DNA of 64,000 nt, taken from Acuticoccus sp. MNP-M23. Its GTDB lineage: Bacteria > Pseudomonadota > Alphaproteobacteria > Rhizobiales > Amorphaceae. Positions 1 to 64,000 of the stretch are shown in pieces (position 1 is the first letter of the stretch; every line of letters begins with the position of its first letter). The stretch spans positions 1,474,001 through 1,538,000 of the forward strand of contig NZ_CP133480.1 of assembly GCF_031195445.1 (NCBI RefSeq), given 5' to 3'. The notes below the pieces were generated by a model, which was not told the origin of the DNA, did not search any database, and worked only from the letters and a program-made list of their open reading frames with translations. The translations under genes and the position numbers were made by a program.

Positions 1-195
1 TGCGTGCCGTTCAACCTCACCCGCCAGCCCGCCGCCTCGGTGCCCTGCGGCTTTACGGCGGCAAACCTGCCGGTGGGCCTGCAGATCGTTGGGCCGCCCC
101 ACGCCGACCTTGCGGTCCTTCAGGCCGCACGCGCCTTCGAGATCGCCAGCCCCTGGCGCCAGCACCGCCCCAGCCTTCCGGAGACCACCCGATGA
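1..195 (+). CDS. Amidase, C-terminal end (partial)
   Basis: The frame is open from the window edge and encodes about 64 residues, so only the C-terminus of the gene is present. The motifs PFNLTRQPAASVPCGF and LPVGLQIVGPPHAD are typical of the end of amidase-signature-family enzymes (GatA/AtzF-like Ser-cisSer-Lys amidohydrolases), where the second segment closes the substrate pocket. The catalytic Lys and Ser lie upstream, outside the window, so the substrate cannot be inferred. The TGA overlaps the next ATG (ATGA), which indicates translational coupling and membership of the same operon as the epimerase-like gene. The neighbouring DapA-like protein and ABC ATPase suggest uptake and breakdown of an organic nitrogen or amide compound. 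Confidence 0.85.
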   Translation, partial: CVPFNLTRQPAASVPCGFTAANLPVGLQIVGPPHADLAVLQAARAFEIASPWRQHRPSLPETTR

Positions 196-1247
196 CTGCC
201 ATTGAAGCCCCGGATAGCAAGGTGGGCGCCCTGCCGAATACCGTCGCCGACATCGAGACGCTGGAGGAGCTTCTGTCCCGCCCGGACGCGGCAACCGCGC
301 GTGACCTCGAGGCGCTGGACGGCGACATCATGGTGCTGGGCGTTGCCGGCAAGGTCGGCCCCAGCCTGGCGCGAATGGCGCGGCGCGCGGTGCCCGGCCG
401 CCGGGTGATCGGCGTTGCGCGGTTCAGCGACCCCGCTAGCCGCGCGGTGCTTGACGCGGCGGACGTGGAAACCATCAAGGCCGATCTTCTCGACAGGGCG
501 GCGCTGGCGAAGCTCCCGCAGGCGAAGAACATCGTCTTCATGGCCGGGCACAAGTTCGGCTCGTCCGGCAATCAGGGGCTGACCTGGGCCATGAACGCCT
601 ACCTCCCCGGCCTCGTGGCCGAAGCCTTCCCGAACGCGCGGATCTCCGCCTTCTCCACCGGCTGCGTCTACCCTTTCGTGCCCGTGACGAGCGGCGGGGC
701 CACCGAGGCGCTGGCGCCCGACGCCCCCGGCGAATACGCCCAGTCCTGCGTGGGCCGGGAGCGGATGTTCCAGCACTTCTCCAATGTCCACGGCACGCCG
801 GGCCGCCTCATCCGCCTCAACTATGCCATCGACCTTCGCTACGGCGTCCTTCACGACCTTGCCAGCGCCATCAAGGCCGGCCGCGCCATCGACCTTGGCA
901 CCGGCCACGTCAACGTCATCTGGCAGGGCGATGCCAACCGCTACGCGCTGCGGGCCCTCGCCCATGCCACAACGCCGACTGCGCCGCTCAATGTCAGCGG
1001 TCCCGAAACGCTGTCGGTGGCGTGGCTGGCGACCGAGCTTGGCGCCCGCCTCGGCCGGGAGCCGGCGTTCACCGGCACCCCCTCGCCGGACGCGTGGCTC
1101 AACAACTCGGCCCATGCGTTCAGCCTGTTCGGCTACCCCGAGGTGCCGCTGGCAACCATGATGGACTGGGTCGCCGACTGGGTGGCGCGCGACATGCCGA
1201 GCCTCGACAAACCCACAAAATTCGAGCGTCGCGATGGCCGTTATTGA
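192..1247 (+). CDS. NAD-dependent epimerase/dehydratase-like protein
   Basis: A 351-residue protein of extended-SDR type. A Rossmann nucleotide-binding stretch with a GxxGxxG pattern (VLGVAGKVGPSLA) lies near residues 50-62, and later segments (FSTGCVYPF, APGEYAQSCVGRE, VNVIWQGDANRYALRAL) follow the NAD-dependent epimerase/dehydratase plan. Such enzymes act in the cytosol on nucleotide sugars or related compounds. The canonical YxxxK catalytic pair appears as Tyr-Ala-Gln-Ser-Cys, so the catalytic Lys is missing at the expected place and activity may differ. The ATG overlaps the upstream amidase stop and the 3' end overlaps the next gene by 14 bases, so it belongs to a tightly coupled operon. 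The exact substrate is unknown. Confidence 0.8.
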   Translation: MTAIEAPDSKVGALPNTVADIETLEELLSRPDAATARDLEALDGDIMVLGVAGKVGPSLARMARRAVPGRRVIGVARFSDPASRAVLDAADVETIKADLLDRAALAKLPQAKNIVFMAGHKFGSSGNQGLTWAMNAYLPGLVAEAFPNARISAFSTGCVYPFVPVTSGGATEALAPDAPGEYAQSCVGRERMFQHFSNVHGTPGRLIRLNYAIDLRYGVLHDLASAIKAGRAIDLGTGHVNVIWQGDANRYALRALAHATTPTAPLNVSGPETLSVAWLATELGARLGREPAFTGTPSPDAWLNNSAHAFSLFGYPEVPLATMMDWVADWVARDMPSLDKPTKFERRDGRY

Positions 1248-2067
1248 TCGCCCGCTCTCCCTTGGCCCGTTCGATGCCGGCCGTGCGCTTCCGTTGTCGA
1301 ACGAGGCCGGCTGGAACCAGCTCGAGGCCGACTGGCTGATGATGCTGCGCCTTGGTCTGGGCTTCGGCTTCGAAGCGGATGGGCGCCTCGTCGCCAGTGC
1401 CGTTGCGCTTCCCTACGGTCCGGTGGGGTGGATCAGCATGGTGCTGGTCACCGCTGCGGCCCGCAGGCAAGGTCTCGCGACCCGGCTTGTGGAGACCGCC
1501 GCCGCCGCACTGGAGCGCGCCGGTGCCCGCCCGGCTCTGGACGCCACGCCCGCCGGGGAGGCCGTCTACCGCACCATGGGCTTTCAGCCGCTGCGACAGT
1601 TGACCCGGTGGCAAGGCACCGGTTGGCACGCGGGCGATGCAGCGGCGAGCGTACGGCCTGCCCGGCCGGATGATCTGCACTGGATTTGCGCAATGGACCG
1701 GAGCAGCTTCGGGCTCGACCGGCGCGGCGTGCTGGCCGACCTTCTGGCCCGGCCCGGCGCACCGGCCTTCGCGCGGGAGGCAAAGGACGGCTTTCTCCTG
1801 GCGCGCGCGGGCCGCAACGCCACGCATCTCGGGCCGCTCACCGCTGCCAGCCCTGCCGCCGCGAACGCCCTCCTGCACACCGCCCTCGCCCAAATTGAAG
1901 GCCCCGTCATCGTGGATGCGTTCGACGATCAGCCAGCGCTTGGCGCGACGCTTCGGGCAGCAGGCTTCACCCCGCAGCGGCCGTTTGCGCGCATGGCCCG
2001 TGGGGCAGACCCCCTGCCCGGCAACCACTCCCTCACCCACGCCGCCGCCGGCCCGGAACTTGGATGA
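1234..2067 (+). CDS. GNAT family N-acetyltransferase
   Basis: A 277-residue protein. The N-terminal half contains the GNAT acetyl-CoA pyrophosphate-binding loop (ARRQGLATRLVE, residues ~73-84), preceded by a beta-strand GWISMVLV and followed by ALERAGARPALDATPAGEAVYRTMGF, the usual GNAT C-terminal strand order. The C-terminal half (from ~residue 145, VRPARPDDLHWICAMDRSSFG) looks like a second GNAT-like module, a layout seen in double-GNAT proteins. It would transfer an acetyl group to an unknown amine in the cytosol. It overlaps the epimerase gene by 14 bases and the next gene by 4 bases (ATGA), so the three are probably co-translated. Confidence 0.82.
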   Translation: MAVIDRPLSLGPFDAGRALPLSNEAGWNQLEADWLMMLRLGLGFGFEADGRLVASAVALPYGPVGWISMVLVTAAARRQGLATRLVETAAAALERAGARPALDATPAGEAVYRTMGFQPLRQLTRWQGTGWHAGDAAASVRPARPDDLHWICAMDRSSFGLDRRGVLADLLARPGAPAFAREAKDGFLLARAGRNATHLGPLTAASPAAANALLHTALAQIEGPVIVDAFDDQPALGATLRAAGFTPQRPFARMARGADPLPGNHSLTHAAAGPELG

Positions 2068-3131
2068 CCAACGCCATGCACTTCACCGACATTCCGGCTC
2101 CCGTGCTCACGCTCCTGCGCGAAGGCACGGTCATCCCCGCGCACCCGCTGGCGCTCTCCCCCGCCATGGGCATCGACACAAAGCGCCAGCGCGCGCTGAC
2201 CCGCTATTATATCGACGCTGGTGCCGGCGGCCTTGCCGTTGGCGTCCACACCACGCAGTTCGAGATCCGCGAGCATGGCCTTTACGAGGACGTTCTCGCC
2301 CTTGCCTCGGAAAGCGCCGATGCGTGGAGCGACCGTCCGCTCGTCAAGGTGGCCGGCCTCGTCGGCCGCACCCGCCAGGCCGTGGCCGAAGCGCAGATTG
2401 CGCGCAGCCTCGGCTACCACGCCGGGCTGATGAGCCTTGCCGCGTGGAAGGACGCCAGCGTCGACGAGATGATCGACCACTGCGAAGTGGTCGCCCGCGA
2501 AATGCCGCTGTTCGGCTTCTATCTTCAGCCGGCGGTGGGCGGGATCGCGCTGCCGTTCGAATTCTGGCGCCGCTTTGCCGCCATCGAAAATGTCGTCGGC
2601 ATCAAGATGGCGCCGTTCAACCGCTACGCCACGCTGGACGTTGTGCGCGGTGTCGCCGCCGCGCGGGCGGAAGACCGCGTCACCCTTTACACCGGCAATG
2701 ACGACCACATCGTCGGCGACCTGATCGCCCCCTACGCCATCGCGCGTGACGGCGGTTTCGTGACCCTGCGCATCCGGGGCGGCCTTCTCGGCCACTGGTC
2801 GGTCTGGACCGAAGCCGCCGTGGCGCTCCATGCGCGCTGCCGCGCCGCATCCGCCGAAAGCGTGGTGACCGCCGACCTGTTGGCGCTCGACCCCCAGGTG
2901 ACCGACTGCAACGCAGCGCTCTTTGATGTGGCAAACGGCTTCAAGGGCGCCATTGCGGGTTGCCACGAGGTGCTGCGCCGGCAGGGCCTTCTGGATGCGG
3001 TGCGCTGCCTGTCGCCCGGCGAGCGGCTCAGCCCCGGCCAGGCGGACGAAATCTCGCGCGTGGCCACGACCTACCCGCACCTCACCGACGACGAATTTGT
3101 CGCCCGCAATCTTGAAAGGTGGCTGGCATGA
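2064..3131 (+). CDS. Dihydrodipicolinate synthase (DapA) family protein
   Basis: A 355-residue (beta/alpha)8-barrel protein of the class I aldolase/lyase family that includes DapA, NanA and KdgD. Supporting segments are RYYIDAGAGGLAVGVHTTQFEIRE near residues 48-71 (equivalent to the DapA substrate-binding loop) and NVVGIKMAPFN (~residues 178-188), whose Lys is the expected Schiff-base residue. It is about 60 residues longer than DapA and contains ALSPAMGIDTKRQ at the N-terminus instead of the usual P-V-T-F start. Housekeeping DapA is therefore unlikely, and a catabolic aldolase, lyase or dehydratase is more probable. ATG overlaps the GNAT stop, and its own TGA overlaps the ABC ATPase ATG. Confidence 0.8.
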   Translation: MTNAMHFTDIPAPVLTLLREGTVIPAHPLALSPAMGIDTKRQRALTRYYIDAGAGGLAVGVHTTQFEIREHGLYEDVLALASESADAWSDRPLVKVAGLVGRTRQAVAEAQIARSLGYHAGLMSLAAWKDASVDEMIDHCEVVAREMPLFGFYLQPAVGGIALPFEFWRRFAAIENVVGIKMAPFNRYATLDVVRGVAAARAEDRVTLYTGNDDHIVGDLIAPYAIARDGGFVTLRIRGGLLGHWSVWTEAAVALHARCRAASAESVVTADLLALDPQVTDCNAALFDVANGFKGAIAGCHEVLRRQGLLDAVRCLSPGERLSPGQADEISRVATTYPHLTDDEFVARNLERWLA

Positions 3132-3910
3132 CCGACGCTCTCATCCGCCTGGAAGGCGTTCACAAGATCTATCGCGGCCGGGACAGGGACGTTCTTGCCG
3201 TGTCCGACGTGACCATGGACGTGCACGAGGGCGATTTCGTCTCCCTCGTGGGTCCGTCCGGCTGCGGCAAGTCCACCGTTCTGAAAATTCTGGCCGACCT
3301 CATCAAGGCGGATGGCGGGACCGTCGCGATCGGCGCGCCCGGCGCTCCGCTCGACCCCAGCCGCGATGTGGGCATGGTGTTCCAGCAGGCGCTGCTCCTG
3401 AAGTGGCGCAGGATCATCGACAACGTGCTCCTGCCGGCCGAAATCATCGGCTTGCCCATGAAGGAGGCGCGGGAACGGGCGCGCGATCTCCTCGCCATGG
3501 TGGGCCTTTCGGGGTTCGAGGACAGCTACCCCTACGAGCTGTCGGGCGGCATGCAGCAGCGCGCAGCCATCGCCCGCGCCCTCATCCACGATCCGAAGCT
3601 CCTCCTGATGGACGAACCCTTCGGTGCGCTGGATGCCCTCACGCGCGAGAAGATGAACCTCGAGATGCTGAAGATCTGGGAGCGGTCGCAAAAAACCATC
3701 CTGTTCGTGACCCACTCGATCCAGGAAGCCGTCTTTCTGGGCTCACGCTGCGCGGTCCTCACCGCAGGACCCGCCCGCATGGCCGATGTCTTCCCGATCG
3801 AGCTGCCCTACCCGCGTACCCTGTCGATGAAGACAAACGAACGCTTCGGCGAATACACCCGCCGGATCTACGGCCTCCTCAACCTCGAGGTCGAGGCCGC
3901 GGCAGACTGA
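3128..3910 (+). CDS. ABC transporter ATP-binding protein (SsuB/TauB/NrtD type)
   Basis: A 260-residue ABC ATPase with all core motifs: Walker A GPSGCGKST, Q-loop VFQQALLLKWR, signature LSGGMQQRAAIARAL, Walker B LLLMDEPFGALD and H-loop FVTHSIQEAVFL. The LKWR after the Q-loop and the tail (PARMADVFPIELPYPR) place it with the nitrate/sulfonate/taurine importer ATPases, which energise uptake of small organic anions. A GTG 9 bases upstream is possible, but ATG at 3128 gives a 4-base ATGA overlap with the DapA-like gene and is preferred. The partner permease and binding protein are not in the window and probably lie upstream of the amidase. Confidence 0.92.
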   Translation: MTDALIRLEGVHKIYRGRDRDVLAVSDVTMDVHEGDFVSLVGPSGCGKSTVLKILADLIKADGGTVAIGAPGAPLDPSRDVGMVFQQALLLKWRRIIDNVLLPAEIIGLPMKEARERARDLLAMVGLSGFEDSYPYELSGGMQQRAAIARALIHDPKLLLMDEPFGALDALTREKMNLEMLKIWERSQKTILFVTHSIQEAVFLGSRCAVLTAGPARMADVFPIELPYPRTLSMKTNERFGEYTRRIYGLLNLEVEAAAD

Positions 3911-4033
3911 GCGCCGCGGACCGGCCTTGCCTCACGGCACCGCAACCGCGAAGTTGAGCCCCCGCAGGGCGCCATCTGCCCACAGGTGGCGGCGCCCTGC
4001 GCCCGTCTGCGAAGCATCCTGAGGACCGTTCAT

Positions 4034-4948
4034 TTGGCCAATATTGCACTTCTCGGCGCGCCTACCCAGTCCGGGACCTACCGGCGCGGCTGCCTGATGG
4101 GCCCCGCAGCGCTGCGCACGGCCGGCCTTGTGGAGGCGCTGTCCGACCTTGGCCACACTGTCTCGGCGGACCGCGACCTTGCCCCCGTCCCGCTCGACAT
4201 GAACGATGCGCCCTATCTGCCCGCCCACCATGTGGGAGAGACCGCGGGCTGGGTCCGCGCGATCCGCACCGCAGTCGCCGAAACGCTGGCGTCCGGCGCG
4301 TTCCCGCTCCTTCTGGGCGGGGATCACTCCATCGCCGCCGGGTCGCTGGCCGGTGTGATGGATCATGCGCCCGCAACGCACATCGTCTGGCTGGATGCCC
4401 ACCCCGATTTTCACACCATCCGCACCACGCAGAGCGGCAACCTCCACGGCATTCCAGTGGCCATCGCAGCGGGCCTCGAAGGCGCCGACCTCATTTATGG
4501 CGGCCCGATCACGCCGCTGCCCCCCTCGCAGATCACCATGATCGGCATTCGCTCGGTGGACCCGGCCGAACGGGCGCTCCTCACCGAACACGGCGTAACG
4601 GTCCACGACATGCGGGCCGTGGACGAGCACGGCGTGGGGGTGCTGGTGCGCGGCGCCATCGCGAAGGCGGAAGCGGCTGGCGCGCCCATCCACGTCAGCC
4701 TGGATGTGGATTTTCTGGAGCCGGCCATCGCGCCGGCGGTGGGCACCACGGTGCCGGGCGGTGCAACCTTCCGCGAAGCGCATCTTGCGATGGAACTGCT
4801 CCACGAGAGCGGGCGCGTCGGGTCGCTCGATCTGGTGGAGCTCAACCCGTTCCTGGATGAGCGCGGCCGCACTGCGACGCTGATGGTCGACCTGGCCGCC
4901 AGCCTGTTCGGTCGATCCATCATGGACCGTCCGACCCGCAGCTGGTAG
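4034..4948 (+). CDS. Arginase / ureohydrolase family protein
   Basis: A 304-residue ureohydrolase. Manganese-binding motifs are visible in order: LLLGGDHSIAAGS, WLDAHPDFHT (DAHxD) and SLDVDFLEPAIAP (the SxDxDxxDP motif, with Glu in place of the second Asp). The length and the late-strand segment LDLVELNPFLDE fit arginase, which hydrolyses arginine to ornithine and urea in the cytosol, rather than agmatinase, but the substrate is not proven. A GTG at 3986 would add 16 residues, yet TTG at 4034 has a good Shine-Dalgarno (GAGGA, 8-base spacing) and the family-like start LANIALLGAPTQSG, so TTG is chosen. It stands 123 bases after the ABC ATPase and is followed by a hairpin. Confidence 0.88.
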   Translation: MANIALLGAPTQSGTYRRGCLMGPAALRTAGLVEALSDLGHTVSADRDLAPVPLDMNDAPYLPAHHVGETAGWVRAIRTAVAETLASGAFPLLLGGDHSIAAGSLAGVMDHAPATHIVWLDAHPDFHTIRTTQSGNLHGIPVAIAAGLEGADLIYGGPITPLPPSQITMIGIRSVDPAERALLTEHGVTVHDMRAVDEHGVGVLVRGAIAKAEAAGAPIHVSLDVDFLEPAIAPAVGTTVPGGATFREAHLAMELLHESGRVGSLDLVELNPFLDERGRTATLMVDLAASLFGRSIMDRPTRSW

Positions 4949-4979
4949 CCGGCGCCCTTCAGCGACCGCAGGCACCAAG

Positions 4980-5010
4980 GGGTGCCGGAGTGTGACCCAC
5001 CCCGGCACCC
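4980..5010. terminator. Hairpin between convergent arginase and cold-shock genes
   Basis: A perfect 9-bp inverted repeat (GGGTGCCGG at 4980-4988, CCGGCACCC at 5002-5010) with a 13-base loop lies 31 bases after the arginase stop and 30 bases beyond the cold-shock gene stop. No T-tract follows on either strand, so if it terminates it is a weak or Rho-assisted bidirectional terminator. Confidence 0.5.
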
Positions 5011-5040
5011 GGCATTGTTGATTGAAGGTCTGGGACCGAC

Positions 5041-5250
5041 CTAGATTGCCTTCAGCTGTTCAGCCGATGTCCGGCCCCGCTTGGGATCCTTGAACATCTC
5101 GAACGTAACGCGCTGTCCCTCGGTCAGCGAAGTCATGCCCGCGCGTTCGACGGCGGAAATGTGAACGAACACATCGGCCCCGCCTTCGTCGGGCTGAATG
5201 AACCCATAACCCTTGGTTCCATTGAACCATTTCACTGTACCTTGCGCCAT
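5041..5250 (-). CDS. Cold shock protein, CspA family
   Basis: A 69-residue single OB-fold protein. RNP1 (KGYGFI, residues 13-18) and RNP2 (VFVHIS, residues 27-32) are both intact, and the start [10 protein letters not shown] and end TSAEQLKAI are classic for the alphaproteobacterial CspA family. It would bind single-stranded RNA/DNA and act as an RNA chaperone. A strong Shine-Dalgarno AGGAGG sits 5 bases before ATG on the minus strand. The long gene-free leader upstream (about 470 bases shared with the divergent SDR gene) is compatible with a regulatory 5' UTR like those known in csp genes, but no thermosensor structure was worked out. Confidence 0.96.
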
Positions 5251-5721
5251 AGCGGCCTCCTATCTCCCGGTACCTTCGCGCCAGGCCCTCACCCAACGTC
5301 GAATAGCGTGTGACGACCTTCTCGCTGGCTTGCGCAGCAAAACGCGCGCCAGCAGCCGTTCTGAAATGAACGCCTGACGGCACGCTTGGTTTTAATAAGG
5401 TCGCAGATTGTCATCGCACCGCCGCAGCCGCTTCCGCCGCTGGCTCTAGATCCAGTGCCGTCGAGGCGGCTGTTAGCGTCGTCGTCCAGGGGCCGCCGCA
5501 TTGCCACCGCGGCCCTGTTCGCGGCTGCCGCCGCGGTCCGGCGAATTCACCCTAAGGGCGGAACGCCAATTGGTTCTCAACCCCAACGAATGCACATCGC
5601 AAATCGAAATGGAAGCCGTTTTTATGATCCCATAGAGGTTTCGCGACGCGTTGCCGCGCGACCACCTTGCGGTACGGCAGCTTCCCATGCGATCCGCAAG
5701 GTAGGTTTAGGAGAAACTCAA
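5251..5721. other. Gene-free divergent region between csp and SDR genes
   Basis: About 470 bases separate the divergent cold-shock and SDR genes. The SDR frame stays open into this region, but the upstream residues are Ala/Arg/Pro-rich and unlike any SDR N-terminus, so they are probably not translated. The region should hold both promoters and the csp leader. No convincing -35/-10 pair with correct spacing was found by eye, and no repeat or RNA gene was recognised. Confidence 0.5.
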
Positions 5722-6504
5722 ATGGACTTAGGGATCAAGGGCCGTAAGGCCATCGTCTGCGCCTCGTCAAAAGGGCTCGGCCGTGGCAGCGCGGAAGCAC
5801 TGGCGGAAGCCGGTTGCGATCTGGTGCTGAACGCACGCACCGCCGAAACGCTGGAGCAGACGGCAGACGATATCCGCGCCAAGTATAACGTAAATGTGAA
5901 GACTGTCGCCGCCGACGTCACCAGCGACGAAGGCCGCGCTGCGCTGCTGGAGGCGGAGCCGGCGCCCGACATTCTGATCAACAACGCCGGCGGACCGCCC
6001 CCCGGCGTGTGGTCCGACTGGGGCGCCGAAGAGTGGGAAGGCGCGTTCCGCTCCAACATGCTGACGCCGATCCTTCTGGCCACCGCCGTGTTGCCGGGAA
6101 TGATCGACCGCGGCTGGGGCCGGGTCGTGTCGATCACGTCCGGATCGGTGAAGGCGCCGATCGGCCGCCTCGGCCTCTCCAACGGCGCGCGCGCAGGCCT
6201 GACCGGCTTTGTGGCCGGCACCGCGCGGCAGGTGGCCCAGCACGGCGTCATCATGAACAACATCCTCCCCGGCCAGCACGATACCGACCGGATCAAGGGG
6301 ATGCTCACAGGCGCTGCCAAGAGCCAGGGCATCACCCTTGAAGAGGCCCGTGCGCAGGCGCAGGCCGCCAACCCGCGCGGCCGCTTCGGCACGGCAGAGG
6401 AATTCGGCAAGGTCTGCGCGTTCCTGTGCTCCGAGCATGTTGGCTTCATGATCGGCCAGAACGTGCTCCTCGATGGTGGTGCGTTCAACTCCACCATGGG
6501 CTGA
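5722..6504 (+). CDS. SDR family oxidoreductase with atypical catalytic site
   Basis: A 260-residue short-chain dehydrogenase/reductase. The N-terminus (MDLGIKGRKAIVCASSKGLGRGSAEALA) carries a modified cofactor motif (ASSKGLGRG instead of TGxxxGIG), with NNAG (ILINNAGGPPPG) intact. The catalytic Ser region is VVSITSGSVKAPIG, but the expected YxxxK is replaced by LSNGARAGL, so both Tyr and Lys are absent. A known SDR subgroup (BKR_like_SDR_like, cd05344) has this imperfect tetrad; placement there is from memory. The reaction is unknown. ATG at 5722 is chosen because AGGAG lies about 8 bases upstream and the protein then begins as in the family. Confidence 0.87.
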   Translation: MDLGIKGRKAIVCASSKGLGRGSAEALAEAGCDLVLNARTAETLEQTADDIRAKYNVNVKTVAADVTSDEGRAALLEAEPAPDILINNAGGPPPGVWSDWGAEEWEGAFRSNMLTPILLATAVLPGMIDRGWGRVVSITSGSVKAPIGRLGLSNGARAGLTGFVAGTARQVAQHGVIMNNILPGQHDTDRIKGMLTGAAKSQGITLEEARAQAQAANPRGRFGTAEEFGKVCAFLCSEHVGFMIGQNVLLDGGAFNSTMG

Positions 6505-6515
6505 GCCAGCATTAT

Positions 6516-6547
6516 GGCAGTCGCGCCAATACACTGGCGCGGCTGCC
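6516..6547 (+). terminator. Hairpin terminator after the SDR gene
   Basis: A 13-base inverted repeat (GGCAGTCGCGCCA at 6516-6528 and TGGCGCGGCTGCC at 6535-6547) has one T-G wobble and a 6-base loop. It begins 12 bases after the SDR stop and is followed by GAATTT. It probably ends SDR transcription and insulates the T6SS operon. The remaining bases to 6681 are noticeably AT-rich and are the likely site of the vgrG promoter, but no promoter element was assigned. Confidence 0.6.
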
Positions 6548-6681
6548 GAATTTCACGCAGGAGCTTCAGCTCGAATATTGTATTCGCACGCGCGGCCTTG
6601 TTCTTGCCGCTGCCGCCAACCATGTTTTCGGAGTACTTTTTACGACGTAACTTTTATTGAACATTAATTAAAGGCGTTGCC

Positions 6682-8490
6682 ATGGCCACTCCCACGCAGG
6701 ATCAGCGCGTCGCGCAGCTGAAGACACCGCTGGGCAAGGACGTTCTGAACGCCGTCCGCTTCGATGGCACGGAAGGCCTCAGCACCCTGTTCGAGTTCTC
6801 GGTGGAAGCGATCGGTGACAAGAACCCGGTGGATTTTGACGGCGCCATCGGCAAGAACTGCACGCTGTCGCTGCACGGAAAGACCACCGCGCGGAATTTC
6901 TCCGGCATTATGGTGGGGGCCGACTGGCTGGGCGAGAGCGACAGCCACAACCTTTACCGTATCGTCCTGCGGCCGTGGCTTTGGCTCCTGTCGCGCACCA
7001 GCGACAGCCGGATCTACCACAAGAAGACGACGCCCCAGATCATCGAGGACGTGTTCGGCAAGCATGGCTTCAGCGATTTCACGCTGAAGCTCACCGAGAG
7101 CTACCCGCCCCGCGAATACACCGTCCAGTACCGCGAGAGCGATCTCGATTTCGTCTGCCGCCTGATGGAAGAAGACGGCATCTACTATTTCTTCGAGCAC
7201 AGCGACATGGGGCACAAGCTGATCCTGGCGGACGCCAAGTCGTCCCACACGCCCGTGCCGAACCTGCCCGACATCCTGTTTGTGGACCGGCTGGTGGGCA
7301 TCCGCACCGATTCTGAGTCCTTTCTGGACCTGACCGCAGCCCGCAGTTTCAGTGCCGGCAAGGTTGCGCTGAACGACTACGATTATGGCAAGCCCAGCGC
7401 GCAGATGGAGACCTCCCACAACAATCCCTCCGGCTACACCAACGACGGGCTGGAGATCTACGACTACCCGGGCCGCTATACCGAGACCGGCGACGGCAAC
7501 CGTTTTGCCAAGGTACGCCTGGAGGCAGAGCAGGCTGGCGACAAGCGCCGAAAGGCGGTGGGGGACGTTCCGGCCGCCTATCCGGGCGGGCTCGTCAGGC
7601 TCAAGAACCATCCGCAGGACAGCGAGAACATCGAGTATCTGGTGGTCGGCTGCCGTCACACGTTTGAGGCGCAGGACTACCGCTCCACGGCCAGCGCCGG
7701 CGATGGCCGCGACCCCTACAACGGCGCCTACGAGCTGCAGCCGAGCGACCGGCAGTTTCGCGCGCCGCGCAGCACCCCCAAACCCATCGTCCGCGGCCCG
7801 CAGACGGCCAAGGTGGTCGGCGCCAGCGGCGAGGAGATCGACGTCGACGCGGAGGGCCGCATCCTCGTACAGTTCCACTGGGACAGGCAGAAGGACCAGT
7901 CGCGCCGGGTGCGCGTGGCACAGGCCTGGGCCGGCAAGGGCTGGGGCGCCATCATGATCCCGCGCATCGGCCAAGAGGTGGTCGTCGAGTATCTGGAGGG
8001 CGACCCGGACCAGCCGCTGGTGGTCGGCACCGTCTACAACGCCGAAAAGACCGTCCCCTACGACTTGCCGGCCAACAAGACCAAAGGCGGCATCAAGTCG
8101 AACTCGTCCAAGGGCGGTTCCGGTTACAACGAGATTGTTCTGGAGGACAAGAAGGACTCCGAGGAAATCGGCATCCACGCCCAGAAAGACATGAACATCG
8201 TCATTCTCAACAGCGAGACCCGCGAGATTGGCGAGAAGTTCACCGCAGGTACATCCCGAGAGACCACGCTGAAGAAGGGCGACGACGCACTCACGCTCGA
8301 CACCGGCAGCCAGACGGTGGACATCGCGCGAAATCAGGAGGTGAAGGCCGGGCAGAGCATCACCATCGAGGCGGGGATGAAGATGACCTTCAAGGTGGGC
8401 TCCAGTAAGATCGAGCTGACGCCAAGCGGCATTGATATTAAGGCCGCGGGCATGATCAAGATTAATGGCGCCATCATCAAATTGAATTAA
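6682..8490 (+). CDS. vgrG: Type VI secretion tip protein VgrG/TssI
   Basis: A 602-residue VgrG. The N-terminal gp27-like part starts LKTPLGKDVLNAVRFDGTEGLSTLFEFSVEA, with the hallmark REYTVQYRESDLDFVCRLMEEDGIYYFFEH near residues 142-171. The gp5-like OB fold contains GRILVQFHWDR, VAQAWAGKGWGAIMIPRIGQEVVVEYLEGDPDQPLVVGTVYN. The C-terminal beta-needle ends MIKINGAIIKLN without an extra enzymatic domain, so this is a structural, non-evolved VgrG. It caps the Hcp tube and pairs with PAAR (one is encoded at 27367). First gene of the T6SS run; AAGG lies 8 bases before ATG. The next gene follows after 11 bases. Confidence 0.97.
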   Translation: MATPTQDQRVAQLKTPLGKDVLNAVRFDGTEGLSTLFEFSVEAIGDKNPVDFDGAIGKNCTLSLHGKTTARNFSGIMVGADWLGESDSHNLYRIVLRPWLWLLSRTSDSRIYHKKTTPQIIEDVFGKHGFSDFTLKLTESYPPREYTVQYRESDLDFVCRLMEEDGIYYFFEHSDMGHKLILADAKSSHTPVPNLPDILFVDRLVGIRTDSESFLDLTAARSFSAGKVALNDYDYGKPSAQMETSHNNPSGYTNDGLEIYDYPGRYTETGDGNRFAKVRLEAEQAGDKRRKAVGDVPAAYPGGLVRLKNHPQDSENIEYLVVGCRHTFEAQDYRSTASAGDGRDPYNGAYELQPSDRQFRAPRSTPKPIVRGPQTAKVVGASGEEIDVDAEGRILVQFHWDRQKDQSRRVRVAQAWAGKGWGAIMIPRIGQEVVVEYLEGDPDQPLVVGTVYNAEKTVPYDLPANKTKGGIKSNSSKGGSGYNEIVLEDKKDSEEIGIHAQKDMNIVILNSETREIGEKFTAGTSRETTLKKGDDALTLDTGSQTVDIARNQEVKAGQSITIEAGMKMTFKVGSSKIELTPSGIDIKAAGMIKINGAIIKLN

Positions 8491-8501
8491 GAGGCATTTT
8501 C

Positions 8502-9059
8502 TTGAGAATTAAATTTGAGACGGCGCAAGATCTTTTCGTGGCCTTCCCGACATTGCAGGACGACGTGGAGGCGGCCGCAAGCGAGACGCCGCCGCTGGAT
8601 TTTACAAGGCAGCTGGCCGCCAGCGAGACGCCGGAGGACTGCCTGTCCTTTTTCGCCTATCTGGCACCGCGGCGTGAAGCCGTGTGGTGGGGCTGCCGCT
8701 GCCTGCATGCGCTGGGCACCGAAGACCCCACCGGCGCACTCGCGGCAGCCGACGCCTGGGTGGCCGAGCCGGAGGAGGCCCAGCGGATCGCAGCGCTGCA
8801 GATTGCCGAAGCGACCGGATCCGCAGATCAGGCCACTTGGATCGCGTTCGCGGCCGGATGGTCCGGCGGCAACATTGCGGGCGGCGATCAGCCGGCGCCG
8901 GTAGCGGCACCGCCATACCTCACCGCAAAGGCCGTGCGCGCCGCCGTGCTGATTGCGGTTTCGCGCGCACCATTCCGCGAACGCCGCGCCCGCCTCGAAC
9001 GCTGCCTTGACGAAGCCATTGCAGTTGCCAACGATGACATCGAAGACCATTTTGACTAG
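8502..9059 (+). CDS. Small T6SS-linked protein (DUF6931-like), function unknown
   Basis: A 185-residue acidic, Ala/Glu-rich, helical protein with no signal peptide or membrane segment. Recognisable segments are ACLPxL-like FVAFPTLQDDVEAA, CLSFFAYLAPRREAVWWGCRCL, and DEAIAVANDD at the end. It resembles proteins labelled DUF6931 that sit beside T6SS genes; this assignment is from recall and is tentative. Starts at TTG 8502 with GAGG 7 bases upstream. Its position directly between vgrG and tagH suggests a cytosolic adaptor or chaperone for spike loading, but this is inference only. Confidence 0.7.
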   Translation: MRIKFETAQDLFVAFPTLQDDVEAAASETPPLDFTRQLAASETPEDCLSFFAYLAPRREAVWWGCRCLHALGTEDPTGALAAADAWVAEPEEAQRIAALQIAEATGSADQATWIAFAAGWSGGNIAGGDQPAPVAAPPYLTAKAVRAAVLIAVSRAPFRERRARLERCLDEAIAVANDDIEDHFD

Positions 9060-9140
9060 CCGCGCCCTGCGCGAAATATAATTATCAAATGCGGTTTATC
9101 TTTATTGCCGCCAGAACAATGAACAAGAGGGAATGACCGT

Positions 9141-10652
9141 TTGGTTGCGCTGCGTCTCGAACTCGACAACATGACGAACCTGTCTGACGGCGGACCCACG
9201 TCTTTGCTGGTGGAAGGGCGCCGGAGTGTCGATATCGGGCGCAATTCCTACCTGGACTGGACGTTGCCCGATCCGGCGCGCGTGGTGTCCGGCCGCCACT
9301 GCGAAATCGGCTATCGCGATGGCGGCTACTGGCTGACCGATGTGTCCACCAACGGCACCTATCTCAATGGCAGCGACCGGCGGCTGACCGAACCGACGCG
9401 GCTGCGCACCGGCGACCGGATCTCGATTGGCGATTACCTCATCAACGTGTTTGTGGACGGCGGCGATGCGCCCTCGCGCACGATAGATCCGGCGCCGGAA
9501 GGCCCGCCCGAGCTTTCCGCCGCCGCCCTGTGGGACGTGACCGACGACGGCGCTGCCCCGGCCGAGCGCCCGGAGAAGCGGCGCGAGCGCGAGGCGAAGC
9601 CCGTCAACGCCGACATGCTGGACTGGGTGGTGGATCTGCCCGCCGTGGACAGGTCTGCCGGTCCGGCGGACCCGCCGCCACCACCTCCTCCCCCGCCGGA
9701 CACGACACCCGTGGCGGACACACCGCCCGTGCCGGATACACCGCCCGTGCCGGAAACGCCGCCGGCGCCCGAACCTGTCGCCCGCCCCCCTGTCAGCCCT
9801 TCTGCAGAGACGGGCGGCCCGTGGCAGGACGACCCCGAGACGCCCGCCAGCCTGCCGGAAATGGCAGCAGCGCCAGAAGCGGCCGCACCACCCGAGGCGG
9901 AAGCGCCCGCGCACCTTCCGGAAGCGGACAGGCCCGAGCCACCCGCTGCGCCAGAACCACCGCCAGCGGACGCGGCGCCCGAGGCTGCGCGCCCCGGCGG
10001 GTTCGCCGCGGCAGCGGAGGCGTCATCGGCCGGGACCGCGCCGCCCCCTCCCGCCGGCCCGGAGATGGAGCGCTTCTTCAACGCACTGGCCGAGGCGCTG
10101 GACGTTCCGCGCAGCCGGCTGGCCGCCGACACGCCGGAAGACGCCGCACAGAAGGTGGGCGAGTTCATCACCATCACCATCGCCGGAATGCAAAAGCTGA
10201 TGAAGGCCCGCGCGGCCTCCCGCGGCTACATGCGCTCCGGCACCGCGACGCAGGTGCAGGCGGTCGGCAACAACCCGTTCAAGTTCATGCCGACGCCTGG
10301 CGCGGCGGCGGACGTGCTGTTCGGCCCCCCCAGCCGCAGCTATCTCTCCATCGAGGAATCCCTCGAGGAGAGCTTCACCGAGCTGGGCACCCACCAGATG
10401 GCGCTCTACGCCGCCATGCAATCGGCCGTGGAGCGGATGTTGCAGGATCTCGACCCGGCAACCATCGAGGCGAGCGGCGGTGAAGATCGGGGCGGCTTTT
10501 CGCTACCCGGCGTTTCATCGAGAAAATCAAAGCTCTGGGAGGTATACAAGGAGCGCTACAATGCGCGTGCCAGCCAACACGACAATGGCATGGTCGACGT
10601 TTTCATGATGTGCTTCAGCGAAGCCTACAACCGGGCGATCAACGAACGGTGA
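9141..10652 (+). CDS. tagH: T6SS-associated FHA-domain protein TagH (Fha)
   Basis: A 503-residue protein with three parts. An N-terminal FHA domain (residues ~20-90) shows the phosphothreonine-binding core VSGRHCEI and DVSTNGTYLNG. A Pro/Ala-rich linker follows (~165-305) with a short tandem repeat. The C-terminal TagH domain (~320-500) contains GVSSRKSKLWEVYKERY and FSEAYNRAIN. In T6SS threonine-phosphorylation systems PpkA phosphorylates this protein to switch on assembly; both ppkA and the phosphatase pppA are encoded downstream. The start is TTG 9141, with AGAGGGA 8 bases before it; no better in-frame ATG precedes the FHA fold. Confidence 0.93.
   Translation: MVALRLELDNMTNLSDGGPTSLLVEGRRSVDIGRNSYLDWTLPDPARVVSGRHCEIGYRDGGYWLTDVSTNGTYLNGSDRRLTEPTRLRTGDRISIGDYLINVFVDGGDAPSRTIDPAPEGPPELSAAALWDVTDDGAAPAERPEKRREREAKPVNADMLDWVVDLPAVDRSAGPADPPPPPPPPPDTTPVADTPPVPDTPPVPETPPAPEPVARPPVSPSAETGGPWQDDPETPASLPEMAAAPEAAAPPEAEAPAHLPEADRPEPPAAPEPPPADAAPEAARPGGFAAAAEASSAGTAPPPPAGPEMERFFNALAEALDVPRSRLAADTPEDAAQKVGEFITITIAGMQKLMKARAASRGYMRSGTATQVQAVGNNPFKFMPTPGAAADVLFGPPSRSYLSIEESLEESFTELGTHQMALYAAMQSAVERMLQDLDPATIEASGGEDRGGFSLPGVSSRKSKLWEVYKERYNARASQHDNGMVDVFMMCFSEAYNRAINER
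9699..9770 (+). repeat. 18-bp tandem repeat inside tagH linker
   Basis: Four imperfect 18-base units encode DTTPVA, DTPPVP, DTPPVP and ETPPAP (tagH residues 187-210). Units 2 and 3 differ at a single base. Copy-number change would lengthen or shorten the linker without a frameshift, as 18 is a multiple of three. Confidence 0.8.
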
Positions 10653-10689
10653 GGACACGCGGGAACTCTGGCGGCAACACGGGCGCGCA

Positions 10690-12021
10690 ATGAACTGGAA
10701 CAGTAAAGTCCTGTGGTCGGAGGGGTTGTTTCTCCGCCCGCAACATCTGCAGCAGAACGACCGGTACTTCGAGCATCTGCTCGCGCAGCGCACGCAGCTT
10801 GCATCGCCCTACCCGTGGGGTTTCGCCACCTTCGAGATCGACACCGATCTTGCCCAGCAGTCGATGTTCGCGCTGCGCGCCGCCACCGGCATCCTGCCCG
10901 ACGGCACCCCCTTCGCCATCCCAGAAGACACGGTGGCGCAGGCCATTGCCGTGGCGGACGATGCTGCCGACCGGATCGTGTGGCTGACCATGCCCGTCGC
11001 CACCGCAGGGGCCCGCGAGATCGGCGACCGCACCGCCAACCGCGAAACCCGCTACTACGCCGACCGCGCATTGATTGCCGACTCCACCGCACAGACGCAG
11101 ACCGAGGAAGACGTGGACCTCGCCAAGCCGCGGCTGGAATACGAGGTCCGCCGCACCCGCAAGGAAGGCTACGCGGTGCTGCCCGTCGCCCGGATCGTCG
11201 AGGTGCGCGACCGCACGATCATCTTCGACGAGCGGTTCACGCCCCCGGTGCTGACCATCGCCGCCCACCCCAACGCGGAAGGCTGGCTCGACCGATCGAT
11301 CGGCTGGGTCGAAACCAAGCTCGAAGAACTCTCCCGCTACGCCGCAGACCCCAGCGCGGGCGGCGGGCTTCAGAGCGCGGACTATCTGGTGCTCCAGCTC
11401 CTCAACCGCAGCCTGCCGCCGCTTCGGCACCTGCGCGCCTCGCGCTACACCCACCCCGAACGCGTCTACATGGAGCTTCTGCGCCTTGCCGGCGAGATGG
11501 CCACGTTTGCGACGCCCGAGCGCCGCGCGCGCCTCTACCCCCAGTACGACCACGACAACCTGCAAGGCACGTTTGCCCCCGTGGTGCGCGACCTTCAGGA
11601 GTTCCTGTCGGCCCGCTTCTCGCGCCGCGCCATCCGTCTCGAGATCATCGAGCGGGCGCAGAACGCATTCGTGTCCACCATCCGCGACCGGGCGCTGTTC
11701 CGCGAGGCGACCTTCGTGCTGGAGGTGTCCGCACGCAGGCCGCTGACCGAGATCCAGCAGCGCTTCCCGCAGCTTTTCAAGCTCGGCCCCAACACCAAGA
11801 TGAGCGATATCGTCCACGCGCACCTGCCGGGCGTGCCGCTCGTCCACCTGCCGAACCCGCCGCCGCAGCTTCGCGTGATGTCCGATCACGTCTATTTCGC
11901 GCTCGACCGGGAAAGCCCGCTCTGGCCCGAATTCTCGACCGCGAGCGCCGTGGGGATGCACTTTTCAGGCGACTGGCCGGAACTCGAGCTGGAGTTCTGG
12001 GCCGTGATTGAAGGACGCTAG
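10690..12021 (+). CDS. tssK: T6SS baseplate subunit TssK
   Basis: A 443-residue protein of the ImpJ/VasE family. The N-terminus (KVLWSEGLFLRPQHLQQNDRYFE) is the family signature, as are RETRYYADRALIADST and the C-terminal FSTASAVGMHFSGDWPELELEFWAV. TssK is a cytosolic trimer that links the baseplate (TssEFG-VgrG) to the membrane complex through TssL/TssM, both encoded immediately downstream. The length is typical of the family. The spacing to tssL is only 2 bases, indicating strict co-translation. The TssF/G/E partners are not in this window. Confidence 0.96.
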   Translation: MNWNSKVLWSEGLFLRPQHLQQNDRYFEHLLAQRTQLASPYPWGFATFEIDTDLAQQSMFALRAATGILPDGTPFAIPEDTVAQAIAVADDAADRIVWLTMPVATAGAREIGDRTANRETRYYADRALIADSTAQTQTEEDVDLAKPRLEYEVRRTRKEGYAVLPVARIVEVRDRTIIFDERFTPPVLTIAAHPNAEGWLDRSIGWVETKLEELSRYAADPSAGGGLQSADYLVLQLLNRSLPPLRHLRASRYTHPERVYMELLRLAGEMATFATPERRARLYPQYDHDNLQGTFAPVVRDLQEFLSARFSRRAIRLEIIERAQNAFVSTIRDRALFREATFVLEVSARRPLTEIQQRFPQLFKLGPNTKMSDIVHAHLPGVPLVHLPNPPPQLRVMSDHVYFALDRESPLWPEFSTASAVGMHFSGDWPELELEFWAVIEGR

Positions 12022-12023
12022 CA

Positions 12024-13520
12024 ATGGCATCGGATGGCGATCGCAACAAGCAAACCGTCATCCTGCCCAACCCCGGCGGCCGGCGCCCCGTGGCCGACAA
12101 GCCTGCGCCGATGGACCCGCCCGCCACCGACGAATGGAGCCGCGACCCGTGGCCGGCCGGCGGCGGTGGCAACGGTGGCGCCCCAGCCGGTGCCGGTGCC
12201 GGTGCCGGTGCCGGCGCGCCCCCGGCCAACCCGGAAAACTCGCCCATCGGCGCAGCAGCGCTCCTCCGCTCGGAGGCAGCGCTCAACAACAACGAGATGC
12301 TGCGCGCGGCGGCCCCCCTCCTCCTCATGCTCGGCAAGCTGCGCGCCGGGCTGGTGCGTGCCCAGTCCGCCACCATCATGGAAGAGGTGGCACGCTCCAT
12401 CGACGGGTTCGAGGCGGCGATGACCCAGTCCGGATACTCGGCCGACCAGTCGCAGGTGGCCAAGTATGCGCTGGCCGCGACGGCGGACGACGTCGTCCAG
12501 AACATCCCCGTCGACGACCGGCGGCTGTGGACGCAATATTCCATGCTGTCCCAGTTCTTCGGCGAGCGCACCGGCGGCATCCGCTTCTTCGAGGAGCTGG
12601 GCCGGATGAAGGCGGACCCGCTCGCCAACATCGATGTCCTTGAGCTGATGTACGCCTGCCTCGCCGTCGGCTTCGAGGGCGTCCACCGCACGTCGCCGGG
12701 CGGCATGGCCGCGCTCCAGCAGATCCAGCGCGACCTCTACGATGTGATCCGCCGCGTCCGCCCGCGCGAAAGCTTCGAGCTGTCGCCCCGCTGGCAGGGG
12801 TCCGGCATCAAGCCGCGCGACAAGCGGAACCGCGTGCCGCTCTGGGCCGTCGCCGCGTTCGCGCTGGCGCTGGTGTTCGGGAGCTTTCTGGGCCTGCGGC
12901 TGATGCTGTCCGGCGGCGCGGCGGAGGTGGAGGAGGAGCTGCTTGCGCTGTATCCGCTGGCCCCGGTCACCCTCGTGCGGCCGGACTATGTGCCCCCCGC
13001 CCCTCTGCCGCCCGAGCCCGAGCCGATCGTCGTAGCGCCTGCCGAGCCCGTGCCGCTCGCCCCGCCGCCGCCCACGCCGTGCGAAGACGTGCGCGCGGCG
13101 CTTCTGTCGGACATCGAGGGCGCGCGGATCGACATCGGCGAATGCGGCGGCGACCTTCGCCTCACCATCGGCGATCGTCCCGGCCTCGTTCTCTTCCGCT
13201 CCGCCAGCGCCGACATTTCGGACGATTACGCCGCAATCATCGCCCGCATCGCCCCGGTCATCGACCAGGTGCCCGGCGCCGTCACCGTGATCGGCCACAC
13301 GGATTCGGTGCCCTACCGCGGCGTGCGCTTCGCCTCCAACTACGACCTTTCGGTCAAGCGCGCCGAGGCGGTCACGCGTCTCCTGCGCGAGGTCTCCGGC
13401 AACCCCGAGCGGTTCGAGACGAAGGGCCAGGGCGCCAACGTCCCCATCGACGACAACGGCACCGCCGGCGGGCGCGCCCGCAACCGGCGCGTCGACATCG
13501 TCATCGCAGAGACCGAGTAG
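12024..13520 (+). CDS. tssL: T6SS membrane protein TssL with C-terminal OmpA-like domain
   Basis: A 498-residue DotU/IcmH-family protein. Residues 1-75 are a low-complexity Gly/Ala/Pro tail and ~78-265 the cytosolic DotU domain (LRAAAPLLLMLGKLRAG, WTQYSMLSQFFGE, LANIDVLELMYACLAVGFEG). One membrane segment lies at ~271-295. A Pro-rich spacer follows, then an OmpA/MotB-type peptidoglycan-binding domain at ~385-495 (VIGHTDSVPYRG, NYDLSVKRAEAV, GGRARNRRVDIVI). This extended TssL anchors the inner-membrane complex to the cell wall, which matters because no TssJ lipoprotein is found here. The next gene follows after 9 bases. Confidence 0.95.
   Translation: MASDGDRNKQTVILPNPGGRRPVADKPAPMDPPATDEWSRDPWPAGGGGNGGAPAGAGAGAGAGAPPANPENSPIGAAALLRSEAALNNNEMLRAAAPLLLMLGKLRAGLVRAQSATIMEEVARSIDGFEAAMTQSGYSADQSQVAKYALAATADDVVQNIPVDDRRLWTQYSMLSQFFGERTGGIRFFEELGRMKADPLANIDVLELMYACLAVGFEGVHRTSPGGMAALQQIQRDLYDVIRRVRPRESFELSPRWQGSGIKPRDKRNRVPLWAVAAFALALVFGSFLGLRLMLSGGAAEVEEELLALYPLAPVTLVRPDYVPPAPLPPEPEPIVVAPAEPVPLAPPPPTPCEDVRAALLSDIEGARIDIGECGGDLRLTIGDRPGLVLFRSASADISDDYAAIIARIAPVIDQVPGAVTVIGHTDSVPYRGVRFASNYDLSVKRAEAVTRLLREVSGNPERFETKGQGANVPIDDNGTAGGRARNRRVDIVIAETE
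12187..12216 (+). repeat. Hexanucleotide repeat in tssL
   Basis: Four CCGGTG units plus one CCGGCG variant encode part of the (Gly-Ala)n stretch in the N-terminal tail of TssL. Expansion or contraction keeps the reading frame, so it would change tail length only. Confidence 0.8.
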
Positions 13521-13529
13521 GAGCCGCCC

Positions 13530-16500
13530 ATGCAAATTCTCGGTTATCTCGGCTACGTCCGCGCCGCAGGCTCGCTCGGCGGCGCGGCCATGCTCATAAT
13601 GGTGGTGTGGTTCTGGGGCCCGTCCATTGGCACGGACGGGTTCTATCCGCTGACGAGCGCGCTCAACCGCGCCATCGTCTGCGCCGCCATTGCGCTCTTC
13701 ATCGTCTTTTATTTCGGCGTCGGCTTCCTGCGGGCTCGCCGCAAGGCGCGGACGCTGGAGGACGGCATCACCAAGCCCGCCGCCGACGATGGCGCCGTCC
13801 TTGCCGACCGGCTGAAGGACGCGCTGGCAACGCTGAAGAAGTCCACCGCAAACCGGGGCGACTACCTCTATTCGATCCCCTGGTACGTCATCATCGGCCC
13901 GCCCGGCGCGGGGAAGACCACCGCCCTCATCAACTCCGGCCTCAAGTTTCCGCTGATGACCGGCGGCGCGAAGGCGATGGTCGAGGGTGTCGGCGGCACG
14001 CGCTACTGCGACTGGTGGTTTGCCGAAGACGCCGTGCTGATCGACACCGCAGGCCGCTACACCACGCAGGATTCCGGCACCGAGGACGATGGCGACGACA
14101 ACCTCGACCGCCGCTCCTGGTTCGCCTTCCTCGACCTCATCCGCAAAAGCCGGCCGCGCCAGCCGATCAACGGCGTCATTCTCGCCATGGGGATCGACGA
14201 TCTCATCACCATGAGCGAGGCCGAACGCAACGCCCACGCCGACGCCATTCGCACCCGCCTCGTCGAGCTTTACGACAAGTTGAAGGTCGCCTTCCCGGTG
14301 TACGTGATGTTCACCAAGGCCGACCTCTTGCAGGGTTTCGGCGAGTTCTTCGGCGACCTGCGCGAAAAAGAGCGCCAGATCGTCTGGGGCGCGACGTTCC
14401 AGACCGAGGACCGCACGAAAAACACCATCACCGACGTGCCGGGCGAGCTGGAAGCCCTCGTGATGCGCCTGTCGGAAAACACGCTGGACCGGCTTCAGTC
14501 CGAGCCCAACCAGGCGCGGCGCTCGCTGATCCTCGGCTTCCCGTCCCAGTTCAATGCGCTGCGCGAACCGGTGATGACCTTCCTGTCGCGGGTGTTCGAG
14601 CCGACGCGCTACCACGCCAACGCGGTGCTGCGCGGCTTCTACTTCACCTCCGGCACACAGGAAGGCACCGCGCTTGACCAGCTGATCGGCGCCAGCGCCC
14701 GCGCGCTCGGGCAGGGCGACGCGCCCGCGTCCGGCATGTCCGGCAAGGGGCGCAGCTTCTTCCTCACCAACCTCCTCACCAGGGTCATCTTCGGTGAGGC
14801 GGGGTGGGTCACCCACAACCGTGCCCGGATCCGCCGCGACGGCCTTTTGCGCGCTGCCGGCCTGGCCGCTGTGGCGCTGGTCACGGGCGTGTGCATCGCG
14901 GCGCTGGGGGTCAGCTTTGCCGCCAACAACGCGCTGATCGGCGATGTGGATGACGCGGTGGAGGAATATCGCGTGGGCGCTGCAAGCCTGATCGGCGAGC
15001 GCGCGGTGGACGACCCGGACCTCAACGAAGCGCAGTCCGCCCTGCTTTACCCCTTGCGCACCATGCCCGTCGGCTACGCCACCCGCGGCGCGGACCTTCC
15101 CATGCGCGAAGGCTTCGGCCTCAGCCAGCGCGGCCGCCTCAACGCTGCCGCCGAGGAAGCCTACCACCGCGCGCTGGAACGCTCGTTCCGCTCCCGCCTG
15201 ATCCTGCGCGTGGAGGAGGTGCTGAACGCCAACCTCGACAAGCCCGAGTTCGTCTACGAGACGCTCGAGGTCTACAAGATGCTCACCGGCCAGAACACGG
15301 ACGACGAGGTGATCGTCGCCTGGATGGTCCGCGACTGGGAAGAGAACGTCTATTCCGGCATTCTCAACGCCCGCGGCCGGGAGGCGCTGCGCGAACACCT
15401 CACCGCCCTCCTTCAGCTCGACCAGGGGCGCCCCATCGGCATCGAGCCCAACCAGCCGCTGGTGGAGGATGCCGAACGCGTTCTGGCCCGCGTGCCGATG
15501 GCGGACCTCGCCTTCTCCCGCCTCGCGCTCGACGCCACCGCCGACCCGGCCCTGTTCGACTGGTCGCTGGAGGAGCAGGCGGGCTCCGATGCCGAAACCG
15601 TGTTCCGCACCCGCGAAGGCGACCCGCTGACGGACGTGGTGATCCCCTCTTTTTTCACCCGCGCCGGGTTCCAGAAGGCGCTCATCAACCGCCTGCCGGC
15701 CATCGAGGAAGAAATGAAAGCCGAGGAATGGCTGTTCGGCGATGCTGCCAACCAGCGCGCCTTCGCAGAGCAGTACGGCACCCTCCAGGCCGACCTTCTC
15801 GCCAAGTATCAGGCGCGCTACGTCGACGTCTGGCGCAAGATGCTGGACAGGCTGCTGCTGACGCCGATGGCCATCGACAAGCCGCGCTACACCGCGCTGC
15901 GCGCCCTGTCCTCACCCGCCTCGCCGCTGCGCCAGCTGATGCAATCAGTATCGGACGAAACGCGGCTTACCGCGGTAGAGCGCGCACCGGATGCCGCCGA
16001 AACCGCGTCCGCCGAAGGTCCGGCACAGCTCACCATCGCGGCCGACCTCGACAACCGCGCCGCCGTGCGCGACCGCGTGCAGACCGAGCCCGGCGCCGCC
16101 GTGGAAAACGCCTTTGCCCCCATCCACGAGCTGATGGCGGCCGACGTGGAACCCGCGCTGCCGCCGGTGATCGCATCGCTCAGCGAGCTGCACGACAGGC
16201 TCATCAACCTTGCTGCCGGCACGACCGACACCGAAGCCGACATCGAGGCGCTGAACGAAAAACTCGCCGCGCTGCGGGCAGACGCCGCCCGCCTGCCCGA
16301 ACCCGCCTCCCGTCTCGTTCTCTCCGCCATCGCCGATGTGGGGTCGGACCTGCGCGGCGAGCGGGTCACGCGCGTCTCCCAATCGTTCAACCGGGAGGTG
16401 ACGCAGCAGTGCGAGGCGATCCTCGCCAACCGCTTTCCCTTCTATGACAGCGCCCGCGACATGACGCTGGGGGACTTTGCCACCCTCTTCAAGCCGGACG

Positions 16501-17048
16501 GTCTGCTCGACGGCTTCCGCAAGGCCAATCTCGACACCTACATCGACAAGACCGGGCAACAGTGGCAGTGGCTGCCGCAGGTGGACCTGTCGGAACGCAC
16601 GCTGCGCGCCTTCGAGGAAGCAGCGGAGATCACCGAGGCCTTCTTCGCAGACGGGTCGGCCGATCCGAAGTTCGACATGATCGTCACCACCCGCGCGCTG
16701 GACCCCACCGCGTCCTCCGGCGTCCTGCGGATCAACCGCACCTTCGTCCACGCCAGTCGCATCGCATACTCGCAACCGGTGAAGTGGCCGGGCGACAATG
16801 CCGACAATCAGGCCGTCGTGTCCGTCACCTATGGCCCCAGCGCCAGAACCGAGCGGATTGCCACGCAGGGGCCGTGGGCGCTGTTCCGCCTGGTGCGCGC
16901 CGGGCGTGCGGTGGCCAGTGACGGCAAGCTGGTGGTGGACTTCAACGTGGGCGGCAAGCAGCTCTCGTTCAGCTTCGTCTCCAACGCCGGCATCAACCCG
17001 CTGACCTTGCCGGCGCTGGGACAATTCCGCTGCCCGGCGGAGCTTTGA
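13530..17048 (+). CDS. tssM: T6SS membrane subunit TssM (IcmF)
   Basis: A 1172-residue IcmF/VasK-family protein. Two N-terminal membrane segments lie at ~14-32 and ~46-67, followed by a cytosolic NTPase-like domain with Walker A GPPGAGKT (residues 123-130) and DTAGRYTTQD. A third membrane segment near ~437-460 precedes a long periplasmic domain ending IASSxx-like FVSNAGINPLTLPALGQFRCP. It forms the trans-envelope channel scaffold with TssL. A strong ribosome site (AGGAG) lies 6 bases before ATG. Length and topology match the family. TagF starts 6 bases after the stop. Confidence 0.97.
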   Translation: MQILGYLGYVRAAGSLGGAAMLIMVVWFWGPSIGTDGFYPLTSALNRAIVCAAIALFIVFYFGVGFLRARRKARTLEDGITKPAADDGAVLADRLKDALATLKKSTANRGDYLYSIPWYVIIGPPGAGKTTALINSGLKFPLMTGGAKAMVEGVGGTRYCDWWFAEDAVLIDTAGRYTTQDSGTEDDGDDNLDRRSWFAFLDLIRKSRPRQPINGVILAMGIDDLITMSEAERNAHADAIRTRLVELYDKLKVAFPVYVMFTKADLLQGFGEFFGDLREKERQIVWGATFQTEDRTKNTITDVPGELEALVMRLSENTLDRLQSEPNQARRSLILGFPSQFNALREPVMTFLSRVFEPTRYHANAVLRGFYFTSGTQEGTALDQLIGASARALGQGDAPASGMSGKGRSFFLTNLLTRVIFGEAGWVTHNRARIRRDGLLRAAGLAAVALVTGVCIAALGVSFAANNALIGDVDDAVEEYRVGAASLIGERAVDDPDLNEAQSALLYPLRTMPVGYATRGADLPMREGFGLSQRGRLNAAAEEAYHRALERSFRSRLILRVEEVLNANLDKPEFVYETLEVYKMLTGQNTDDEVIVAWMVRDWEENVYSGILNARGREALREHLTALLQLDQGRPIGIEPNQPLVEDAERVLARVPMADLAFSRLALDATADPALFDWSLEEQAGSDAETVFRTREGDPLTDVVIPSFFTRAGFQKALINRLPAIEEEMKAEEWLFGDAANQRAFAEQYGTLQADLLAKYQARYVDVWRKMLDRLLLTPMAIDKPRYTALRALSSPASPLRQLMQSVSDETRLTAVERAPDAAETASAEGPAQLTIAADLDNRAAVRDRVQTEPGAAVENAFAPIHELMAADVEPALPPVIASLSELHDRLINLAAGTTDTEADIEALNEKLAALRADAARLPEPASRLVLSAIADVGSDLRGERVTRVSQSFNREVTQQCEAILANRFPFYDSARDMTLGDFATLFKPDGLLDGFRKANLDTYIDKTGQQWQWLPQVDLSERTLRAFEEAAEITEAFFADGSADPKFDMIVTTRALDPTASSGVLRINRTFVHASRIAYSQPVKWPGDNADNQAVVSVTYGPSARTERIATQGPWALFRLVRAGRAVASDGKLVVDFNVGGKQLSFSFVSNAGINPLTLPALGQFRCPAEL

Positions 17049-17054
17049 GCCGCG

Positions 17055-17663
17055 GTGCTCGCCCTCTTCGGCAAACTCCCCGCCCGGCGGGACTTCATCG
17101 CCCGCGGGGTGCCGAACCCTGTTCTGGAGCAGATCGAGCCGTGGTTGCAGGAGGCGATGGCGCAGAGCAAAGCCACCCTCGGCACGACGTGGCTGGACGC
17201 CTATCTCGGCGCGCCGCTGTGGCGGTTCTGGTGGAGCGCGTCGGTGGCGGGGTCCGGCGCGGCGGGCGTGCTGATGCCGTCGGTGGACAAGGTGGGCCGC
17301 TACTTCCCGCTTCTGGCGCTGGACCTTGCCCCCCATGGCCGCGACTTCGCAGCGCCCCGGCCCGATCACGAAAGATGGTTCGCCGCGGTCGAGGCCGCGC
17401 TCCTCTCCGCCCTGTCCCACGAGGCGACGCTGGATGCGCTGCTGGACCGGCTTGCCGCAATCCCGGCCGGGCTTGCGGGTTCGGTGGAGGCGCCGGTGGA
17501 CGGCTCGTTATGGTGGACCCTTGGCGGAGAAGGACACGCCCCGCGCCGGGAGGCCTTTGCGGGACTGCCGCCCCCCACCGCCTTTGCCGCCCTCCTTGCC
17601 GGTCCGGCGCCAGCCGTGCCGACGGTGGCGGCAGACGGGCCAACCAAGGCCCTGCCGCAATGA
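17055..17663 (+). CDS. tagF: T6SS-associated protein TagF
   Basis: A 202-residue protein of the TagF/ImpM (DUF2094) family: LALFGKLPARRDFIARGVPN at the start, then GAPLWRFWWSAS and GVLMPSVDKVGRYFPLLALDL are family hallmarks. TagF represses T6SS assembly by binding Fha/TagH in systems with the threonine-phosphorylation pathway, acting in the cytosol. In some species TagF is fused to PppA; here the two are separate but overlap by 4 bases (ATGA at 17660), which keeps them translationally coupled. Initiation is at GTG 17055, 6 bases after the tssM stop; no Shine-Dalgarno is obvious. Confidence 0.93.
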   Translation: MLALFGKLPARRDFIARGVPNPVLEQIEPWLQEAMAQSKATLGTTWLDAYLGAPLWRFWWSASVAGSGAAGVLMPSVDKVGRYFPLLALDLAPHGRDFAAPRPDHERWFAAVEAALLSALSHEATLDALLDRLAAIPAGLAGSVEAPVDGSLWWTLGGEGHAPRREAFAGLPPPTAFAALLAGPAPAVPTVAADGPTKALPQ

Positions 17664-18424
17664 AGTTCCGGTTCCACTGCGCCACCGGCACCCACGAAGG
17701 CCGGGTGCGCACCCGCAACGAGGACGCGCTCCTGTCCGACCCGGACCATGGCATCTGGGTGGTGGCCGACGGCATGGGCGGCGAGGCGGCCGGCGACCAC
17801 GCCAGCGCCACCGTCATTGCCGCCATGACCACAATCGGCCGCGCCACCTCCGCCGACGACCTCCTCGGCCGCACGCAGGACCGCCTCACCCGCGCGCACC
17901 GCGAACTTGTGGCCTACGCGCACGCGCAGCAGGCCCGCGTGGTCGGCGCCGCCGTGGTGGCGTTGCTGGCCTATGAGGAATACGTCGCCTGCGTCTGGTC
18001 CGGCGACAGCCGGCTCTACCGCATCCGCCAGAACCGCCTTGCCCAGCTCTCCCGCGACCATAACGAGGTTGGCGACCTTCTGGCCCGCAACGTCATCAGC
18101 CGGGAGGAAGCGCTTGCGTGGAAGGGGCGGAACGCCATCACCCGCGCGGTGGGTGTCTACGACGAGCTGGAGATGGAGGTGCTCTACGGCGACCTGCGCG
18201 CAGGTGACGCCTTCATCTTGTGCAGCGATGGGCTGACGCTGCATGTAACCGACGACGAAATTCGCGATTACGTCATCCATAACGAGCCGGAAGCGGCGGT
18301 TTCGGCTTTGATCGAGCAGGCGCTGGCGCGTGGAGGAGAAGACAACGTGAGCGTGATTGTCGTGCGTGCCGACGTGGACACTAACCAGACCACCGTCTTT
18401 CATCCTGCGCGGAAGGTGATGTGA
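17660..18424 (+). CDS. pppA: T6SS PP2C-type protein phosphatase PppA
   Basis: A 254-residue PPM/PP2C serine/threonine phosphatase. Metal-binding motifs are RTRNEDALL, VVADGMGGEAAGDHAS, WSGDSRLYRIR, LCSDGLTLHV and GGEDNVSVIVV, all in the usual order. It removes phosphate from TagH/Fha and opposes PpkA, turning secretion off. The ATG is at 17660 inside the tagF stop overlap; the same frame stays open upstream into tagF but shows no PP2C sequence. Its stop TGA at 18422-18424 shares a base with the ppkA ATG, so tagF-pppA-ppkA form one coupled regulatory module. Confidence 0.95.
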   Translation: MKFRFHCATGTHEGRVRTRNEDALLSDPDHGIWVVADGMGGEAAGDHASATVIAAMTTIGRATSADDLLGRTQDRLTRAHRELVAYAHAQQARVVGAAVVALLAYEEYVACVWSGDSRLYRIRQNRLAQLSRDHNEVGDLLARNVISREEALAWKGRNAITRAVGVYDELEMEVLYGDLRAGDAFILCSDGLTLHVTDDEIRDYVIHNEPEAAVSALIEQALARGGEDNVSVIVVRADVDTNQTTVFHPARKVM

Positions 18425-20904
18425 TGTCCGGCAACGAACCCACCCGCGTGGCCGGCTTCGGCCTCACCATCCCGCCCGGCACCCGCCTCAACGGCATCTT
18501 CGAGATCGAGAAGCAGATCGGCGCGGGCGGGATGGGCATGGTCTACCGCGCCCACAATGTGGAGACCGGCGACGCTGTTGCCATCAAGATCGTCCGGGCG
18601 GAGATGGCCGACAATCTTCAGGTGATTGCGCTGTTTCGCAAGGAAGCGGCGGTGCTCAACCAGCTCTTCCACGACGCCATCGTCCGCTACTACCTGTTCA
18701 CGTCCGACCCCGGCATCGGGCGGCCCTATCTCGCCACCGAGTTCGTGGAGGGCACCTCGCTGTCCGATATCACGGGCGAGGGCTCGCTCAGCCGCAACGA
18801 GGTGCTGTCGCTGGCAGAGCGCCTTGCCGACGGCCTGCGCGCCGCCCACGCGCTCTCGATCTTCCACCGGGACATTTCGCCCGACAACGTGATCCTCCCG
18901 GCCCGCGACGTGAAGCGCGCCAAGATCATCGATTTCGGCATCGCGCGGGCGGCCACCATTGGCGGCGGCACGGTGATCGGCGATTCCATTGCCGGCAAGT
19001 TCGACTACATGTCGCCCGAGCAGCTCGGCCTTTATGGCGGCAGCGTGGATGCGCGCAGCGACATCTACAGCCTCGGCATCGTGCTGGCCGAGGCGATGCT
19101 GGGGCGCGGCCTCAACATGGGCGGCACGCAGCTGGAGGTGGTGGAGAAGCGCCGCAAGGTGCCGGACCTTTCCGGCGTCGAACCGGGCCTGCGCGGCCTC
19201 CTCACGGCCATGACCCAGCCCAAGCCACAGGACCGCGTGGCTTCGATGGGCGCCGTGGTGGAGCAGGCCCACGCGCTGCGGACGGGCATTTCCAAAAAGG
19301 GCGGCGCACGCCCTTGGGCAAAGATTGCCGCCGGCGTTGTGGTGGCGAGCCTCGTTGCGGGCGGCGGCGCGCTCTACCTCACCGAGGGCGACAACGACAT
19401 TCCGCCGGACGCCGAAAACGGGCCGCCGCCCCTGATGCGCCAGGCCGACAGCGCGGAACCCGCGCGCGCCGCACCGCCTGCCCTCGTCCCCGTACCGGAC
19501 CCCGCCGAGGACGCCGTCCTGGAGGCAGACGCACGGTCCACCGCCAACAGCACCGCAAACAACGCCGAGCCCGTCACCAACCAGGCGCCCCCGCCGGAAA
19601 GCCCGCTCTCGCCGCCGGCAGCGATCACCCAGGCGCCCCCCGACAGCGCACCGGATGCCGAGCCCGAAGCACCGCCGCCCGAGGTTGCCGCCCTCGTGCC
19701 CGAAACTGCCCCGGCGCCGGAACCCGGCACAGCGCCCGCCACGGCCGCCATCCCGGATGCAGAACCGCCCGTGGCGCAGGAGCCGGCCGCCATAGAGGCC
19801 GCGCCCGCACCAGACCCCGAAGCTCTTCCGGACCCAGCAGGCACCGGCGAACCGGTGCCCTCGGAGCCGGCGGACGCCACCGTTGCCGAGGACACGTCCG
19901 ATCCGGATGCCTTCACGGCCCCCCCGCCGGAACAGAAGGCCAGCGCCGAACCGACCCCTCCAGAGCCCACGGACGCGCCGGGCGGCACCGCATCCGTGAC
20001 GCACGACACATCCCGGCCGGCCGCCATCATCACGCCGGTGCGGGTGGAGGATGAGCCCGCGCCAATCACCCCGCCAGATCAGGAGATCGCGGACGATCCT
20101 GCGCCGGACGCCGAGACTATCGTGGTGGCGGCGCTGCCTGACACGCCCGAAACCGCCGCTGAGCCTGAAGGGGTCACTGCCGCGGAACAAGTCGGTTCCG
20201 TGCCGGTGACCGAAGCCGCGCCGGATCCGGAAGCGCCGCCAGTCGACCTGGCGGCCATCGACCCGGACAGTGCGTTCGCCCCCAGCGGCGAACCGCAGGA
20301 CAGCGTCCTGCGCTATGTGCGCCAATCCCGCCTCGGCCCCTGCACCCATATCCGGCTGACCAGCTACGGCGAGGCCAGTGCCGTGGTGGATGCCTTTGGC
20401 GACACGGTCCCGCCATTTCAGGAGTTCGACAGCAACTTCAAGGAAAGCAACGGGTTCGAGGCGCAGATCAACCTTCAGATCGTGACGCCGGCCCAATGCC
20501 CGCTGGTGGACCTTGCCGACGCGGTCGCCCCGCGTGACGAGGGAGAGCTGCGCTTTCAGCTGGACAAGGACATCATCAAGCCCGGCGACGTCCTGTCAGG
20601 CGCCGTCACCGGGCTCGACGGGCGCGACCTCAGGATCTACCTCGTTGCCAGCGACGGGCGGCTTTACGGGCTGGACGACCTCATCACTCGCGGGCAGGAC
20701 GACGCGGCACTCCACACCGTGATGAGCGGCACCTCAGGCCCGGAAAGCGGCCACCTGCTTCTGGCCCTCGCTGGCAATGCGCTGCCCGCAGTCGAGATTT
20801 CCGCTGCCGGCAGTGCAGCCGCGGAAATCGCGCAAATTCGTGCGGGCCTTACAAAGAGCAGCAATGTCGAGGCAGTTCTGCGTTACTTTAAATACGGCGA
20901 GTGA
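18424..20904 (+). CDS. ppkA: T6SS serine/threonine kinase PpkA
   Basis: An 826-residue membrane-anchored Hanks-type kinase. Its motifs are the P-loop GAGGMG (33-38), catalytic Lys in VAIKIV (~55), HRD (148-150) followed by ISPDN, DFG (170-172) and SPEQLG at ~197. The usual Lys after HRD is Ser here. One membrane helix lies at ~300-319, followed by a very long Pro/Ala/Glu-rich periplasmic linker (~330-620). A C-terminal globular domain (~620-826, DSVLRYVRQSRLGPCTHIRL) has the pattern of T6SS PpkA sensor domains. It phosphorylates TagH to activate firing. ATG 18424 is preferred to GTG 18421. Confidence 0.94.
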   Translation: MSGNEPTRVAGFGLTIPPGTRLNGIFEIEKQIGAGGMGMVYRAHNVETGDAVAIKIVRAEMADNLQVIALFRKEAAVLNQLFHDAIVRYYLFTSDPGIGRPYLATEFVEGTSLSDITGEGSLSRNEVLSLAERLADGLRAAHALSIFHRDISPDNVILPARDVKRAKIIDFGIARAATIGGGTVIGDSIAGKFDYMSPEQLGLYGGSVDARSDIYSLGIVLAEAMLGRGLNMGGTQLEVVEKRRKVPDLSGVEPGLRGLLTAMTQPKPQDRVASMGAVVEQAHALRTGISKKGGARPWAKIAAGVVVASLVAGGGALYLTEGDNDIPPDAENGPPPLMRQADSAEPARAAPPALVPVPDPAEDAVLEADARSTANSTANNAEPVTNQAPPPESPLSPPAAITQAPPDSAPDAEPEAPPPEVAALVPETAPAPEPGTAPATAAIPDAEPPVAQEPAAIEAAPAPDPEALPDPAGTGEPVPSEPADATVAEDTSDPDAFTAPPPEQKASAEPTPPEPTDAPGGTASVTHDTSRPAAIITPVRVEDEPAPITPPDQEIADDPAPDAETIVVAALPDTPETAAEPEGVTAAEQVGSVPVTEAAPDPEAPPVDLAAIDPDSAFAPSGEPQDSVLRYVRQSRLGPCTHIRLTSYGEASAVVDAFGDTVPPFQEFDSNFKESNGFEAQINLQIVTPAQCPLVDLADAVAPRDEGELRFQLDKDIIKPGDVLSGAVTGLDGRDLRIYLVASDGRLYGLDDLITRGQDDAALHTVMSGTSGPESGHLLLALAGNALPAVEISAAGSAAAEIAQIRAGLTKSSNVEAVLRYFKYGE

Positions 20905-20958
20905 CGGCACCTGAAGACTCTGCGCCGCAGCGGACAAGCTGTGGACAGCATCGGCGGA

Positions 20959-21063
20959 TGTTGCAGCCTGGCAACAACCGCGCAGCGAATCGGGCTGACG
21001 GCGCGGATGAGCGGTCTTCTGACCCTTTTGCCGTTGCGCCTGCGCAAACGTAAGGCAAGTTGC
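20959..21063. promoter_or_regulatory. Cluster of TTGC/GCAA dyads upstream of the autotransporter-like gene
   Basis: The 223-base gap after ppkA contains TGTTGC-N6-GCAACA (20959-20976), TTGCGC-N2-GCGCAA (21034-21047) and GCAA-G-TTGC (about 21055-21063). Three symmetric TTGC/GCAA elements in about 100 bases suggest binding sites for a dimeric regulator and a separate promoter for the downstream gene. The first could also act as an intercistronic hairpin. No known operator was matched. Confidence 0.3.
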
Positions 21064-21127
21064 AAAAGCGTTTCTAAAACTTGCTGCCAATATTGCGGAC
21101 CGGCAGATCAGACCGAGGTATTTCTGG

Positions 21128-23590
21128 ATGGATCTCCGTCAGGCCTTTCTGCGTGTTTCTTTGTCCGCTGTCGCGCTGGGCGCTGTTTCCCTCGCGGCGC
21201 CCGACCGCGCCGCTGCCGCCTGCGCCATTGAGAACGCCTCGCCCATTCTGGTGAACTGCCGCCAGAGCGATTTCACCCAGACGCTGACCTACCGCAGATC
21301 CACCGACGAGCTGACCCTCTCCGGGGACCGCACTGTCACCACCGATTTTGCAGGAAACGACCGCCTGCTGGTGACCGGAAACCCCGAGGGATCCGACAGT
21401 GTCCTGCGGGTGCAGACAATTACCGTCGAAAACACCGAAGCGTTTCTGGACCTTGGTGCCGGAGACGACGAATTCGTGATCCGCGACGCCAGGTACGAGG
21501 GCACCATCCTCACCGGCGCCGGCAACGACACCGTGATCTTCGGCCGCCGCGTCAATCTCGCGCCGGGCCGGACGACTTCACTGCCGCCGCGGGCGAGCTT
21601 TCCCACCAATGCGTCGGTGGACACCGGCTCCGGCAACGACAACATTCAGGTTTCGCGGAATTATTTCGCGTCGATGGACGTGCTGGCAGGCAGCGGCAAC
21701 GACACGATCACCTGGGGCGGCTTCGGCTATGGCTCGGTGGACGCAGGCGCCGGCAATGACAGCGTCACCCTGTTCGACGGCAGGATCGACGGGACCCTCG
21801 CCGGTGGCACCGGCCGCGATACGCTGAACTTCACCGGCGGCGAGGTTGGCGGCGCCATCACCGGCTTCGAGACCGTCGACATCAAGGAAAAGAACGGCGC
21901 CCGGATCGGCGGCACCGTTACGATCGAAGGCACCGGCACCACCGACGTGTCCCTCACCGGCACGAACTTCCTGAGCCGCGGCAGCAGCGCGCCCACATTC
22001 GACCTGTCGGGCGTGGACGAATTTGCGGTCTCCCGCTCGAAATTCCGCCTTTCGGGCCAGCAGGGCATCAACGAGCTGCGTCTCATCAACAACTCGCGTC
22101 TGGCGATTTCCGGGGCGGTCAGCCTCATCTCCGGCGGCTCGCGCGGCGGACTGGTGGCAAAGAATTCCATCATCGACGCGGTGGACGGAGCGGCGGACGA
22201 CAGCCTGCGCATCTCGGCCGGGCGGTTCCAGAACTCCACCCTTCGGTTCGACGTGGATGCGGTGAGTGCCAACCAGCGGGCCGACCAGCTGATCTTCGAC
22301 CGGCGCCGGATCAACCGGCAGCTGGAAGACCAGATCTCTGGCCGCAACATCCTCCAGGTCAATTTTGTCGCGCCGACCAGCGGCGAGGTGGAGGTGGAGA
22401 TCGCGAAAATCTACGGCGACAGCGAAGTGCGCTTCATCCAGGCCGCGCTGTCGACCTTCAGCGCAGAGGGCATCGGCCCCAACTACGATCCGACGCGCGA
22501 ACTGACCCTGCGGCCGGGAAACAACGGCACGGTCGTCCTGGTGTCCGCCGCTGTCGACGCGGGTGATTCCTTCGACCCGCCGCCCGCAGTTGCCAACGGC
22601 GCCGCCGCCGCGCTGACCAGCGGTGAGGTCGGTGAAATCAACACCCAGCTTGCCGATGGCGCCACAGGCTTCGGCGGAGGCGCCGGCCGCACGCAGATCT
22701 CGCCCACGTTCGGCGTCTTTTCCAACGGCTCCTTCGGCCGCGTCTTCCACGACGGATACTCGGTTTCCGGCGGCGGAACGAACCTTGCGACCCCCGATTT
22801 CACCGCAGACAATTTCTCGCTCTTTGCCACCGGCGAGCTGGACGCCTCCGCCCAGTGGGGCATCGAGGATATCGGTCTGCGCCTGTCGGTCTTCGGCGGC
22901 TACGTCCAGTCCTACGTGTCGCTGGACCGCAGCCTCGATGGCGGGCCGCCAACGCCGTTCACTAGCACCGGCTTCAACGAAGGCGCTGTGCTGGGCGGCT
23001 CGGTTCTGGTCAGCAAGATCCAGGGCGAGGGCAACCTCAACTATGCGCTGGGCAGCGTCGCGGGCCTGCTCGGTGAAACCGACACAACCAACGGCGACAA
23101 CAACGGCAAGGGCAGCTACGGCACGCAAGGCCTGATCCTGTCGGCAAAAGTGGGCCGCAACATGCCCATCGCCGATCGGGTGCGCCTCGACCTGCGCTTC
23201 GGCGGCTCCTACGTCTATTTCCACGGCAACAGCTTCACCGACTCGGTGGGCACCAACTTCAGCGAGAGCGAAACCAGCTACGGCCTCCTCAACTTCGAGC
23301 CGGGCGTCTCCACCGCATTCGTCCTGGACAATGGCGTGCGCATCAACCCGACCGCCCGCGCGCTGATGCAGCTGCGGGTCGGCTACGACAACACCGCAGG
23401 CATCAACGGCACCAATTTCTCCTTCGACGACGCGGACTTCACGGTCGGCGGCGAGCTTGGCGCCACAGCAAACCTCACGGAGCGGCTGACCGCAGGCGCC
23501 GCCATTCAGGGACGTCTTTCGGAAGACCAGCGTTCGATCTTCGGAAAACTGTCTCTCAGCTATCGCTTTGGCGGCGGACGGGATTCGTAA
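21128..23590 (+). CDS. Autotransporter-like outer-membrane protein with RTX-like motifs
   Basis: An 820-residue secreted protein. A Sec signal peptide covers ~1-30 (hydrophobic SLSAVALGAVSLA, cleavage near DRAAA). A repetitive passenger with six GxGxD-type motifs lies at ~108-235 (GAGDDEF, GAGNDTVIF, GSGNDNIQV, GSGNDTITW, GAGNDSVTL, GTGRDTLNF), spaced irregularly rather than as 9-residue tandems. More beta-helix-like sequence continues to ~480. The final ~290 residues look like an autotransporter beta-barrel (alternating strands such as LRLSVFGGYVQSYVSL, RINPTARALMQLRVGY) ending SYRFGGGRDS. It should expose the passenger on the cell surface. It lies inside the T6SS run; whether it functions with it is unknown. 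Confidence 0.8.
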   Translation: MDLRQAFLRVSLSAVALGAVSLAAPDRAAAACAIENASPILVNCRQSDFTQTLTYRRSTDELTLSGDRTVTTDFAGNDRLLVTGNPEGSDSVLRVQTITVENTEAFLDLGAGDDEFVIRDARYEGTILTGAGNDTVIFGRRVNLAPGRTTSLPPRASFPTNASVDTGSGNDNIQVSRNYFASMDVLAGSGNDTITWGGFGYGSVDAGAGNDSVTLFDGRIDGTLAGGTGRDTLNFTGGEVGGAITGFETVDIKEKNGARIGGTVTIEGTGTTDVSLTGTNFLSRGSSAPTFDLSGVDEFAVSRSKFRLSGQQGINELRLINNSRLAISGAVSLISGGSRGGLVAKNSIIDAVDGAADDSLRISAGRFQNSTLRFDVDAVSANQRADQLIFDRRRINRQLEDQISGRNILQVNFVAPTSGEVEVEIAKIYGDSEVRFIQAALSTFSAEGIGPNYDPTRELTLRPGNNGTVVLVSAAVDAGDSFDPPPAVANGAAAALTSGEVGEINTQLADGATGFGGGAGRTQISPTFGVFSNGSFGRVFHDGYSVSGGGTNLATPDFTADNFSLFATGELDASAQWGIEDIGLRLSVFGGYVQSYVSLDRSLDGGPPTPFTSTGFNEGAVLGGSVLVSKIQGEGNLNYALGSVAGLLGETDTTNGDNNGKGSYGTQGLILSAKVGRNMPIADRVRLDLRFGGSYVYFHGNSFTDSVGTNFSESETSYGLLNFEPGVSTAFVLDNGVRINPTARALMQLRVGYDNTAGINGTNFSFDDADFTVGGELGATANLTERLTAGAAIQGRLSEDQRSIFGKLSLSYRFGGGRDS

Positions 23591-23748
23591 TCCCGATCAC
23601 ACAATGATGGTCTCTTGCTTGACTGCTCCCGCGAAGGTCCCCACTTCCCGGACATTGGAGAAGCGAGGGGGAGCTGCTATCGTCTTCCCCATCTAGACGG
23701 CACACTGGCGCGAATTATATTTCGTCAGCATGAGGGGAGGCGTCGAGA

Positions 23749-25386
23749 ATGCTTGGGAAAAGCCTCAAACGCACAACGCGTTTATTTAAGGCGATCTGTA
23801 CCACCATTGTCGCAACCGGCTTCGGGCTCTGCGGAGCCGCCATGGCAGCCAGCGATGCGCGCGATATCAGTGCTTCGGAGCCGCCGCGCGTCGCCTTCGT
23901 CATCGGCAACCAGGACTACGACAACCTCACCGTCGACGCGTTGAAGAACCCCATCAACGACGGCAAGCTCGTGGCCCGGTCGCTTCGCCGCCTCAACTTC
24001 GACGTTGTGGAGGGCTACGACCTCACGCTCGACGAGCTGACGACCCTCTTCGCCAGCAACCGCGCCAAGATCGACAATGCCGAAGCGGTGGTCCTCTACT
24101 ATGCCGGCCACGGCTTCCAGCTTGACGGCAAGAATTACGTGGTTCCCGTCGACGCGCAGCTCACCTCCATCGGCGCCATCCCGCTGCAGACCGTGCAGCT
24201 CGACGCGCTTGTGGCCGAGCTTGCAAATACCGACAGGCCGACGCTGATCTTCATGGATGCGTGCCGGGAAAACCCGCTGCCGCCCTCGGTCGACGCCGAC
24301 ACCATCGACGGCCTGGCGCAGATCGAAGCCGGCACCAACACGTTCATCGCGTTCTCCACGGAGCTGGGCAAGGTCTCGTTCGGCGGGCAGGGCAACAACA
24401 GCCCGTTTGCGCTGGCCATGGCCACCCACCTCGAAACCCCCGGCCAGAGCGTGTCGGACCTGATGATTGCCGTGCGCAACGAGACCCAGGACCTGACGCT
24501 GAACCGGCAAACGCCATGGACGCAGGAGTCGCTGCAGGCGCAGTTCTATTTCACGGACCGGCAGGTGCTGGACCCCGCCGCGCTGCGGATCGCCGCCGCC
24601 GAAATCCTGAACGACCCGCGCCAGCTGGAGGCTTTCCTGAAGGCGCGTGAAGAGGAAAATCTCAGCTTCCTGCCCGCCGTCTTCCGGGCCCGCCAGCGCG
24701 GCGTTTCCGTCCTCGGTCAGCCCGCACCGCTGCAGTTCGAGGAGCTTTACGAAAAGCCCGCGGACGGCACGAAAAAGGCTGCCAAAGACGGCACGGGCGA
24801 TGACCCGGTGTCCAACATCGCCATCGCCAGCACCGCGCCGTCCAACACCGACCCGGCCGACAGCCAGCGCAGCGACGACGTGCTGGAAACGCTGATGTTC
24901 GCCCGGCTGGACGACGGCCGCCCGGTGGCCAGCGCGCCCGGCCCGCAGCCGGTCGACCGGCGCGAACTTGCGCGCAAGCTGCAGACCGAACTCCAGCGGC
25001 TCGGCTGCTACCGGATGCGCATCGACGGGGACTGGGGACGCGGCTCACGCGGCGCCCTGCGCAAATACCTCAAGGAAAAGAACCTTTCGGCGGACAGCCT
25101 CGACCCGTCAGTCTCGATGCTGAACCGCACGAGCCTCGATTCGGGCCGGATCTGCCGCGAGCCGGTGATCATCAAGCGCAAGAAGAGCGTCAACGTCGCA
25201 AAGCGCACCCCGGCCCGCGCGACCGTGCGCAAGCAACGCACGAAGCGCGCCAGCAGGAAGACTGTTCCCTCGTTCCGCAAGCGCGCCGCAAAGGGCCAGA
25301 GCCGCAAGGCCCAGGTCTCCCGCCGCGCGCAACGTCGCGAGGCTCTGCCGCCCGACCTTCAGATGGGCGTTGGTATCGGTTTTTAA
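23749..25386 (+). CDS. Secreted caspase-like (peptidase C14) protein with PG-binding-like module
   Basis: A 545-residue protein. A signal peptide is at ~1-33 (AMAASDA). A caspase/metacaspase fold follows at ~46-275, with catalytic His121 in YYAGHG and Cys172 in DACREN. A linker contains low-complexity sequence. A peptidoglycan_binding_1-like segment lies at ~404-446 (LQTELQRLGCYRMRIDGDWGRGSRGALRKYL), and the C-terminal ~80 residues are extremely Arg/Lys-rich (KRKKSVNVAKR, RKQRTKRASRK). It is predicted to be a periplasmic or cell-wall-associated cysteine protease. Position between the autotransporter-like gene and an OmpA gene, inside a T6SS locus, is unusual. AGGGGAGG lies 8 bases before ATG. 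Confidence 0.86.
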   Translation: MLGKSLKRTTRLFKAICTTIVATGFGLCGAAMAASDARDISASEPPRVAFVIGNQDYDNLTVDALKNPINDGKLVARSLRRLNFDVVEGYDLTLDELTTLFASNRAKIDNAEAVVLYYAGHGFQLDGKNYVVPVDAQLTSIGAIPLQTVQLDALVAELANTDRPTLIFMDACRENPLPPSVDADTIDGLAQIEAGTNTFIAFSTELGKVSFGGQGNNSPFALAMATHLETPGQSVSDLMIAVRNETQDLTLNRQTPWTQESLQAQFYFTDRQVLDPAALRIAAAEILNDPRQLEAFLKAREEENLSFLPAVFRARQRGVSVLGQPAPLQFEELYEKPADGTKKAAKDGTGDDPVSNIAIASTAPSNTDPADSQRSDDVLETLMFARLDDGRPVASAPGPQPVDRRELARKLQTELQRLGCYRMRIDGDWGRGSRGALRKYLKEKNLSADSLDPSVSMLNRTSLDSGRICREPVIIKRKKSVNVAKRTPARATVRKQRTKRASRKTVPSFRKRAAKGQSRKAQVSRRAQRREALPPDLQMGVGIGF

Positions 25387-25431
25387 TCGAGCGGCAATCC
25401 ATTTCGCCGCCCCCTTCAAAGGAGAAAGCTT

Positions 25432-25974
25432 GTGTTGATCGTATTGACCCGCTTCGCCCGCGTTGCCGTTCTGGGCACGGGGCTCGCCCTCACCGCCGGC
25501 GCTGCATCCGCCGAGGACACCTACTCGGTGTCCGATGTGGTGAAACACTTCTCGCAGAGCGCCAACCTCGGCAAGACACGCGCCTTGTGCATCGGCACGC
25601 CGACCGAGTGCGGCGCGCCCGAGGCCGCCGCGGCACCGCAGCCGTTCAACCTCCAGATCCAGTTTCCGCTCGGCTCTGCCGAGTTGACGCCGGAGGCCCG
25701 CCAGCAGCTTGACGTGTTTGCCGAGGCTGCAACCGGGGCCCTGTCCCGCGCTAGCTTCCACATCGACGGTCACACCGATGCGCGCGGCGCCGACGGCCTC
25801 AATCTCACCTTGTCGGATCGGCGCGCGAATGCCGTTGTCGCCTATCTGGTGGACAAGGGCGTATCGTCCGCACGGCTGAAGGCCGAGGGCTATGGCGAGA
25901 CCCAGCCCATCAACCTCGACCCGTTTGCCGCCGAAAATCGCCGCGTGGAAGCCTCCCTGGCCGACATCCAGTAG
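25432..25974 (+). CDS. Secreted OmpA-family peptidoglycan-binding protein
   Basis: A 180-residue protein: signal peptide to ~residue 26 (LALTAGAASAED), no lipobox Cys, then a short linker with two Cys residues (ALCIGTPTECGAPE), and an OmpA-like C-terminal domain (residues ~75-178) with FPLGSAELTPEARQQLDVFAE, IDGHTDARGADGLNLTLSDRRANAV and GYGETQPINLDPFAAENRRVE. It should bind diaminopimelate peptidoglycan in the periplasm. It may help anchor the T6SS trans-envelope complex, in addition to the OmpA tail of TssL; this role is inference. GTG start at 25432 with GGAG 7 bases upstream. Confidence 0.88.
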   Translation: MLIVLTRFARVAVLGTGLALTAGAASAEDTYSVSDVVKHFSQSANLGKTRALCIGTPTECGAPEAAAAPQPFNLQIQFPLGSAELTPEARQQLDVFAEAATGALSRASFHIDGHTDARGADGLNLTLSDRRANAVVAYLVDKGVSSARLKAEGYGETQPINLDPFAAENRRVEASLADIQ

Positions 25975-26067
25975 CCAGCGGGCAACGCCGTGACCCTTCG
26001 GCGCCCTGCTGCGCAATCCGCGCAACAGGGCGCCAATGGGCTCGCGCGCAACCCATGATGACCCCCG

Positions 26068-27348
26068 ATGGACATTGATTTCACGAGCCTTGCCGCTCCG
26101 CTTGCGGACGGCAGCGACGGCCCCGACCTTGGCGACGACCCGCAATTTGCCCAGTTCGAAGCCGACATCGAAGGCTTCCTGCCCACCAAGGCCGACGACT
26201 TCTATTTCGGCTTCCGCAAGATCAACCCGGATCTGGACACGTTCGGCGCGCGGACCCTTGCCCTCCTCGATCGCAGCCGGGACGTCCGCCTGCTGGTGGC
26301 GCTGGCCAAAATCGCCGCGCTGCAGGCAAGCCTCCCCAACACCGCCGCCGCAATGGCGCTCATCCGCCACTATCTCACCGAACGGTGGGACACCGTGCAG
26401 CCGGAAGCCGGCGAGAGCGTCCACATCCTGCGCGGCGTGGCGGTGGAACGGCTCGACGAGTTCGCGGCCTTTGTCCTGCCGCTGCAATACACACCGCTGG
26501 TGTCGGACCGGAACGGGCAGGTCTGCTACCGCGACCATGCGGTGGCCAGCGGTGCCCTCAGCGAACGCGAAGGCGACAGCCACCCCAGCCAGTCCGACAT
26601 CGAACGCGTTCTCGCCCGCTGCGACCTCGACGTGCTGGTGGCCGCACGCGACACAGCCGCCAGCATGGTGGACGATCTTGCCGCCATCACCCTCCTCTGG
26701 GCCGCGCGCGACACCGACCCCTCCAGCCTCGTCTTCAGGCGTCTTGCGCCAATGCTGGAGAAGATGGCGGCCTTCCTCGACGGATCGGTTGCCAACCGCG
26801 ATCCCGCCCTTGCCAAAGCCGCCCCGGAGGACGAGACCGCAGAGGATCCGGCGGCTCCCGCGGCGGACGCCGGCGCCACCCCGTCCATCGGCACCGTCCA
26901 GACCTTGTGGGACGCCAAGGCCGCCCTCATCGCCGCCTCCCGCTATTTCGAGCACAACGAACCCTCAAGCCCCGCCTTCCTCCTCTTGAAGAAGTCGCAG
27001 GCGCTGATCGGCCTCACGTTTCCGCAACTGATCCAGCAGATTGCGCCCGATGCGGTCTATTCCACCGCCATCCCGCTGCCGGGCCGCAAGCGGATCTCGC
27101 TTCCCATGGAAAAGCTGACCGAGGAATTCGCCTACGTCGAAGTGGAAGCGGCGGAGGAGCAAAGCCCCACCCAGGACTATGCGGCGCCGGACCGGGCAAG
27201 TGCCACGGCGCTGCTGTCCGAAGTCGCCCGCTGGTACAGGGTGAGCGAACCGTCCAACCCGATCCCGCTTCTGCTCGATAAAGCCCGCGAACTGATGTCG
27301 AAGGATTTTGCATCGCTCCTCACCGAACTGACGGTGCCGGACGCATGA
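26068..27348 (+). CDS. tssA: T6SS assembly protein TssA (ImpA family)
   Basis: A 426-residue protein. The ImpA N-terminal domain is visible at ~1-115 (GFRKINPDLDTFGARTLALLDRSRDVRLLVALAKIAALQ, then IRHYLTERWDTVQPE). The C-terminal segment shows the TssA signature SRYFEHNEPSSPAFLLLKKSQALIG at ~291-315 and a second copy WYRVSEPSNPIPLLLDKARELM at ~389-410. TssA guides priming of the baseplate and sheath polymerisation. The duplicated C-terminal motif is noteworthy. It stands 93 bases after the OmpA gene and 18 bases before the PAAR gene, next to ribosome site GGAG. It is the last tss gene of the run. Confidence 0.92.
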   Translation: MDIDFTSLAAPLADGSDGPDLGDDPQFAQFEADIEGFLPTKADDFYFGFRKINPDLDTFGARTLALLDRSRDVRLLVALAKIAALQASLPNTAAAMALIRHYLTERWDTVQPEAGESVHILRGVAVERLDEFAAFVLPLQYTPLVSDRNGQVCYRDHAVASGALSEREGDSHPSQSDIERVLARCDLDVLVAARDTAASMVDDLAAITLLWAARDTDPSSLVFRRLAPMLEKMAAFLDGSVANRDPALAKAAPEDETAEDPAAPAADAGATPSIGTVQTLWDAKAALIAASRYFEHNEPSSPAFLLLKKSQALIGLTFPQLIQQIAPDAVYSTAIPLPGRKRISLPMEKLTEEFAYVEVEAAEEQSPTQDYAAPDRASATALLSEVARWYRVSEPSNPIPLLLDKARELMSKDFASLLTELTVPDA

Positions 27349-27366
27349 TCGAAGGAGTTTTGACCG

Positions 27367-27861
27367 ATGGGTAAGCCCGCTGCACGGGTCGCCGACAATG
27401 TCGTCCACCCGATTCCCCCTGCCCTCGCACCCGGCCCCGGATCGGTGACCGTGCTGATCGGCGGCAAGCCCGCCTGGCGCGGGGTGATGGCCGCCGTTGC
27501 CGCAGGCCTTCAGGCCGCCAAGCAGGTGAGCGATACCACCATCCAGGTGGCCGAAACCGCCACGCTGGCCGCCGCCGGAACGCCGGGCGCCCCCGCCGCC
27601 AAGGCGGCCGAAGAGACCACCAAGGCCGCTGCCGCCGCCACCATGGGCTCGACCATCTCCAGCGCGGCCGGCATGGCGGACAAGCACATGTGCGGCACGC
27701 CGCTGCCGATCCCGCCGCACGGCGTGGGCGTCGTCATCAATGGCAGCCCCACCGTGCTGATCAACAACCTGCCCGCCTGCCGGATGGGCGACACGCTGCT
27801 GGAAGCCGTCGGCCCGCCAAACAAGATCGTCTCCGGCGACTTCACCGTGTCGATCGGCTAG
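27367..27861 (+). CDS. T6SS PAAR-domain spike protein
   Basis: A 164-residue PAAR-repeat protein. The N-terminus (KPAARVADNVVHP, VTVLIGGKPAWRG) starts the PAAR cone. An Ala-rich helical insertion (~43-98, amphipathic, many Ala) follows, then the fold resumes with MCGTPLPIPPHGVGVVINGSPTVLINNLPACRMGD and ends SGDFTVSIG. PAAR proteins sharpen the VgrG tip and may carry effectors; here no effector domain is fused. The insertion splits the PAAR sequence, a layout known in some families. Its stop overlaps the convergent exporter gene by 4 bases, marking the end of the T6SS block. Confidence 0.9.
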   Translation: MGKPAARVADNVVHPIPPALAPGPGSVTVLIGGKPAWRGVMAAVAAGLQAAKQVSDTTIQVAETATLAAAGTPGAPAAKAAEETTKAAAAATMGSTISSAAGMADKHMCGTPLPIPPHGVGVVINGSPTVLINNLPACRMGDTLLEAVGPPNKIVSGDFTVSIG

Positions 27862-28601
27862 AAGAACAGCGCTTCGACCACCAGCCGCGAGGCGACCACG
27901 GCGAGGATCGCCAGCATCACGGTATCGAACGTCTTCTTCGAGAAGCGTTTTGCCAGCGCCGCGCCGATGGGCATGCCGCCGAACACCGGAATGCAGGCGA
28001 GCAGGCTGACGCCGAAGAGCTGCGGCGTCATCACGCCGAGCCCGTAAAGGGTCGGGATCTGCGTGATCGACGTCATTGCGAAAAACACCGACACGGTGGC
28101 GATGAACCGCGCCCGCTCCATCTTCATCGCAGTCAGAAAGGTGAGCGAGATGGGCGCCGAAAGCCCCGCCGCCCCCTGCAACATTCCGCCCAGAAAGCCG
28201 GCCGGCGCCACAATCCGCCCCGCCGCCCGCTCCGAAAGCTGCCATTCCGGCCGCAAGAGGCGGAACACGATATAGAGGAACACCAGCGCGCTCACAGACG
28301 TCATCAGGAATTCCGACGGCAGCGTCACCAGGAGCAGGGAGCCGAGAATCGTGCCCACCGACGCCATCCCGGCGAACCACCACACGAAACTTTTGGACCC
28401 CTGCGATCCGCGATAGCGCCACCCTTGCCAGATGTTGGACAGCAGCGAAGACGTGGTGAACACCGCCACCGCGAGCGGCACATCGTAGATCAGCGCCAGC
28501 ACCGGCACTGCGACGATCGGCGCCCCAGCCCCGGTGGCCCCCTTCAGGATGCCGCCGATCAACAGACCGATCGCCCCCGCGAGCCAGCCGTACTCCTCCA
28601 T
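27858..28601 (-). CDS. Sulfite exporter TauE/SafE family membrane protein
   Basis: A 247-residue polytopic inner-membrane protein with about eight hydrophobic segments. TauE/SafE signatures are the paired repeats: IGGILKGATGAGAPIVAVPVLAL at the N-terminus and GGMLQGAAGLSAPISLTFL in the second half. The family exports sulfite, sulfoacetate or related organosulfur anions. It is transcribed towards the T6SS PAAR gene, with a 4-base tail overlap, and is divergent from the sterol-desaturase-like gene. A periplasmic rhodanese gene lies 1 kb away, which is compatible with sulfur metabolism but does not prove it. Confidence 0.88.
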   Translation of the reverse strand: MEEYGWLAGAIGLLIGGILKGATGAGAPIVAVPVLALIYDVPLAVAVFTTSSLLSNIWQGWRYRGSQGSKSFVWWFAGMASVGTILGSLLLVTLPSEFLMTSVSALVFLYIVFRLLRPEWQLSERAAGRIVAPAGFLGGMLQGAAGLSAPISLTFLTAMKMERARFIATVSVFFAMTSITQIPTLYGLGVMTPQLFGVSLLACIPVFGGMPIGAALAKRFSKKTFDTVMLAILAVVASRLVVEALFF

Positions 28602-28735
28602 AAACCCCCGTCCAATCTCCCGGATTCCGGCTGCCGCGCGTTTCGTGCAACGCTGGGCGTCGCTGTCCGGCGCTTTCGTTTTTGTCGTCTATCGTTTAGT
28701 GCCAGACGTGCGGCGTTGTCGAAGTGGAGTCCACC

Positions 28736-29536
28736 ATGTCGGGCCTTGTTGAAAGCTTTGCGGATTTTTCGCTGCTCTGGGCGCTGACCTATGCACTCAC
28801 GTTCGGCTCATACCTGATTTTCGGCGTCCTGTTTACCGCATGGGCCAACCACCATCCCGAACGCAAGATCCAGCCGCGCCGGGACGGCCTGAAACGACGC
28901 AACAAGGAAATCGCGGCGAGCGCGCGGTCGCTCATCGTCACATGCGCCTGCTTTGCCGGCGGCCTGCACCTTGCGCTGCGTGGCTACACCCTGTTCGACC
29001 CGCTGGCGCTCACCTGGTGGTCCGCGCCCTTGATGTTCGGCGCCTCGGTGGTCCTGTTCGACACGTGGTTCTACTGGGTCCACCGCCTCGGCCACACCGG
29101 CGCCTTCAAAAAGTGGCATCTCCTCCACCACCAGTCGGTCGCCCCCACGGTGTGGAGCAATTATTCCGATACCTTCTTCGATGCCTTCACCCAGCAGAGC
29201 TATTTCCTGTTCATGCCGCTGATCGCGCCGTTCTCGCCGTTCGTGTTCGTCGCGCACCGGGTGTTCGACCATTTCAACGGCATGATCGGCCATTCCGGCT
29301 TCGAGTTCGCGGCCGGGCCGTCCTCGCGCGCGCCATGGCCGCTGGCATCGGTGACGTTCCACGATCTTCACCACTCGACGTTCAACTACAATTTCGCCAA
29401 CCATTTCTCGGTCTGGGACCGGGTGATGGGCACCGTCCATCCGAGGTATGACGACGCCGTGGTGGCCATGGAGACGCGCGTTGCCGGTGGCGACGCGCCC
29501 GAACCGCGCGACGTCGCCCTCTCCCGCGACATCTGA
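28736..29536 (+). CDS. Sterol desaturase / fatty acid hydroxylase family protein
   Basis: A 266-residue integral membrane di-iron protein. The histidine clusters are HRLGH, HLLHH, HRVFDHFNGMIGHSG and HDLHHSTFNYNFANHF, as expected for ligands of a di-iron centre, with hydrophobic helices before and between them. Members hydroxylate or desaturate lipids such as sterols, carotenoids or fatty acids at the membrane; the substrate here is unknown. Start ATG 28736 has GGAG 6 bases upstream; a GTG at 28724 overlaps this ribosome site and is less likely. It reads away from the divergent TauE/SafE gene. Confidence 0.9.
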   Translation: MSGLVESFADFSLLWALTYALTFGSYLIFGVLFTAWANHHPERKIQPRRDGLKRRNKEIAASARSLIVTCACFAGGLHLALRGYTLFDPLALTWWSAPLMFGASVVLFDTWFYWVHRLGHTGAFKKWHLLHHQSVAPTVWSNYSDTFFDAFTQQSYFLFMPLIAPFSPFVFVAHRVFDHFNGMIGHSGFEFAAGPSSRAPWPLASVTFHDLHHSTFNYNFANHFSVWDRVMGTVHPRYDDAVVAMETRVAGGDAPEPRDVALSRDI

Positions 29537-29612
29537 CCGGGCGCTTGTCACCGCAGGTTTTTCTATTATGTGCAGTGGCACGAATAGAAAAACCCTATAC
29601 GGAGACGCTCTT

Positions 29613-30497
29613 ATGAAACGCATTCTCCTTACCGCGATGGCGGCTGCCCTTGCCGCCAGCAGTGCGCAGGCCGCCGGCGACTGGCAGAAGCTTCTCACCC
29701 CGTCCGATCTTGCCGCGCTGGACGGCGTGACCATCGTCGACATCCGTTCGCCTGACGATTACGCCGCCGGCCATGTCGCCGGTGCCGTCAACGCGCCCTA
29801 CGGCAAGTGGCGCGGCCCGGCGGACAACCCCGGCGCCGTCATCGGCGACGCTCAGCTCACCGAAGTGCTGCAAAATGCGGGCCTCGACCACCAGGACAAG
29901 GTGGTCGTCGTGTCGTCCGGCGCGAACCAGACCGACTTCGGCGCCGCAGCCCGTGTCTACTGGACCCTGAAATCCGCAGGCTTCCCCGAGATCGCCATTC
30001 TGAACGGCGGCATCGCGGGCTGGACTGCCGAAGGCGAGCCGCTCTCAACCGACGCAGTTGCGGTTGCCCCCCATGACGAGACGTTCACCCTGTCGGACAA
30101 ATGGATGGTCGAGGCCGGCGACGTCGCCTCCATCGTCGCCGGCGAGAGCAAAGGCACGTTGATCGACGCACGGCCAGACCCCTTCTTCAAGGGCGAGACC
30201 AAGCACAAGGTCGCTGCGAAAGCCGGTACGCTGAAGGGCGCCGAAAGCCTGCCCTTCGCAAACTGGTTCGATGGCGACGACGTGAAGATCACCAATGCGT
30301 CGCACGCCGCCGACCTTGCAACCGGCCTCGGCGCGGATGAGGGCGATGAGATCGTCTCCTTCTGCAACACGGGCCATTGGGCGGCGACCAACTGGTTCGC
30401 CCTGTCCGAGCTTGCCGGCAAGGACAACGTGAAGCTCTACCCGGAGAGCATGGTCGGCTGGGTCAAGAATGGCGGCGAGGCCGTCCCCGGCGAGTAA
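29613..30497 (+). CDS. Periplasmic tandem-rhodanese sulfurtransferase
   Basis: A 294-residue protein with a signal peptide (~1-21, AAALAASSAQAAG) and two rhodanese domains (~25-135 and ~150-290). The first starts LAALDGVTIVDIRSPDDYAAGHVAGAVN and lacks an active-site Cys. The second has the catalytic Cys at ~251 in SFCNTGHWAATNWF. This is the thiosulfate/3-mercaptopyruvate sulfurtransferase layout, exported to the periplasm. GGAG lies 8 bases before ATG 29613. A longer in-frame extension upstream overlaps the previous gene and is rejected. It is followed by a structured repeat. Confidence 0.92.
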   Translation: MKRILLTAMAAALAASSAQAAGDWQKLLTPSDLAALDGVTIVDIRSPDDYAAGHVAGAVNAPYGKWRGPADNPGAVIGDAQLTEVLQNAGLDHQDKVVVVSSGANQTDFGAAARVYWTLKSAGFPEIAILNGGIAGWTAEGEPLSTDAVAVAPHDETFTLSDKWMVEAGDVASIVAGESKGTLIDARPDPFFKGETKHKVAAKAGTLKGAESLPFANWFDGDDVKITNASHAADLATGLGADEGDEIVSFCNTGHWAATNWFALSELAGKDNVKLYPESMVGWVKNGGEAVPGE

Positions 30498-30521
30498 GCC
30501 AACGCCCAACGCACGTCGCGG

Positions 30522-30732
30522 GAGGGATCGGGCCGGGTCAAGGGCGCCGCAGGCGGGCGGAGCCTTCACCCTTGACGCGGTCCGAGCCCGGCACACGCTT
30601 GCATCAGGGGATCAGAACAGCCGGTCGCAAAGCGTCCGTCTGATCTGACCCCTGCCACGTGGCGAACGGGAGGGAGCACGAGGGAGGAAATCCCTCGTCT
30701 TTCAGGTGAAGAGCCGGCGCGTAGCGCCGACC
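30522..30732. repeat. Dispersed structured intergenic repeat, copy 1
   Basis: This 211-base element shares its layout with the copy at 45485-45698. It includes a 57-base stretch (30648-30704) identical in both copies. Stems visible here: an outer arm with GTCAAGGG/CCCTTGAC flanked by GGGCCG/CGGTCC; CAGGGG(A)TCAGA/TCTGACCCCTG enclosing a small CGC-AAA-GCG hairpin; CGAGGGA-GGAAA-TCCCTCG; and GGCGC-GTA-GCGCC. It fills the gap between the convergent rhodanese and malate synthase genes, so it probably folds at both transcript ends. Function unknown. Confidence 0.85.
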
Positions 30733-30740
30733 ACCCCAAT

Positions 30741-32324
30741 TCAGAGCATCCGGTAAGCCGGCAGCGTCAGGAAGGGCGACAGGCTGTCCGCCGTGGAGAG
30801 ATCGGTGAACAGCGCAATCGCGTCATCGAACCGGCCTGCGTCGTACGTCTCGGCGCCCACGTCCTCGCGCACCGCAGCCATCTCCTCCTTCAGGCAGCGA
30901 TCGAACAGCGCACGGTCGACGGTGGTGCCGTCCTCGAGCGTTGCGCCATATTTCAGCCACTGCCACAGTTGCGAGCGGGAGATTTCCGCGGTCGCGGCGT
31001 CTTCCATCAGGTTGTAGAGCGGCACCGCACCCTTCCCGCGCAGCCACGCCTCGATGTACTGGACGCCGACGCGAATGCAGTCGCGCACGCCAGCTTCGGT
31101 CTTCTGGCCCTCGTGAACCTCAAGCATCGCGGCCTGGCTCATCGTCACGTCGTCACGCTGGCGGCCCACCTGATTGGCGCCGGGCATCACGCGGTCGAAC
31201 ACCTCCATGGCGATGGGCACCAGATCCGGGTGGGCAACCCACGTGCCGTCATGGCCGTCCATGGCCTCGCGCTCCTTGTCGGCGCGGACCTTCTCCAGCG
31301 CCTGCGAATTGGCATCGGCATCGCGCCGGTTGGGAATCTGCGCCGCCATCCCGCCCATCGCGAACGCGCCGCGGCGGTGGCACTGCTTGATCAGAAGCTG
31401 CGAATAGGCCCGCAGGAACGCCTTGCCCATGATCACCTGGGAGCGGTCCGGCAGCACATAGTCGGGCTTGGCCTGCAGCGTCTTGATGAACGAGAAGATG
31501 TAATCCCACCGCCCGCAGTTGAGGCCGACGATGTGGTCCTTCAGCGCATGAAGGATCTCGTCCATCTCGAAGGCTGCCGGTAGCGTCTCGATCAGGACCG
31601 TGGCCTTGATGGTCCCGTTGGGGAGGCCGACATAGTCCTGCGCTGCGACGAAAACGTCGTTCCAGAGCGCAGCTTCGTGGTGGCTCTCCATCTTTGGGAG
31701 ATAGAAATAGGGGCCGGTGCCCTTGTCGATCTGCTTCTTCGCATTGTGGAAGAAATAAAGGCCGAAATCGAACAGCGCGCCGGAGATTGCCTCACCGTCA
31801 ACCGTGAAGTGTTCTTCCGGCAGATGCCAGCCGCGCGGGCGGACGAGGAGCACGGCCGGGTCGTCCGACAGCTTGTAGTCCTTGCCGCGATCGTCGGTGA
31901 AGTCGATCTCGTCGCGCCACAGGTCGAGCATGTTGACCTGCCCGTCCATCATGTTGGCCCATGTGGGGGACGAAGCATCCTCAAAGTCGGCCATGAACAC
32001 CTTGGCGCCGCAGTTGAGCGCGTTGATGATCATCTTGCGGTCGACGGGGCCGGTTATCTCGACGCGGCGATCCGTGAGATCAGCCGGGATCGGCGCGATC
32101 GTCCAGTCCCCTTCACGGATGTCGGCGGTTTCGGGCAGGAAGTCCGGCAGCGCGCCGGCGTCGATCGCGTTCTGGCGCTGGGTCCGCGCGGCGAGCAGAT
32201 CCACCCGGCGCTGCTGGAAGGCCCGGTGCAGCGTTGCCAGAAAGGCCAGCGCATCGGCGGTCAGAACCTCGTCATAACGCGGCGCCATCGCCCCTGTGAT
32301 CGTCACCCCGTCAAGATCTGCCAC
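30741..32324 (-). CDS. aceB: Malate synthase A
   Basis: A 527-residue enzyme condensing glyoxylate and acetyl-CoA into malate in the glyoxylate bypass (cytosol). Length and sequence fit the A isoform: TGPVDRKMIINALNCGAKVFMADFEDASSPTW, MESHHEAALWNDVF, IKATVLIETLPAAFEMDEIL, and GLNCGRWDYIFSFIKTL are its conserved core, with catalytic Arg and Asp/Glu metal ligands in these segments. Isocitrate lyase is not in the window. It is divergent from the exonuclease gene, and its 3' end faces repeat copy 1. Confidence 0.96.
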   Translation of the reverse strand: MADLDGVTITGAMAPRYDEVLTADALAFLATLHRAFQQRRVDLLAARTQRQNAIDAGALPDFLPETADIREGDWTIAPIPADLTDRRVEITGPVDRKMIINALNCGAKVFMADFEDASSPTWANMMDGQVNMLDLWRDEIDFTDDRGKDYKLSDDPAVLLVRPRGWHLPEEHFTVDGEAISGALFDFGLYFFHNAKKQIDKGTGPYFYLPKMESHHEAALWNDVFVAAQDYVGLPNGTIKATVLIETLPAAFEMDEILHALKDHIVGLNCGRWDYIFSFIKTLQAKPDYVLPDRSQVIMGKAFLRAYSQLLIKQCHRRGAFAMGGMAAQIPNRRDADANSQALEKVRADKEREAMDGHDGTWVAHPDLVPIAMEVFDRVMPGANQVGRQRDDVTMSQAAMLEVHEGQKTEAGVRDCIRVGVQYIEAWLRGKGAVPLYNLMEDAATAEISRSQLWQWLKYGATLEDGTTVDRALFDRCLKEEMAAVREDVGAETYDAGRFDDAIALFTDLSTADSLSPFLTLPAYRML

Positions 32325-32424
32325 CCTGCGCTCCTTAGGCTGTTGCGTGTCTCATCAAGTTCTGGGCTGGGATTGCCGGGTGCGCAACCTGTTTCCCCGG
32401 CCGCGATGGGCTACATTGTCCCCT

Positions 32425-33483
32425 GTGGCCAGCGTTCCGATCCTCTCCCTTTCACCCGAAGGGCTGTATTGCCCGCCCGGCGGCTTTCACATCGACCCCG
32501 TGCGCCCGGTTGCGCGGGCGCTGATCACCCACGGCCATGCCGACCACGCGAGGTCCGGCCACACCGCCGTGATGGCCACACCCGAAACGATCGGCATCAT
32601 GGCCGTGCGCTACGGCGAAGGGTTCTGCCAGACGCGGCAACCCTCGCCCTGCGGCGTCCGCACCAAAGTCGGCGACGTGACCGTCAGCTTTCACCCCGCC
32701 GGCCATTGCCTCGGCTCGGCGCAGATTCTGATCGAGCGGGGGGGCGAGCGCGCCGTGGTGTCGGGCGACTACAAGCGGCAGAGCGATCCCACCTGCGCCC
32801 CGTTCGAGCTGGTGCCGTGCGACCTGTTCGTCACCGAGGCGACCTTCGCGCTCCCGGTCTTCCGCCACCCGGACGCCGCCGGCGAGGTCGCCAAACTGGT
32901 GCAGTCGACCGCATTGTTTCCCGAACGGCCGCATCTGGTGGGGGCCTATGCGCTGGGCAAGGCGCAGCGGGTGATGGCGCTGATCCGCGCGGCCGGCCAC
33001 ACGCGGCCGATCTACCTCCACGGCGCCATGCAGCGACTCACCGAGCACTACATCGCGAGTGGACAGGATTTCGGCGAGCTTGTTCCGGTGAAGGACGTGG
33101 ACCGCAAGTCGCTCGGCGGGGAAATCGTGATGTGTCCGCCGTCGGCGCTGTCGGACCGGTGGGCGCAGCGGTTCGGCGATGCCGTCACCGCGTTCGCGTC
33201 AGGCTGGATGCGGGTGCGCGCACGGGCCCGGCAACGCGGCGTGGAGCTTCCCCTCGTCATTTCCGACCATGGCGACTGGGAGGACCTGTGCACCACCATT
33301 GTGGAGACCGGCGCGACGCAGGTGTGGGTCACCCACGGGCAGGAAGATGCCCTTTGCCACTGGGCGCGGACACAGGGGATCGACGCAAGGCCGCTGCATC
33401 TCCTCGGCTACGGCGACGAGGAAGACGACACCGCCTTGGTGGACGGCGCCTCCGAGAAACCGGCGTCCGGCGATGGCGGATGA
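32425..33483 (+). CDS. Ligase-associated DNA exonuclease (MBL/beta-CASP fold)
   Basis: A ~352-residue metallo-beta-lactamase-fold protein. The metal motif HGHADHARSGH (HxHxDH) lies near the N-terminus, with PAGHCLGSAQILIERGG and VSGDYKR following, and WVTHGQED towards the end. It matches the family annotated as ligase-associated DNA exonuclease (YSH1/CPSF-like), usually encoded beside an ATP-dependent DNA ligase and a helicase of a repair cluster. Those partners are not adjacent here. Start GTG 32425 gives a family-like N-terminus (ASVPILSLSPEGLYCP); TTG 32416 is an alternative. Divergent from aceB. Confidence 0.88.
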   Translation: MASVPILSLSPEGLYCPPGGFHIDPVRPVARALITHGHADHARSGHTAVMATPETIGIMAVRYGEGFCQTRQPSPCGVRTKVGDVTVSFHPAGHCLGSAQILIERGGERAVVSGDYKRQSDPTCAPFELVPCDLFVTEATFALPVFRHPDAAGEVAKLVQSTALFPERPHLVGAYALGKAQRVMALIRAAGHTRPIYLHGAMQRLTEHYIASGQDFGELVPVKDVDRKSLGGEIVMCPPSALSDRWAQRFGDAVTAFASGWMRVRARARQRGVELPLVISDHGDWEDLCTTIVETGATQVWVTHGQEDALCHWARTQGIDARPLHLLGYGDEEDDTALVDGASEKPASGDGG

Positions 33484-33490
33484 GCGCGGC

Positions 33491-34126
33491 CTACTGTGTG
33501 GCGTAGACGATCCGCGCGATCCACTCCACTTCGTCGCCATCCACCGCCACGTCTTCATGGTCGGGGTTGACGGCGTGGAACGCGAAATTGTCGCCTGCGG
33601 CTTCCTTCAGCACCTTCACCACGACATCGTTGTCCTTCAACTTGACCACGACGCGGTTGCCGGGGTTCGTCGGCGCGGACGGTGCGATGAACAGGATGTC
33701 GCCGTCGCGGTAAAGCGGCTCCATGGACGAGCCGACCACCGACAGGGCATAGAGCGGGTCGTGCCGTTTGTCGGGAAAGCTGACGATCCGTGGCGGTTTG
33801 GGGACCATGACAGGGTCCTCGGTGCCAGTTGGCGCAAGGTCGAACCCGGCGTGGGCTTCGCCCAGAAGCGGCACTGCAAGCGCACCGCTGCCCCCGGCGA
33901 CAGCGCCACTGCCGAACAGTTCGCCGATGTTGCTGCTGGTGGCGCGCAGGATCTTCGAGATCGATTCGGTGGACGGCCACCGCGGCCTTCCGTCGGGCGC
34001 ATACCGTTTGGATTTGTTGAAAGTGGTGGGGTCGAGCCCGGAACGGCGTGCCAGCCCGGAAGGAGACATGCCATTGCGTTCGGCGAGGGAATCAATTGCG
34101 CCCCACACATCATCGTGTGCCAGCAT
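33491..34126 (-). CDS. HTH regulator with S24 (LexA-like) peptidase domain
   Basis: A 211-residue repressor. The N-terminal HTH (~8-70, AERNGMSPSGLARRSGLDPTTFNKSK and WPSTESISKIL) is followed by an S24 domain (~105-205) with catalytic Ser in VVGSSMEPLYRDGD and a candidate Lys in RVVVKLKDND. EAHAGFD at ~90 holds a possible Ala-Gly self-cleavage site. This organisation matches phage-repressor-like and PrtR-type proteins, many of which are stable chromosomal regulators in Hyphomicrobiales. It is convergent with the exonuclease gene, 7 bases apart; no prophage genes are nearby. Confidence 0.9.
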   Translation of the reverse strand: MLAHDDVWGAIDSLAERNGMSPSGLARRSGLDPTTFNKSKRYAPDGRPRWPSTESISKILRATSSNIGELFGSGAVAGGSGALAVPLLGEAHAGFDLAPTGTEDPVMVPKPPRIVSFPDKRHDPLYALSVVGSSMEPLYRDGDILFIAPSAPTNPGNRVVVKLKDNDVVVKVLKEAAGDNFAFHAVNPDHEDVAVDGDEVEWIARIVYATQ

Positions 34127-34341
34127 ACCACCTCCACGTCTACGCCGCGAAATGCGACGGAAATCAGGCGAAGTTGCGCCAGGGTAACCACGTCCAGCCG
34201 AGTTCAGTGCCCGCTCGGATTGTGATGCAGGCCGAACGGCTTTCGCTGGAGTTCTATAGCAGCTCCCATCGTCTTACGAAACATTGAGCGCGCGGACTAC
34301 GCTCCGGTGTGCTTTGCAAAACTGGAAAATACGGGATCCCG

Positions 34342-34683
34342 ATGGATACGGTTTGGAAAATACTTTCGACAGCGCAGGCTGTACATCTTCTCCACCATAA
34401 GAACTTCGACGGTTCGGAAGACGACAAGCGAGATGGATTCATCCATCTCTCAACTTTGATCCAAATGCGGGGCACACTCGACAAGCATTTCGAGGGTCAG
34501 ACAGGACTATATGCCGTGGAACTGGCGACGAACGCTTTGGGAGATGCCCTGCGGTGGGAAGCGTCCCGCAACGGGGATTTCTTTCCCCACCTTTTTCGGG
34601 ATTTTAACATAGATGATATTGTTTCTATCCGGCCGCTGAACGGTTCCGGCAGCAACCAGATTTTTTCGTACAAAACCGCTTGA
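34342..34683 (+). CDS. DUF952 family protein
   Basis: A 113-residue protein of the DUF952 family: VWKILSTAQAVHLL, DGFIHLSTLIQMRGTLDKHF, LYAVELATNALGDALRWEASRNGDFFPHLF are family-typical. No biochemical function is established for the family. Base composition here is visibly lower in G+C than surrounding genes, and the 220-base region downstream is more AT-rich still, which suggests acquisition from another source or reduced selection. ATG 34342 is preferred to GTG 34309 because the GTG would add an unrelated 11-residue leader. The gene stands alone between the S24 regulator and asd. Confidence 0.8.
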   Translation: MDTVWKILSTAQAVHLLHHKNFDGSEDDKRDGFIHLSTLIQMRGTLDKHFEGQTGLYAVELATNALGDALRWEASRNGDFFPHLFRDFNIDDIVSIRPLNGSGSNQIFSYKTA

Positions 34684-34870
34684 GCAGGGCGCGGCAGATT
34701 GACGCATCTAAATTAGTCCCATTGAGTCAGTATGGGATATTATTCATTTCCGCGAATGGCCGCGCCCACCCTGCAATTGCGGAAATACCGCTAATACGCC
34801 GGCTCAATGAGGAATTTTCGGGCGTGGGGGCCGTTACCGCTCTGCATCAGCATTAATGCAAAGGCGGGTG

Positions 34871-34896
34871 GGGGTCAGGGCCTTGGGCCCTGCCCC
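34871..34896 (-). terminator. Hairpin downstream of asd
   Basis: An inverted repeat (CAGGGCC-TTG-GGCCCTG, extended by GGGG/CCCC with one bulged base) lies 8 bases after the asd stop on the minus strand. No T-run follows, so termination strength is uncertain. Confidence 0.45.
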
Positions 34897-34903
34897 GCTC
34901 GCA

Positions 34904-35938
34904 TCAGGCCGCCTGGCGGGTCTGGCCGAGGAGCTTCCGGTTCACGAGCAGTTCAGCAATCTGCACGGTGTTGAGCGCGGCACCCTTGCGCAGGTTGTCG
35001 GAGACAACCCACATCGTCAGGCCGTTCTCCACCGTCGCATCGTCGCGAATCCGGCTGATGTAAGTGGCGTCTTCGCCGGCCGCTTCGTAGGGCGTGATGT
35101 ATCCACCCGGCTCGTGCTTGTCGATCACGAGGCAACCGGGCGCTTCGCGCAGGATCTCGCGCGCCTCGTCAGCCGAAAGCGGGCTTTCGAGCTCAAGATT
35201 CACCGCCTCGGCGTGGGAGATGAACACCGGCACGCGCACGCAGGTGGCGGTCAGCTTGATCTTGGGGTCGAGGATCTTCTTGGTCTCGACCATCATCTTC
35301 CACTCTTCCTTGGTGGACCCGTCTTCCATGAACACGTCGATCTGCGGAATGATGTTGAAGGCCATCCGCTTGGGGAACTTCTTCGATTCCACCGAGTCGG
35401 ACACGAAGACTGCCCGCGTCTGCGCAAACAGGTCGTCCATCGCTTCCTTGCCGGCGCCGGAGACCGACTGGTAGGTCGACACCACAACGCGCTTGATCTT
35501 TGCCACGTCGTGGATCGGCTTCAGCGCGACCACCAGCTGCGCGGTGGAGCAGTTCGGATTGGCGATGATGTTCTTCTTGGTGAAGCCCGTCACCGCATCG
35601 GCATTCACTTCCGGCACGATCAGCGGCACGTCCGGGTCGGTGCGGAAGGCGGAGGAGTTGTCGATCACAACGCAGCCCGCCTTGCCGATCCGGGGCGCCC
35701 ACTCGCGCGAGACGTCGCCGCCGGCGGACATCATGCAGATGTCGACGCTGGAGAAGTCAGCGGTTTCGAGGTCCTGGCAAATCAGCGTCTTGTCGCCGTA
35801 GGACACTTCGGTGCCCTTCGAACGCCGGGAGGCGAGCGCCGTCACCTTGTCGGCCGGAAAGCCGCGCTCAGCCAAAATATCCAGAATTTCGCGGCCGACG
35901 TTGCCCGTCGCGCCCACGACTGCCACGTGAAAGCCCAT
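34904..35938 (-). CDS. asd: Aspartate-semialdehyde dehydrogenase
   Basis: A 344-residue enzyme reducing aspartyl phosphate to aspartate semialdehyde for lysine, threonine and methionine synthesis. The N-terminus GFHVAVVGATGNVGREILDILAERGFP has the GxxGxxG NADP loop; IANPNCSTAQLVVAL contains the catalytic Cys (near residue 130), and VFISHAEAVNLE the catalytic His. Length fits the alphaproteobacterial form. ATG 35938 gives the family start; ATG 35944, two residues longer, is also possible. A much longer in-frame upstream extension overlaps the antiporter gene and is rejected. Followed by a hairpin. Confidence 0.97.
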   Translation of the reverse strand: MGFHVAVVGATGNVGREILDILAERGFPADKVTALASRRSKGTEVSYGDKTLICQDLETADFSSVDICMMSAGGDVSREWAPRIGKAGCVVIDNSSAFRTDPDVPLIVPEVNADAVTGFTKKNIIANPNCSTAQLVVALKPIHDVAKIKRVVVSTYQSVSGAGKEAMDDLFAQTRAVFVSDSVESKKFPKRMAFNIIPQIDVFMEDGSTKEEWKMMVETKKILDPKIKLTATCVRVPVFISHAEAVNLELESPLSADEAREILREAPGCLVIDKHEPGGYITPYEAAGEDATYISRIRDDATVENGLTMWVVSDNLRKGAALNTVQIAELLVNRKLLGQTRQAA

Positions 35939-36012
35939 GTCCATCTCACTTCTCGTTGGTCTGACAGCGGGCACATAGGCGCCAACCGGTGCGCTTGTCC
36001 AATCGCAATGTG

Positions 36013-36984
36013 TCATGGGTGCCATGATACGCCGATGAACCCGCGCAGGACCGGCGAGAACTGCAGCGCCAGATAAAGCCCGTAGCACACCACGAGGATC
36101 GCTCCCTCGGCGCGGGAAATCCCCCGGCCGATCGACGCGAACACGATGAGCAGGGCCGCAGCCCCCAGCATCACCCAGACGTCCAGCTGGACGATCTGCG
36201 GCGGGATCGGCACCCGTGTGACCAGGGCCGTCGCCCCGCCGATGCCCAGAATGTTGAAGATGTTGGAGCCGATGATGTTGCCGAGCGCCACGTCGCCCTG
36301 CCGCCGGAAGGCCGCCATCACCGAGGTGACCAGCTCCGGCAGCGACGTGCCGATGGCCACGACCGTCAGCCCGATGACAGCTTCGGAGAGGCCGAAGTCC
36401 CGCGCGATGACGATTGCCGACTTGACCAGAAAGTCCGCACCGACGACCACGCCGGCAATGCCCGCCAAAGTGACCGCGAGCGAGACCCACAGGCCGCGCG
36501 GCCACCCCGGCACATCCGCCGCTTCCCCGCTTGCCTCACCGCTGCGCGACGAGCGCACGAACGAGACGATGGTGTAGACGGCAAGCGCGCCAATCAGCGC
36601 TGCACCCATCCACCGCTCGATGGCGCCGGACACTGCCACCGCGACCAGCACGAGCGAGGCACCGAACATGATCACGCCGTCGCGCCGCAGCACCGCGCGC
36701 GTTGCCGCGATTGGCAGGATGAGCGCCGACAGGCCGAGGATCAAGAGAATGTTGGCAATGTTGGAGCCCACGATGTTGCCCACCGCAATGCCCGGCGCCC
36801 CGATCAGCGCGGCCTGGATGCTGGCCACCAGCTCCGGCATGGACGTGCCGAACCCCACCAGCGTGAGCCCGATCACCAGCGGCGAAACGCCGAGCCGCGT
36901 TGCCAGCGCAACCGCACCGCGGACCAGAAAGTCCCCCCCGCCCAGAAGAAGGGCGAGGCCGGCAAGCAACGTCAGGTAGGTCAT
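36013..36984 (-). CDS. Calcium/sodium antiporter, CaCA family
   Basis: A 323-residue inner-membrane protein with about ten hydrophobic helices and the two inverted alpha-repeats typical of the YrbG-type K+-independent exchanger: GFGTSMPELVASIQ with GSNIANILLIL in the first half, and AIGTSLPELVTSVM with GSNIFNILGIGG in the second half. The GTS/P-E motifs hold the cation-binding residues. It exports Ca2+ against Na+. Start ATG 36984; the frame stays open upstream but the extension lacks family sequence. It follows the TRAP transporter genes on the same strand with 25 bases between. Confidence 0.92.
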   Translation of the reverse strand: MTYLTLLAGLALLLGGGDFLVRGAVALATRLGVSPLVIGLTLVGFGTSMPELVASIQAALIGAPGIAVGNIVGSNIANILLILGLSALILPIAATRAVLRRDGVIMFGASLVLVAVAVSGAIERWMGAALIGALAVYTIVSFVRSSRSGEASGEAADVPGWPRGLWVSLAVTLAGIAGVVVGADFLVKSAIVIARDFGLSEAVIGLTVVAIGTSLPELVTSVMAAFRRQGDVALGNIIGSNIFNILGIGGATALVTRVPIPPQIVQLDVWVMLGAAALLIVFASIGRGISRAEGAILVVCYGLYLALQFSPVLRGFIGVSWHP

Positions 36985-37009
36985 GGGGCAACGTCCGCGC
37001 CGGAGGAAC

Positions 37010-38797
37010 TCAAACTGGCCACAACATGATGGCGAGACCGCCGGCCACAAGGCCCGCGCGCAAAAAGAGGCGGCCGCGCGCGATGATGCCCCAAGACACC
37101 GCAGCCAGCCCCGCGCCGGACTTCAGCAGCGCAAGCAACGCGAGAAGCGGCGCCGTCTGCAGGGCGAGCAGAGCCGGGTTCGCAACCATTGCCAGCGGGA
37201 TAAGGTAAAGGCCGACGCCGAGCGCCATGGCGGCACCAGCCACCTTCAGCCACTTTTCCTCCACCATGCCGGCGGCAATGAACACCGCGCCGCACACCGG
37301 CGGCGTGATGGTGGACAAAAGCGCGTACCAGAACACGAAGAGATGCGCGTGAAGCGGTTCGAGGCCGAGGTCGATCAGCGCCGGGCCTGCCACCGCAACG
37401 CAGATGACGTAGGCCGCCGTGGTCGGCACCTCCATGCCGAGGATGAGGCAGGCGAGCGCCGTGAGGAGAAGCGCCGGCCACAGGACGCCGCCCGCCCCCG
37501 ACAAGATGAGCGACGTCACCTTCACGCCAAGGCCGGTCATGCCCAGCACGCCCACCACGAGGGAGGCGCACAGGATGATGGCGGCAATGATGGCAACCTG
37601 CTCGCCGGCCACCAGCGCTGCCCGGGCCAGCCGCGAACCGGCGTGGCGCAGGCTGAACCGCAGCTGCCCGTTGAGGAGCAGCAGCGCGGCACCGGCCATA
37701 ATGGCCATGGCCGCTGCATATTGCGGCGTGTAGCCAAGGCCGAACATGGCCCCCAAAAGAATGCTGAACGGCACGAGGAAAAACAGCGAGGTGACCAGCA
37801 CCGTGCGCCCCGCCGGGCGCGCCTCGGGCGGCAGTCCCTTCAGCGGGTGGCGGGTGGCGAACGCGTCGATGCCGATCCACACGGCAAAGAAATAGAGAAA
37901 GGCCGCGGGAAGCGCCGCCAGCACGATGGCGTTGTAGGGCGTGCCCGTCAGCTCAACCATCACGAAGGCGCCCGCCCCCATGAGAGGCGGCATGATCTGG
38001 CCGCCGGAGGACGCGACAGCCTCCACCGCGCCGGCCAGATGGCGCGGATAGCCGAGCTTGCGCATTGCCGGCAGTGTCACCGCGCCTGTGGACGCGACAT
38101 TGGCCGACGCCGAGCCGGAGATGGAGCCGAACAGGGCAGACGACAGCACCGAAACCTTGGCCGCGCCCGCCTTCAGCCGCCCCGCGGCAGCAGCCGCGAC
38201 ATTCATGAAGCCAGCGCCAGCCTCGCCGGCATTGAGGACCGCACCGAAGATGACGAACACGGCGACCACGTTGACCGAAATGCCGGTGAGCTGCCCCCAG
38301 AGGCCGCCCTCGGCAATGGTCAGGGTGCCCAGAAGGCTGGCGTCCGGAATGCCGGCATGGCCGAAGCGGCCGGGGATCATCTCGCCGAAGAATGCGTAAA
38401 GGAGCGCAATCAGCGCCACCAGCGGCAGCGGCCAGCCGATGGCCCGGCGCGCCAGCTCCAGGGTGACGCCCAGAAGCGCAAACGCCACGACCTTCTGCGT
38501 GATGCCGAAGACCATGCCGTACTGATCACCGAGGCTGGCGTGGTTGATGGCAATGTAGAGGCAGGCGGCAACGCCCACCGCCGTCAGGATCGCCCCGGAT
38601 ATGGACGGCCCGCGCACATAAAGGGCGACCCAGGGGATGGCGAGCGCCATGTGCAGCGGCCGCGCCACAAGGTTCGGCACCAGCCCCGACGCGACGAGCC
38701 AGAGATGAAACGCAATGGTCGCGGCGCCGAGTACGATCCAGACGGGACGCGCACCGATCGCCGGACGCGCGTCCGCGCTGTCTTCGATCGTGGTCAA
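37010..38797 (-). CDS. TRAP transporter fused permease (DctQM type)
   Basis: A 595-residue inner-membrane protein with many hydrophobic segments. The first ~180 residues correspond to a DctQ-like small subunit fused to a DctM-like large subunit. Signatures are GEAGAGFMNVAAAAAGRLKAG, GSISGSASANVASTGAVTLPAM, GYPRHLAGAVEAVASSGGQIMPP and GMEVPTTAAYVICVAVAGPALI. Partner of the TAXI binding protein encoded immediately upstream; sodium-driven uptake of an organic acid or amino acid is expected. It appears to start at TTG 38797, adjacent to the stop codon of the binding-protein gene (TAA then TTG), so translation probably depends on the upstream gene. Confidence 0.92.
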   Translation of the reverse strand: MTTIEDSADARPAIGARPVWIVLGAATIAFHLWLVASGLVPNLVARPLHMALAIPWVALYVRGPSISGAILTAVGVAACLYIAINHASLGDQYGMVFGITQKVVAFALLGVTLELARRAIGWPLPLVALIALLYAFFGEMIPGRFGHAGIPDASLLGTLTIAEGGLWGQLTGISVNVVAVFVIFGAVLNAGEAGAGFMNVAAAAAGRLKAGAAKVSVLSSALFGSISGSASANVASTGAVTLPAMRKLGYPRHLAGAVEAVASSGGQIMPPLMGAGAFVMVELTGTPYNAIVLAALPAAFLYFFAVWIGIDAFATRHPLKGLPPEARPAGRTVLVTSLFFLVPFSILLGAMFGLGYTPQYAAAMAIMAGAALLLLNGQLRFSLRHAGSRLARAALVAGEQVAIIAAIILCASLVVGVLGMTGLGVKVTSLILSGAGGVLWPALLLTALACLILGMEVPTTAAYVICVAVAGPALIDLGLEPLHAHLFVFWYALLSTITPPVCGAVFIAAGMVEEKWLKVAGAAMALGVGLYLIPLAMVANPALLALQTAPLLALLALLKSGAGLAAVSWGIIARGRLFLRAGLVAGGLAIMLWPV

Positions 38798-39742
38798 TTA
38801 TTGCGCCGTCTCGGGCACCTCGATGCCGGCTTCCTCGTAATATTTCAGCGCGCCGGGGTGGATCTGGCCGGTGATGTTGGCCAGCAGTTCAGGCGTCACG
38901 CCGTCCCACCAGCGGGCGTCGCTGCCCAGAGCGGCCTTCTTGTCCCAGAATGCCTTGGTGAGCGTGTAGGCGGTATCGTCATCCATGCCGGTGGTGGCGT
39001 AGGCGACGACCGGCAGCGAGGTGGTCACCACCTCTTCGTCCTGCCCGGCATAGGTGCCGGCGGGGATGACGAGCCGGGTGCGCTTGGTGGCGGCGACCTC
39101 GTCGTCCGTCATCGAGATCAGCGTCACGTCGCTGCCGGCCGCGGCCTCGACCACGTTGGGCGCCGGGAAGGAGCCTGCGGTCACGAAAGCGTCGATCTGG
39201 CCGTTCTTCAGCGCGGCGACGGCGTTGGAGAGCTCAGCGTCCGCGATGTCCACTTTCCCGTCGAGCCCGAAGAGCGCCATATATTTCTCGCCCTCGCGGG
39301 CACCGAACGAGCCCTTGCCGAGAAGGACGGACTTGCCCTCGAGGTCCGCGAAGGTCGACACGTTTTGGTCAGCGCGCACCACAAAATGCATGGTCAGCGA
39401 CGGGATCGGGAACAGCGCGCGGATATCGGCGAATTTGGGGCTGGCGCGGTCGGCGAACATCGCCTTGCCATCCCGTGCGAGGCCGACGAGCGACGGCGGG
39501 CTGGTGAACACGTAATCGCCGCCGCGCACGGTGGCTTCCATCACGTTCTGAACCGAGCCCTGGCTCTCTTCCACGGTGACCGCGATGCCGGACGGCATGG
39601 CTTCGGCCAGCTGCACGGCCATCTGGTAATAGGACGAGCCGGCCTTGGCGGCCTTCAGCGTCACGCGGGTCTGCGCATCTGCCGAAGCGGCAAACAGGAC
39701 GAGGCCGGCAACGAGGGCGCTGGCGGCGGTTTTCATACGCAT
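38798..39742 (-). CDS. TAXI-family TRAP transporter solute-binding protein
   Basis: A 314-residue periplasmic protein with signal peptide (~1-23, LFAASADAQ). TAXI signatures: LKAAKAGSSYYQMAVQLAEAM, VEESQGSVQNVMEATVRGGDYVF, ADLEGKSVLLGKGSFGAREGEKYM. It captures the TRAP substrate (often glutamate or a 4-carbon acid in this family; here undetermined) and delivers it to the fused permease. GGGAGG sits 9 bases before ATG 39742. Longer in-frame starts add a non-family leader. The gene abuts the permease gene without spacing. Confidence 0.93.
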   Translation of the reverse strand: MRMKTAASALVAGLVLFAASADAQTRVTLKAAKAGSSYYQMAVQLAEAMPSGIAVTVEESQGSVQNVMEATVRGGDYVFTSPPSLVGLARDGKAMFADRASPKFADIRALFPIPSLTMHFVVRADQNVSTFADLEGKSVLLGKGSFGAREGEKYMALFGLDGKVDIADAELSNAVAALKNGQIDAFVTAGSFPAPNVVEAAAGSDVTLISMTDDEVAATKRTRLVIPAGTYAGQDEEVVTTSLPVVAYATTGMDDDTAYTLTKAFWDKKAALGSDARWWDGVTPELLANITGQIHPGALKYYEEAGIEVPETAQ

Positions 39743-39928
39743 CTGACTTGACCTCCCGGTGAGTTTTTTCTGGGGCATCTCACCCCGTTTGCCGGATGAG
39801 GGCATGAACGGCGCACAGGGCGCAAGCGCACGAACGGCGCAGGGGGCGGAAACTATTGCACCCCCCATGCGTTTGGGAGCGCCAATGCCGCCTCCACTTC
39901 ATGCGAGGCGCACACCAGGGAGGGCGCG

Positions 39929-40960
39929 ATGCGCCGGCTTACGTGCCAGAATTGCGGCCACGACGTGTTTTTCGACTCTGTCAGCTGCGTGAGCTGCGGG
40001 CAGGCGCTGGCCTATGCGCCGCAGCAGGCCGTGATGCTCAGCACCGCTGGAGAGCGTTGGCAGATTGGCGATGTGTCCTACCCCGCCTGCGACAACCGCG
40101 CCGACATCGGATGCAACTGGCTGACGACCGACGATGAGGCCCTGTGCGAGGCTTGTCGGCACAACCGGCTGATCCCGGACCTTTCGGTTCCCGGCAATGC
40201 TGCGCGCTGGGCCAAGATCGAGGCGGCCAAGCGCGTCCTGTTCTATTCGCTGATCGCCTGGGATCTGCCGCGGGCGGTGAAGGTCGCCGCGGACGACGGC
40301 GGTCTGGCGTTCGATTTTCTGGCCGATCAGGTGCTGGCGGACGGCAGTGAGAAGAACCACCTCACCGGCCACGCCAACGGGCTCATCACCATCAACATCG
40401 CCGAGGGCGACGATGCGGAACGCGAACGGCGCCGCACGTCCATGGGCGAGCCGTACCGCACGCTGGTCGGCCACTTTCGCCACGAGGTCGGGCATTATTA
40501 TTGGGACCGGATGGTAGCCACGGACCCGGCGCGGCTGGAAAGCTTCCGCGCGCTCTTCGGCGATGACCGGGAGGATTATGGCGAGGCGCTGAAGCGTCAT
40601 TATGATGAGGGCGCGCCGGCCGACTGGGCCGACAATTTCATTTCCACATACGCCACCGCGCACGCATGGGAGGATTTTGCCGAAACCTTCGCCCACTATG
40701 TTCACATGGTGGACGGGCTGGAGACGGCTGCGGCGTTCGGCGCTGGCGTTGGCAATGTTGCGCCGATTGCAGACCCGTATCAGGCGACAGATTCCGCCGC
40801 GCTGGTTGCGGCCTGGGTGCCGACGACGGTGGCCATCAACGCGATCAACCGCTCGATGGGTCAGCCTGACCTTTACCCGTTCGTCCTGTCAGGCCCGGTG
40901 AGCGAGAAGCTCGCCTTCATTCACGACATGGTGCATCGCGTCCCCGTCGCGGCGGGCTGA
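39929..40960 (+). CDS. Zinc-binding metallopeptidase family protein (Peptidase_Mx)
   Basis: A 343-residue protein. N-terminal Cys-rich zinc ribbon (CQNCG and CVSCG, residues ~5-25) with a further Cys pair around CNW and CEACR (~55-75). The peptidase core has HEVGHYYW (HExxH zinc site, ~190) and a downstream AHAWEDFAETFAHYVHMVD providing the third ligand. This matches the family annotated as putative zinc-binding metallopeptidase, of unknown physiological substrate, cytosolic by prediction. AGGGAGG precedes ATG 39929 by 5 bases. It is divergent from the TRAP genes and has no functional partners around it. Confidence 0.9.
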   Translation: MRRLTCQNCGHDVFFDSVSCVSCGQALAYAPQQAVMLSTAGERWQIGDVSYPACDNRADIGCNWLTTDDEALCEACRHNRLIPDLSVPGNAARWAKIEAAKRVLFYSLIAWDLPRAVKVAADDGGLAFDFLADQVLADGSEKNHLTGHANGLITINIAEGDDAERERRRTSMGEPYRTLVGHFRHEVGHYYWDRMVATDPARLESFRALFGDDREDYGEALKRHYDEGAPADWADNFISTYATAHAWEDFAETFAHYVHMVDGLETAAAFGAGVGNVAPIADPYQATDSAALVAAWVPTTVAINAINRSMGQPDLYPFVLSGPVSEKLAFIHDMVHRVPVAAG

Positions 40961-41144
40961 AGCACAACCGGACGGAACAGCCGCGCGCATGATGGAATGA
41001 GACCCGCGCGGCAGGCTCCGGTCAGAGCTTGCCGCGAGGCGAACAGCCGCCCTGTTTATCGTGCAGTGGCTGCGGTGCGGCGAGAAACCCGGATTGCGTG
41101 AACCAATCGCGGCGTTTGCTCGCCAGACCGCCGTGATCCGTCCA

Positions 41145-41468
41145 TCAGGCGTGGATGGAAAGCGGGCCCTGCTTGCCGATGGCGCCCGGGGCAACCTGCG
41201 GCTCCTGGTTCAGCCATGCCGCGATTTCAGAGAGCGCATCCGGGCGGACGCGGATCATCCGGCGCTGCCGGTCGATGCGACGCTCCACAAGGCCCGCGGA
41301 CTCGAGGACGCGCAGGTGCCGGGAAATTGCCGGGGCCGTCACGCTGAACGGTGCGGCAATCGCGCCAACGGGAAGTTCCCCGTCGGACAGCAGCCTCCGT
41401 ACGATCGCAAAGCGTGTGTCGTCTGCGAGTGCCGCGAAAATTGCGAGCAAACCATTAGAATCCGTCAT
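41145..41468 (-). CDS. ArsR-family HTH regulator
   Basis: A 107-residue winged-helix protein: [67 protein letters not shown] is the standard ArsR fold with recognition helix [13 protein letters not shown]. No metal-binding Cys pair (CVC) is present in the alpha-3 position, so it is unlikely to be a classic metal sensor. ATG 41468 is preferred: GGGAG lies 6 bases before it, while the upstream start adds a lone leader. No effector gene is obviously controlled here; an AT-rich stretch just upstream may include its promoter. Confidence 0.88.
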
Positions 41469-41609
41469 GTCAATCTCCCGTATGGGTTGCATTAATTGAT
41501 TATTAGTACCTTTGCGGGCATTTTGCAACCTTGATTTGCATAGACCCCTTGAATGATCCGATAGTGATTTAAGAATGTGGTCGAGTTATGGCGAGATTTA
41601 ATAACAACG

Positions 41610-41640
41610 AAAAAAGCCGGCCCCGCTGGGGACCGGCTTC
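41610..41640 (-). terminator. Rho-independent terminator after BA14K gene
   Basis: On the minus strand a GC-rich hairpin (AAGCCGG-T-CCCC, loop AGC, GGGG-CCGGCTT) is followed directly by a run of T, 26 bases after the BA14K stop. It is the most convincing intrinsic terminator in the window. Confidence 0.88.
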
Positions 41641-41666
41641 ATTATCAAAGGCCTGACTGGCAGGGA

Positions 41667-42290
41667 TCAGGGCAGGCGGCAGGTGTGGCGAACGCCGTCA
41701 TAACCCAGATACGTCCCGTCGCTGGCGCGGAACGAGTTGTATTTCATGTCACAGCGGCGATACCACTCCGAAGAGTAGGGCGCGACGCCGTATCCGGGCT
41801 CAACCACCACAACCTCAGGCTGCCTGTTCACGGAGCCGGCAATGGCTGCACCGGCGGCAAGGCCGACCAGGCCAGCAGCCAACGCTGCGCCGTTGTTATC
41901 GTACCAACCGCCATCGTTGTAGTAGTACCAGCGATTGTTGCGGTAGATGCGGTTGCGCTCCTGCCGGGCCACGCGGCGGCGGGTGTTGCGCCTCACGTTG
42001 CGCCGGACCTGGCGGTTGCGCTGCGTGGCACGGCGGTTGGCGCGCCTGCGCTCCTGGCGTCGGATCCGCAAGCGCCGCTGGCGCGCGGTCTCGGCAACCT
42101 GGACACCCTCCCCTGCGGCAGCATCCTCGGTTGCCGCATTTGCCATCACGTCAGCAAAGTGCGGGGTGATGGTCAGCGGCGTCGGGCCGCCATGAACCGC
42201 TGCGCTGGCAGTCCCCATGGGCGCTCCCAGCGCCATCGCGGCCGTGAGACCGATCCATGCGGCCGGCCGACGAATTCGATCGAACAACAT
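41667..42290 (-). CDS. BA14K-family secreted protein with Arg-rich segment
   Basis: A 207-residue protein. Signal peptide at ~1-31 (AWIGLTAAMALGAPMGTASA). An exceptionally Arg-rich central segment spans ~70-118 (RRLRIRRQERRRANRR, RRNVRRNTRRRVARQ), then a Tyr/Asn-rich bridge (NRWYYYNDGGWYDNN), a short hydrophobic Gly/Ala stretch (~135-150), and the C-terminal BA14K motif EWYRRCDMKYNSFRASDGTYLGYDGVRHTCRLP with two Cys. BA14K proteins are known as immunoreactive lectin-like proteins in Brucella. GGAG precedes ATG by 6-7 bases. Ends in a strong terminator, so the unit is probably monocistronic. Confidence 0.87.
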   Translation of the reverse strand: MLFDRIRRPAAWIGLTAAMALGAPMGTASAAVHGGPTPLTITPHFADVMANAATEDAAAGEGVQVAETARQRRLRIRRQERRRANRRATQRNRQVRRNVRRNTRRRVARQERNRIYRNNRWYYYNDGGWYDNNGAALAAGLVGLAAGAAIAGSVNRQPEVVVVEPGYGVAPYSSEWYRRCDMKYNSFRASDGTYLGYDGVRHTCRLP

Positions 42291-42594
42291 TGTACTCTCC
42301 TTGGTGCGTGCTGCCGCGGACGCCTTCCTTGGCAACCGAATAATGCCAATATCGTCCCGTGACCATGAATGTCGCTTGAACGTTTTACCGCCGGAGCAGA
42401 ACGGGGCAAGGGTCGCCCATGGCCAGAACACTCAACTTGCAGACATCCGTCTGCGAAGGATTGCCGGCCGGTAAAACCGCGCGACCCTCCGCCCCGCAGA
42501 GCTATCACACCAATTCAGATCAAGATATGATACGACTTGCGACCCGCCGCCCGGCGGCCCGTATGTCGACCTCAAGCGCGCCAGGCCCCCATCG
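42291..42594. other. Divergent intergenic region, BA14K gene and GntR gene
   Basis: These 304 bases separate divergent genes and must contain both promoters. The only element noted is a 13-base ATGATACGACTTG (42527-42539), which differs at two positions from ATCATACGAGTTG at the 3' end of the regulator gene. No further gene or repeat was recognised. Confidence 0.4.
42527..42539. promoter_or_regulatory. Possible operator of the GntR/FadR-type regulator
   Basis: ATGATACGACTTG, 56 bases before the regulator start, matches 11 of 13 bases of a second site (43334-43346) placed 57 bases before kdgD. One copy ahead of each transcription start is what autoregulation plus operon control would give. 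Not tested against any consensus. Confidence 0.27.
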
Positions 42595-43347
42595 ATGACC
42601 GATGAACGCAACGCCGGAGTACCGAGGCCGGCCCGGCGCAATCTGGTGCTGGAAGTGATCGAGGATCTCCGCAACCAGATTGCCGGCGGCACCTACAAGC
42701 CCGGCGAACGTCTGCCGCCGGAAAGCCAGCTCACCGAGCAGTTCAAGGTCAGCCGAACCGTGGTGCGGGAAGCCATCGCCGGCTTGCGCGCCGATGGCCT
42801 CGTGGAGCCCCGGCAAGGCGCAGGCGTCTTCGTGCTCGAACCTGCAATCGACGAAGCCAAGCCGTTTCAGATCCTCGACTGGGACCGGATCTCGGCCATC
42901 ATCGAGATGCTGGAACTGCGCGCCGCGGTGGAGATGGAGGCCGCATCCCTCGCCGCCAACCGCCGCTCCCCGGTCCAGGAAGATGCGATCATGGATGCCT
43001 GTACCGAGCTGCGCCGCTGCGCGGCCGCGGGCATCCTCACCACGGAAGCAGACCTTGCCTTCCACCTTGCCATCGCAGATGCCACCAATAATCCGCGCTT
43101 TCGCGAATTTCTGGAGGTGATGGGCGTTGGCGCCATCCCCCGCGCCGCCATGCGCGCCGAAATCAGCAGCGTAATCACGCCGGACTACATCGAGATGCTC
43201 TGCAACGAGCACGACCAGATTGCCGATGCGATCTGCCGGACAGATCCGGGCGCCGCCCGCGAGGCCATGCGCGACCATCTGAAGCGCAGCCAGCAGCGCT
43301 ATCGCGATCTGGCGCGACACCGTCCCGCAACTCATCATACGAGTTGA
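42595..43347 (+). CDS. FadR/GntR-family transcriptional regulator
   Basis: A 250-residue protein. The winged-helix GntR domain (~18-85) is clear: VIEDLRNQIAGGTYKPGERLPPESQLTEQFKVSRTVVREAIAGLRADGLVEPRQGAGVFV. The C-terminal FCD ligand-binding domain (~105-235) has ELRAAVEMEAASLAA, DLAFHLAIADATNNPRF and EHDQIADAICRTDPGAAREAMRDHL, whose Asp/His residues usually bind a metal and a sugar acid. It most likely controls the adjacent kdgD operon in response to a hexarate/hexuronate. The 55-base gap to kdgD suggests a separate promoter or co-transcription. Confidence 0.92.
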   Translation: MTDERNAGVPRPARRNLVLEVIEDLRNQIAGGTYKPGERLPPESQLTEQFKVSRTVVREAIAGLRADGLVEPRQGAGVFVLEPAIDEAKPFQILDWDRISAIIEMLELRAAVEMEAASLAANRRSPVQEDAIMDACTELRRCAAAGILTTEADLAFHLAIADATNNPRFREFLEVMGVGAIPRAAMRAEISSVITPDYIEMLCNEHDQIADAICRTDPGAAREAMRDHLKRSQQRYRDLARHRPATHHTS

Positions 43348-43369
43348 ACAGATTCGTCATTTGTGCTGA

Positions 43370-44323
<954 letters not shown>

Positions 44324-44324
44324 T

Positions 44325-45473
44325 GTGATCATCACAGACGTTTCCGTCCGCACCTTCAGGACCAAGACGAAGCGCCATTCCGACAGCGCAGGGCACGGCC
44401 ACCCCGGCCCTGCTCACAAGGTCGCGCAATCCCTGCTCACCGTCACCACCGAGGACGGTCACGAGGGCCATGCGTTTGCGGCGCCGCAAGTGGTCCGCCC
44501 GCACCTCATCGACAAGTACGTGAAGAAGGTGCTGATCGGGCAGGATGCGCGCGACCGGGAACGCCTGTGGCACGATCTGGCGCACTGGCAGCGCGGCTCC
44601 GCGGCCCAACTGACCGACCGCACCCTCGCCATCGTCGACTGCGCGCTGTGGGACCTTGCCGGCCGGGCGCTCAACCAGCCGGTCCACAAGCTCATCGGCG
44701 CCTACCGCGACAAGGTGCCCGCCTACGGCTCCACCATGTGCGGCGACGAGCTGGAAGGCGGCCTTGCCACCCCCGACGACTATGGCAGGTTTGCGCAGAA
44801 GCTGGTTGCCCGCGGCTACAAGGGCATCAAGCTCCACACCTGGATGCCGCCGGTCTCCTGGGCGCCGGACGTGAAGGCGGACCTCAGGGCATGCGCTGCC
44901 GTGCGCGAGGCGGTCGGCCCCGACATTGCGCTGATGATCGACGCCTTCCACTGGTACTCCCGGCTCGACGCACTGGCCCTTGGCCGCGGCCTCGAAAAAC
45001 TGGGCTTTGCCTGGATCGAGGAGCCGATGGACGAGCAGTCGATGTCGTCCTATGCGTGGCTTGCCGGCGCGCTCGACATCCCCGTGCTCGGCCCCGAAAC
45101 CGCGGCAGGCAAGTTCTGGGCACGGGCCGAGTGGGTGAAGGCCGGCGCGGTCGATATCCTGCGCACCGGCGTTCACGATGTGGGCGGCATCACCCCAGCG
45201 CTGAAAACCATGCGCATGGCCGAATGCTTCGGCATGGACTGCGAGGTCCACGGCAACGGCGCGGCCAACCTCATTGTCGCCGCCGCCTCGCGCAACTGCC
45301 GCTGGTACGAGCGCGGCCTCCTCCACCCCTTCCTCGAATATGACGACGGGCACGACTACCTGAAGACGCTGGCCGACCCCATGGACGAGGACGGTTTCGT
45401 CCACCTCTCCGACAGGCCGGGCCTCGGCGAAGAGATCGACTTCGACCACATCGAGAACAACCGCGTCGCCTGA
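44325..45473 (+). CDS. Enolase-superfamily sugar-acid dehydratase (mandelate racemase subgroup)
   Basis: A 382-residue protein. The capping domain is followed by a barrel with KGIKLHTW (catalytic KxK-type Lys), MIDAFHWYSRLDAL (first metal Asp), WIEEPMDE (metal Glu), VLGPETAAG (third acidic ligand), and EVHGNGAANLIV (His of the His-Asp pair). The mandelate-racemase subgroup contains glucarate, galactarate and related acid-sugar dehydratases. Adjacency to kdgD and a FadR-type regulator supports glucarate/galactarate dehydration, but the exact substrate cannot be read. Starts at GTG 44325, one base after the kdgD stop, so coupled. Confidence 0.85.
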   Translation: MIITDVSVRTFRTKTKRHSDSAGHGHPGPAHKVAQSLLTVTTEDGHEGHAFAAPQVVRPHLIDKYVKKVLIGQDARDRERLWHDLAHWQRGSAAQLTDRTLAIVDCALWDLAGRALNQPVHKLIGAYRDKVPAYGSTMCGDELEGGLATPDDYGRFAQKLVARGYKGIKLHTWMPPVSWAPDVKADLRACAAVREAVGPDIALMIDAFHWYSRLDALALGRGLEKLGFAWIEEPMDEQSMSSYAWLAGALDIPVLGPETAAGKFWARAEWVKAGAVDILRTGVHDVGGITPALKTMRMAECFGMDCEVHGNGAANLIVAAASRNCRWYERGLLHPFLEYDDGHDYLKTLADPMDEDGFVHLSDRPGLGEEIDFDHIENNRVA

Positions 45474-45484
45474 GCCAGCTTCCC

Positions 45485-45698
45485 GAGGGACCGGCACGGG
45501 TCAAGGGCGCCGAAGGCGGGCGAAGCCTTCACCCTTGACGCGTGCCGGGCCCGGCACACGCTCGCATCAGGGGTTCAGGACAGAAGGACGCGAAGCGGCC
45601 ATCTGCCCTGAACCCCTGCCACGTGGCGAACGGGAGGGAGCACGAGGGAGGAAATCCCTCGTCTTTCAAGTAATAATGTCGGCGCGGTCGCGCCGTCC
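45485..45698. repeat. Dispersed structured intergenic repeat, copy 2
   Basis: This 214-base element is the second copy of the repeat at 30522-30732. The core 45612-45668 is identical to 30648-30704 over 57 bases. Its stems: GGCACG-G-GTCAAGGG with CCCTTGAC-G-CGTGCC; CAGGGGTTCAGG with CCTGAACCCCTG (perfect 12 bp) around a CGC-GAA-GCG hairpin; CGAGGGA/TCCCTCG; and GGCGC/GCGCC at the end. It occupies the gap between the convergent dehydratase and DMT transporter genes. Confidence 0.85.
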
Positions 45699-45701
45699 GC
45701 C

Positions 45702-46631
45702 CTATGCCTCCGGCTCTTCCTGGGCCGGGCTGAAGGGGCGGGCCGAGGAACGGGCACCAATGTCCTGCCCGCGGATCTGCTCGCGCCACAGGGTGTAAAG
45801 GCCGGCCGCCACCACGATGGCAGCGCCGATCAGCGTCATGGTGTCCGGCACCTGCCCGAAGCCGAAATAGCCGATCAGCAGCGCCCAGATCAGCACCGTG
45901 TAGCGAAACGGCGAGACCGCACTCACATCGCCGAACCGCATGGAGCCGACATTCGTCACGTAGCCGACGATAATGAAGGCGGCCGAGCATGCGGCCAGCA
46001 ATGCTTCCCGCCCCACCGGCACCTTCCACCCCTCGAAGGGGATGACGAGGCCGGACACCACCGTGATGCAGACCGCGGAGATCGCGCTGGCGTACAGCGT
46101 CGGCGTCGCGGCGCTCATGCCGCGGGTGCCAAGGTCGCGCAACACGATGAAGAGCACCGCAAACACCGCGAAGATGGCATAAAGGTCGAAGTCGGCCCCT
46201 CCGGGCCGCAGCATCACCAGCATCCCGATAAAGCCGACCATGATGGCCGACCAGCGGCGCCACCCCACCTTTTCGCCGAGGAACAGCGCGGCGGCCATGG
46301 TGACGGCCAGCGGCGCGCCCTGGAGCACCGCCGTCGCATTGGCCAGCGGCATGTGGGACAGCGCCATCATGAATGACGCCGTCCCCAGGATCTCGCCTAT
46401 GGAGCGGAAGACGAGAGGGCGGATCTCGTGCCGGGCCGGGCGGAAGCGCAAGGCGCCGGTGGCCTGCGCCCATGCCACCAGGATCGCGGACGCGAACAGG
46501 CCGCGGATGAAGATCGTCTGCGCCACCGGCGACGTCTCGAAGTTCTCCTTCATGAAACCGTCGTTGATACAGAACGCGCCCATGGAGACGCACATCAGCA
46601 GCGCCCCCTTGGCATTGTCGGACATGGCCAT
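45702..46631 (-). CDS. DMT-superfamily (EamA) transporter
   Basis: A 309-residue inner-membrane protein with about ten hydrophobic helices in two EamA repeats: residues ~10-140 (ALLMCVSMGAFCINDGFMKEN, LANATAVLQGAPLAVTMAAALFLGEKVGWRRW) and ~155-295 (SMRFGDVSAVSPFRYTVLIWALLIGYFGFGQVPDTMTLIGAAIVVAAG). Drug/metabolite transporters of this type export or import small metabolites; the substrate is unknown. It follows the DUF4174 gene by 3 bases on the same strand; ATG 46631 with GGAA 8 bases upstream is preferred to ATG 46625. The 3' end faces repeat copy 2. Confidence 0.9.
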   Translation of the reverse strand: MAMSDNAKGALLMCVSMGAFCINDGFMKENFETSPVAQTIFIRGLFASAILVAWAQATGALRFRPARHEIRPLVFRSIGEILGTASFMMALSHMPLANATAVLQGAPLAVTMAAALFLGEKVGWRRWSAIMVGFIGMLVMLRPGGADFDLYAIFAVFAVLFIVLRDLGTRGMSAATPTLYASAISAVCITVVSGLVIPFEGWKVPVGREALLAACSAAFIIVGYVTNVGSMRFGDVSAVSPFRYTVLIWALLIGYFGFGQVPDTMTLIGAAIVVAAGLYTLWREQIRGQDIGARSSARPFSPAQEEPEA

Positions 46632-46634
46632 GAA

Positions 46635-47072
46635 TCAGTTTCCGGACGCGCGCTCGCGCAGTTCGCGCTGCCGCATGGGCATCGCGTCGATTGTGTTGAA
46701 GAGCTCGTCTGCCGGGAGGGCTTCGTCCCGGGTGAGCTTAGCGCCCCCGTCCAGGCCGATGAGCACCACGCGGAACGCTGCATCGGGCACGCGAAAGCGC
46801 CGGCGGAGGCGCTTCGCATCCGCGTCCGGCGCCGGCGCACCGAAAATCGTGAACACCCGGTCCATCTCGACCACGTAGACCGCGATCTTGCGGGGCGTCA
46901 GCCCGGCCTTGTTGTCGGCAAGGATTGTCGTCTGGCGCGACAGGCTGGTGTTGTCCGCCGCCGGGGTGAAGACGAGGAGCGGCCGGTACTGCCAGCGCAC
47001 CTCGTCCAGATCGCTTGCCATGGCCGCCCCTCCGAACACCGAAAACAGGACCGCGACAAGCGCGCGGATCAC
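46635..47072 (-). CDS. DUF4174 family secreted protein
   Basis: A 145-residue protein with a signal peptide at ~1-18 ([17 protein letters not shown]). The DUF4174 pattern is seen in [38 protein letters not shown], and [38 protein letters not shown]. The family is predicted to have a thioredoxin-like fold and is of unknown role. Start GTG 47072 overlaps the leuB TGA by 4 bases (GTGA), hence translational coupling with leuB and probably also with the DMT transporter 3 bases downstream. Confidence 0.87.
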
Positions 47073-48181
47073 GCCGCTTTTTCCATCTCGGTCAGGATGG
47101 CATCGGTCATTTCGCTGGTGGACAGCGCAGCGCCGCCTGCCGCGATATCCGAGGTGCGGGCGCCCTTGTCCAGCGCCGCCGCAATCGCGCCGTCCACCAG
47201 ATCCGCCTCGGCCGTCATGCCGAAGGAATATTTCAGCGCCATCGCGAGCGAGCCGATCATTGCGATCGGGTTGGCAAGGCCCTGGCCCGCAATGTCGGGC
47301 GCGGACCCGTGGACCGGCTCGTACAGCGCGCGGCGGCGGCCGGACTTCGCGTCCACCGCCCCCAGCGATGCGGACGGCAGCATCCCCAGCGACCCGGTGA
47401 GCTGCGCTGCAATGTCGGACAGGAGGTCGCCGAAGAGGTTGTCGGTGACGATCACGTCGAACTGCTTGGGTGCGCGCACCAGCTGCATGGCGCCGGCGTC
47501 GGCGAGCATGTGGTCCAGCACGATGTCGGTGTTGCCGTCGTCGCGGGCGGCCTGCACCACCTCGCGCCACAAGACGCCGGTCTTCATGACGTTGCGTTTT
47601 TCCATGCTCGTCACGCGGGGCGCGTTGCCGCCGGTGGCGCGGGCACGGGCAAGCTCGAAGGCGGCACGGGCGATCCGGTCGATCTCGTAGGTGTCGTAAA
47701 CCTGCGTGTCGACGGCGCGCTTCTGGCCGTTGCCGATATCCTCGATGGTCTTCGGCTCACCGAAATACACGCCCCCGGTCAATTCGCGCAGGATCACGAT
47801 GTCGAGGCCTTCGACCACGTCGCGCTTCAGCGACGAGGAGTCGGCCAGCGCCGGATAGCAGATGGCCGGGCGGATGTTGGCGAACAGCTCGAATGCCTTG
47901 CGCAAACGCAGGAGGCCGGCTTCGGGGCGCAGGTCGTAGGCAAGGTCGTCATATTGCGGGCCGCCGACGGCGCCGAACAGGATCGCATCTGCGGCTTCTG
48001 CCGTCGCCATTGTTTCCTCGGAGACCGGGGCGCCCTCGGCGTCCACCGCAGCGCCGCCGACCAACCCTTCGGCAAGCTCGAACGCCGCCCCGCGGCGGTT
48101 GAAGAATTCGATCACGCGGCGGGTTTCGGCCATCACTTCGGGGCCAATGCCGTCACCGGCGAGAAGGAGAAGGGAAGGCAT
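47069..48181 (-). CDS. leuB: 3-isopropylmalate dehydrogenase
   Basis: A 370-residue NAD-dependent oxidative decarboxylase of leucine synthesis. Signatures are [13 protein letters not shown] at the N-terminus, REDTGGxx-like [33 protein letters not shown], and [33 protein letters not shown] (metal Asp residues), followed by [24 protein letters not shown]. Length fits LeuB. It starts the leuB-DUF4174-DMT transporter run. leuCD are not in the window. Confidence 0.97.
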
Positions 48182-48238
48182 GGCGTTCCTTGCTTTTGGA
48201 AAGATCGCCTCTTCTCTACGCCCAAGTCGGTCCCGCGT

Positions 48239-49168
48239 TCAATTCGTGTCGAGCACCGCGCCGAAGGTGATCGGGTCTGTATTGGCACCGCAGACGAGAA
48301 CCCCGACCCGCTCGCCGGGTGCCGGCCGGTAGGCGCCGGACGACAACGCCGCATAGGCCGCCGCACCGCCGGGCTCGGTGACAAGCCGCGCCTCGCGCCA
48401 CAGGGTGCGCTGCGCGGCGCGGATGGCCGCATCCGTGACCAGCTTCACCTCGGCAACGCGCAGCCGCGCAATGGTGAAGTTCAGCGCCCCGGCGCTGCGT
48501 GCGCCAAGCGAGTCGGCGGCGATGCTGTCGACCTTGACGTCGACCGGCCCGCCAGCTTCCAGCGCGTTATAGAGGCATCGCGAGCCCTCCGGCTCCACGC
48601 CCACCACGCGGATCCGCTTGCCGAAATATGCGGCGATGCCCGCAATCAGCCCGCCACCGCCGACCGCGACGAGCACCGTGTCGAGCCCCGCACTCTGCTG
48701 CTCCCATTCGCGCGCGACGGTGCCCTGGCCGGTGATGGTCGGCTCCGCGTCGTAGGCATGGATGCTCATCGCGCCGGTTTCAGCCTGGTAGGCCTCGCAG
48801 GCGGCCAGCGCATCGGCGTAGCGTGCGCCACCGATGTGAATCTCGGCCTTCGCGGCGCGGATTGCGGCGATCTTTGCGGGGCTTGCAATCTCGGGCACGA
48901 AGATCGCCGCCTTGTGGCCAAGTTCGCGCGCGGCGTGGGCAACGGCGATGCCGTGGTTGCCGCCCGATGCCGCCGCCACGCCAGACGCCGGCACCTTTTG
49001 CGACAACAGCGTGTTGAACGCGCCCCGTGCCTTGAACGAGCCCGTGACCTGCAACTGTTCGAGCTTCAGTTCGCACGGCACCGGGCCGCGCAGCGCCAGA
49101 AGCGGGGTGCGCCGCACGTAGGGCGCAATCCGCTCCGCGGCTGCGTCAATGTCGCCTGCGTCAATCAT
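48239..49168 (-). CDS. PLP-dependent threonine/serine dehydratase
   Basis: A 309-residue fold-type II PLP enzyme. TGSFKARGAFNTLL holds the PLP Lys near residue 44, followed by AASGGNHGIAVAHAARE, and VAVGGGGLIAGIAAYF binds the PLP phosphate. There is no C-terminal ACT domain, so the biosynthetic feedback-regulated IlvA is unlikely; it is a catabolic-type threonine or serine dehydratase or a related eliminase/racemase. Substrate not determined. It lies 57 bases upstream of leuB on the same strand. Confidence 0.9.
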   Translation of the reverse strand: MIDAGDIDAAAERIAPYVRRTPLLALRGPVPCELKLEQLQVTGSFKARGAFNTLLSQKVPASGVAAASGGNHGIAVAHAARELGHKAAIFVPEIASPAKIAAIRAAKAEIHIGGARYADALAACEAYQAETGAMSIHAYDAEPTITGQGTVAREWEQQSAGLDTVLVAVGGGGLIAGIAAYFGKRIRVVGVEPEGSRCLYNALEAGGPVDVKVDSIAADSLGARSAGALNFTIARLRVAEVKLVTDAAIRAAQRTLWREARLVTEPGGAAAYAALSSGAYRPAPGERVGVLVCGANTDPITFGAVLDTN

Positions 49169-49237
49169 GCCATTGCCCTGACAGGAACGTGTTCCTGCAA
49201 TTTCTGTTTTATTACGAAACCGGAGGTTACAAACGCC

Positions 49238-49447
49238 ATGGAAGATTTATCCCTCGTCCTCGTCCTGGCCATCGCCACGCTGGTGGTCGTCGCCCTTTTT
49301 GCCGCCTACCAGCGCTACCGTGCCTACCAGGCGAAGATCGAAAACGAGCATTCGTCGCTGATGGACGATCCGCGCATGACCCACAACGAGCCGCGGATGC
49401 CGTACGGCACCGAGGGGCCGGACGGCAACCCGCGGCCGCGCTCATAG
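49238..49447 (+). CDS. Small predicted membrane protein
   Basis: A 69-residue protein with one N-terminal hydrophobic segment (~5-24, LVLVLAIATLVVVALFAAY), followed by a charged tail rich in Arg/Asn/Met/Pro (MTHNEPRMPYGTEGPDG). GGAGG lies 11 bases before ATG, a rather long spacing. The stop overlaps the convergent TauE/SafE gene by 6 bases. No family recognised. The single membrane helix, the ribosome site and the lack of another gene in this gap argue for a real gene, but support is modest. Confidence 0.5.
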   Translation: MEDLSLVLVLAIATLVVVALFAAYQRYRAYQAKIENEHSSLMDDPRMTHNEPRMPYGTEGPDGNPRPRS

Positions 49448-50197
49448 GAGGTCCAGCACGCCGCGGACGATGAGGTGGAGGCCAAGCATGGTCAGCACCA
49501 CCTTCAGCGCCATACGCAACGCCTGTTCGGGAAGCGAGCGCAGGAGCCGCGCGCCGATCAGCGTTCCGACAAAGCCGCTCGCAATCAGCGCGGCGACCAG
49601 CGGCAGCCACGGCATGAAATTGAAGCCCAGAATGCCGAACGCGATGACCTTGAGGGCGTGCTGCACGGTCATCGCCGCGCCATTGGTGGCAACGAGGCCG
49701 ATGTGCGACAGCCCCGTCTGCCGCATCATCGCAATCACGAACGGCCCCGTGGCCCCGATGAACATGGTCAGGATCGACGCGCCGGCCCCGCCGATGGCCA
49801 GCACGGCCGGCTGACCCCGCCCGAATGGCGGTGGCTTGACCCAGGTCGTGACCGTGACGAAGACGCCGATGGCCAGGAGGATGGTCGCTTCCGGCAGGTC
49901 CGTCACCAGCGCCGCGCCAATGGCGACGCCCACGGTTGCACCCAGAACGAACGGCAGCAGAAGCCGGTAGTTCACCTGCCTTGCAAGGACGATGGTCCGG
50001 CCGGCATTGGAGCCGACCTGGATGATTCCGTGCAGGGCAATCAGCGCCTCGATGGGCACCACGAAGGTGAGCGCCACCAGGAAAACGATGCCTCCGCCGA
50101 TCCCCACAGCCGCCGTCAGGGCGCTGGACAGAAGCGACACCACCATCAGCGCCGCGGCGGCGCCCCAGGTGATGCCATCCGGCAGGAATGCGATCAC
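49442..50197 (-). CDS. Sulfite exporter TauE/SafE family membrane protein (second)
   Basis: A 251-residue inner-membrane protein with about eight hydrophobic segments. Paired repeats: LLSSALTAAVGIGGGIVFLVALTFVVP and GGAGASILTMFIGATGPFVIAMM, the TauE/SafE pattern. Export of an organosulfur or sulfite-like anion is the family role; the substrate is unknown. It is only distantly similar by eye to the homologue at 27858. It follows the aldo/keto reductase gene by 7 bases on the same strand. Confidence 0.88.
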   Translation of the reverse strand: MIAFLPDGITWGAAAALMVVSLLSSALTAAVGIGGGIVFLVALTFVVPIEALIALHGIIQVGSNAGRTIVLARQVNYRLLLPFVLGATVGVAIGAALVTDLPEATILLAIGVFVTVTTWVKPPPFGRGQPAVLAIGGAGASILTMFIGATGPFVIAMMRQTGLSHIGLVATNGAAMTVQHALKVIAFGILGFNFMPWLPLVAALIASGFVGTLIGARLLRSLPEQALRMALKVVLTMLGLHLIVRGVLDLL

Positions 50198-50204
50198 CGG
50201 CGGC

Positions 50205-51257
50205 TCACGGGCTGGGGTTGCCGTGGGCGCGCTGAACCTTGTCGATCTCGGCGAGAAGGTCGTCGCCCAGCGTGATGTCGGCAGCGTCGATCACGCTTTT
50301 CAGCTGCTCCATTCTGGTTGCGCCGATGATGACGCTGGTCATGAACGGGCGCGACATGGCGAACGCGATTGCCATCTGCGCCGGGTCGAGCCCGGCCTCC
50401 TCGGCCAGGGCCACGTACTTGTCGTTGGCCACCTCGGCGCCGGGGCCTTCATAGCGGGTCAGGCGATTGTACAGCGTCTTGCGGGCGCCCTCGGGCAGAG
50501 CGCCGCCGCGGTACTTTCCGGTGAGGTAGCCCTGCGCCAGCGCGGAGTAGGCCAGCAAGGACACGTCTTCGCGCAGCGCCGCCTCGGCAAGGTTCACCTC
50601 GAACGTGCGGTTGACGAGGCTGTAGGCATTCTGGATCGAGGCAATGCGCGGCCCGTGGCCTGCGTCCGCTGCCGCAATCCACTTCATCAGCCCCCAGGTG
50701 GATTCGTTGGAAATGCCGATGTGGAGGACCTTGCCGGCCTTCACCAGCCGGTCCAGCGCCTCAAGGCTCTCGTGGATCGGCGTTTCGTCGTCGACCTTTT
50801 TCGGCGTGTTGTAGACCATGGGGTTGGAGCCGAACTGGGTGGTCGTCCGGTCCGGCCAGTGGACCTGGTAAAGATCGATCCTGTCGGTCTTCAGCCGCTT
50901 CAGGCTCTTGTTGACGGCCTCTTCGATGTCGCGGGCGGTAAGGCGCGGCTCGCGATCACCATCGCGGAACCAGCGGTTTTCGGAACGGCCGAGCACCTTG
51001 CTGGCGAGGATGATCTTGTCGCGGGTGCCGCGCGCCGCCATCCAGTTGCCGATGATTTCCTCGGTCCGCCCCAGCGTTTCGGCGGCTGTGGGCGTCGGGT
51101 AGAGTTCGGCGGCGTCCCACAGATTGAGGCCGCGCTCCAGCGCATAGTCCATCTGCGCGAAGCCTTCGTCTTCGGTGTTCTGCGTTCCCCACGTCATCGT
51201 GCCGAGGGAAAGCGCGCTGACCGAAAGGCCCGTACGGCCGAGCGGGCGATAGTCCAT
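50205..51257 (-). CDS. Aldo/keto reductase (Tas-like)
   Basis: A 350-residue NADP(H)-dependent (beta/alpha)8 reductase. The start MDYRPLGRTGLSVSALSLGTMTWGTQN is typical; the catalytic tetrad is visible as WDAAELYP (Asp and Tyr), ILASKVLG (Lys) and YQVHWPDR (His). YSPLxx-like LLAYSALAQGYLTGKYRGG and PAQMAIAFAMSRPFMTSVIIGATRMEQL are family hallmarks. The layout with the extra helix loop resembles Tas. Physiological substrate unknown. ATG 51257 is chosen; upstream in-frame sequence lacks family features and overlaps the Pr6Pr gene. Confidence 0.93.
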   Translation of the reverse strand: MDYRPLGRTGLSVSALSLGTMTWGTQNTEDEGFAQMDYALERGLNLWDAAELYPTPTAAETLGRTEEIIGNWMAARGTRDKIILASKVLGRSENRWFRDGDREPRLTARDIEEAVNKSLKRLKTDRIDLYQVHWPDRTTTQFGSNPMVYNTPKKVDDETPIHESLEALDRLVKAGKVLHIGISNESTWGLMKWIAAADAGHGPRIASIQNAYSLVNRTFEVNLAEAALREDVSLLAYSALAQGYLTGKYRGGALPEGARKTLYNRLTRYEGPGAEVANDKYVALAEEAGLDPAQMAIAFAMSRPFMTSVIIGATRMEQLKSVIDAADITLGDDLLAEIDKVQRAHGNPSP

Positions 51258-51298
51258 AGCGGTGATCCTGATCTTGTCTTCGAAGCGGAGGGAGGCGG

Positions 51299-51925
51299 TC
51301 AGCGCGTGAGGCGCGCCAGAACCTTGTCGAGGGCGATGAACAGCGCGTTGACGGCGCCGAAGGTAAGCGTCAGCAGGACCGAATTGCGCACGAACAGCGC
51401 AAGGCCAAGCTCGTCGTAGTTGAGGAACCAGTAGGGGTAGGAGTTCTCTCCGAGACCGCGGACGAGGACGTAGGTGCCATAGATTGCCGCCGGTGCCATC
51501 CCCCACCAAACGTGCCGCCACGCCAGCGCACCATGGCGCAAGGCAACGAACGTCGCGATGGACAGAACGGGCACCACTGCGTGCAGCGCGAGGGTCGCCA
51601 CATTCTCCATCGGCGTGTTCGTCGCCATGTTGCCGCGCAGGAGCAGGAAATAGACGCTGCCGACGATGGTGATCGACGACACCGCCACCAGCATCGCGCG
51701 CGGATCGCCCCAGCGGGCAGGCGCAATGGCGGCCAGTGCCATCACCGCCAGCACGCCGATGTTGGTCCAGATGGTGAAGTAGCGCGCAAGGTCCCACAGT
51801 GCGGCGCCGGTACCCTTCCCGTCTGCTGCAAAATTGGTGATGGACAGGTCGGTGCGCAGCACCAGCGCGAACAGGGCCGCCGCGGTGGTCGCCGCCGCCA
51901 GAATGCTGGCGCTGCGGCCGATCAC
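51299..51925 (-). CDS. Pr6Pr family membrane protein
   Basis: A 208-residue inner-membrane protein with about six hydrophobic helices. The motifs LARYFTIWTNIGVLAVM, VYFLLLRGNMATNTPMENVATLALHAVVPVLSI and YPYWFLNYDELGLALFVRNSVLLTLTFG match proteins labelled Pr6Pr (related to the eukaryotic FAR-17a/AIG1 family). No bacterial function is established. Start overlaps the arylesterase stop by 4 bases (ATGA), so the two are coupled. Confidence 0.87.
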   Translation of the reverse strand: MIGRSASILAAATTAAALFALVLRTDLSITNFAADGKGTGAALWDLARYFTIWTNIGVLAVMALAAIAPARWGDPRAMLVAVSSITIVGSVYFLLLRGNMATNTPMENVATLALHAVVPVLSIATFVALRHGALAWRHVWWGMAPAAIYGTYVLVRGLGENSYPYWFLNYDELGLALFVRNSVLLTLTFGAVNALFIALDKVLARLTR

Positions 51926-52542
51926 TCCGCAACCTTCGCGCGGGCCACAAGCTCGCGCACCTTGGGCAGGATGTTGGTGACGATGACACCCACCCCATCG
52001 TCGGTGGGGTGGATCCCGTCGCCGATGTTGAGCGCGGGATCGCCAGCCACCCCTTCGAGGAAGAACGGGTAGTAGATCACGTCGCGGGCCGAGAGGTCAT
52101 CGAACACGGCCTTGAAGTCGTTGCCGTATTCGGCGCCGAGGTTGGGCGGGGCCAGCATGCCGGCCAGGAGCACCGGCAAGCCGCGCGCCTCCAGCCGGTC
52201 GAGGATCGCGGTCAGGTTTTCGCGGGTGCTTTCGGGATCGAGGCCGCGCAAGGCATCGTTGCCGCCCAGCTCGACGATCACCGCATCGGCGTCCGGGCCG
52301 ACCGACCAGTCGAGCCGGGCAAGGCCGCCGGACGTCGTGTCTCCGGATACGCCGGCGTCGACCACGCTCACGTCCATCCCCTCGGCCTGAAGCGCGCGCT
52401 CCAGCTGGGCGGGAAAGCCGGCGCCCGGCGCCAGCTGGAAGCCGGCGGTCAGACTGTCGCCCAGCGCAACAAGGGTCACAGTCTCGGCCCGCGCGGCGGA
52501 CAGGCCGGCAAGCAAAAGCAACGCAGTCAGAACAAGACGCAT
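51922..52542 (-). CDS. GDSL-type arylesterase / lysophospholipase (TesA-like)
   Basis: A 206-residue SGNH hydrolase. Signal peptide at ~1-19 (LLLLAGLSAARAE), then block I VALGDSLTAGFQLAPGAGFPAQL (nucleophile Ser), block III VELGGNDALRGLDP (Asn), and block V GDGIHPTDDGVGVI (Asp-His). The layout corresponds to periplasmic TesA/arylesterase. It hydrolyses acyl esters or thioesters; the substrate range cannot be predicted. The start ATG follows pyrF by 29 bases on the same strand, and the downstream Pr6Pr gene overlaps. Confidence 0.93.
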   Translation of the reverse strand: MRLVLTALLLLAGLSAARAETVTLVALGDSLTAGFQLAPGAGFPAQLERALQAEGMDVSVVDAGVSGDTTSGGLARLDWSVGPDADAVIVELGGNDALRGLDPESTRENLTAILDRLEARGLPVLLAGMLAPPNLGAEYGNDFKAVFDDLSARDVIYYPFFLEGVAGDPALNIGDGIHPTDDGVGVIVTNILPKVRELVARAKVAE

Positions 52543-52571
52543 GGAAATTCTCCCCGAAGACGTGCCCGCAT

Positions 52572-53312
52572 CTAGCGCCGTGCAGCTTTGGGGGAAGGCG
52601 CGGCCGCCTTGGCCGGGCGTGAGGCCAACCCCTCGCGGATAGCCTCGACATAACGCGCGGCGGCCTCATCGGGCGCTGGCGAAGCGTTGATCGGCCGGCC
52701 CACCACCACCGCGTCGGCGCCATTGCGGATTGCCACCTGCGGCGTCGCGACGCGCTTCTGATCGCCCGGCGAATCTTCCGGCAGCCGCACGCCGGGGGTG
52801 ATGACCGTCAGCCCCGAGCGGTGGGCGTGGACCGCCTCCCGCGGCGAGCAGACGATGCAGTCCGCCCCCAGCGCTGCCGCCGTCTCGATCCGCCGCTTTG
52901 CCAGCGCCTCGGTGGAGAGCGCGTAGCCCGCTTCCGCAAGGTCGCCGTCGTCGAGCGACGTCAGCACCGTCACCGCCACGATCTGGAGCCCCTCCGGGCG
53001 CGCGGCCACGGCGGCGGCGATCGCCTGCGGGTAGGCGTGGACGGTGAGAAAATCGACGCCGAGCTTGCCCGCCGAGCGCACGGCGGAGGCCACCGTGTTG
53101 GCAATGTCGAGAAGCTTCATGTCGAGGAAGACGTGGTGGCCGGACTCTACCAGCTCACGCGCAAGGTCGATCCCGCCTGCCAGCGCGCACTCGAAGCCGA
53201 TCTTGTAAACGCCCACCATCCCCTCCGTCGCCTTCACCAAAGCTTCGGCTTTCGCGGTGTCGGCAAAGTCGAGTGCCAGGATCAGGCGGCTCTTGGGCGT
53301 GTCGAAAATCAT
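52572..53312 (-). CDS. pyrF: Orotidine 5'-phosphate decarboxylase
   Basis: A 246-residue TIM-barrel enzyme for the last step of UMP synthesis. SRLILALDFADTAKAEALV, VFLDMKLLDIANTVASAVRS (catalytic DxKxxD), LTVHAYPQ and VITPGVRLP/VVVGRPINAS (phosphate-binding loops) are the defining motifs. Length is typical plus an Ala/Lys-rich tail of ~15 residues. It is divergent from hisB with about 78 bases between the starts. Confidence 0.96.
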   Translation of the reverse strand: MIFDTPKSRLILALDFADTAKAEALVKATEGMVGVYKIGFECALAGGIDLARELVESGHHVFLDMKLLDIANTVASAVRSAGKLGVDFLTVHAYPQAIAAAVAARPEGLQIVAVTVLTSLDDGDLAEAGYALSTEALAKRRIETAAALGADCIVCSPREAVHAHRSGLTVITPGVRLPEDSPGDQKRVATPQVAIRNGADAVVVGRPINASPAPDEAAARYVEAIREGLASRPAKAAAPSPKAARR

Positions 53313-53390
53313 GGCGCGGCGCTCTGGCGTGGAACCCTGTTGTAGAACGCGGCTGACACGGACGCCAGACTGCCTTAGAAGGCGTTTCCA

Positions 53391-53987
53391 ATGCCTCAGC
53401 CTGAACCACGGCGCGCCACGGTCCGCCGCCAGACAAATGAAACCGAAATTTCAGTCACCGTCGATCTGGACGGGGGCACGAGCGCCATTGCGACCGGCGT
53501 CGGCTTCTTCGACCACATGCTCGACCAGCTTGCGCGCCACTCCGGCATCGCGATGGAGATCACCGCCAAGGGCGATCTCCACATCGACGATCACCACACG
53601 GTGGAAGACGTCGGCATCGCCATCGGCCAGGCGATCCTCGACGCGCTGGGGACCAAGCGCGGCATTGCCCGCTACGCCGACTGCCTGCTCCCGATGGACG
53701 AAACGCTGACCCGCGTGGCGCTCGACATCTCGGGCCGGCCGTTCCTGGTGTTCCGCACGGCGTTTCACACGGCAAAGATCGGCACGTTCGACACCCAGCT
53801 CGTGCAGGAATTTTTCACCGCGTTTGCAATGAATTCCCGGATAACGCTGCATATCGAGACGCTTTATGGCACCAACGATCACCATATTGCGGAAAGCTGT
53901 TTCAAGGGCGTCGCAAGGGCTCTGGGGCAGGCCGTAGCGCTGACCGCGCCCGGCGGCGCCGTCCCGTCCACCAAGGGAACGCTGTAG
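53391..53987 (+). CDS. hisB: Imidazoleglycerol-phosphate dehydratase
   Basis: A 198-residue enzyme catalysing step six of histidine synthesis. The metal and catalytic His repeats are [13 protein letters not shown] with [16 protein letters not shown] in the first half and [15 protein letters not shown] with [17 protein letters not shown] in the second. The size fits the monofunctional HisB (no phosphatase domain). First of the hisB-DUF2628-hisH-hisA-hisF-hisE-coaA run, all on the plus strand; spacing to the DUF2628 gene is 34 bases. Confidence 0.97.
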
Positions 53988-54021
53988 CGCCGCGCGGCAT
54001 GCGTGGTGAAGGAGTTGAACA

Positions 54022-54486
54022 ATGGCTGTCTGGACCGTGTGGGAGCACGACAGGTTCCGCGAGCACCGCAAGGCGGAGCGCGCGCTGTTCGTGCGTGACG
54101 GCTTTTCCTGGCGGGCGTCCCTGTTCGGCCCGCTCTGGCTGCTGGCCAAGGGCCATCTCGTGCTGGCGGTTGCCTATCTCGTTGTCGCCGCCGGGCTGGT
54201 TGCAGCAACGATCACCCTGCTGGGGGAAGATGCCGTCACCCCCGTCACGCTGGTTGCTTCGCTCTGGTTCGGCTTTGAAGCGGAGGGGCTGCGGCGCTGG
54301 GCGCTCAGTCGCCGCGGCTGGCACATGAACGACGTGGTCGAGGGCCGCCGCCTGCCCGAAGCCGAGCGCCGCTACTACACCGACCGCCTCGCCGAGCCGC
54401 TGCCTGTCCGCGCCGCGCCCGAGCCGGCGCCCTTCGGACAGCGCACGCCGCCCGTCCTCGGCCTCTTCCCCGAGGGACCGCGGTGA
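54022..54486 (+). CDS. DUF2628 family membrane protein in the his operon
   Basis: A 154-residue protein. MAVWTVWEHDRFREHRKAERALFVRDGFSWRASLFGPLWLLAKGHL is the DUF2628 pattern; two hydrophobic segments lie at ~35-65 and ~72-95, followed by a polar tail ending [12 protein letters not shown]-like. Family members commonly sit between hisB and hisH in Hyphomicrobiales, but the function is unknown. The 3' end overlaps hisH by 4 bases (GTGA), so it is co-translated with it. Confidence 0.9.
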   Translation: MAVWTVWEHDRFREHRKAERALFVRDGFSWRASLFGPLWLLAKGHLVLAVAYLVVAAGLVAATITLLGEDAVTPVTLVASLWFGFEAEGLRRWALSRRGWHMNDVVEGRRLPEAERRYYTDRLAEPLPVRAAPEPAPFGQRTPPVLGLFPEGPR

Positions 54487-55133
54487 GCGTCGTCATCGTC
54501 GATTACGGGTCCGGCAACCTCCGCTCCGCCCACAAGGCATTCGTGCGCGCGGCCGAGGACGCCGGCGACACCACCGCCATCGTCGTCTCCGCCGACCCCC
54601 GGCGCGTCGCACGGGCCGACCGGATCGTCCTGCCCGGCGTCGGCGCGTTCGCCGACTGCATGGGCGGCCTCACGTCCTCTCCCGGCATGGTGGAAGCGTT
54701 CACCACCGCAGTGATGGAGCGCGGCGTGCCGATGCTGGGCGTGTGCGTCGGCATGCAGCTGTTTGCCGACCAGGGGCTGGAGCACAAGGTGAGCGACGGG
54801 CTCGGCTGGATTTCCGGCGAGGTCCGCCCCCTCGCCCCAGCCGACAAGAGCCTCAAAATCCCGCACATGGGGTGGAACACGCTGGAGGAGGTGCGCCCGC
54901 ACCCCGTGATGAAGGGCATCGAGACCGGCCCGGACGGCTGGCACGCCTACTTCGTCCACTCCTACGCCTTCGCGCCCAATGCGGCGGATTCCATCATTGC
55001 ATTGTCCGACCATGGCGGGCCGTTTTCGGCCATTGTCGGCCGCGACAACATCATCGGCACTCAGTTTCACCCGGAAAAAAGCCAGAAGCTGGGGCTTAAA
55101 CTCATCCAAAACTTCCTCGCCTGGGCCCCATGA
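54483..55133 (+). CDS. hisH: Imidazole glycerol phosphate synthase, glutaminase subunit
   Basis: A 216-residue class I glutamine amidotransferase. [18 protein letters not shown] begins the fold, [14 protein letters not shown] carries the nucleophile Cys (~81), and [13 protein letters not shown] the His-Glu dyad. It supplies ammonia to HisF. The start is GTG 54483, inside the 4-base overlap with the DUF2628 gene; its stop overlaps the hisA ATG by 4 bases. Confidence 0.97.
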
Positions 55134-55861
55134 TCCTTTATCCCGCCATCGACCTCAAAGACGGGCAGTGCGTGCGCCTGGAGCGCGGCGAGATGGACAG
55201 CGCCACGGTGTTCGACACCAGCCCGGCGAGCCGCGCCGCCCACTTTGCGCAGCTTGGCTTCGAGTGGCTGCACGTGGTGGACCTCAACGGCGCGTTCGCC
55301 GGCGTCAGCCGCAACGCGGAGGCCGTTGCCGAGATCCTCGCTGCCACGACCAAACCCGTGCAGCTGGGCGGCGGCATCCGCACCATGGCCTCCATTGCGA
55401 CGTGGCTGGAAAAGGGCGTTGCCCGCGTCATCCTCGGCACGGCAGCGGCCAAGGACCCGGACCTTGTGCGCGCCGCCTGCAAGTCCTTCCCCGGCCAGAT
55501 TGTCGTCGGCATCGACGCGCGCGAGGGCCGCGTCGCCGTCGCCGGCTGGGCCGATGCCACCGAACTCGATGCCGCCGACCTTGCCGCCCGCTACGAGGAC
55601 GCCGGCGTCGCCGCCATCGTCCACACCGACATCGGCCGCGACGGGATGCTCACCGGCCTCAACCTCACCGAAACCCTCGCCATTGCGCAGAAGGTGGAAA
55701 CCCCGCTGATCGCATCCGGCGGCTTCTCCGGCATGGACGACATTTCCCGCCTCGCCGAGCCGGAATGCGCCATCCTCGACGGCGCCATCCTCGGCCGTGC
55801 GCTCTACGATGGCCGGGTCGATGCTGCCGCCGCCATTTCCGCAGTGCGGGGCGCTGCCTGA
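55130..55861 (+). CDS. hisA: ProFAR isomerase
   Basis: A 243-residue TIM-barrel isomerase: [20 protein letters not shown] (N-terminal catalytic Asp), [39 protein letters not shown] and [13 protein letters not shown] are the standard phosphate- and substrate-binding elements. Catalyses the Amadori rearrangement of ProFAR to PRFAR. Stop and hisF start share TGATG, indicating coupling. Confidence 0.97.
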
Positions 55862-56649
55862 TGCTGAAGAAGCGCATCATCCCCTGCCTCGACGTGCAGG
55901 GCGGCCGCGTGGTCAAGGGCGTGAAGTTCCAGGAACTGCGCGACGCGGGCGATCCCGTCGCCGCCGCAGAAGCCTACGATGCCGCCGGCGCCGACGAACT
56001 CACCTTCCTCGACATTGCCGCCAGCCACGAGGAACGCTCGATCCTGTTCGACGTGGTGCGCCGCACGGCAGAGCGCTGCTTCATGCCGCTCACCGTCGGC
56101 GGCGGCGTCCGCACCATCTCCGATATCCGCTCGCTGCTGCTCGCGGGTGCCGACAAGGTGTCCATCAACACCGCCGCGGTGAAAGACCCCGATTTTGTCG
56201 GCAAGGCGGCGGAGAAATTCGGCGCGCAGTGCATCGTCGTCGCCATCGACGCCAAGAAGGTGGCGGACGGCCGCTGGGAGATCTTCACCCACGGCGGACG
56301 CAAGGAAACCGGCATCGACGCGGTGAAATTCGCACGCCAGATGGCCGAGCTGGGCGCGGGGGAGATCCTCCTCACCTCCATGGATTCCGACGGCACCAAG
56401 GCCGGCTTCGACAATGCGCTCACCCGCGCCGTGGCCGATGCCGTGCCGATCCCGGTGATCGCATCGGGTGGCGCCGGTACGCTCGACCACATGGTCGATG
56501 CGGTGAAGATTGGCGGGGCGGAGGCGGTTCTGGCGGCCTCCATCTTCCACTTCGGCACCTTCACCATCGGCGAGACCAAGGCGCACATGGCCGCCGCCGG
56601 CATTCCGGTGCGGATCGACAACGACCCCCACGGCCAGTTCGATGACTGA
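55861..56649 (+). CDS. hisF: Imidazole glycerol phosphate synthase, cyclase subunit
   Basis: A 262-residue TIM-barrel cyclase: [23 protein letters not shown] carries the N-terminal catalytic Asp, [27 protein letters not shown] a phosphate loop, [14 protein letters not shown] the second catalytic Asp, and [12 protein letters not shown] the second phosphate loop. Works with HisH to make IGP and AICAR. Overlaps hisE by 8 bases. Starts at ATG 55861 in the TGATG junction with hisA; the open frame extending upstream is non-family sequence. Confidence 0.97.
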
Positions 56650-56965
56650 GTTTTCGGTCCGCGACCTCGAAGCCATCGTTCGCGCACGCCTCGCCGACGA
56701 GGGGGCTCAGTCCTACACCCGTACGCTCGCGGCCAAGGGGATCGACAAGTGCGCCGAGAAGTTCGGCGAGGAATCCGTCGAGACGGTCATCGCCGCGGTG
56801 CAGCGCGATCCTGCCGCCCTCGCCGGCGAGGCGGCGGACGTCATCTATCACCTCACCGTTCTGCTTGCGGTGACCGGCAGCTCGTGGGACGCCGTGATGG
56901 CGGAGCTGCAGCGCCGCACAGGCCAGTCCGGCCTCGAAGAAAAGGCCAGCCGCTTGTCAGGTTAG
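56642..56965 (+). CDS. hisE: Phosphoribosyl-ATP diphosphatase
   Basis: A 107-residue MazG-like alpha-helical hydrolase acting at step two of histidine synthesis. The motif [21 protein letters not shown], with [14 protein letters not shown], provides the acidic metal-binding residues. ATG 56642 lies inside the hisF 3' end (8-base overlap). HisI is not fused and must be encoded elsewhere. Confidence 0.95.
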
Positions 56966-56989
56966 TCTGACAAGCTAGAGTTTCAGCCC

Positions 56990-57967
56990 ATGGACGCACG
57001 CGTAGACAACACGACCAGCGACGACTCCCGCGAGGATTTCGCCCCGTTTCACGTCTTTTCGGAGACCGACTGGGCCGATCTGCGCAAGGGGCAGCCGATG
57101 CCCCTCAATCGGGACGAAATCGTCCAGCTGCAAGGCTTCAACGACTATGTTGAGCCCGAGCAGGTGGAGACCATCTACCTGCCGCTGTCGCGCCTTCTCA
57201 CCTACTACGTGGAAGCGACAGAAGCATTACACGCTGCAACGCACCGCTTTCTGGGCCGCAGCGACGCGGGCGTGCCGTTCATCATCGGCGTGGCGGGCTC
57301 GGTCGCGGTCGGCAAGACGACCACGGCAAAGCTCCTCCAGGCGCTGATCCGCCGCTGGCCGTCGGCGCCCAAGGTCGACCTCGTGACCACCGACGGGTTC
57401 CTGTGGCCCAACGCCCACCTCAAGGCTGAAGGCCTGATGGAGCGCAAGGGCTTTCCCGAATCCTACGACGTTGCCGCGCTGATCAAGTTCCTGCGCGACA
57501 TCAAGGCGGGCGAAGCCAGCGTGACCGCGCCGGTCTATTCGCACCTCACCTACGACCGGGTGCCCGGCGAGGTGCTCACAATCCGCCAGCCGGACATTCT
57601 CATCGTCGAAGGCCTGAACGTCCTGCAGACCACGCGCCTGTTGTCGGACAAGCCGCGCACGCCCTTCGTGTCAGATTTCTTCGATTTCTCGATCTATCTC
57701 GATGCCGAGGAAGACGATCTGGAACGCTGGTACATCACCCGCTTCAAGCGTCTGCAGGAGCGCCGGTTCACCGACCCGCGCTCCTACTTCCACAAATATG
57801 CCAACATTTCGGACGAAGAGGCCACCGCGTTTGCCAGACGCCTCTGGGCGCAGATCAACCTGAAGAACCTGCGCGAGAATGTCGGCCCCACCCGCCTCCG
57901 GGCCGACCTGATCCTGCACAAGGGTGCGGACCACCACATCACCAAGGTGGCGCTGCGCAAGGTCTGA
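56990..57967 (+). CDS. coaA: Pantothenate kinase, type I
   Basis: A 325-residue P-loop kinase of CoA synthesis. [20 protein letters not shown] (Walker A, ~100), [13 protein letters not shown] (substrate Asp), [15 protein letters not shown], and [12 protein letters not shown] are type-I CoaA motifs; [27 protein letters not shown] is typical. Position directly behind hisE (24 bases) is the usual order in many alphaproteobacteria. The gene is convergent with the hydratase-like gene. Confidence 0.96.
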
Positions 57968-57985
57968 GCGGCGCCGGCCCGTCGG

Positions 57986-58849
57986 CTATTCCAGCGTGAG
58001 GGAGACCGTTGCCGGCTCCGGGCCGAAGCCGGTATATTCGGCGGCGATCTTGCCGGCGGACGCCAGCTGGAACCGGCCCATGGAGCCTAGGCTCAGAAGA
58101 TCGCCCGTCTTCAGCGCCATGCCGCGCGCCCGGGTCGCCTCTGCAATCCACAACACCGCGTCCAGCGGATGGCCCAGCAGCGACGATGCCGGCGCCTCGG
58201 CCACGACCGCGCCGTCCTTCATCAGAATGCCAGCGGAATCATCGAGGCTGGCGACGGTCATGCCGGCAGTGGAGACGGGGGCGCCGCGCACCCCGAGCCG
58301 GCCACCCGCATTCATGGCCTGCAACAGGGGCCCGGTGACGGGGACCCCCTTGGGCACCATCAGATCGCCAAGCTCGATGAAGGGAATGAACGCGTCGATC
58401 CCGGCGAGCGCCTCGGCACGGGTGGTGGCCTTCGCCAGGGCCGGGTCGCCGACACGCACCAGGAGGTCCAGCTCGAAGATCATCCGCGCGCCGTCGGTGA
58501 CCGGGACGGTGGCGCCATCGCCCAGCACCATGCCGTCGAACAGGACGCCCAGCACCGGCCCGTCGAGGCCGAGCTGCTTTTGTGCCCCTGGCGAAGTGGC
58601 GGCCGCCTTGTAGCCGACGACATCGCCGTACGCGGCGGCCATCAGCGCCAGCACCTCGTCCTGATGGCAGGCGCCATCAGCCATGGTGGTGATGGTTTCG
58701 ACCGCCTTTGCAGCATCCGCAAAGGTCTCACCTTGCAAGAAGCTGCCGACGTAGGGGCGGGCAAAATCATATTGCCCGCAGGATGTCTGCGCCAGCGCCG
58801 CACCGGGCGCCAGCATCACGGCCGCCGCCATCAACCACCCAAATCGCAT
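57986..58849 (-). CDS. Secreted MhpD-like 2-keto-4-pentenoate hydratase family protein
   Basis: A 287-residue protein of the FAH/MhpD superfamily with a clear signal peptide at ~1-21 (AAAVMLAPGAALAQT), which is unusual because these enzymes normally act in the cytosol. KAAATSPGAQKQLGLDGPVLGVLF and GADGxx-like VTDGARMIFELDLLVRVG resemble the MhpD core; the metal-binding ExE pair is seen as Glu-Leu-Asp, and a third acidic ligand lies in FIPFIELGDL. Two Cys occur in the mature N-terminal part. Activity may be altered or lost. GGAGG sits 6 bases before ATG 58849. Confidence 0.78.
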   Translation of the reverse strand: MRFGWLMAAAVMLAPGAALAQTSCGQYDFARPYVGSFLQGETFADAAKAVETITTMADGACHQDEVLALMAAAYGDVVGYKAAATSPGAQKQLGLDGPVLGVLFDGMVLGDGATVPVTDGARMIFELDLLVRVGDPALAKATTRAEALAGIDAFIPFIELGDLMVPKGVPVTGPLLQAMNAGGRLGVRGAPVSTAGMTVASLDDSAGILMKDGAVVAEAPASSLLGHPLDAVLWIAEATRARGMALKTGDLLSLGSMGRFQLASAGKIAAEYTGFGPEPATVSLTLE

Positions 58850-58878
58850 CCCTCGCCTCCCCAAAAAGAGGCGCGACC

Positions 58879-62577
<3,699 letters not shown>

Positions 62578-62588
62578 GGGGACTCCGG

Positions 62589-63461
62589 TCAGGCCGCGGC
62601 CGACACGTCGTCATCCGCGCGAAGGCCCAGAAGATGGCACAGCGCAAAGACGAGGTCGGCACGGTTCATGGTGTAGAAATGGAAGCGGTCGACGCCGCGG
62701 TTCATCAGGTCGAACGCCTGATCGGCGGCAATGTGAGCGGCCACGAGGCGCCGCGTTTCGGCGTCGTCCTCCAGCCCCTCGAAGCGGTGGGCAAGGGTCG
62801 CGGGGATCGACGCGCCGCACATGTCGGCAAAGCGCTTGACCTGCGCGAACGAGTGGATCGGAACGATGCCCGGCACCACGGGAATGGTGATGCCACGCGC
62901 CGCGACCCGCTCGCGGAAGGCGTCGAACAGGTCGTTGTCGAAGAAGAATTGCGTGATGGCACGATCCGCCCCGGCATCGGCCTTGCGGGCAAGGTTGTCG
63001 ATGTCCTCTTCCCAGTTGGCCGAATCGGGATGGCGCTCCGGATAGGCCGACACCGACACCTCGAACGGCGCGATCTCCTTGATGCCGGCCACGAGGTCGG
63101 CGCTGGTGTCGTAGCCGCCCGGATGGGACTTGTAGGCGGTGCCGGGGCCATCGGGCATGTCGCCGCGCAAGGCCACGATGTGCTTGACGCCAGCGTCCCA
63201 GAAATCGCGGATCACCGCGTTCACCTCGTCACGGGTGGCGCCGACGCAGGTGAGGTGCGCCGCTGCCTTCAGCGGCGTTTCCTCCACAATACGCTTGACC
63301 GTGCGGATGGTGCGTTCACGGGTGGACCCGCCCGCGCCATAGGTGACGGACACGAACTCCGGAGACAACGGCGCCAGCTTCTGGACCGTGGCCCACAGCG
63401 TTTCTTCCATCTTCTCGGTCTTGGGAGGAAAAAATTCGAACGAGACCGTGGGGGCTGTCAT
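62589..63461 (-). CDS. metF: Methylenetetrahydrofolate reductase
   Basis: A 290-residue FAD-dependent TIM barrel supplying 5-methyl-THF to Met[21 protein letters not shown] opens the family, followed by [35 protein letters not shown] and [18 protein letters not shown] 63461 overlaps the upstream regulator/methyltransferase stop by 4 bases; a longer start at 63524 extends into that gene and is unlikely. Confidence 0.96.
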
Positions 63462-64000
63462 GCCAAAGCACCTTCGTTGATACGCAGATCGTCGGAAATC
63501 ATGCGGCGGTCGCGCGCAAACCACAGGGTCACGGTCAGCTCATTGCCACGGCCGGGAAGGTCGATCACCTCCACCGCGTCCAGATTGGCAGCCTGAAGCC
63601 AGCCCTCCATTTCGCCGCGGCCGATGCCGAGGCGCCTGTGTTGCGCTTCCGCGCGCAGGATCTCCAGCGCATGGGGAGCGAAATCGACAATCAGCAGCGC
63701 ACCGCCGGGACTGACCATGCGGCCAGCCTCCGCCACGGCACGGGCCGGATCGTCGAGGTAGTGGAGGACCTGGTGGATGACCACCAGGTCAAACGCGTCG
63801 CGCGGCTGCGACAGCGTGTAGATATCGTCCTGCGCAAGGCGGACGTTGGCGATGCCTGCTGCGTCGAGGTTCGCCCTGGCAACGGCCAGCATGGCGGCGC
63901 TGGCATCGACGCCCACGGCCCGGTCGGCGCGTCCGGCGAGGAGTTCCAGAACGCGGCCCGTGCCGGTGCCCACATCCAGGAGCGTGCGGATGCGACTGGT
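63458..64000 (-). CDS. ArsR/SAM-methyltransferase regulator, C-terminal part (partial)
   Basis: The frame runs off the window end. The visible ~180 residues are a class I SAM-dependent methyltransferase: LLDVGTGTGRVLELLAGR (motif I), VGVDASAAMLAVARANL, DLVVIHQVLHYLDDPARAVAEAGRMVSPGGALLIVDF. The 4-base overlap with metF and the location in front of metF-metH match alphaproteobacterial fusions with an N-terminal ArsR-type HTH, here predicted to lie beyond the window. Such proteins are thought to sense SAM/SAH and regulate methionine genes. The HTH is inferred, not seen. Confidence 0.82.
   Translation of the reverse strand, partial: TSRIRTLLDVGTGTGRVLELLAGRADRAVGVDASAAMLAVARANLDAAGIANVRLAQDDIYTLSQPRDAFDLVVIHQVLHYLDDPARAVAEAGRMVSPGGALLIVDFAPHALEILRAEAQHRRLGIGRGEMEGWLQAANLDAVEVIDLPGRGNELTVTLWFARDRRMISDDLRINEGALA

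Follow-up and report, generated by a model that had tools for sequence, protein, structure and literature searches.

What kind of sequence fills two separate gaps between converging genes in Acuticoccus sp. MNP-M23, changes the letters of its stems and still keeps them paired? The window analysed here is a stretch of 64,000 nucleotides (contig NZ_CP133480.1, positions 1,474,001 to 1,538,000). A first-pass annotation, made from its letters alone, had pointed out two copies of a dispersed repeat, and both are present where it placed them, with an identical 57-base core (30648-30704 and 45612-45668). As it also described, each copy lies between two gene 3′ ends, the first between the genes for a rhodanese-domain protein and malate synthase and the second between those for an enolase-superfamily protein and an EamA-like transporter; the element occupies two of the three convergent gaps of at least 100 bases in the window. 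It is about 200 bp long and consists of four to five hairpins, in the order H1, a linker with an ACGCT motif, H2, H3, H4 and, in part of the copies, H5, which in many of them runs into GTCC. The features are the following.

29613..30497, + strand: rhodanese-domain protein gene, left of copy 1
30522..30732, + strand: element copy 1, hairpins H1-H5
30524..30589, + strand: copy 1 H1, the long outer hairpin, arms GTCAAGGGC ... CCCTTGAC
30592..30605, + strand: copy 1 linker, which bears the recurring ACGCT motif
30606..30653, + strand: copy 1 H2, the central hairpin, with many paired changes among copies
30653..30670, + strand: copy 1 H3, a TGCC-NNNN-GGCGA-NNN-GG hairpin and possible pseudoknot, which holds the 16-mer TGCCACGTGGCGAACG
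30672..30703, + strand: copy 1 H4, hairpin GAGGGA/TCCCTC
30713..30729, + strand: copy 1 H5, a hairpin recognised in part of the copies only
30741..32288, - strand: malate synthase gene, right of copy 1
44325..45473, + strand: enolase-superfamily protein gene, left of copy 2
45485..45698, + strand: element copy 2, hairpins H1-H5
45487..45552, + strand: copy 2 H1
45569..45617, + strand: copy 2 H2
45617..45634, + strand: copy 2 H3
45636..45667, + strand: copy 2 H4
45678..45695, + strand: copy 2 H5
45702..46631, - strand: EamA-like transporter gene, right of copy 2

Both copies fold far better than expected from their composition (z-scores of -5.1 for copy 1 and -7.4 for copy 2), and none of 200 dinucleotide shuffles folds as well for either. 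The stem changes that had been quoted for the two copies are found in the sequence, and paired change is general across the family. In an alignment of 28 copies, both sides have changed in 17 of 24 pairs, with 80 double-changed cells against 21.9 in shuffles, and 94.1% of the cells are paired, compared with 35.6-53.7% in slid structures. A larger set of 94 model-aligned rows, which represents 93 of 100 fetched loci, includes one reverse-strand match and leans towards the structure in its alignment, gives double changes in 19 of 22 pairs and 316 such cells against 78.5 when shuffled. The excess over shuffles in both sets bears out the proposal that selection acts on the structure. Within H3, the three inner pairs show double changes in 13, 17 and 11 of the 28 copies, with no broken cell, and the loop reads GGCGA, or GCCGA in 2 of the 28. 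In two copies from two species, an additional C-G to G-C swap joins the base before the H3 stem to the loop; seen in two rows, this swap hints, weakly, at a pseudoknot.

The non-standard cells of the stems tell which strand folds. Among 1,970 cells (22 pairs, 94 rows) there are 104 G-T, 14 A-C and 70 other combinations, G-T exceeding A-C at 11 pairs and falling below it at three. Since equal selection on both strands of a cruciform would give similar numbers of G-T and A-C, the ratio of 104 to 14 indicates that it is the fold of the + strand that is kept. These observations show that the conserved state is a + strand fold, either as single-stranded DNA (ssDNA) or as RNA. Of the alternatives previously offered, RNA or a DNA cruciform, folding of one strand is therefore retained, whereas a symmetric double-stranded cruciform as the conserved state is disfavoured by the asymmetry of the wobbles.

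The element is not confined to the window. A BLAST search of the window's genome at E up to 1 returned 32 matches, 12 of them long (at least 148 nt), and of 41 genomes searched, all eight of the genus (seven other species besides the window's) contain matches; two of the 33 outside it have a single short match. A covariance model of the central part of the element, R1, built from the 28 copies, matched 31, 6, 44, 21, 24, 4, 39 and 20 times in the genus genomes G000 to G007 (G000 being the window's genome), counts that include reverse-strand shadow matches; outside the genus, five of 53 genomes had a single weak match. When 289 sampled genomes of the class, the window's included, were scanned under strict filters with at most 12 candidates scored per genome, three genomes other than the window's gave a single match each with E no higher than 1e-5. 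With matches in all genus genomes and in few elsewhere, the family has expanded at the level of the genus, within the limits of the sampling. The repeat is thus a dispersed REP-like family, with copies genome-wide and in all eight genus genomes, and the case of two lone copies with random substitution and no bias to convergent gaps is excluded.

Two further features of the window's genome were seen along the way. The matches at G000:C1 4577904-4578018 and 4581663-4581724 (loci L013 and L014) are one copy split inside H3 by an insert of about 3.6 kb, with an apparent 8-base repeat at both ends. A small contig bears two weak R1 matches of plasmid type (G000:C2 32557-32666 and 38995-39107), called upstream of genes and not at their 3′ ends.

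In agreement with the first-pass annotation, which recognised no named family, there was no Rfam match at gathering score in the window; the six matches around copy 1 are all below threshold, and identity with an Rfam family was rejected on this ground. In a topical search of the open-licence PMC literature at the level of titles and abstract beginnings, the module was not recognised as described, and two 13-base cores searched as text did not occur in that literature.

To place the copies relative to genes, 5-kb stretches were fetched around 100 R1 matches, leaving out the shadows and also some weaker real copies; the sample keeps three weak matches on plasmid contigs and both halves of the split copy. 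Genes were called with a codon-based caller checked by eye on the window, and 97 of the 100 loci could be classified, three lacking a left gene at contig ends. Sixty-four copies lie between convergent genes, 14 between two + genes, 14 between two - genes and five between divergent genes, and none was called inside a gene. By comparison, 6 of 78 other gaps of at least 100 bases in the same stretches, a small neighbourhood control, are convergent. The claim that the element is always found between convergent genes therefore holds as a strong bias (64/97 against 6/78), but not as a rule, 33 of the 97 copies lying elsewhere.

Location at gene ends invites a role in transcription. A bidirectional intrinsic terminator, one of the functions first suggested, found no support: there are no terminator-like sites in either window gap, and T-rich flanks are rare: at least 5 T in 9 bases occur in 3 of the 89 flanks that follow H4 and in none of the 79 that precede H1 (random, 0.8%). 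The combination of a GC hairpin and a T run is thus unsupported both in the window gaps and in the flanks. A broader possibility is that the element works as RNA, the + strand transcript folding as a 3′ UTR stabiliser, a processing site or a small RNA. The fold z-scores and the placement at gene 3′ ends are consistent with it, and RNA would explain the folding of one strand, including the wobble bias of 104 to 14, equally well. The tandem gaps speak against it, however, since copies there show no orientation preference (14 ++ and 14 --), which weakens the mRNA-end stabiliser proposed earlier even though the single-strand fold itself is conserved. The rarity of T-rich tails, the lack of promoter-like as well as terminator-like sites in either window gap and the lack of a gathering-score Rfam match also argue against an RNA element, as do opposite orientations in two gaps common to two species and the presence of the module in ssDNA phages and small plasmids of other hosts, both described below. 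We regard an RNA element as a possible but not a probable account.

An orientation set by replication was likewise considered and is unsupported. Beyond 3.5 kb, the regional GC skew is positive relative to the element in 26 of 64 copies, with no bias, so that no link to lagging-strand exposure is seen; the apparent signal is local to about 2 kb.

Known REPs offer a close comparison for the chromosomal copies. According to PMC3733652, REPs measure 20-40 bp, and CGTC REPs have stems of 8-9 bp, no transposase of their own and their highest frequency in Alphaproteobacteria; REPs lie mostly at gene 3′ ends, as PMC1525189 also states. The element resembles GTAG and CGTC REPs in being a dispersed palindromic repeat 3′ of genes, often between convergent ORFs, and the REP pattern of mostly convergent or tandem surroundings is found here (64 convergent, 28 tandem and 5 divergent of 97). 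It differs from them in its length of about 200 bp, its four or five hairpins and a module in common with ssDNA phages and plasmids. Since REPs are also found at 3′ ends and in convergent gaps, location alone calls for no new function. Mobilisation of the element as a REP by a RAYT was rejected, as no match to PF01797 (Y1 transposase) was found in the window's genome, while 5 of 14 control genomes do have one.

How copies behave between species bears on whether they are simply inert. The orthologue of the enolase-superfamily gene in G007 (86%) lacks the element at its end, and so do those of malate synthase in G007 (83%) and G001 (81%); synteny is also broken at both element-less gene ends, and an insertion footprint is therefore not readable there. 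Comparison of the flanking DNA between species gave short matches only, and comparison of the neighbouring proteins of the 100 copies gave seven cross-species gap pairs in which both neighbours are 81-96% identical. All seven are among G002, G004, G006 and G007, the window's species being in none, and the element has the same orientation in five and the opposite in two (L254 with L271; L269 with L275). Some gaps have been hit or kept in more than one species, either by inheritance with fast turnover or by repeated insertion; the two pairs in which the element is flipped speak for repeated insertion or inversion. Copies in these gaps have identities of 0.53-0.72 and differ by 2-6 double stem changes; the mean identity of 928 other cross-species pairs from G002, G004 and G006 is 0.640 (sd 0.057).

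These data are compatible with a neutral REP-like repeat, moved by some transposase, surviving only where it does no harm and having no present function: the two tested gene ends lack the element in relatives, copies in common gaps are barely closer than others, and known REPs are described as preferring positions 3′ of genes and convergent or tandem surroundings (PMC3733652). Neutrality leaves unexplained, however, the 316 double changes, the strand-specific folding and the sharing with phages and plasmids, and no Y1 transposase gene was found in the genome. We consider a neutral repeat quite improbable.

The sharing of the central module is what is new here: it is common to ssDNA phages, small plasmids and recombinase-trio elements. 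The 16-mer TGCCACGTGGCGAACG occurs in 25 viral contigs, and 11 of these encode hallmark proteins of ssDNA phages (phmmer with six reference proteins taken from these loci, supplied by 4 of the 11 contigs themselves). Five have a Rep like that of locus L150, which bears Phage_F, and six have Zot and/or secretin; L382 and L383 also match the PHROG major head protein, and L390 matches Rep families only. In all 11, a hairpin ends at the motif or one base before it, and in all 11 the module lies on the strand of the hallmark genes, which in such phages is the virion strand. By an ungapped nine-pair measure, the hairpin scores at least 12 in 7 of the 11 (6.6% of random positions do so). The remaining four score 10, their arms being one base further from the motif; by eye, these pair at 11 of 12 positions in L381-L383 and at 10 of 12 in L390. 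Among the 14 contigs without hallmarks, three have a hairpin scoring at least 12 and eleven have none, as expected if most of these are chance matches.

In small plasmids, blastn with the 3′ part of the element, and thus independently of any exact pattern, found an H2-type hairpin followed by TGCCACGTGGCGAACG, preceded in most by an H1-like hairpin. The carriers are a 2605-bp MobV/Rep plasmid, a 2953-bp Rep plasmid, pHIRE-D1 (MOBV) and the unannotated Zymomonas pZMN1-1. In addition, the whole H1-H5 block stands just 5′ of recombinase genes in two rhizobial plasmids: in L062 these are three genes annotated as recombinase or integrase, the first protein having an integrase domain in Pfam and the other two no match, and in L061 one integrase gene is followed by two hypothetical genes. 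Exact-pattern searches found a 19-mer in 84 stretches of the genome collection and an 18-mer in 8 viral contigs, and clustering of neighbours identified 27 of these 92 loci as trio loci. ORFs matching the three L062 proteins occur in 26, 20 and 15 loci, and 14 loci have all three, many contigs being short; the module precedes the first trio ORF by 8-168 bases in the 8 loci listed of 26. Exact 16- to 19-mers served to find the phage set and most of the plasmid-type loci, so the invariance of the letters there is by construction. A single hairpin model for 40 plasmid, phage and trio hairpins was dropped, its 5′ arms being misaligned.

Outside the trio loci, the neighbourhood of the module is varied. 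Pfam scans covered 162 of 214 ORFs beside non-trio loci, with 25 of 82 and 25 of 73 families listed; among the matches listed are Zot (7), MobA/MobL (2), Mob_Pre (2), REP_ORF2-G2P (2) and Phage_F (1). A type IV secretion DNA-transfer protein and an RPA replication protein each occur at least three times. Many neighbours belong to ordinary families, and the module is not tied throughout to genes of ssDNA biology. Nor are these loci convergent as a rule: 9 are +-, 11 -+, 10 -- and 7 ++, and the rest are one-sided, undetermined or within a called gene. Five chromosome-like loci are convergent (L079, L120, L110, L127 and L138); the right neighbours of L110, L127 and L138 cluster together, and UvrA was matched by two proteins of the scanned batch. 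Alphaproteobacterial MAGs show two distinct placements of the module (L110, L127 and L138; L090, L106 and L111), one of them between convergent genes and adjoining an apparent uvrA.

What the element has in common with trio, SE and GInt elements is the H1-H5 block, which in rhizobial elements immediately precedes a set of three recombinase-type genes. In PMC10214605, SE intermediates are hypothesised to be circles of one strand or its copy, and mainly nicked double-stranded circles are reported. The window differs in that no such recombinase genes flank either copy or occur elsewhere in it, and one trio protein had no relative in 21 genomes of kin, in a search run without a positive control; no mover is therefore identified. 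On the chromosome of Bradyrhizobium sp. BTAi1 the H1-H5 trio leader occurs at least five times, and it is found once on plasmid pBBta01 (L070, L075, L105, L133, L142 and L103). Genes for IS110/Piv-type recombinases stand near the module on plasmid-like contig C5 of the window's genome (L018), a Bradyrhizobium plasmid (L062) and a Neisseria contig (L093); IS110 members target REPs, according to PMC1525189. The H1-H5 layout shared with the trio leaders suggests descent of the chromosomal copies from an element with an ssDNA intermediate, or passenger movement by one.

A last structure of the same general form was noted in ColE1-type plasmids near rop, where a hairpin similar to H2-H3 is followed by CACGTAGCGA, the element having CACGTGGCGA; the likeness is by eye only. 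The hairpin with CACGTAGCGATAGCGG lies at L303 3288-3338, L304 4001-4049 and L305 189-224. We take this region to be that of bom and of primosome assembly, the hairpin with CACGTAGCGA presumably adjoining the bom nick region.

Do the carriers have in common a site that is cut? The module might be a nicking or recombination site, similar to an oriT, attC or recombinase site, on which a relaxase or the trio acts in trans and of which the chromosomal copies are footprints. The short distance to the first trio ORF, the relaxase genes near the module in some plasmids and the ColE1-type hairpin would fit such a site. The carriers, however, have differing relaxase or Rep families, the module is also found in phages with Zot or capsid genes, which to our knowledge do not conjugate, and the search for one trio protein, lacking a positive control, gave no relative in the 21 kin genomes. 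We consider a nicking site unlikely, and neither packaging nor nicking alone is common to all carriers.

The property that best fits phages, small plasmids and recombinase elements together is a stage as ssDNA, which suggests a priming site. The chromosomal repeat is REP-like by behaviour, and its core is a signal common to ssDNA replicons. From the observed folding and sharing, we infer a priming function, an enzyme that would recognise it and a route of spread: the best-supported reading, for which we judge the case to be evenly balanced, is that of a transposase-less repeat built on a single-strand initiation module, or complementary-strand origin. When the + strand becomes single-stranded, H2 and the adjacent H3 would fold as a pair of hairpins, the second with the loop GGCGA. 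This pair would be recognised by the priming machinery of the host, be it primase, a primosome loader or RNA polymerase, which would then start the complementary strand. Where the carrier is a phage, a plasmid or a recombinase-trio element, the module would thereby convert ssDNA intermediates to double-stranded DNA. The chromosomal copies would be non-autonomous descendants that spread, perhaps via ssDNA intermediates, and settled in gaps at gene 3′ ends, mostly convergent ones.

In line with this notion, sso1 of ICEBs1 and the sso of rolling-circle plasmids, as presented in PMC4595007, are likewise orientation-specific multi-hairpin DNAs that act single-stranded and are common to plasmids and an integrative element, a likeness by description. 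Here too, structure is conserved on one strand only, and the module is placed on the gene strand in all 11 hallmark phage contigs. Unlike sso as described in the papers found, the present module recurs as dispersed chromosomal repeats.

Whether the chromosomal copies might still be active is raised by a halo of GC skew around them. In G002, G004 and G006 (loci L198-L297 and L306-L358), 41 of 47 usable copies have a positive GC skew at third codon positions, read on the element strand, out to about 2.5 kb, and so do 35 of 40 after dropping one copy per gap common to two species; beyond 3.5 kb, the skew is positive in 21 of 50 in the same species. The raw skew around 39 convergent copies, sides averaged, is +0.034 to +0.048 at 250-2000 bases; past 2 kb it departs from zero by no more than 0.01. 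Adjacent genes shift with equal sign in both gene directions, two of the four classes comprising 8 and 5 genes. The shift is from C to G, with T unchanged, and is borne by oriented words such as GGTGGCGG (57 against 11 near the element; 75 against 97 far from it). In L269/L275, the one gap common to two of these three species in which the element is flipped and thus a single case, both neighbouring genes have a third-codon skew that goes with the element, with coding-strand values of -0.02 and -0.18 in one species and -0.34 and about 0 in the other. The window's species mostly has the reverse sign close to the element, with 3 of 12 copies positive; in G003 and G007, the counts of positive copies from the 5-kb data are 0 of 5 and 5 of 13.

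Local strand-specific processing, target preference or an effect of gene expression could produce such a halo. It is the main hint of active chromosomal copies, and it does not hold in the window's species. We consider it very improbable that these copies are working priming stations, re-priming the exposed + strand or reloading a primosome. Most such stations would lie in convergent gaps, where collisions of forks with polymerases occur, and their repeated use would leave a strand-specific GC halo of about 2 kb, such as that around the copies in the three species, that flips with the element.

Were the priming-site reading true, a TGCC-NNNN-GGCGA-NNN-GG signal with its hairpin would be used by ssDNA phages, small and mobilizable plasmids, integrative elements and chromosomes of many Proteobacteria. 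It would point toward a host priming system beyond the textbook cases of E. coli, and it would give at least one REP-like family an origin in the replication signal of ssDNA mobile elements.
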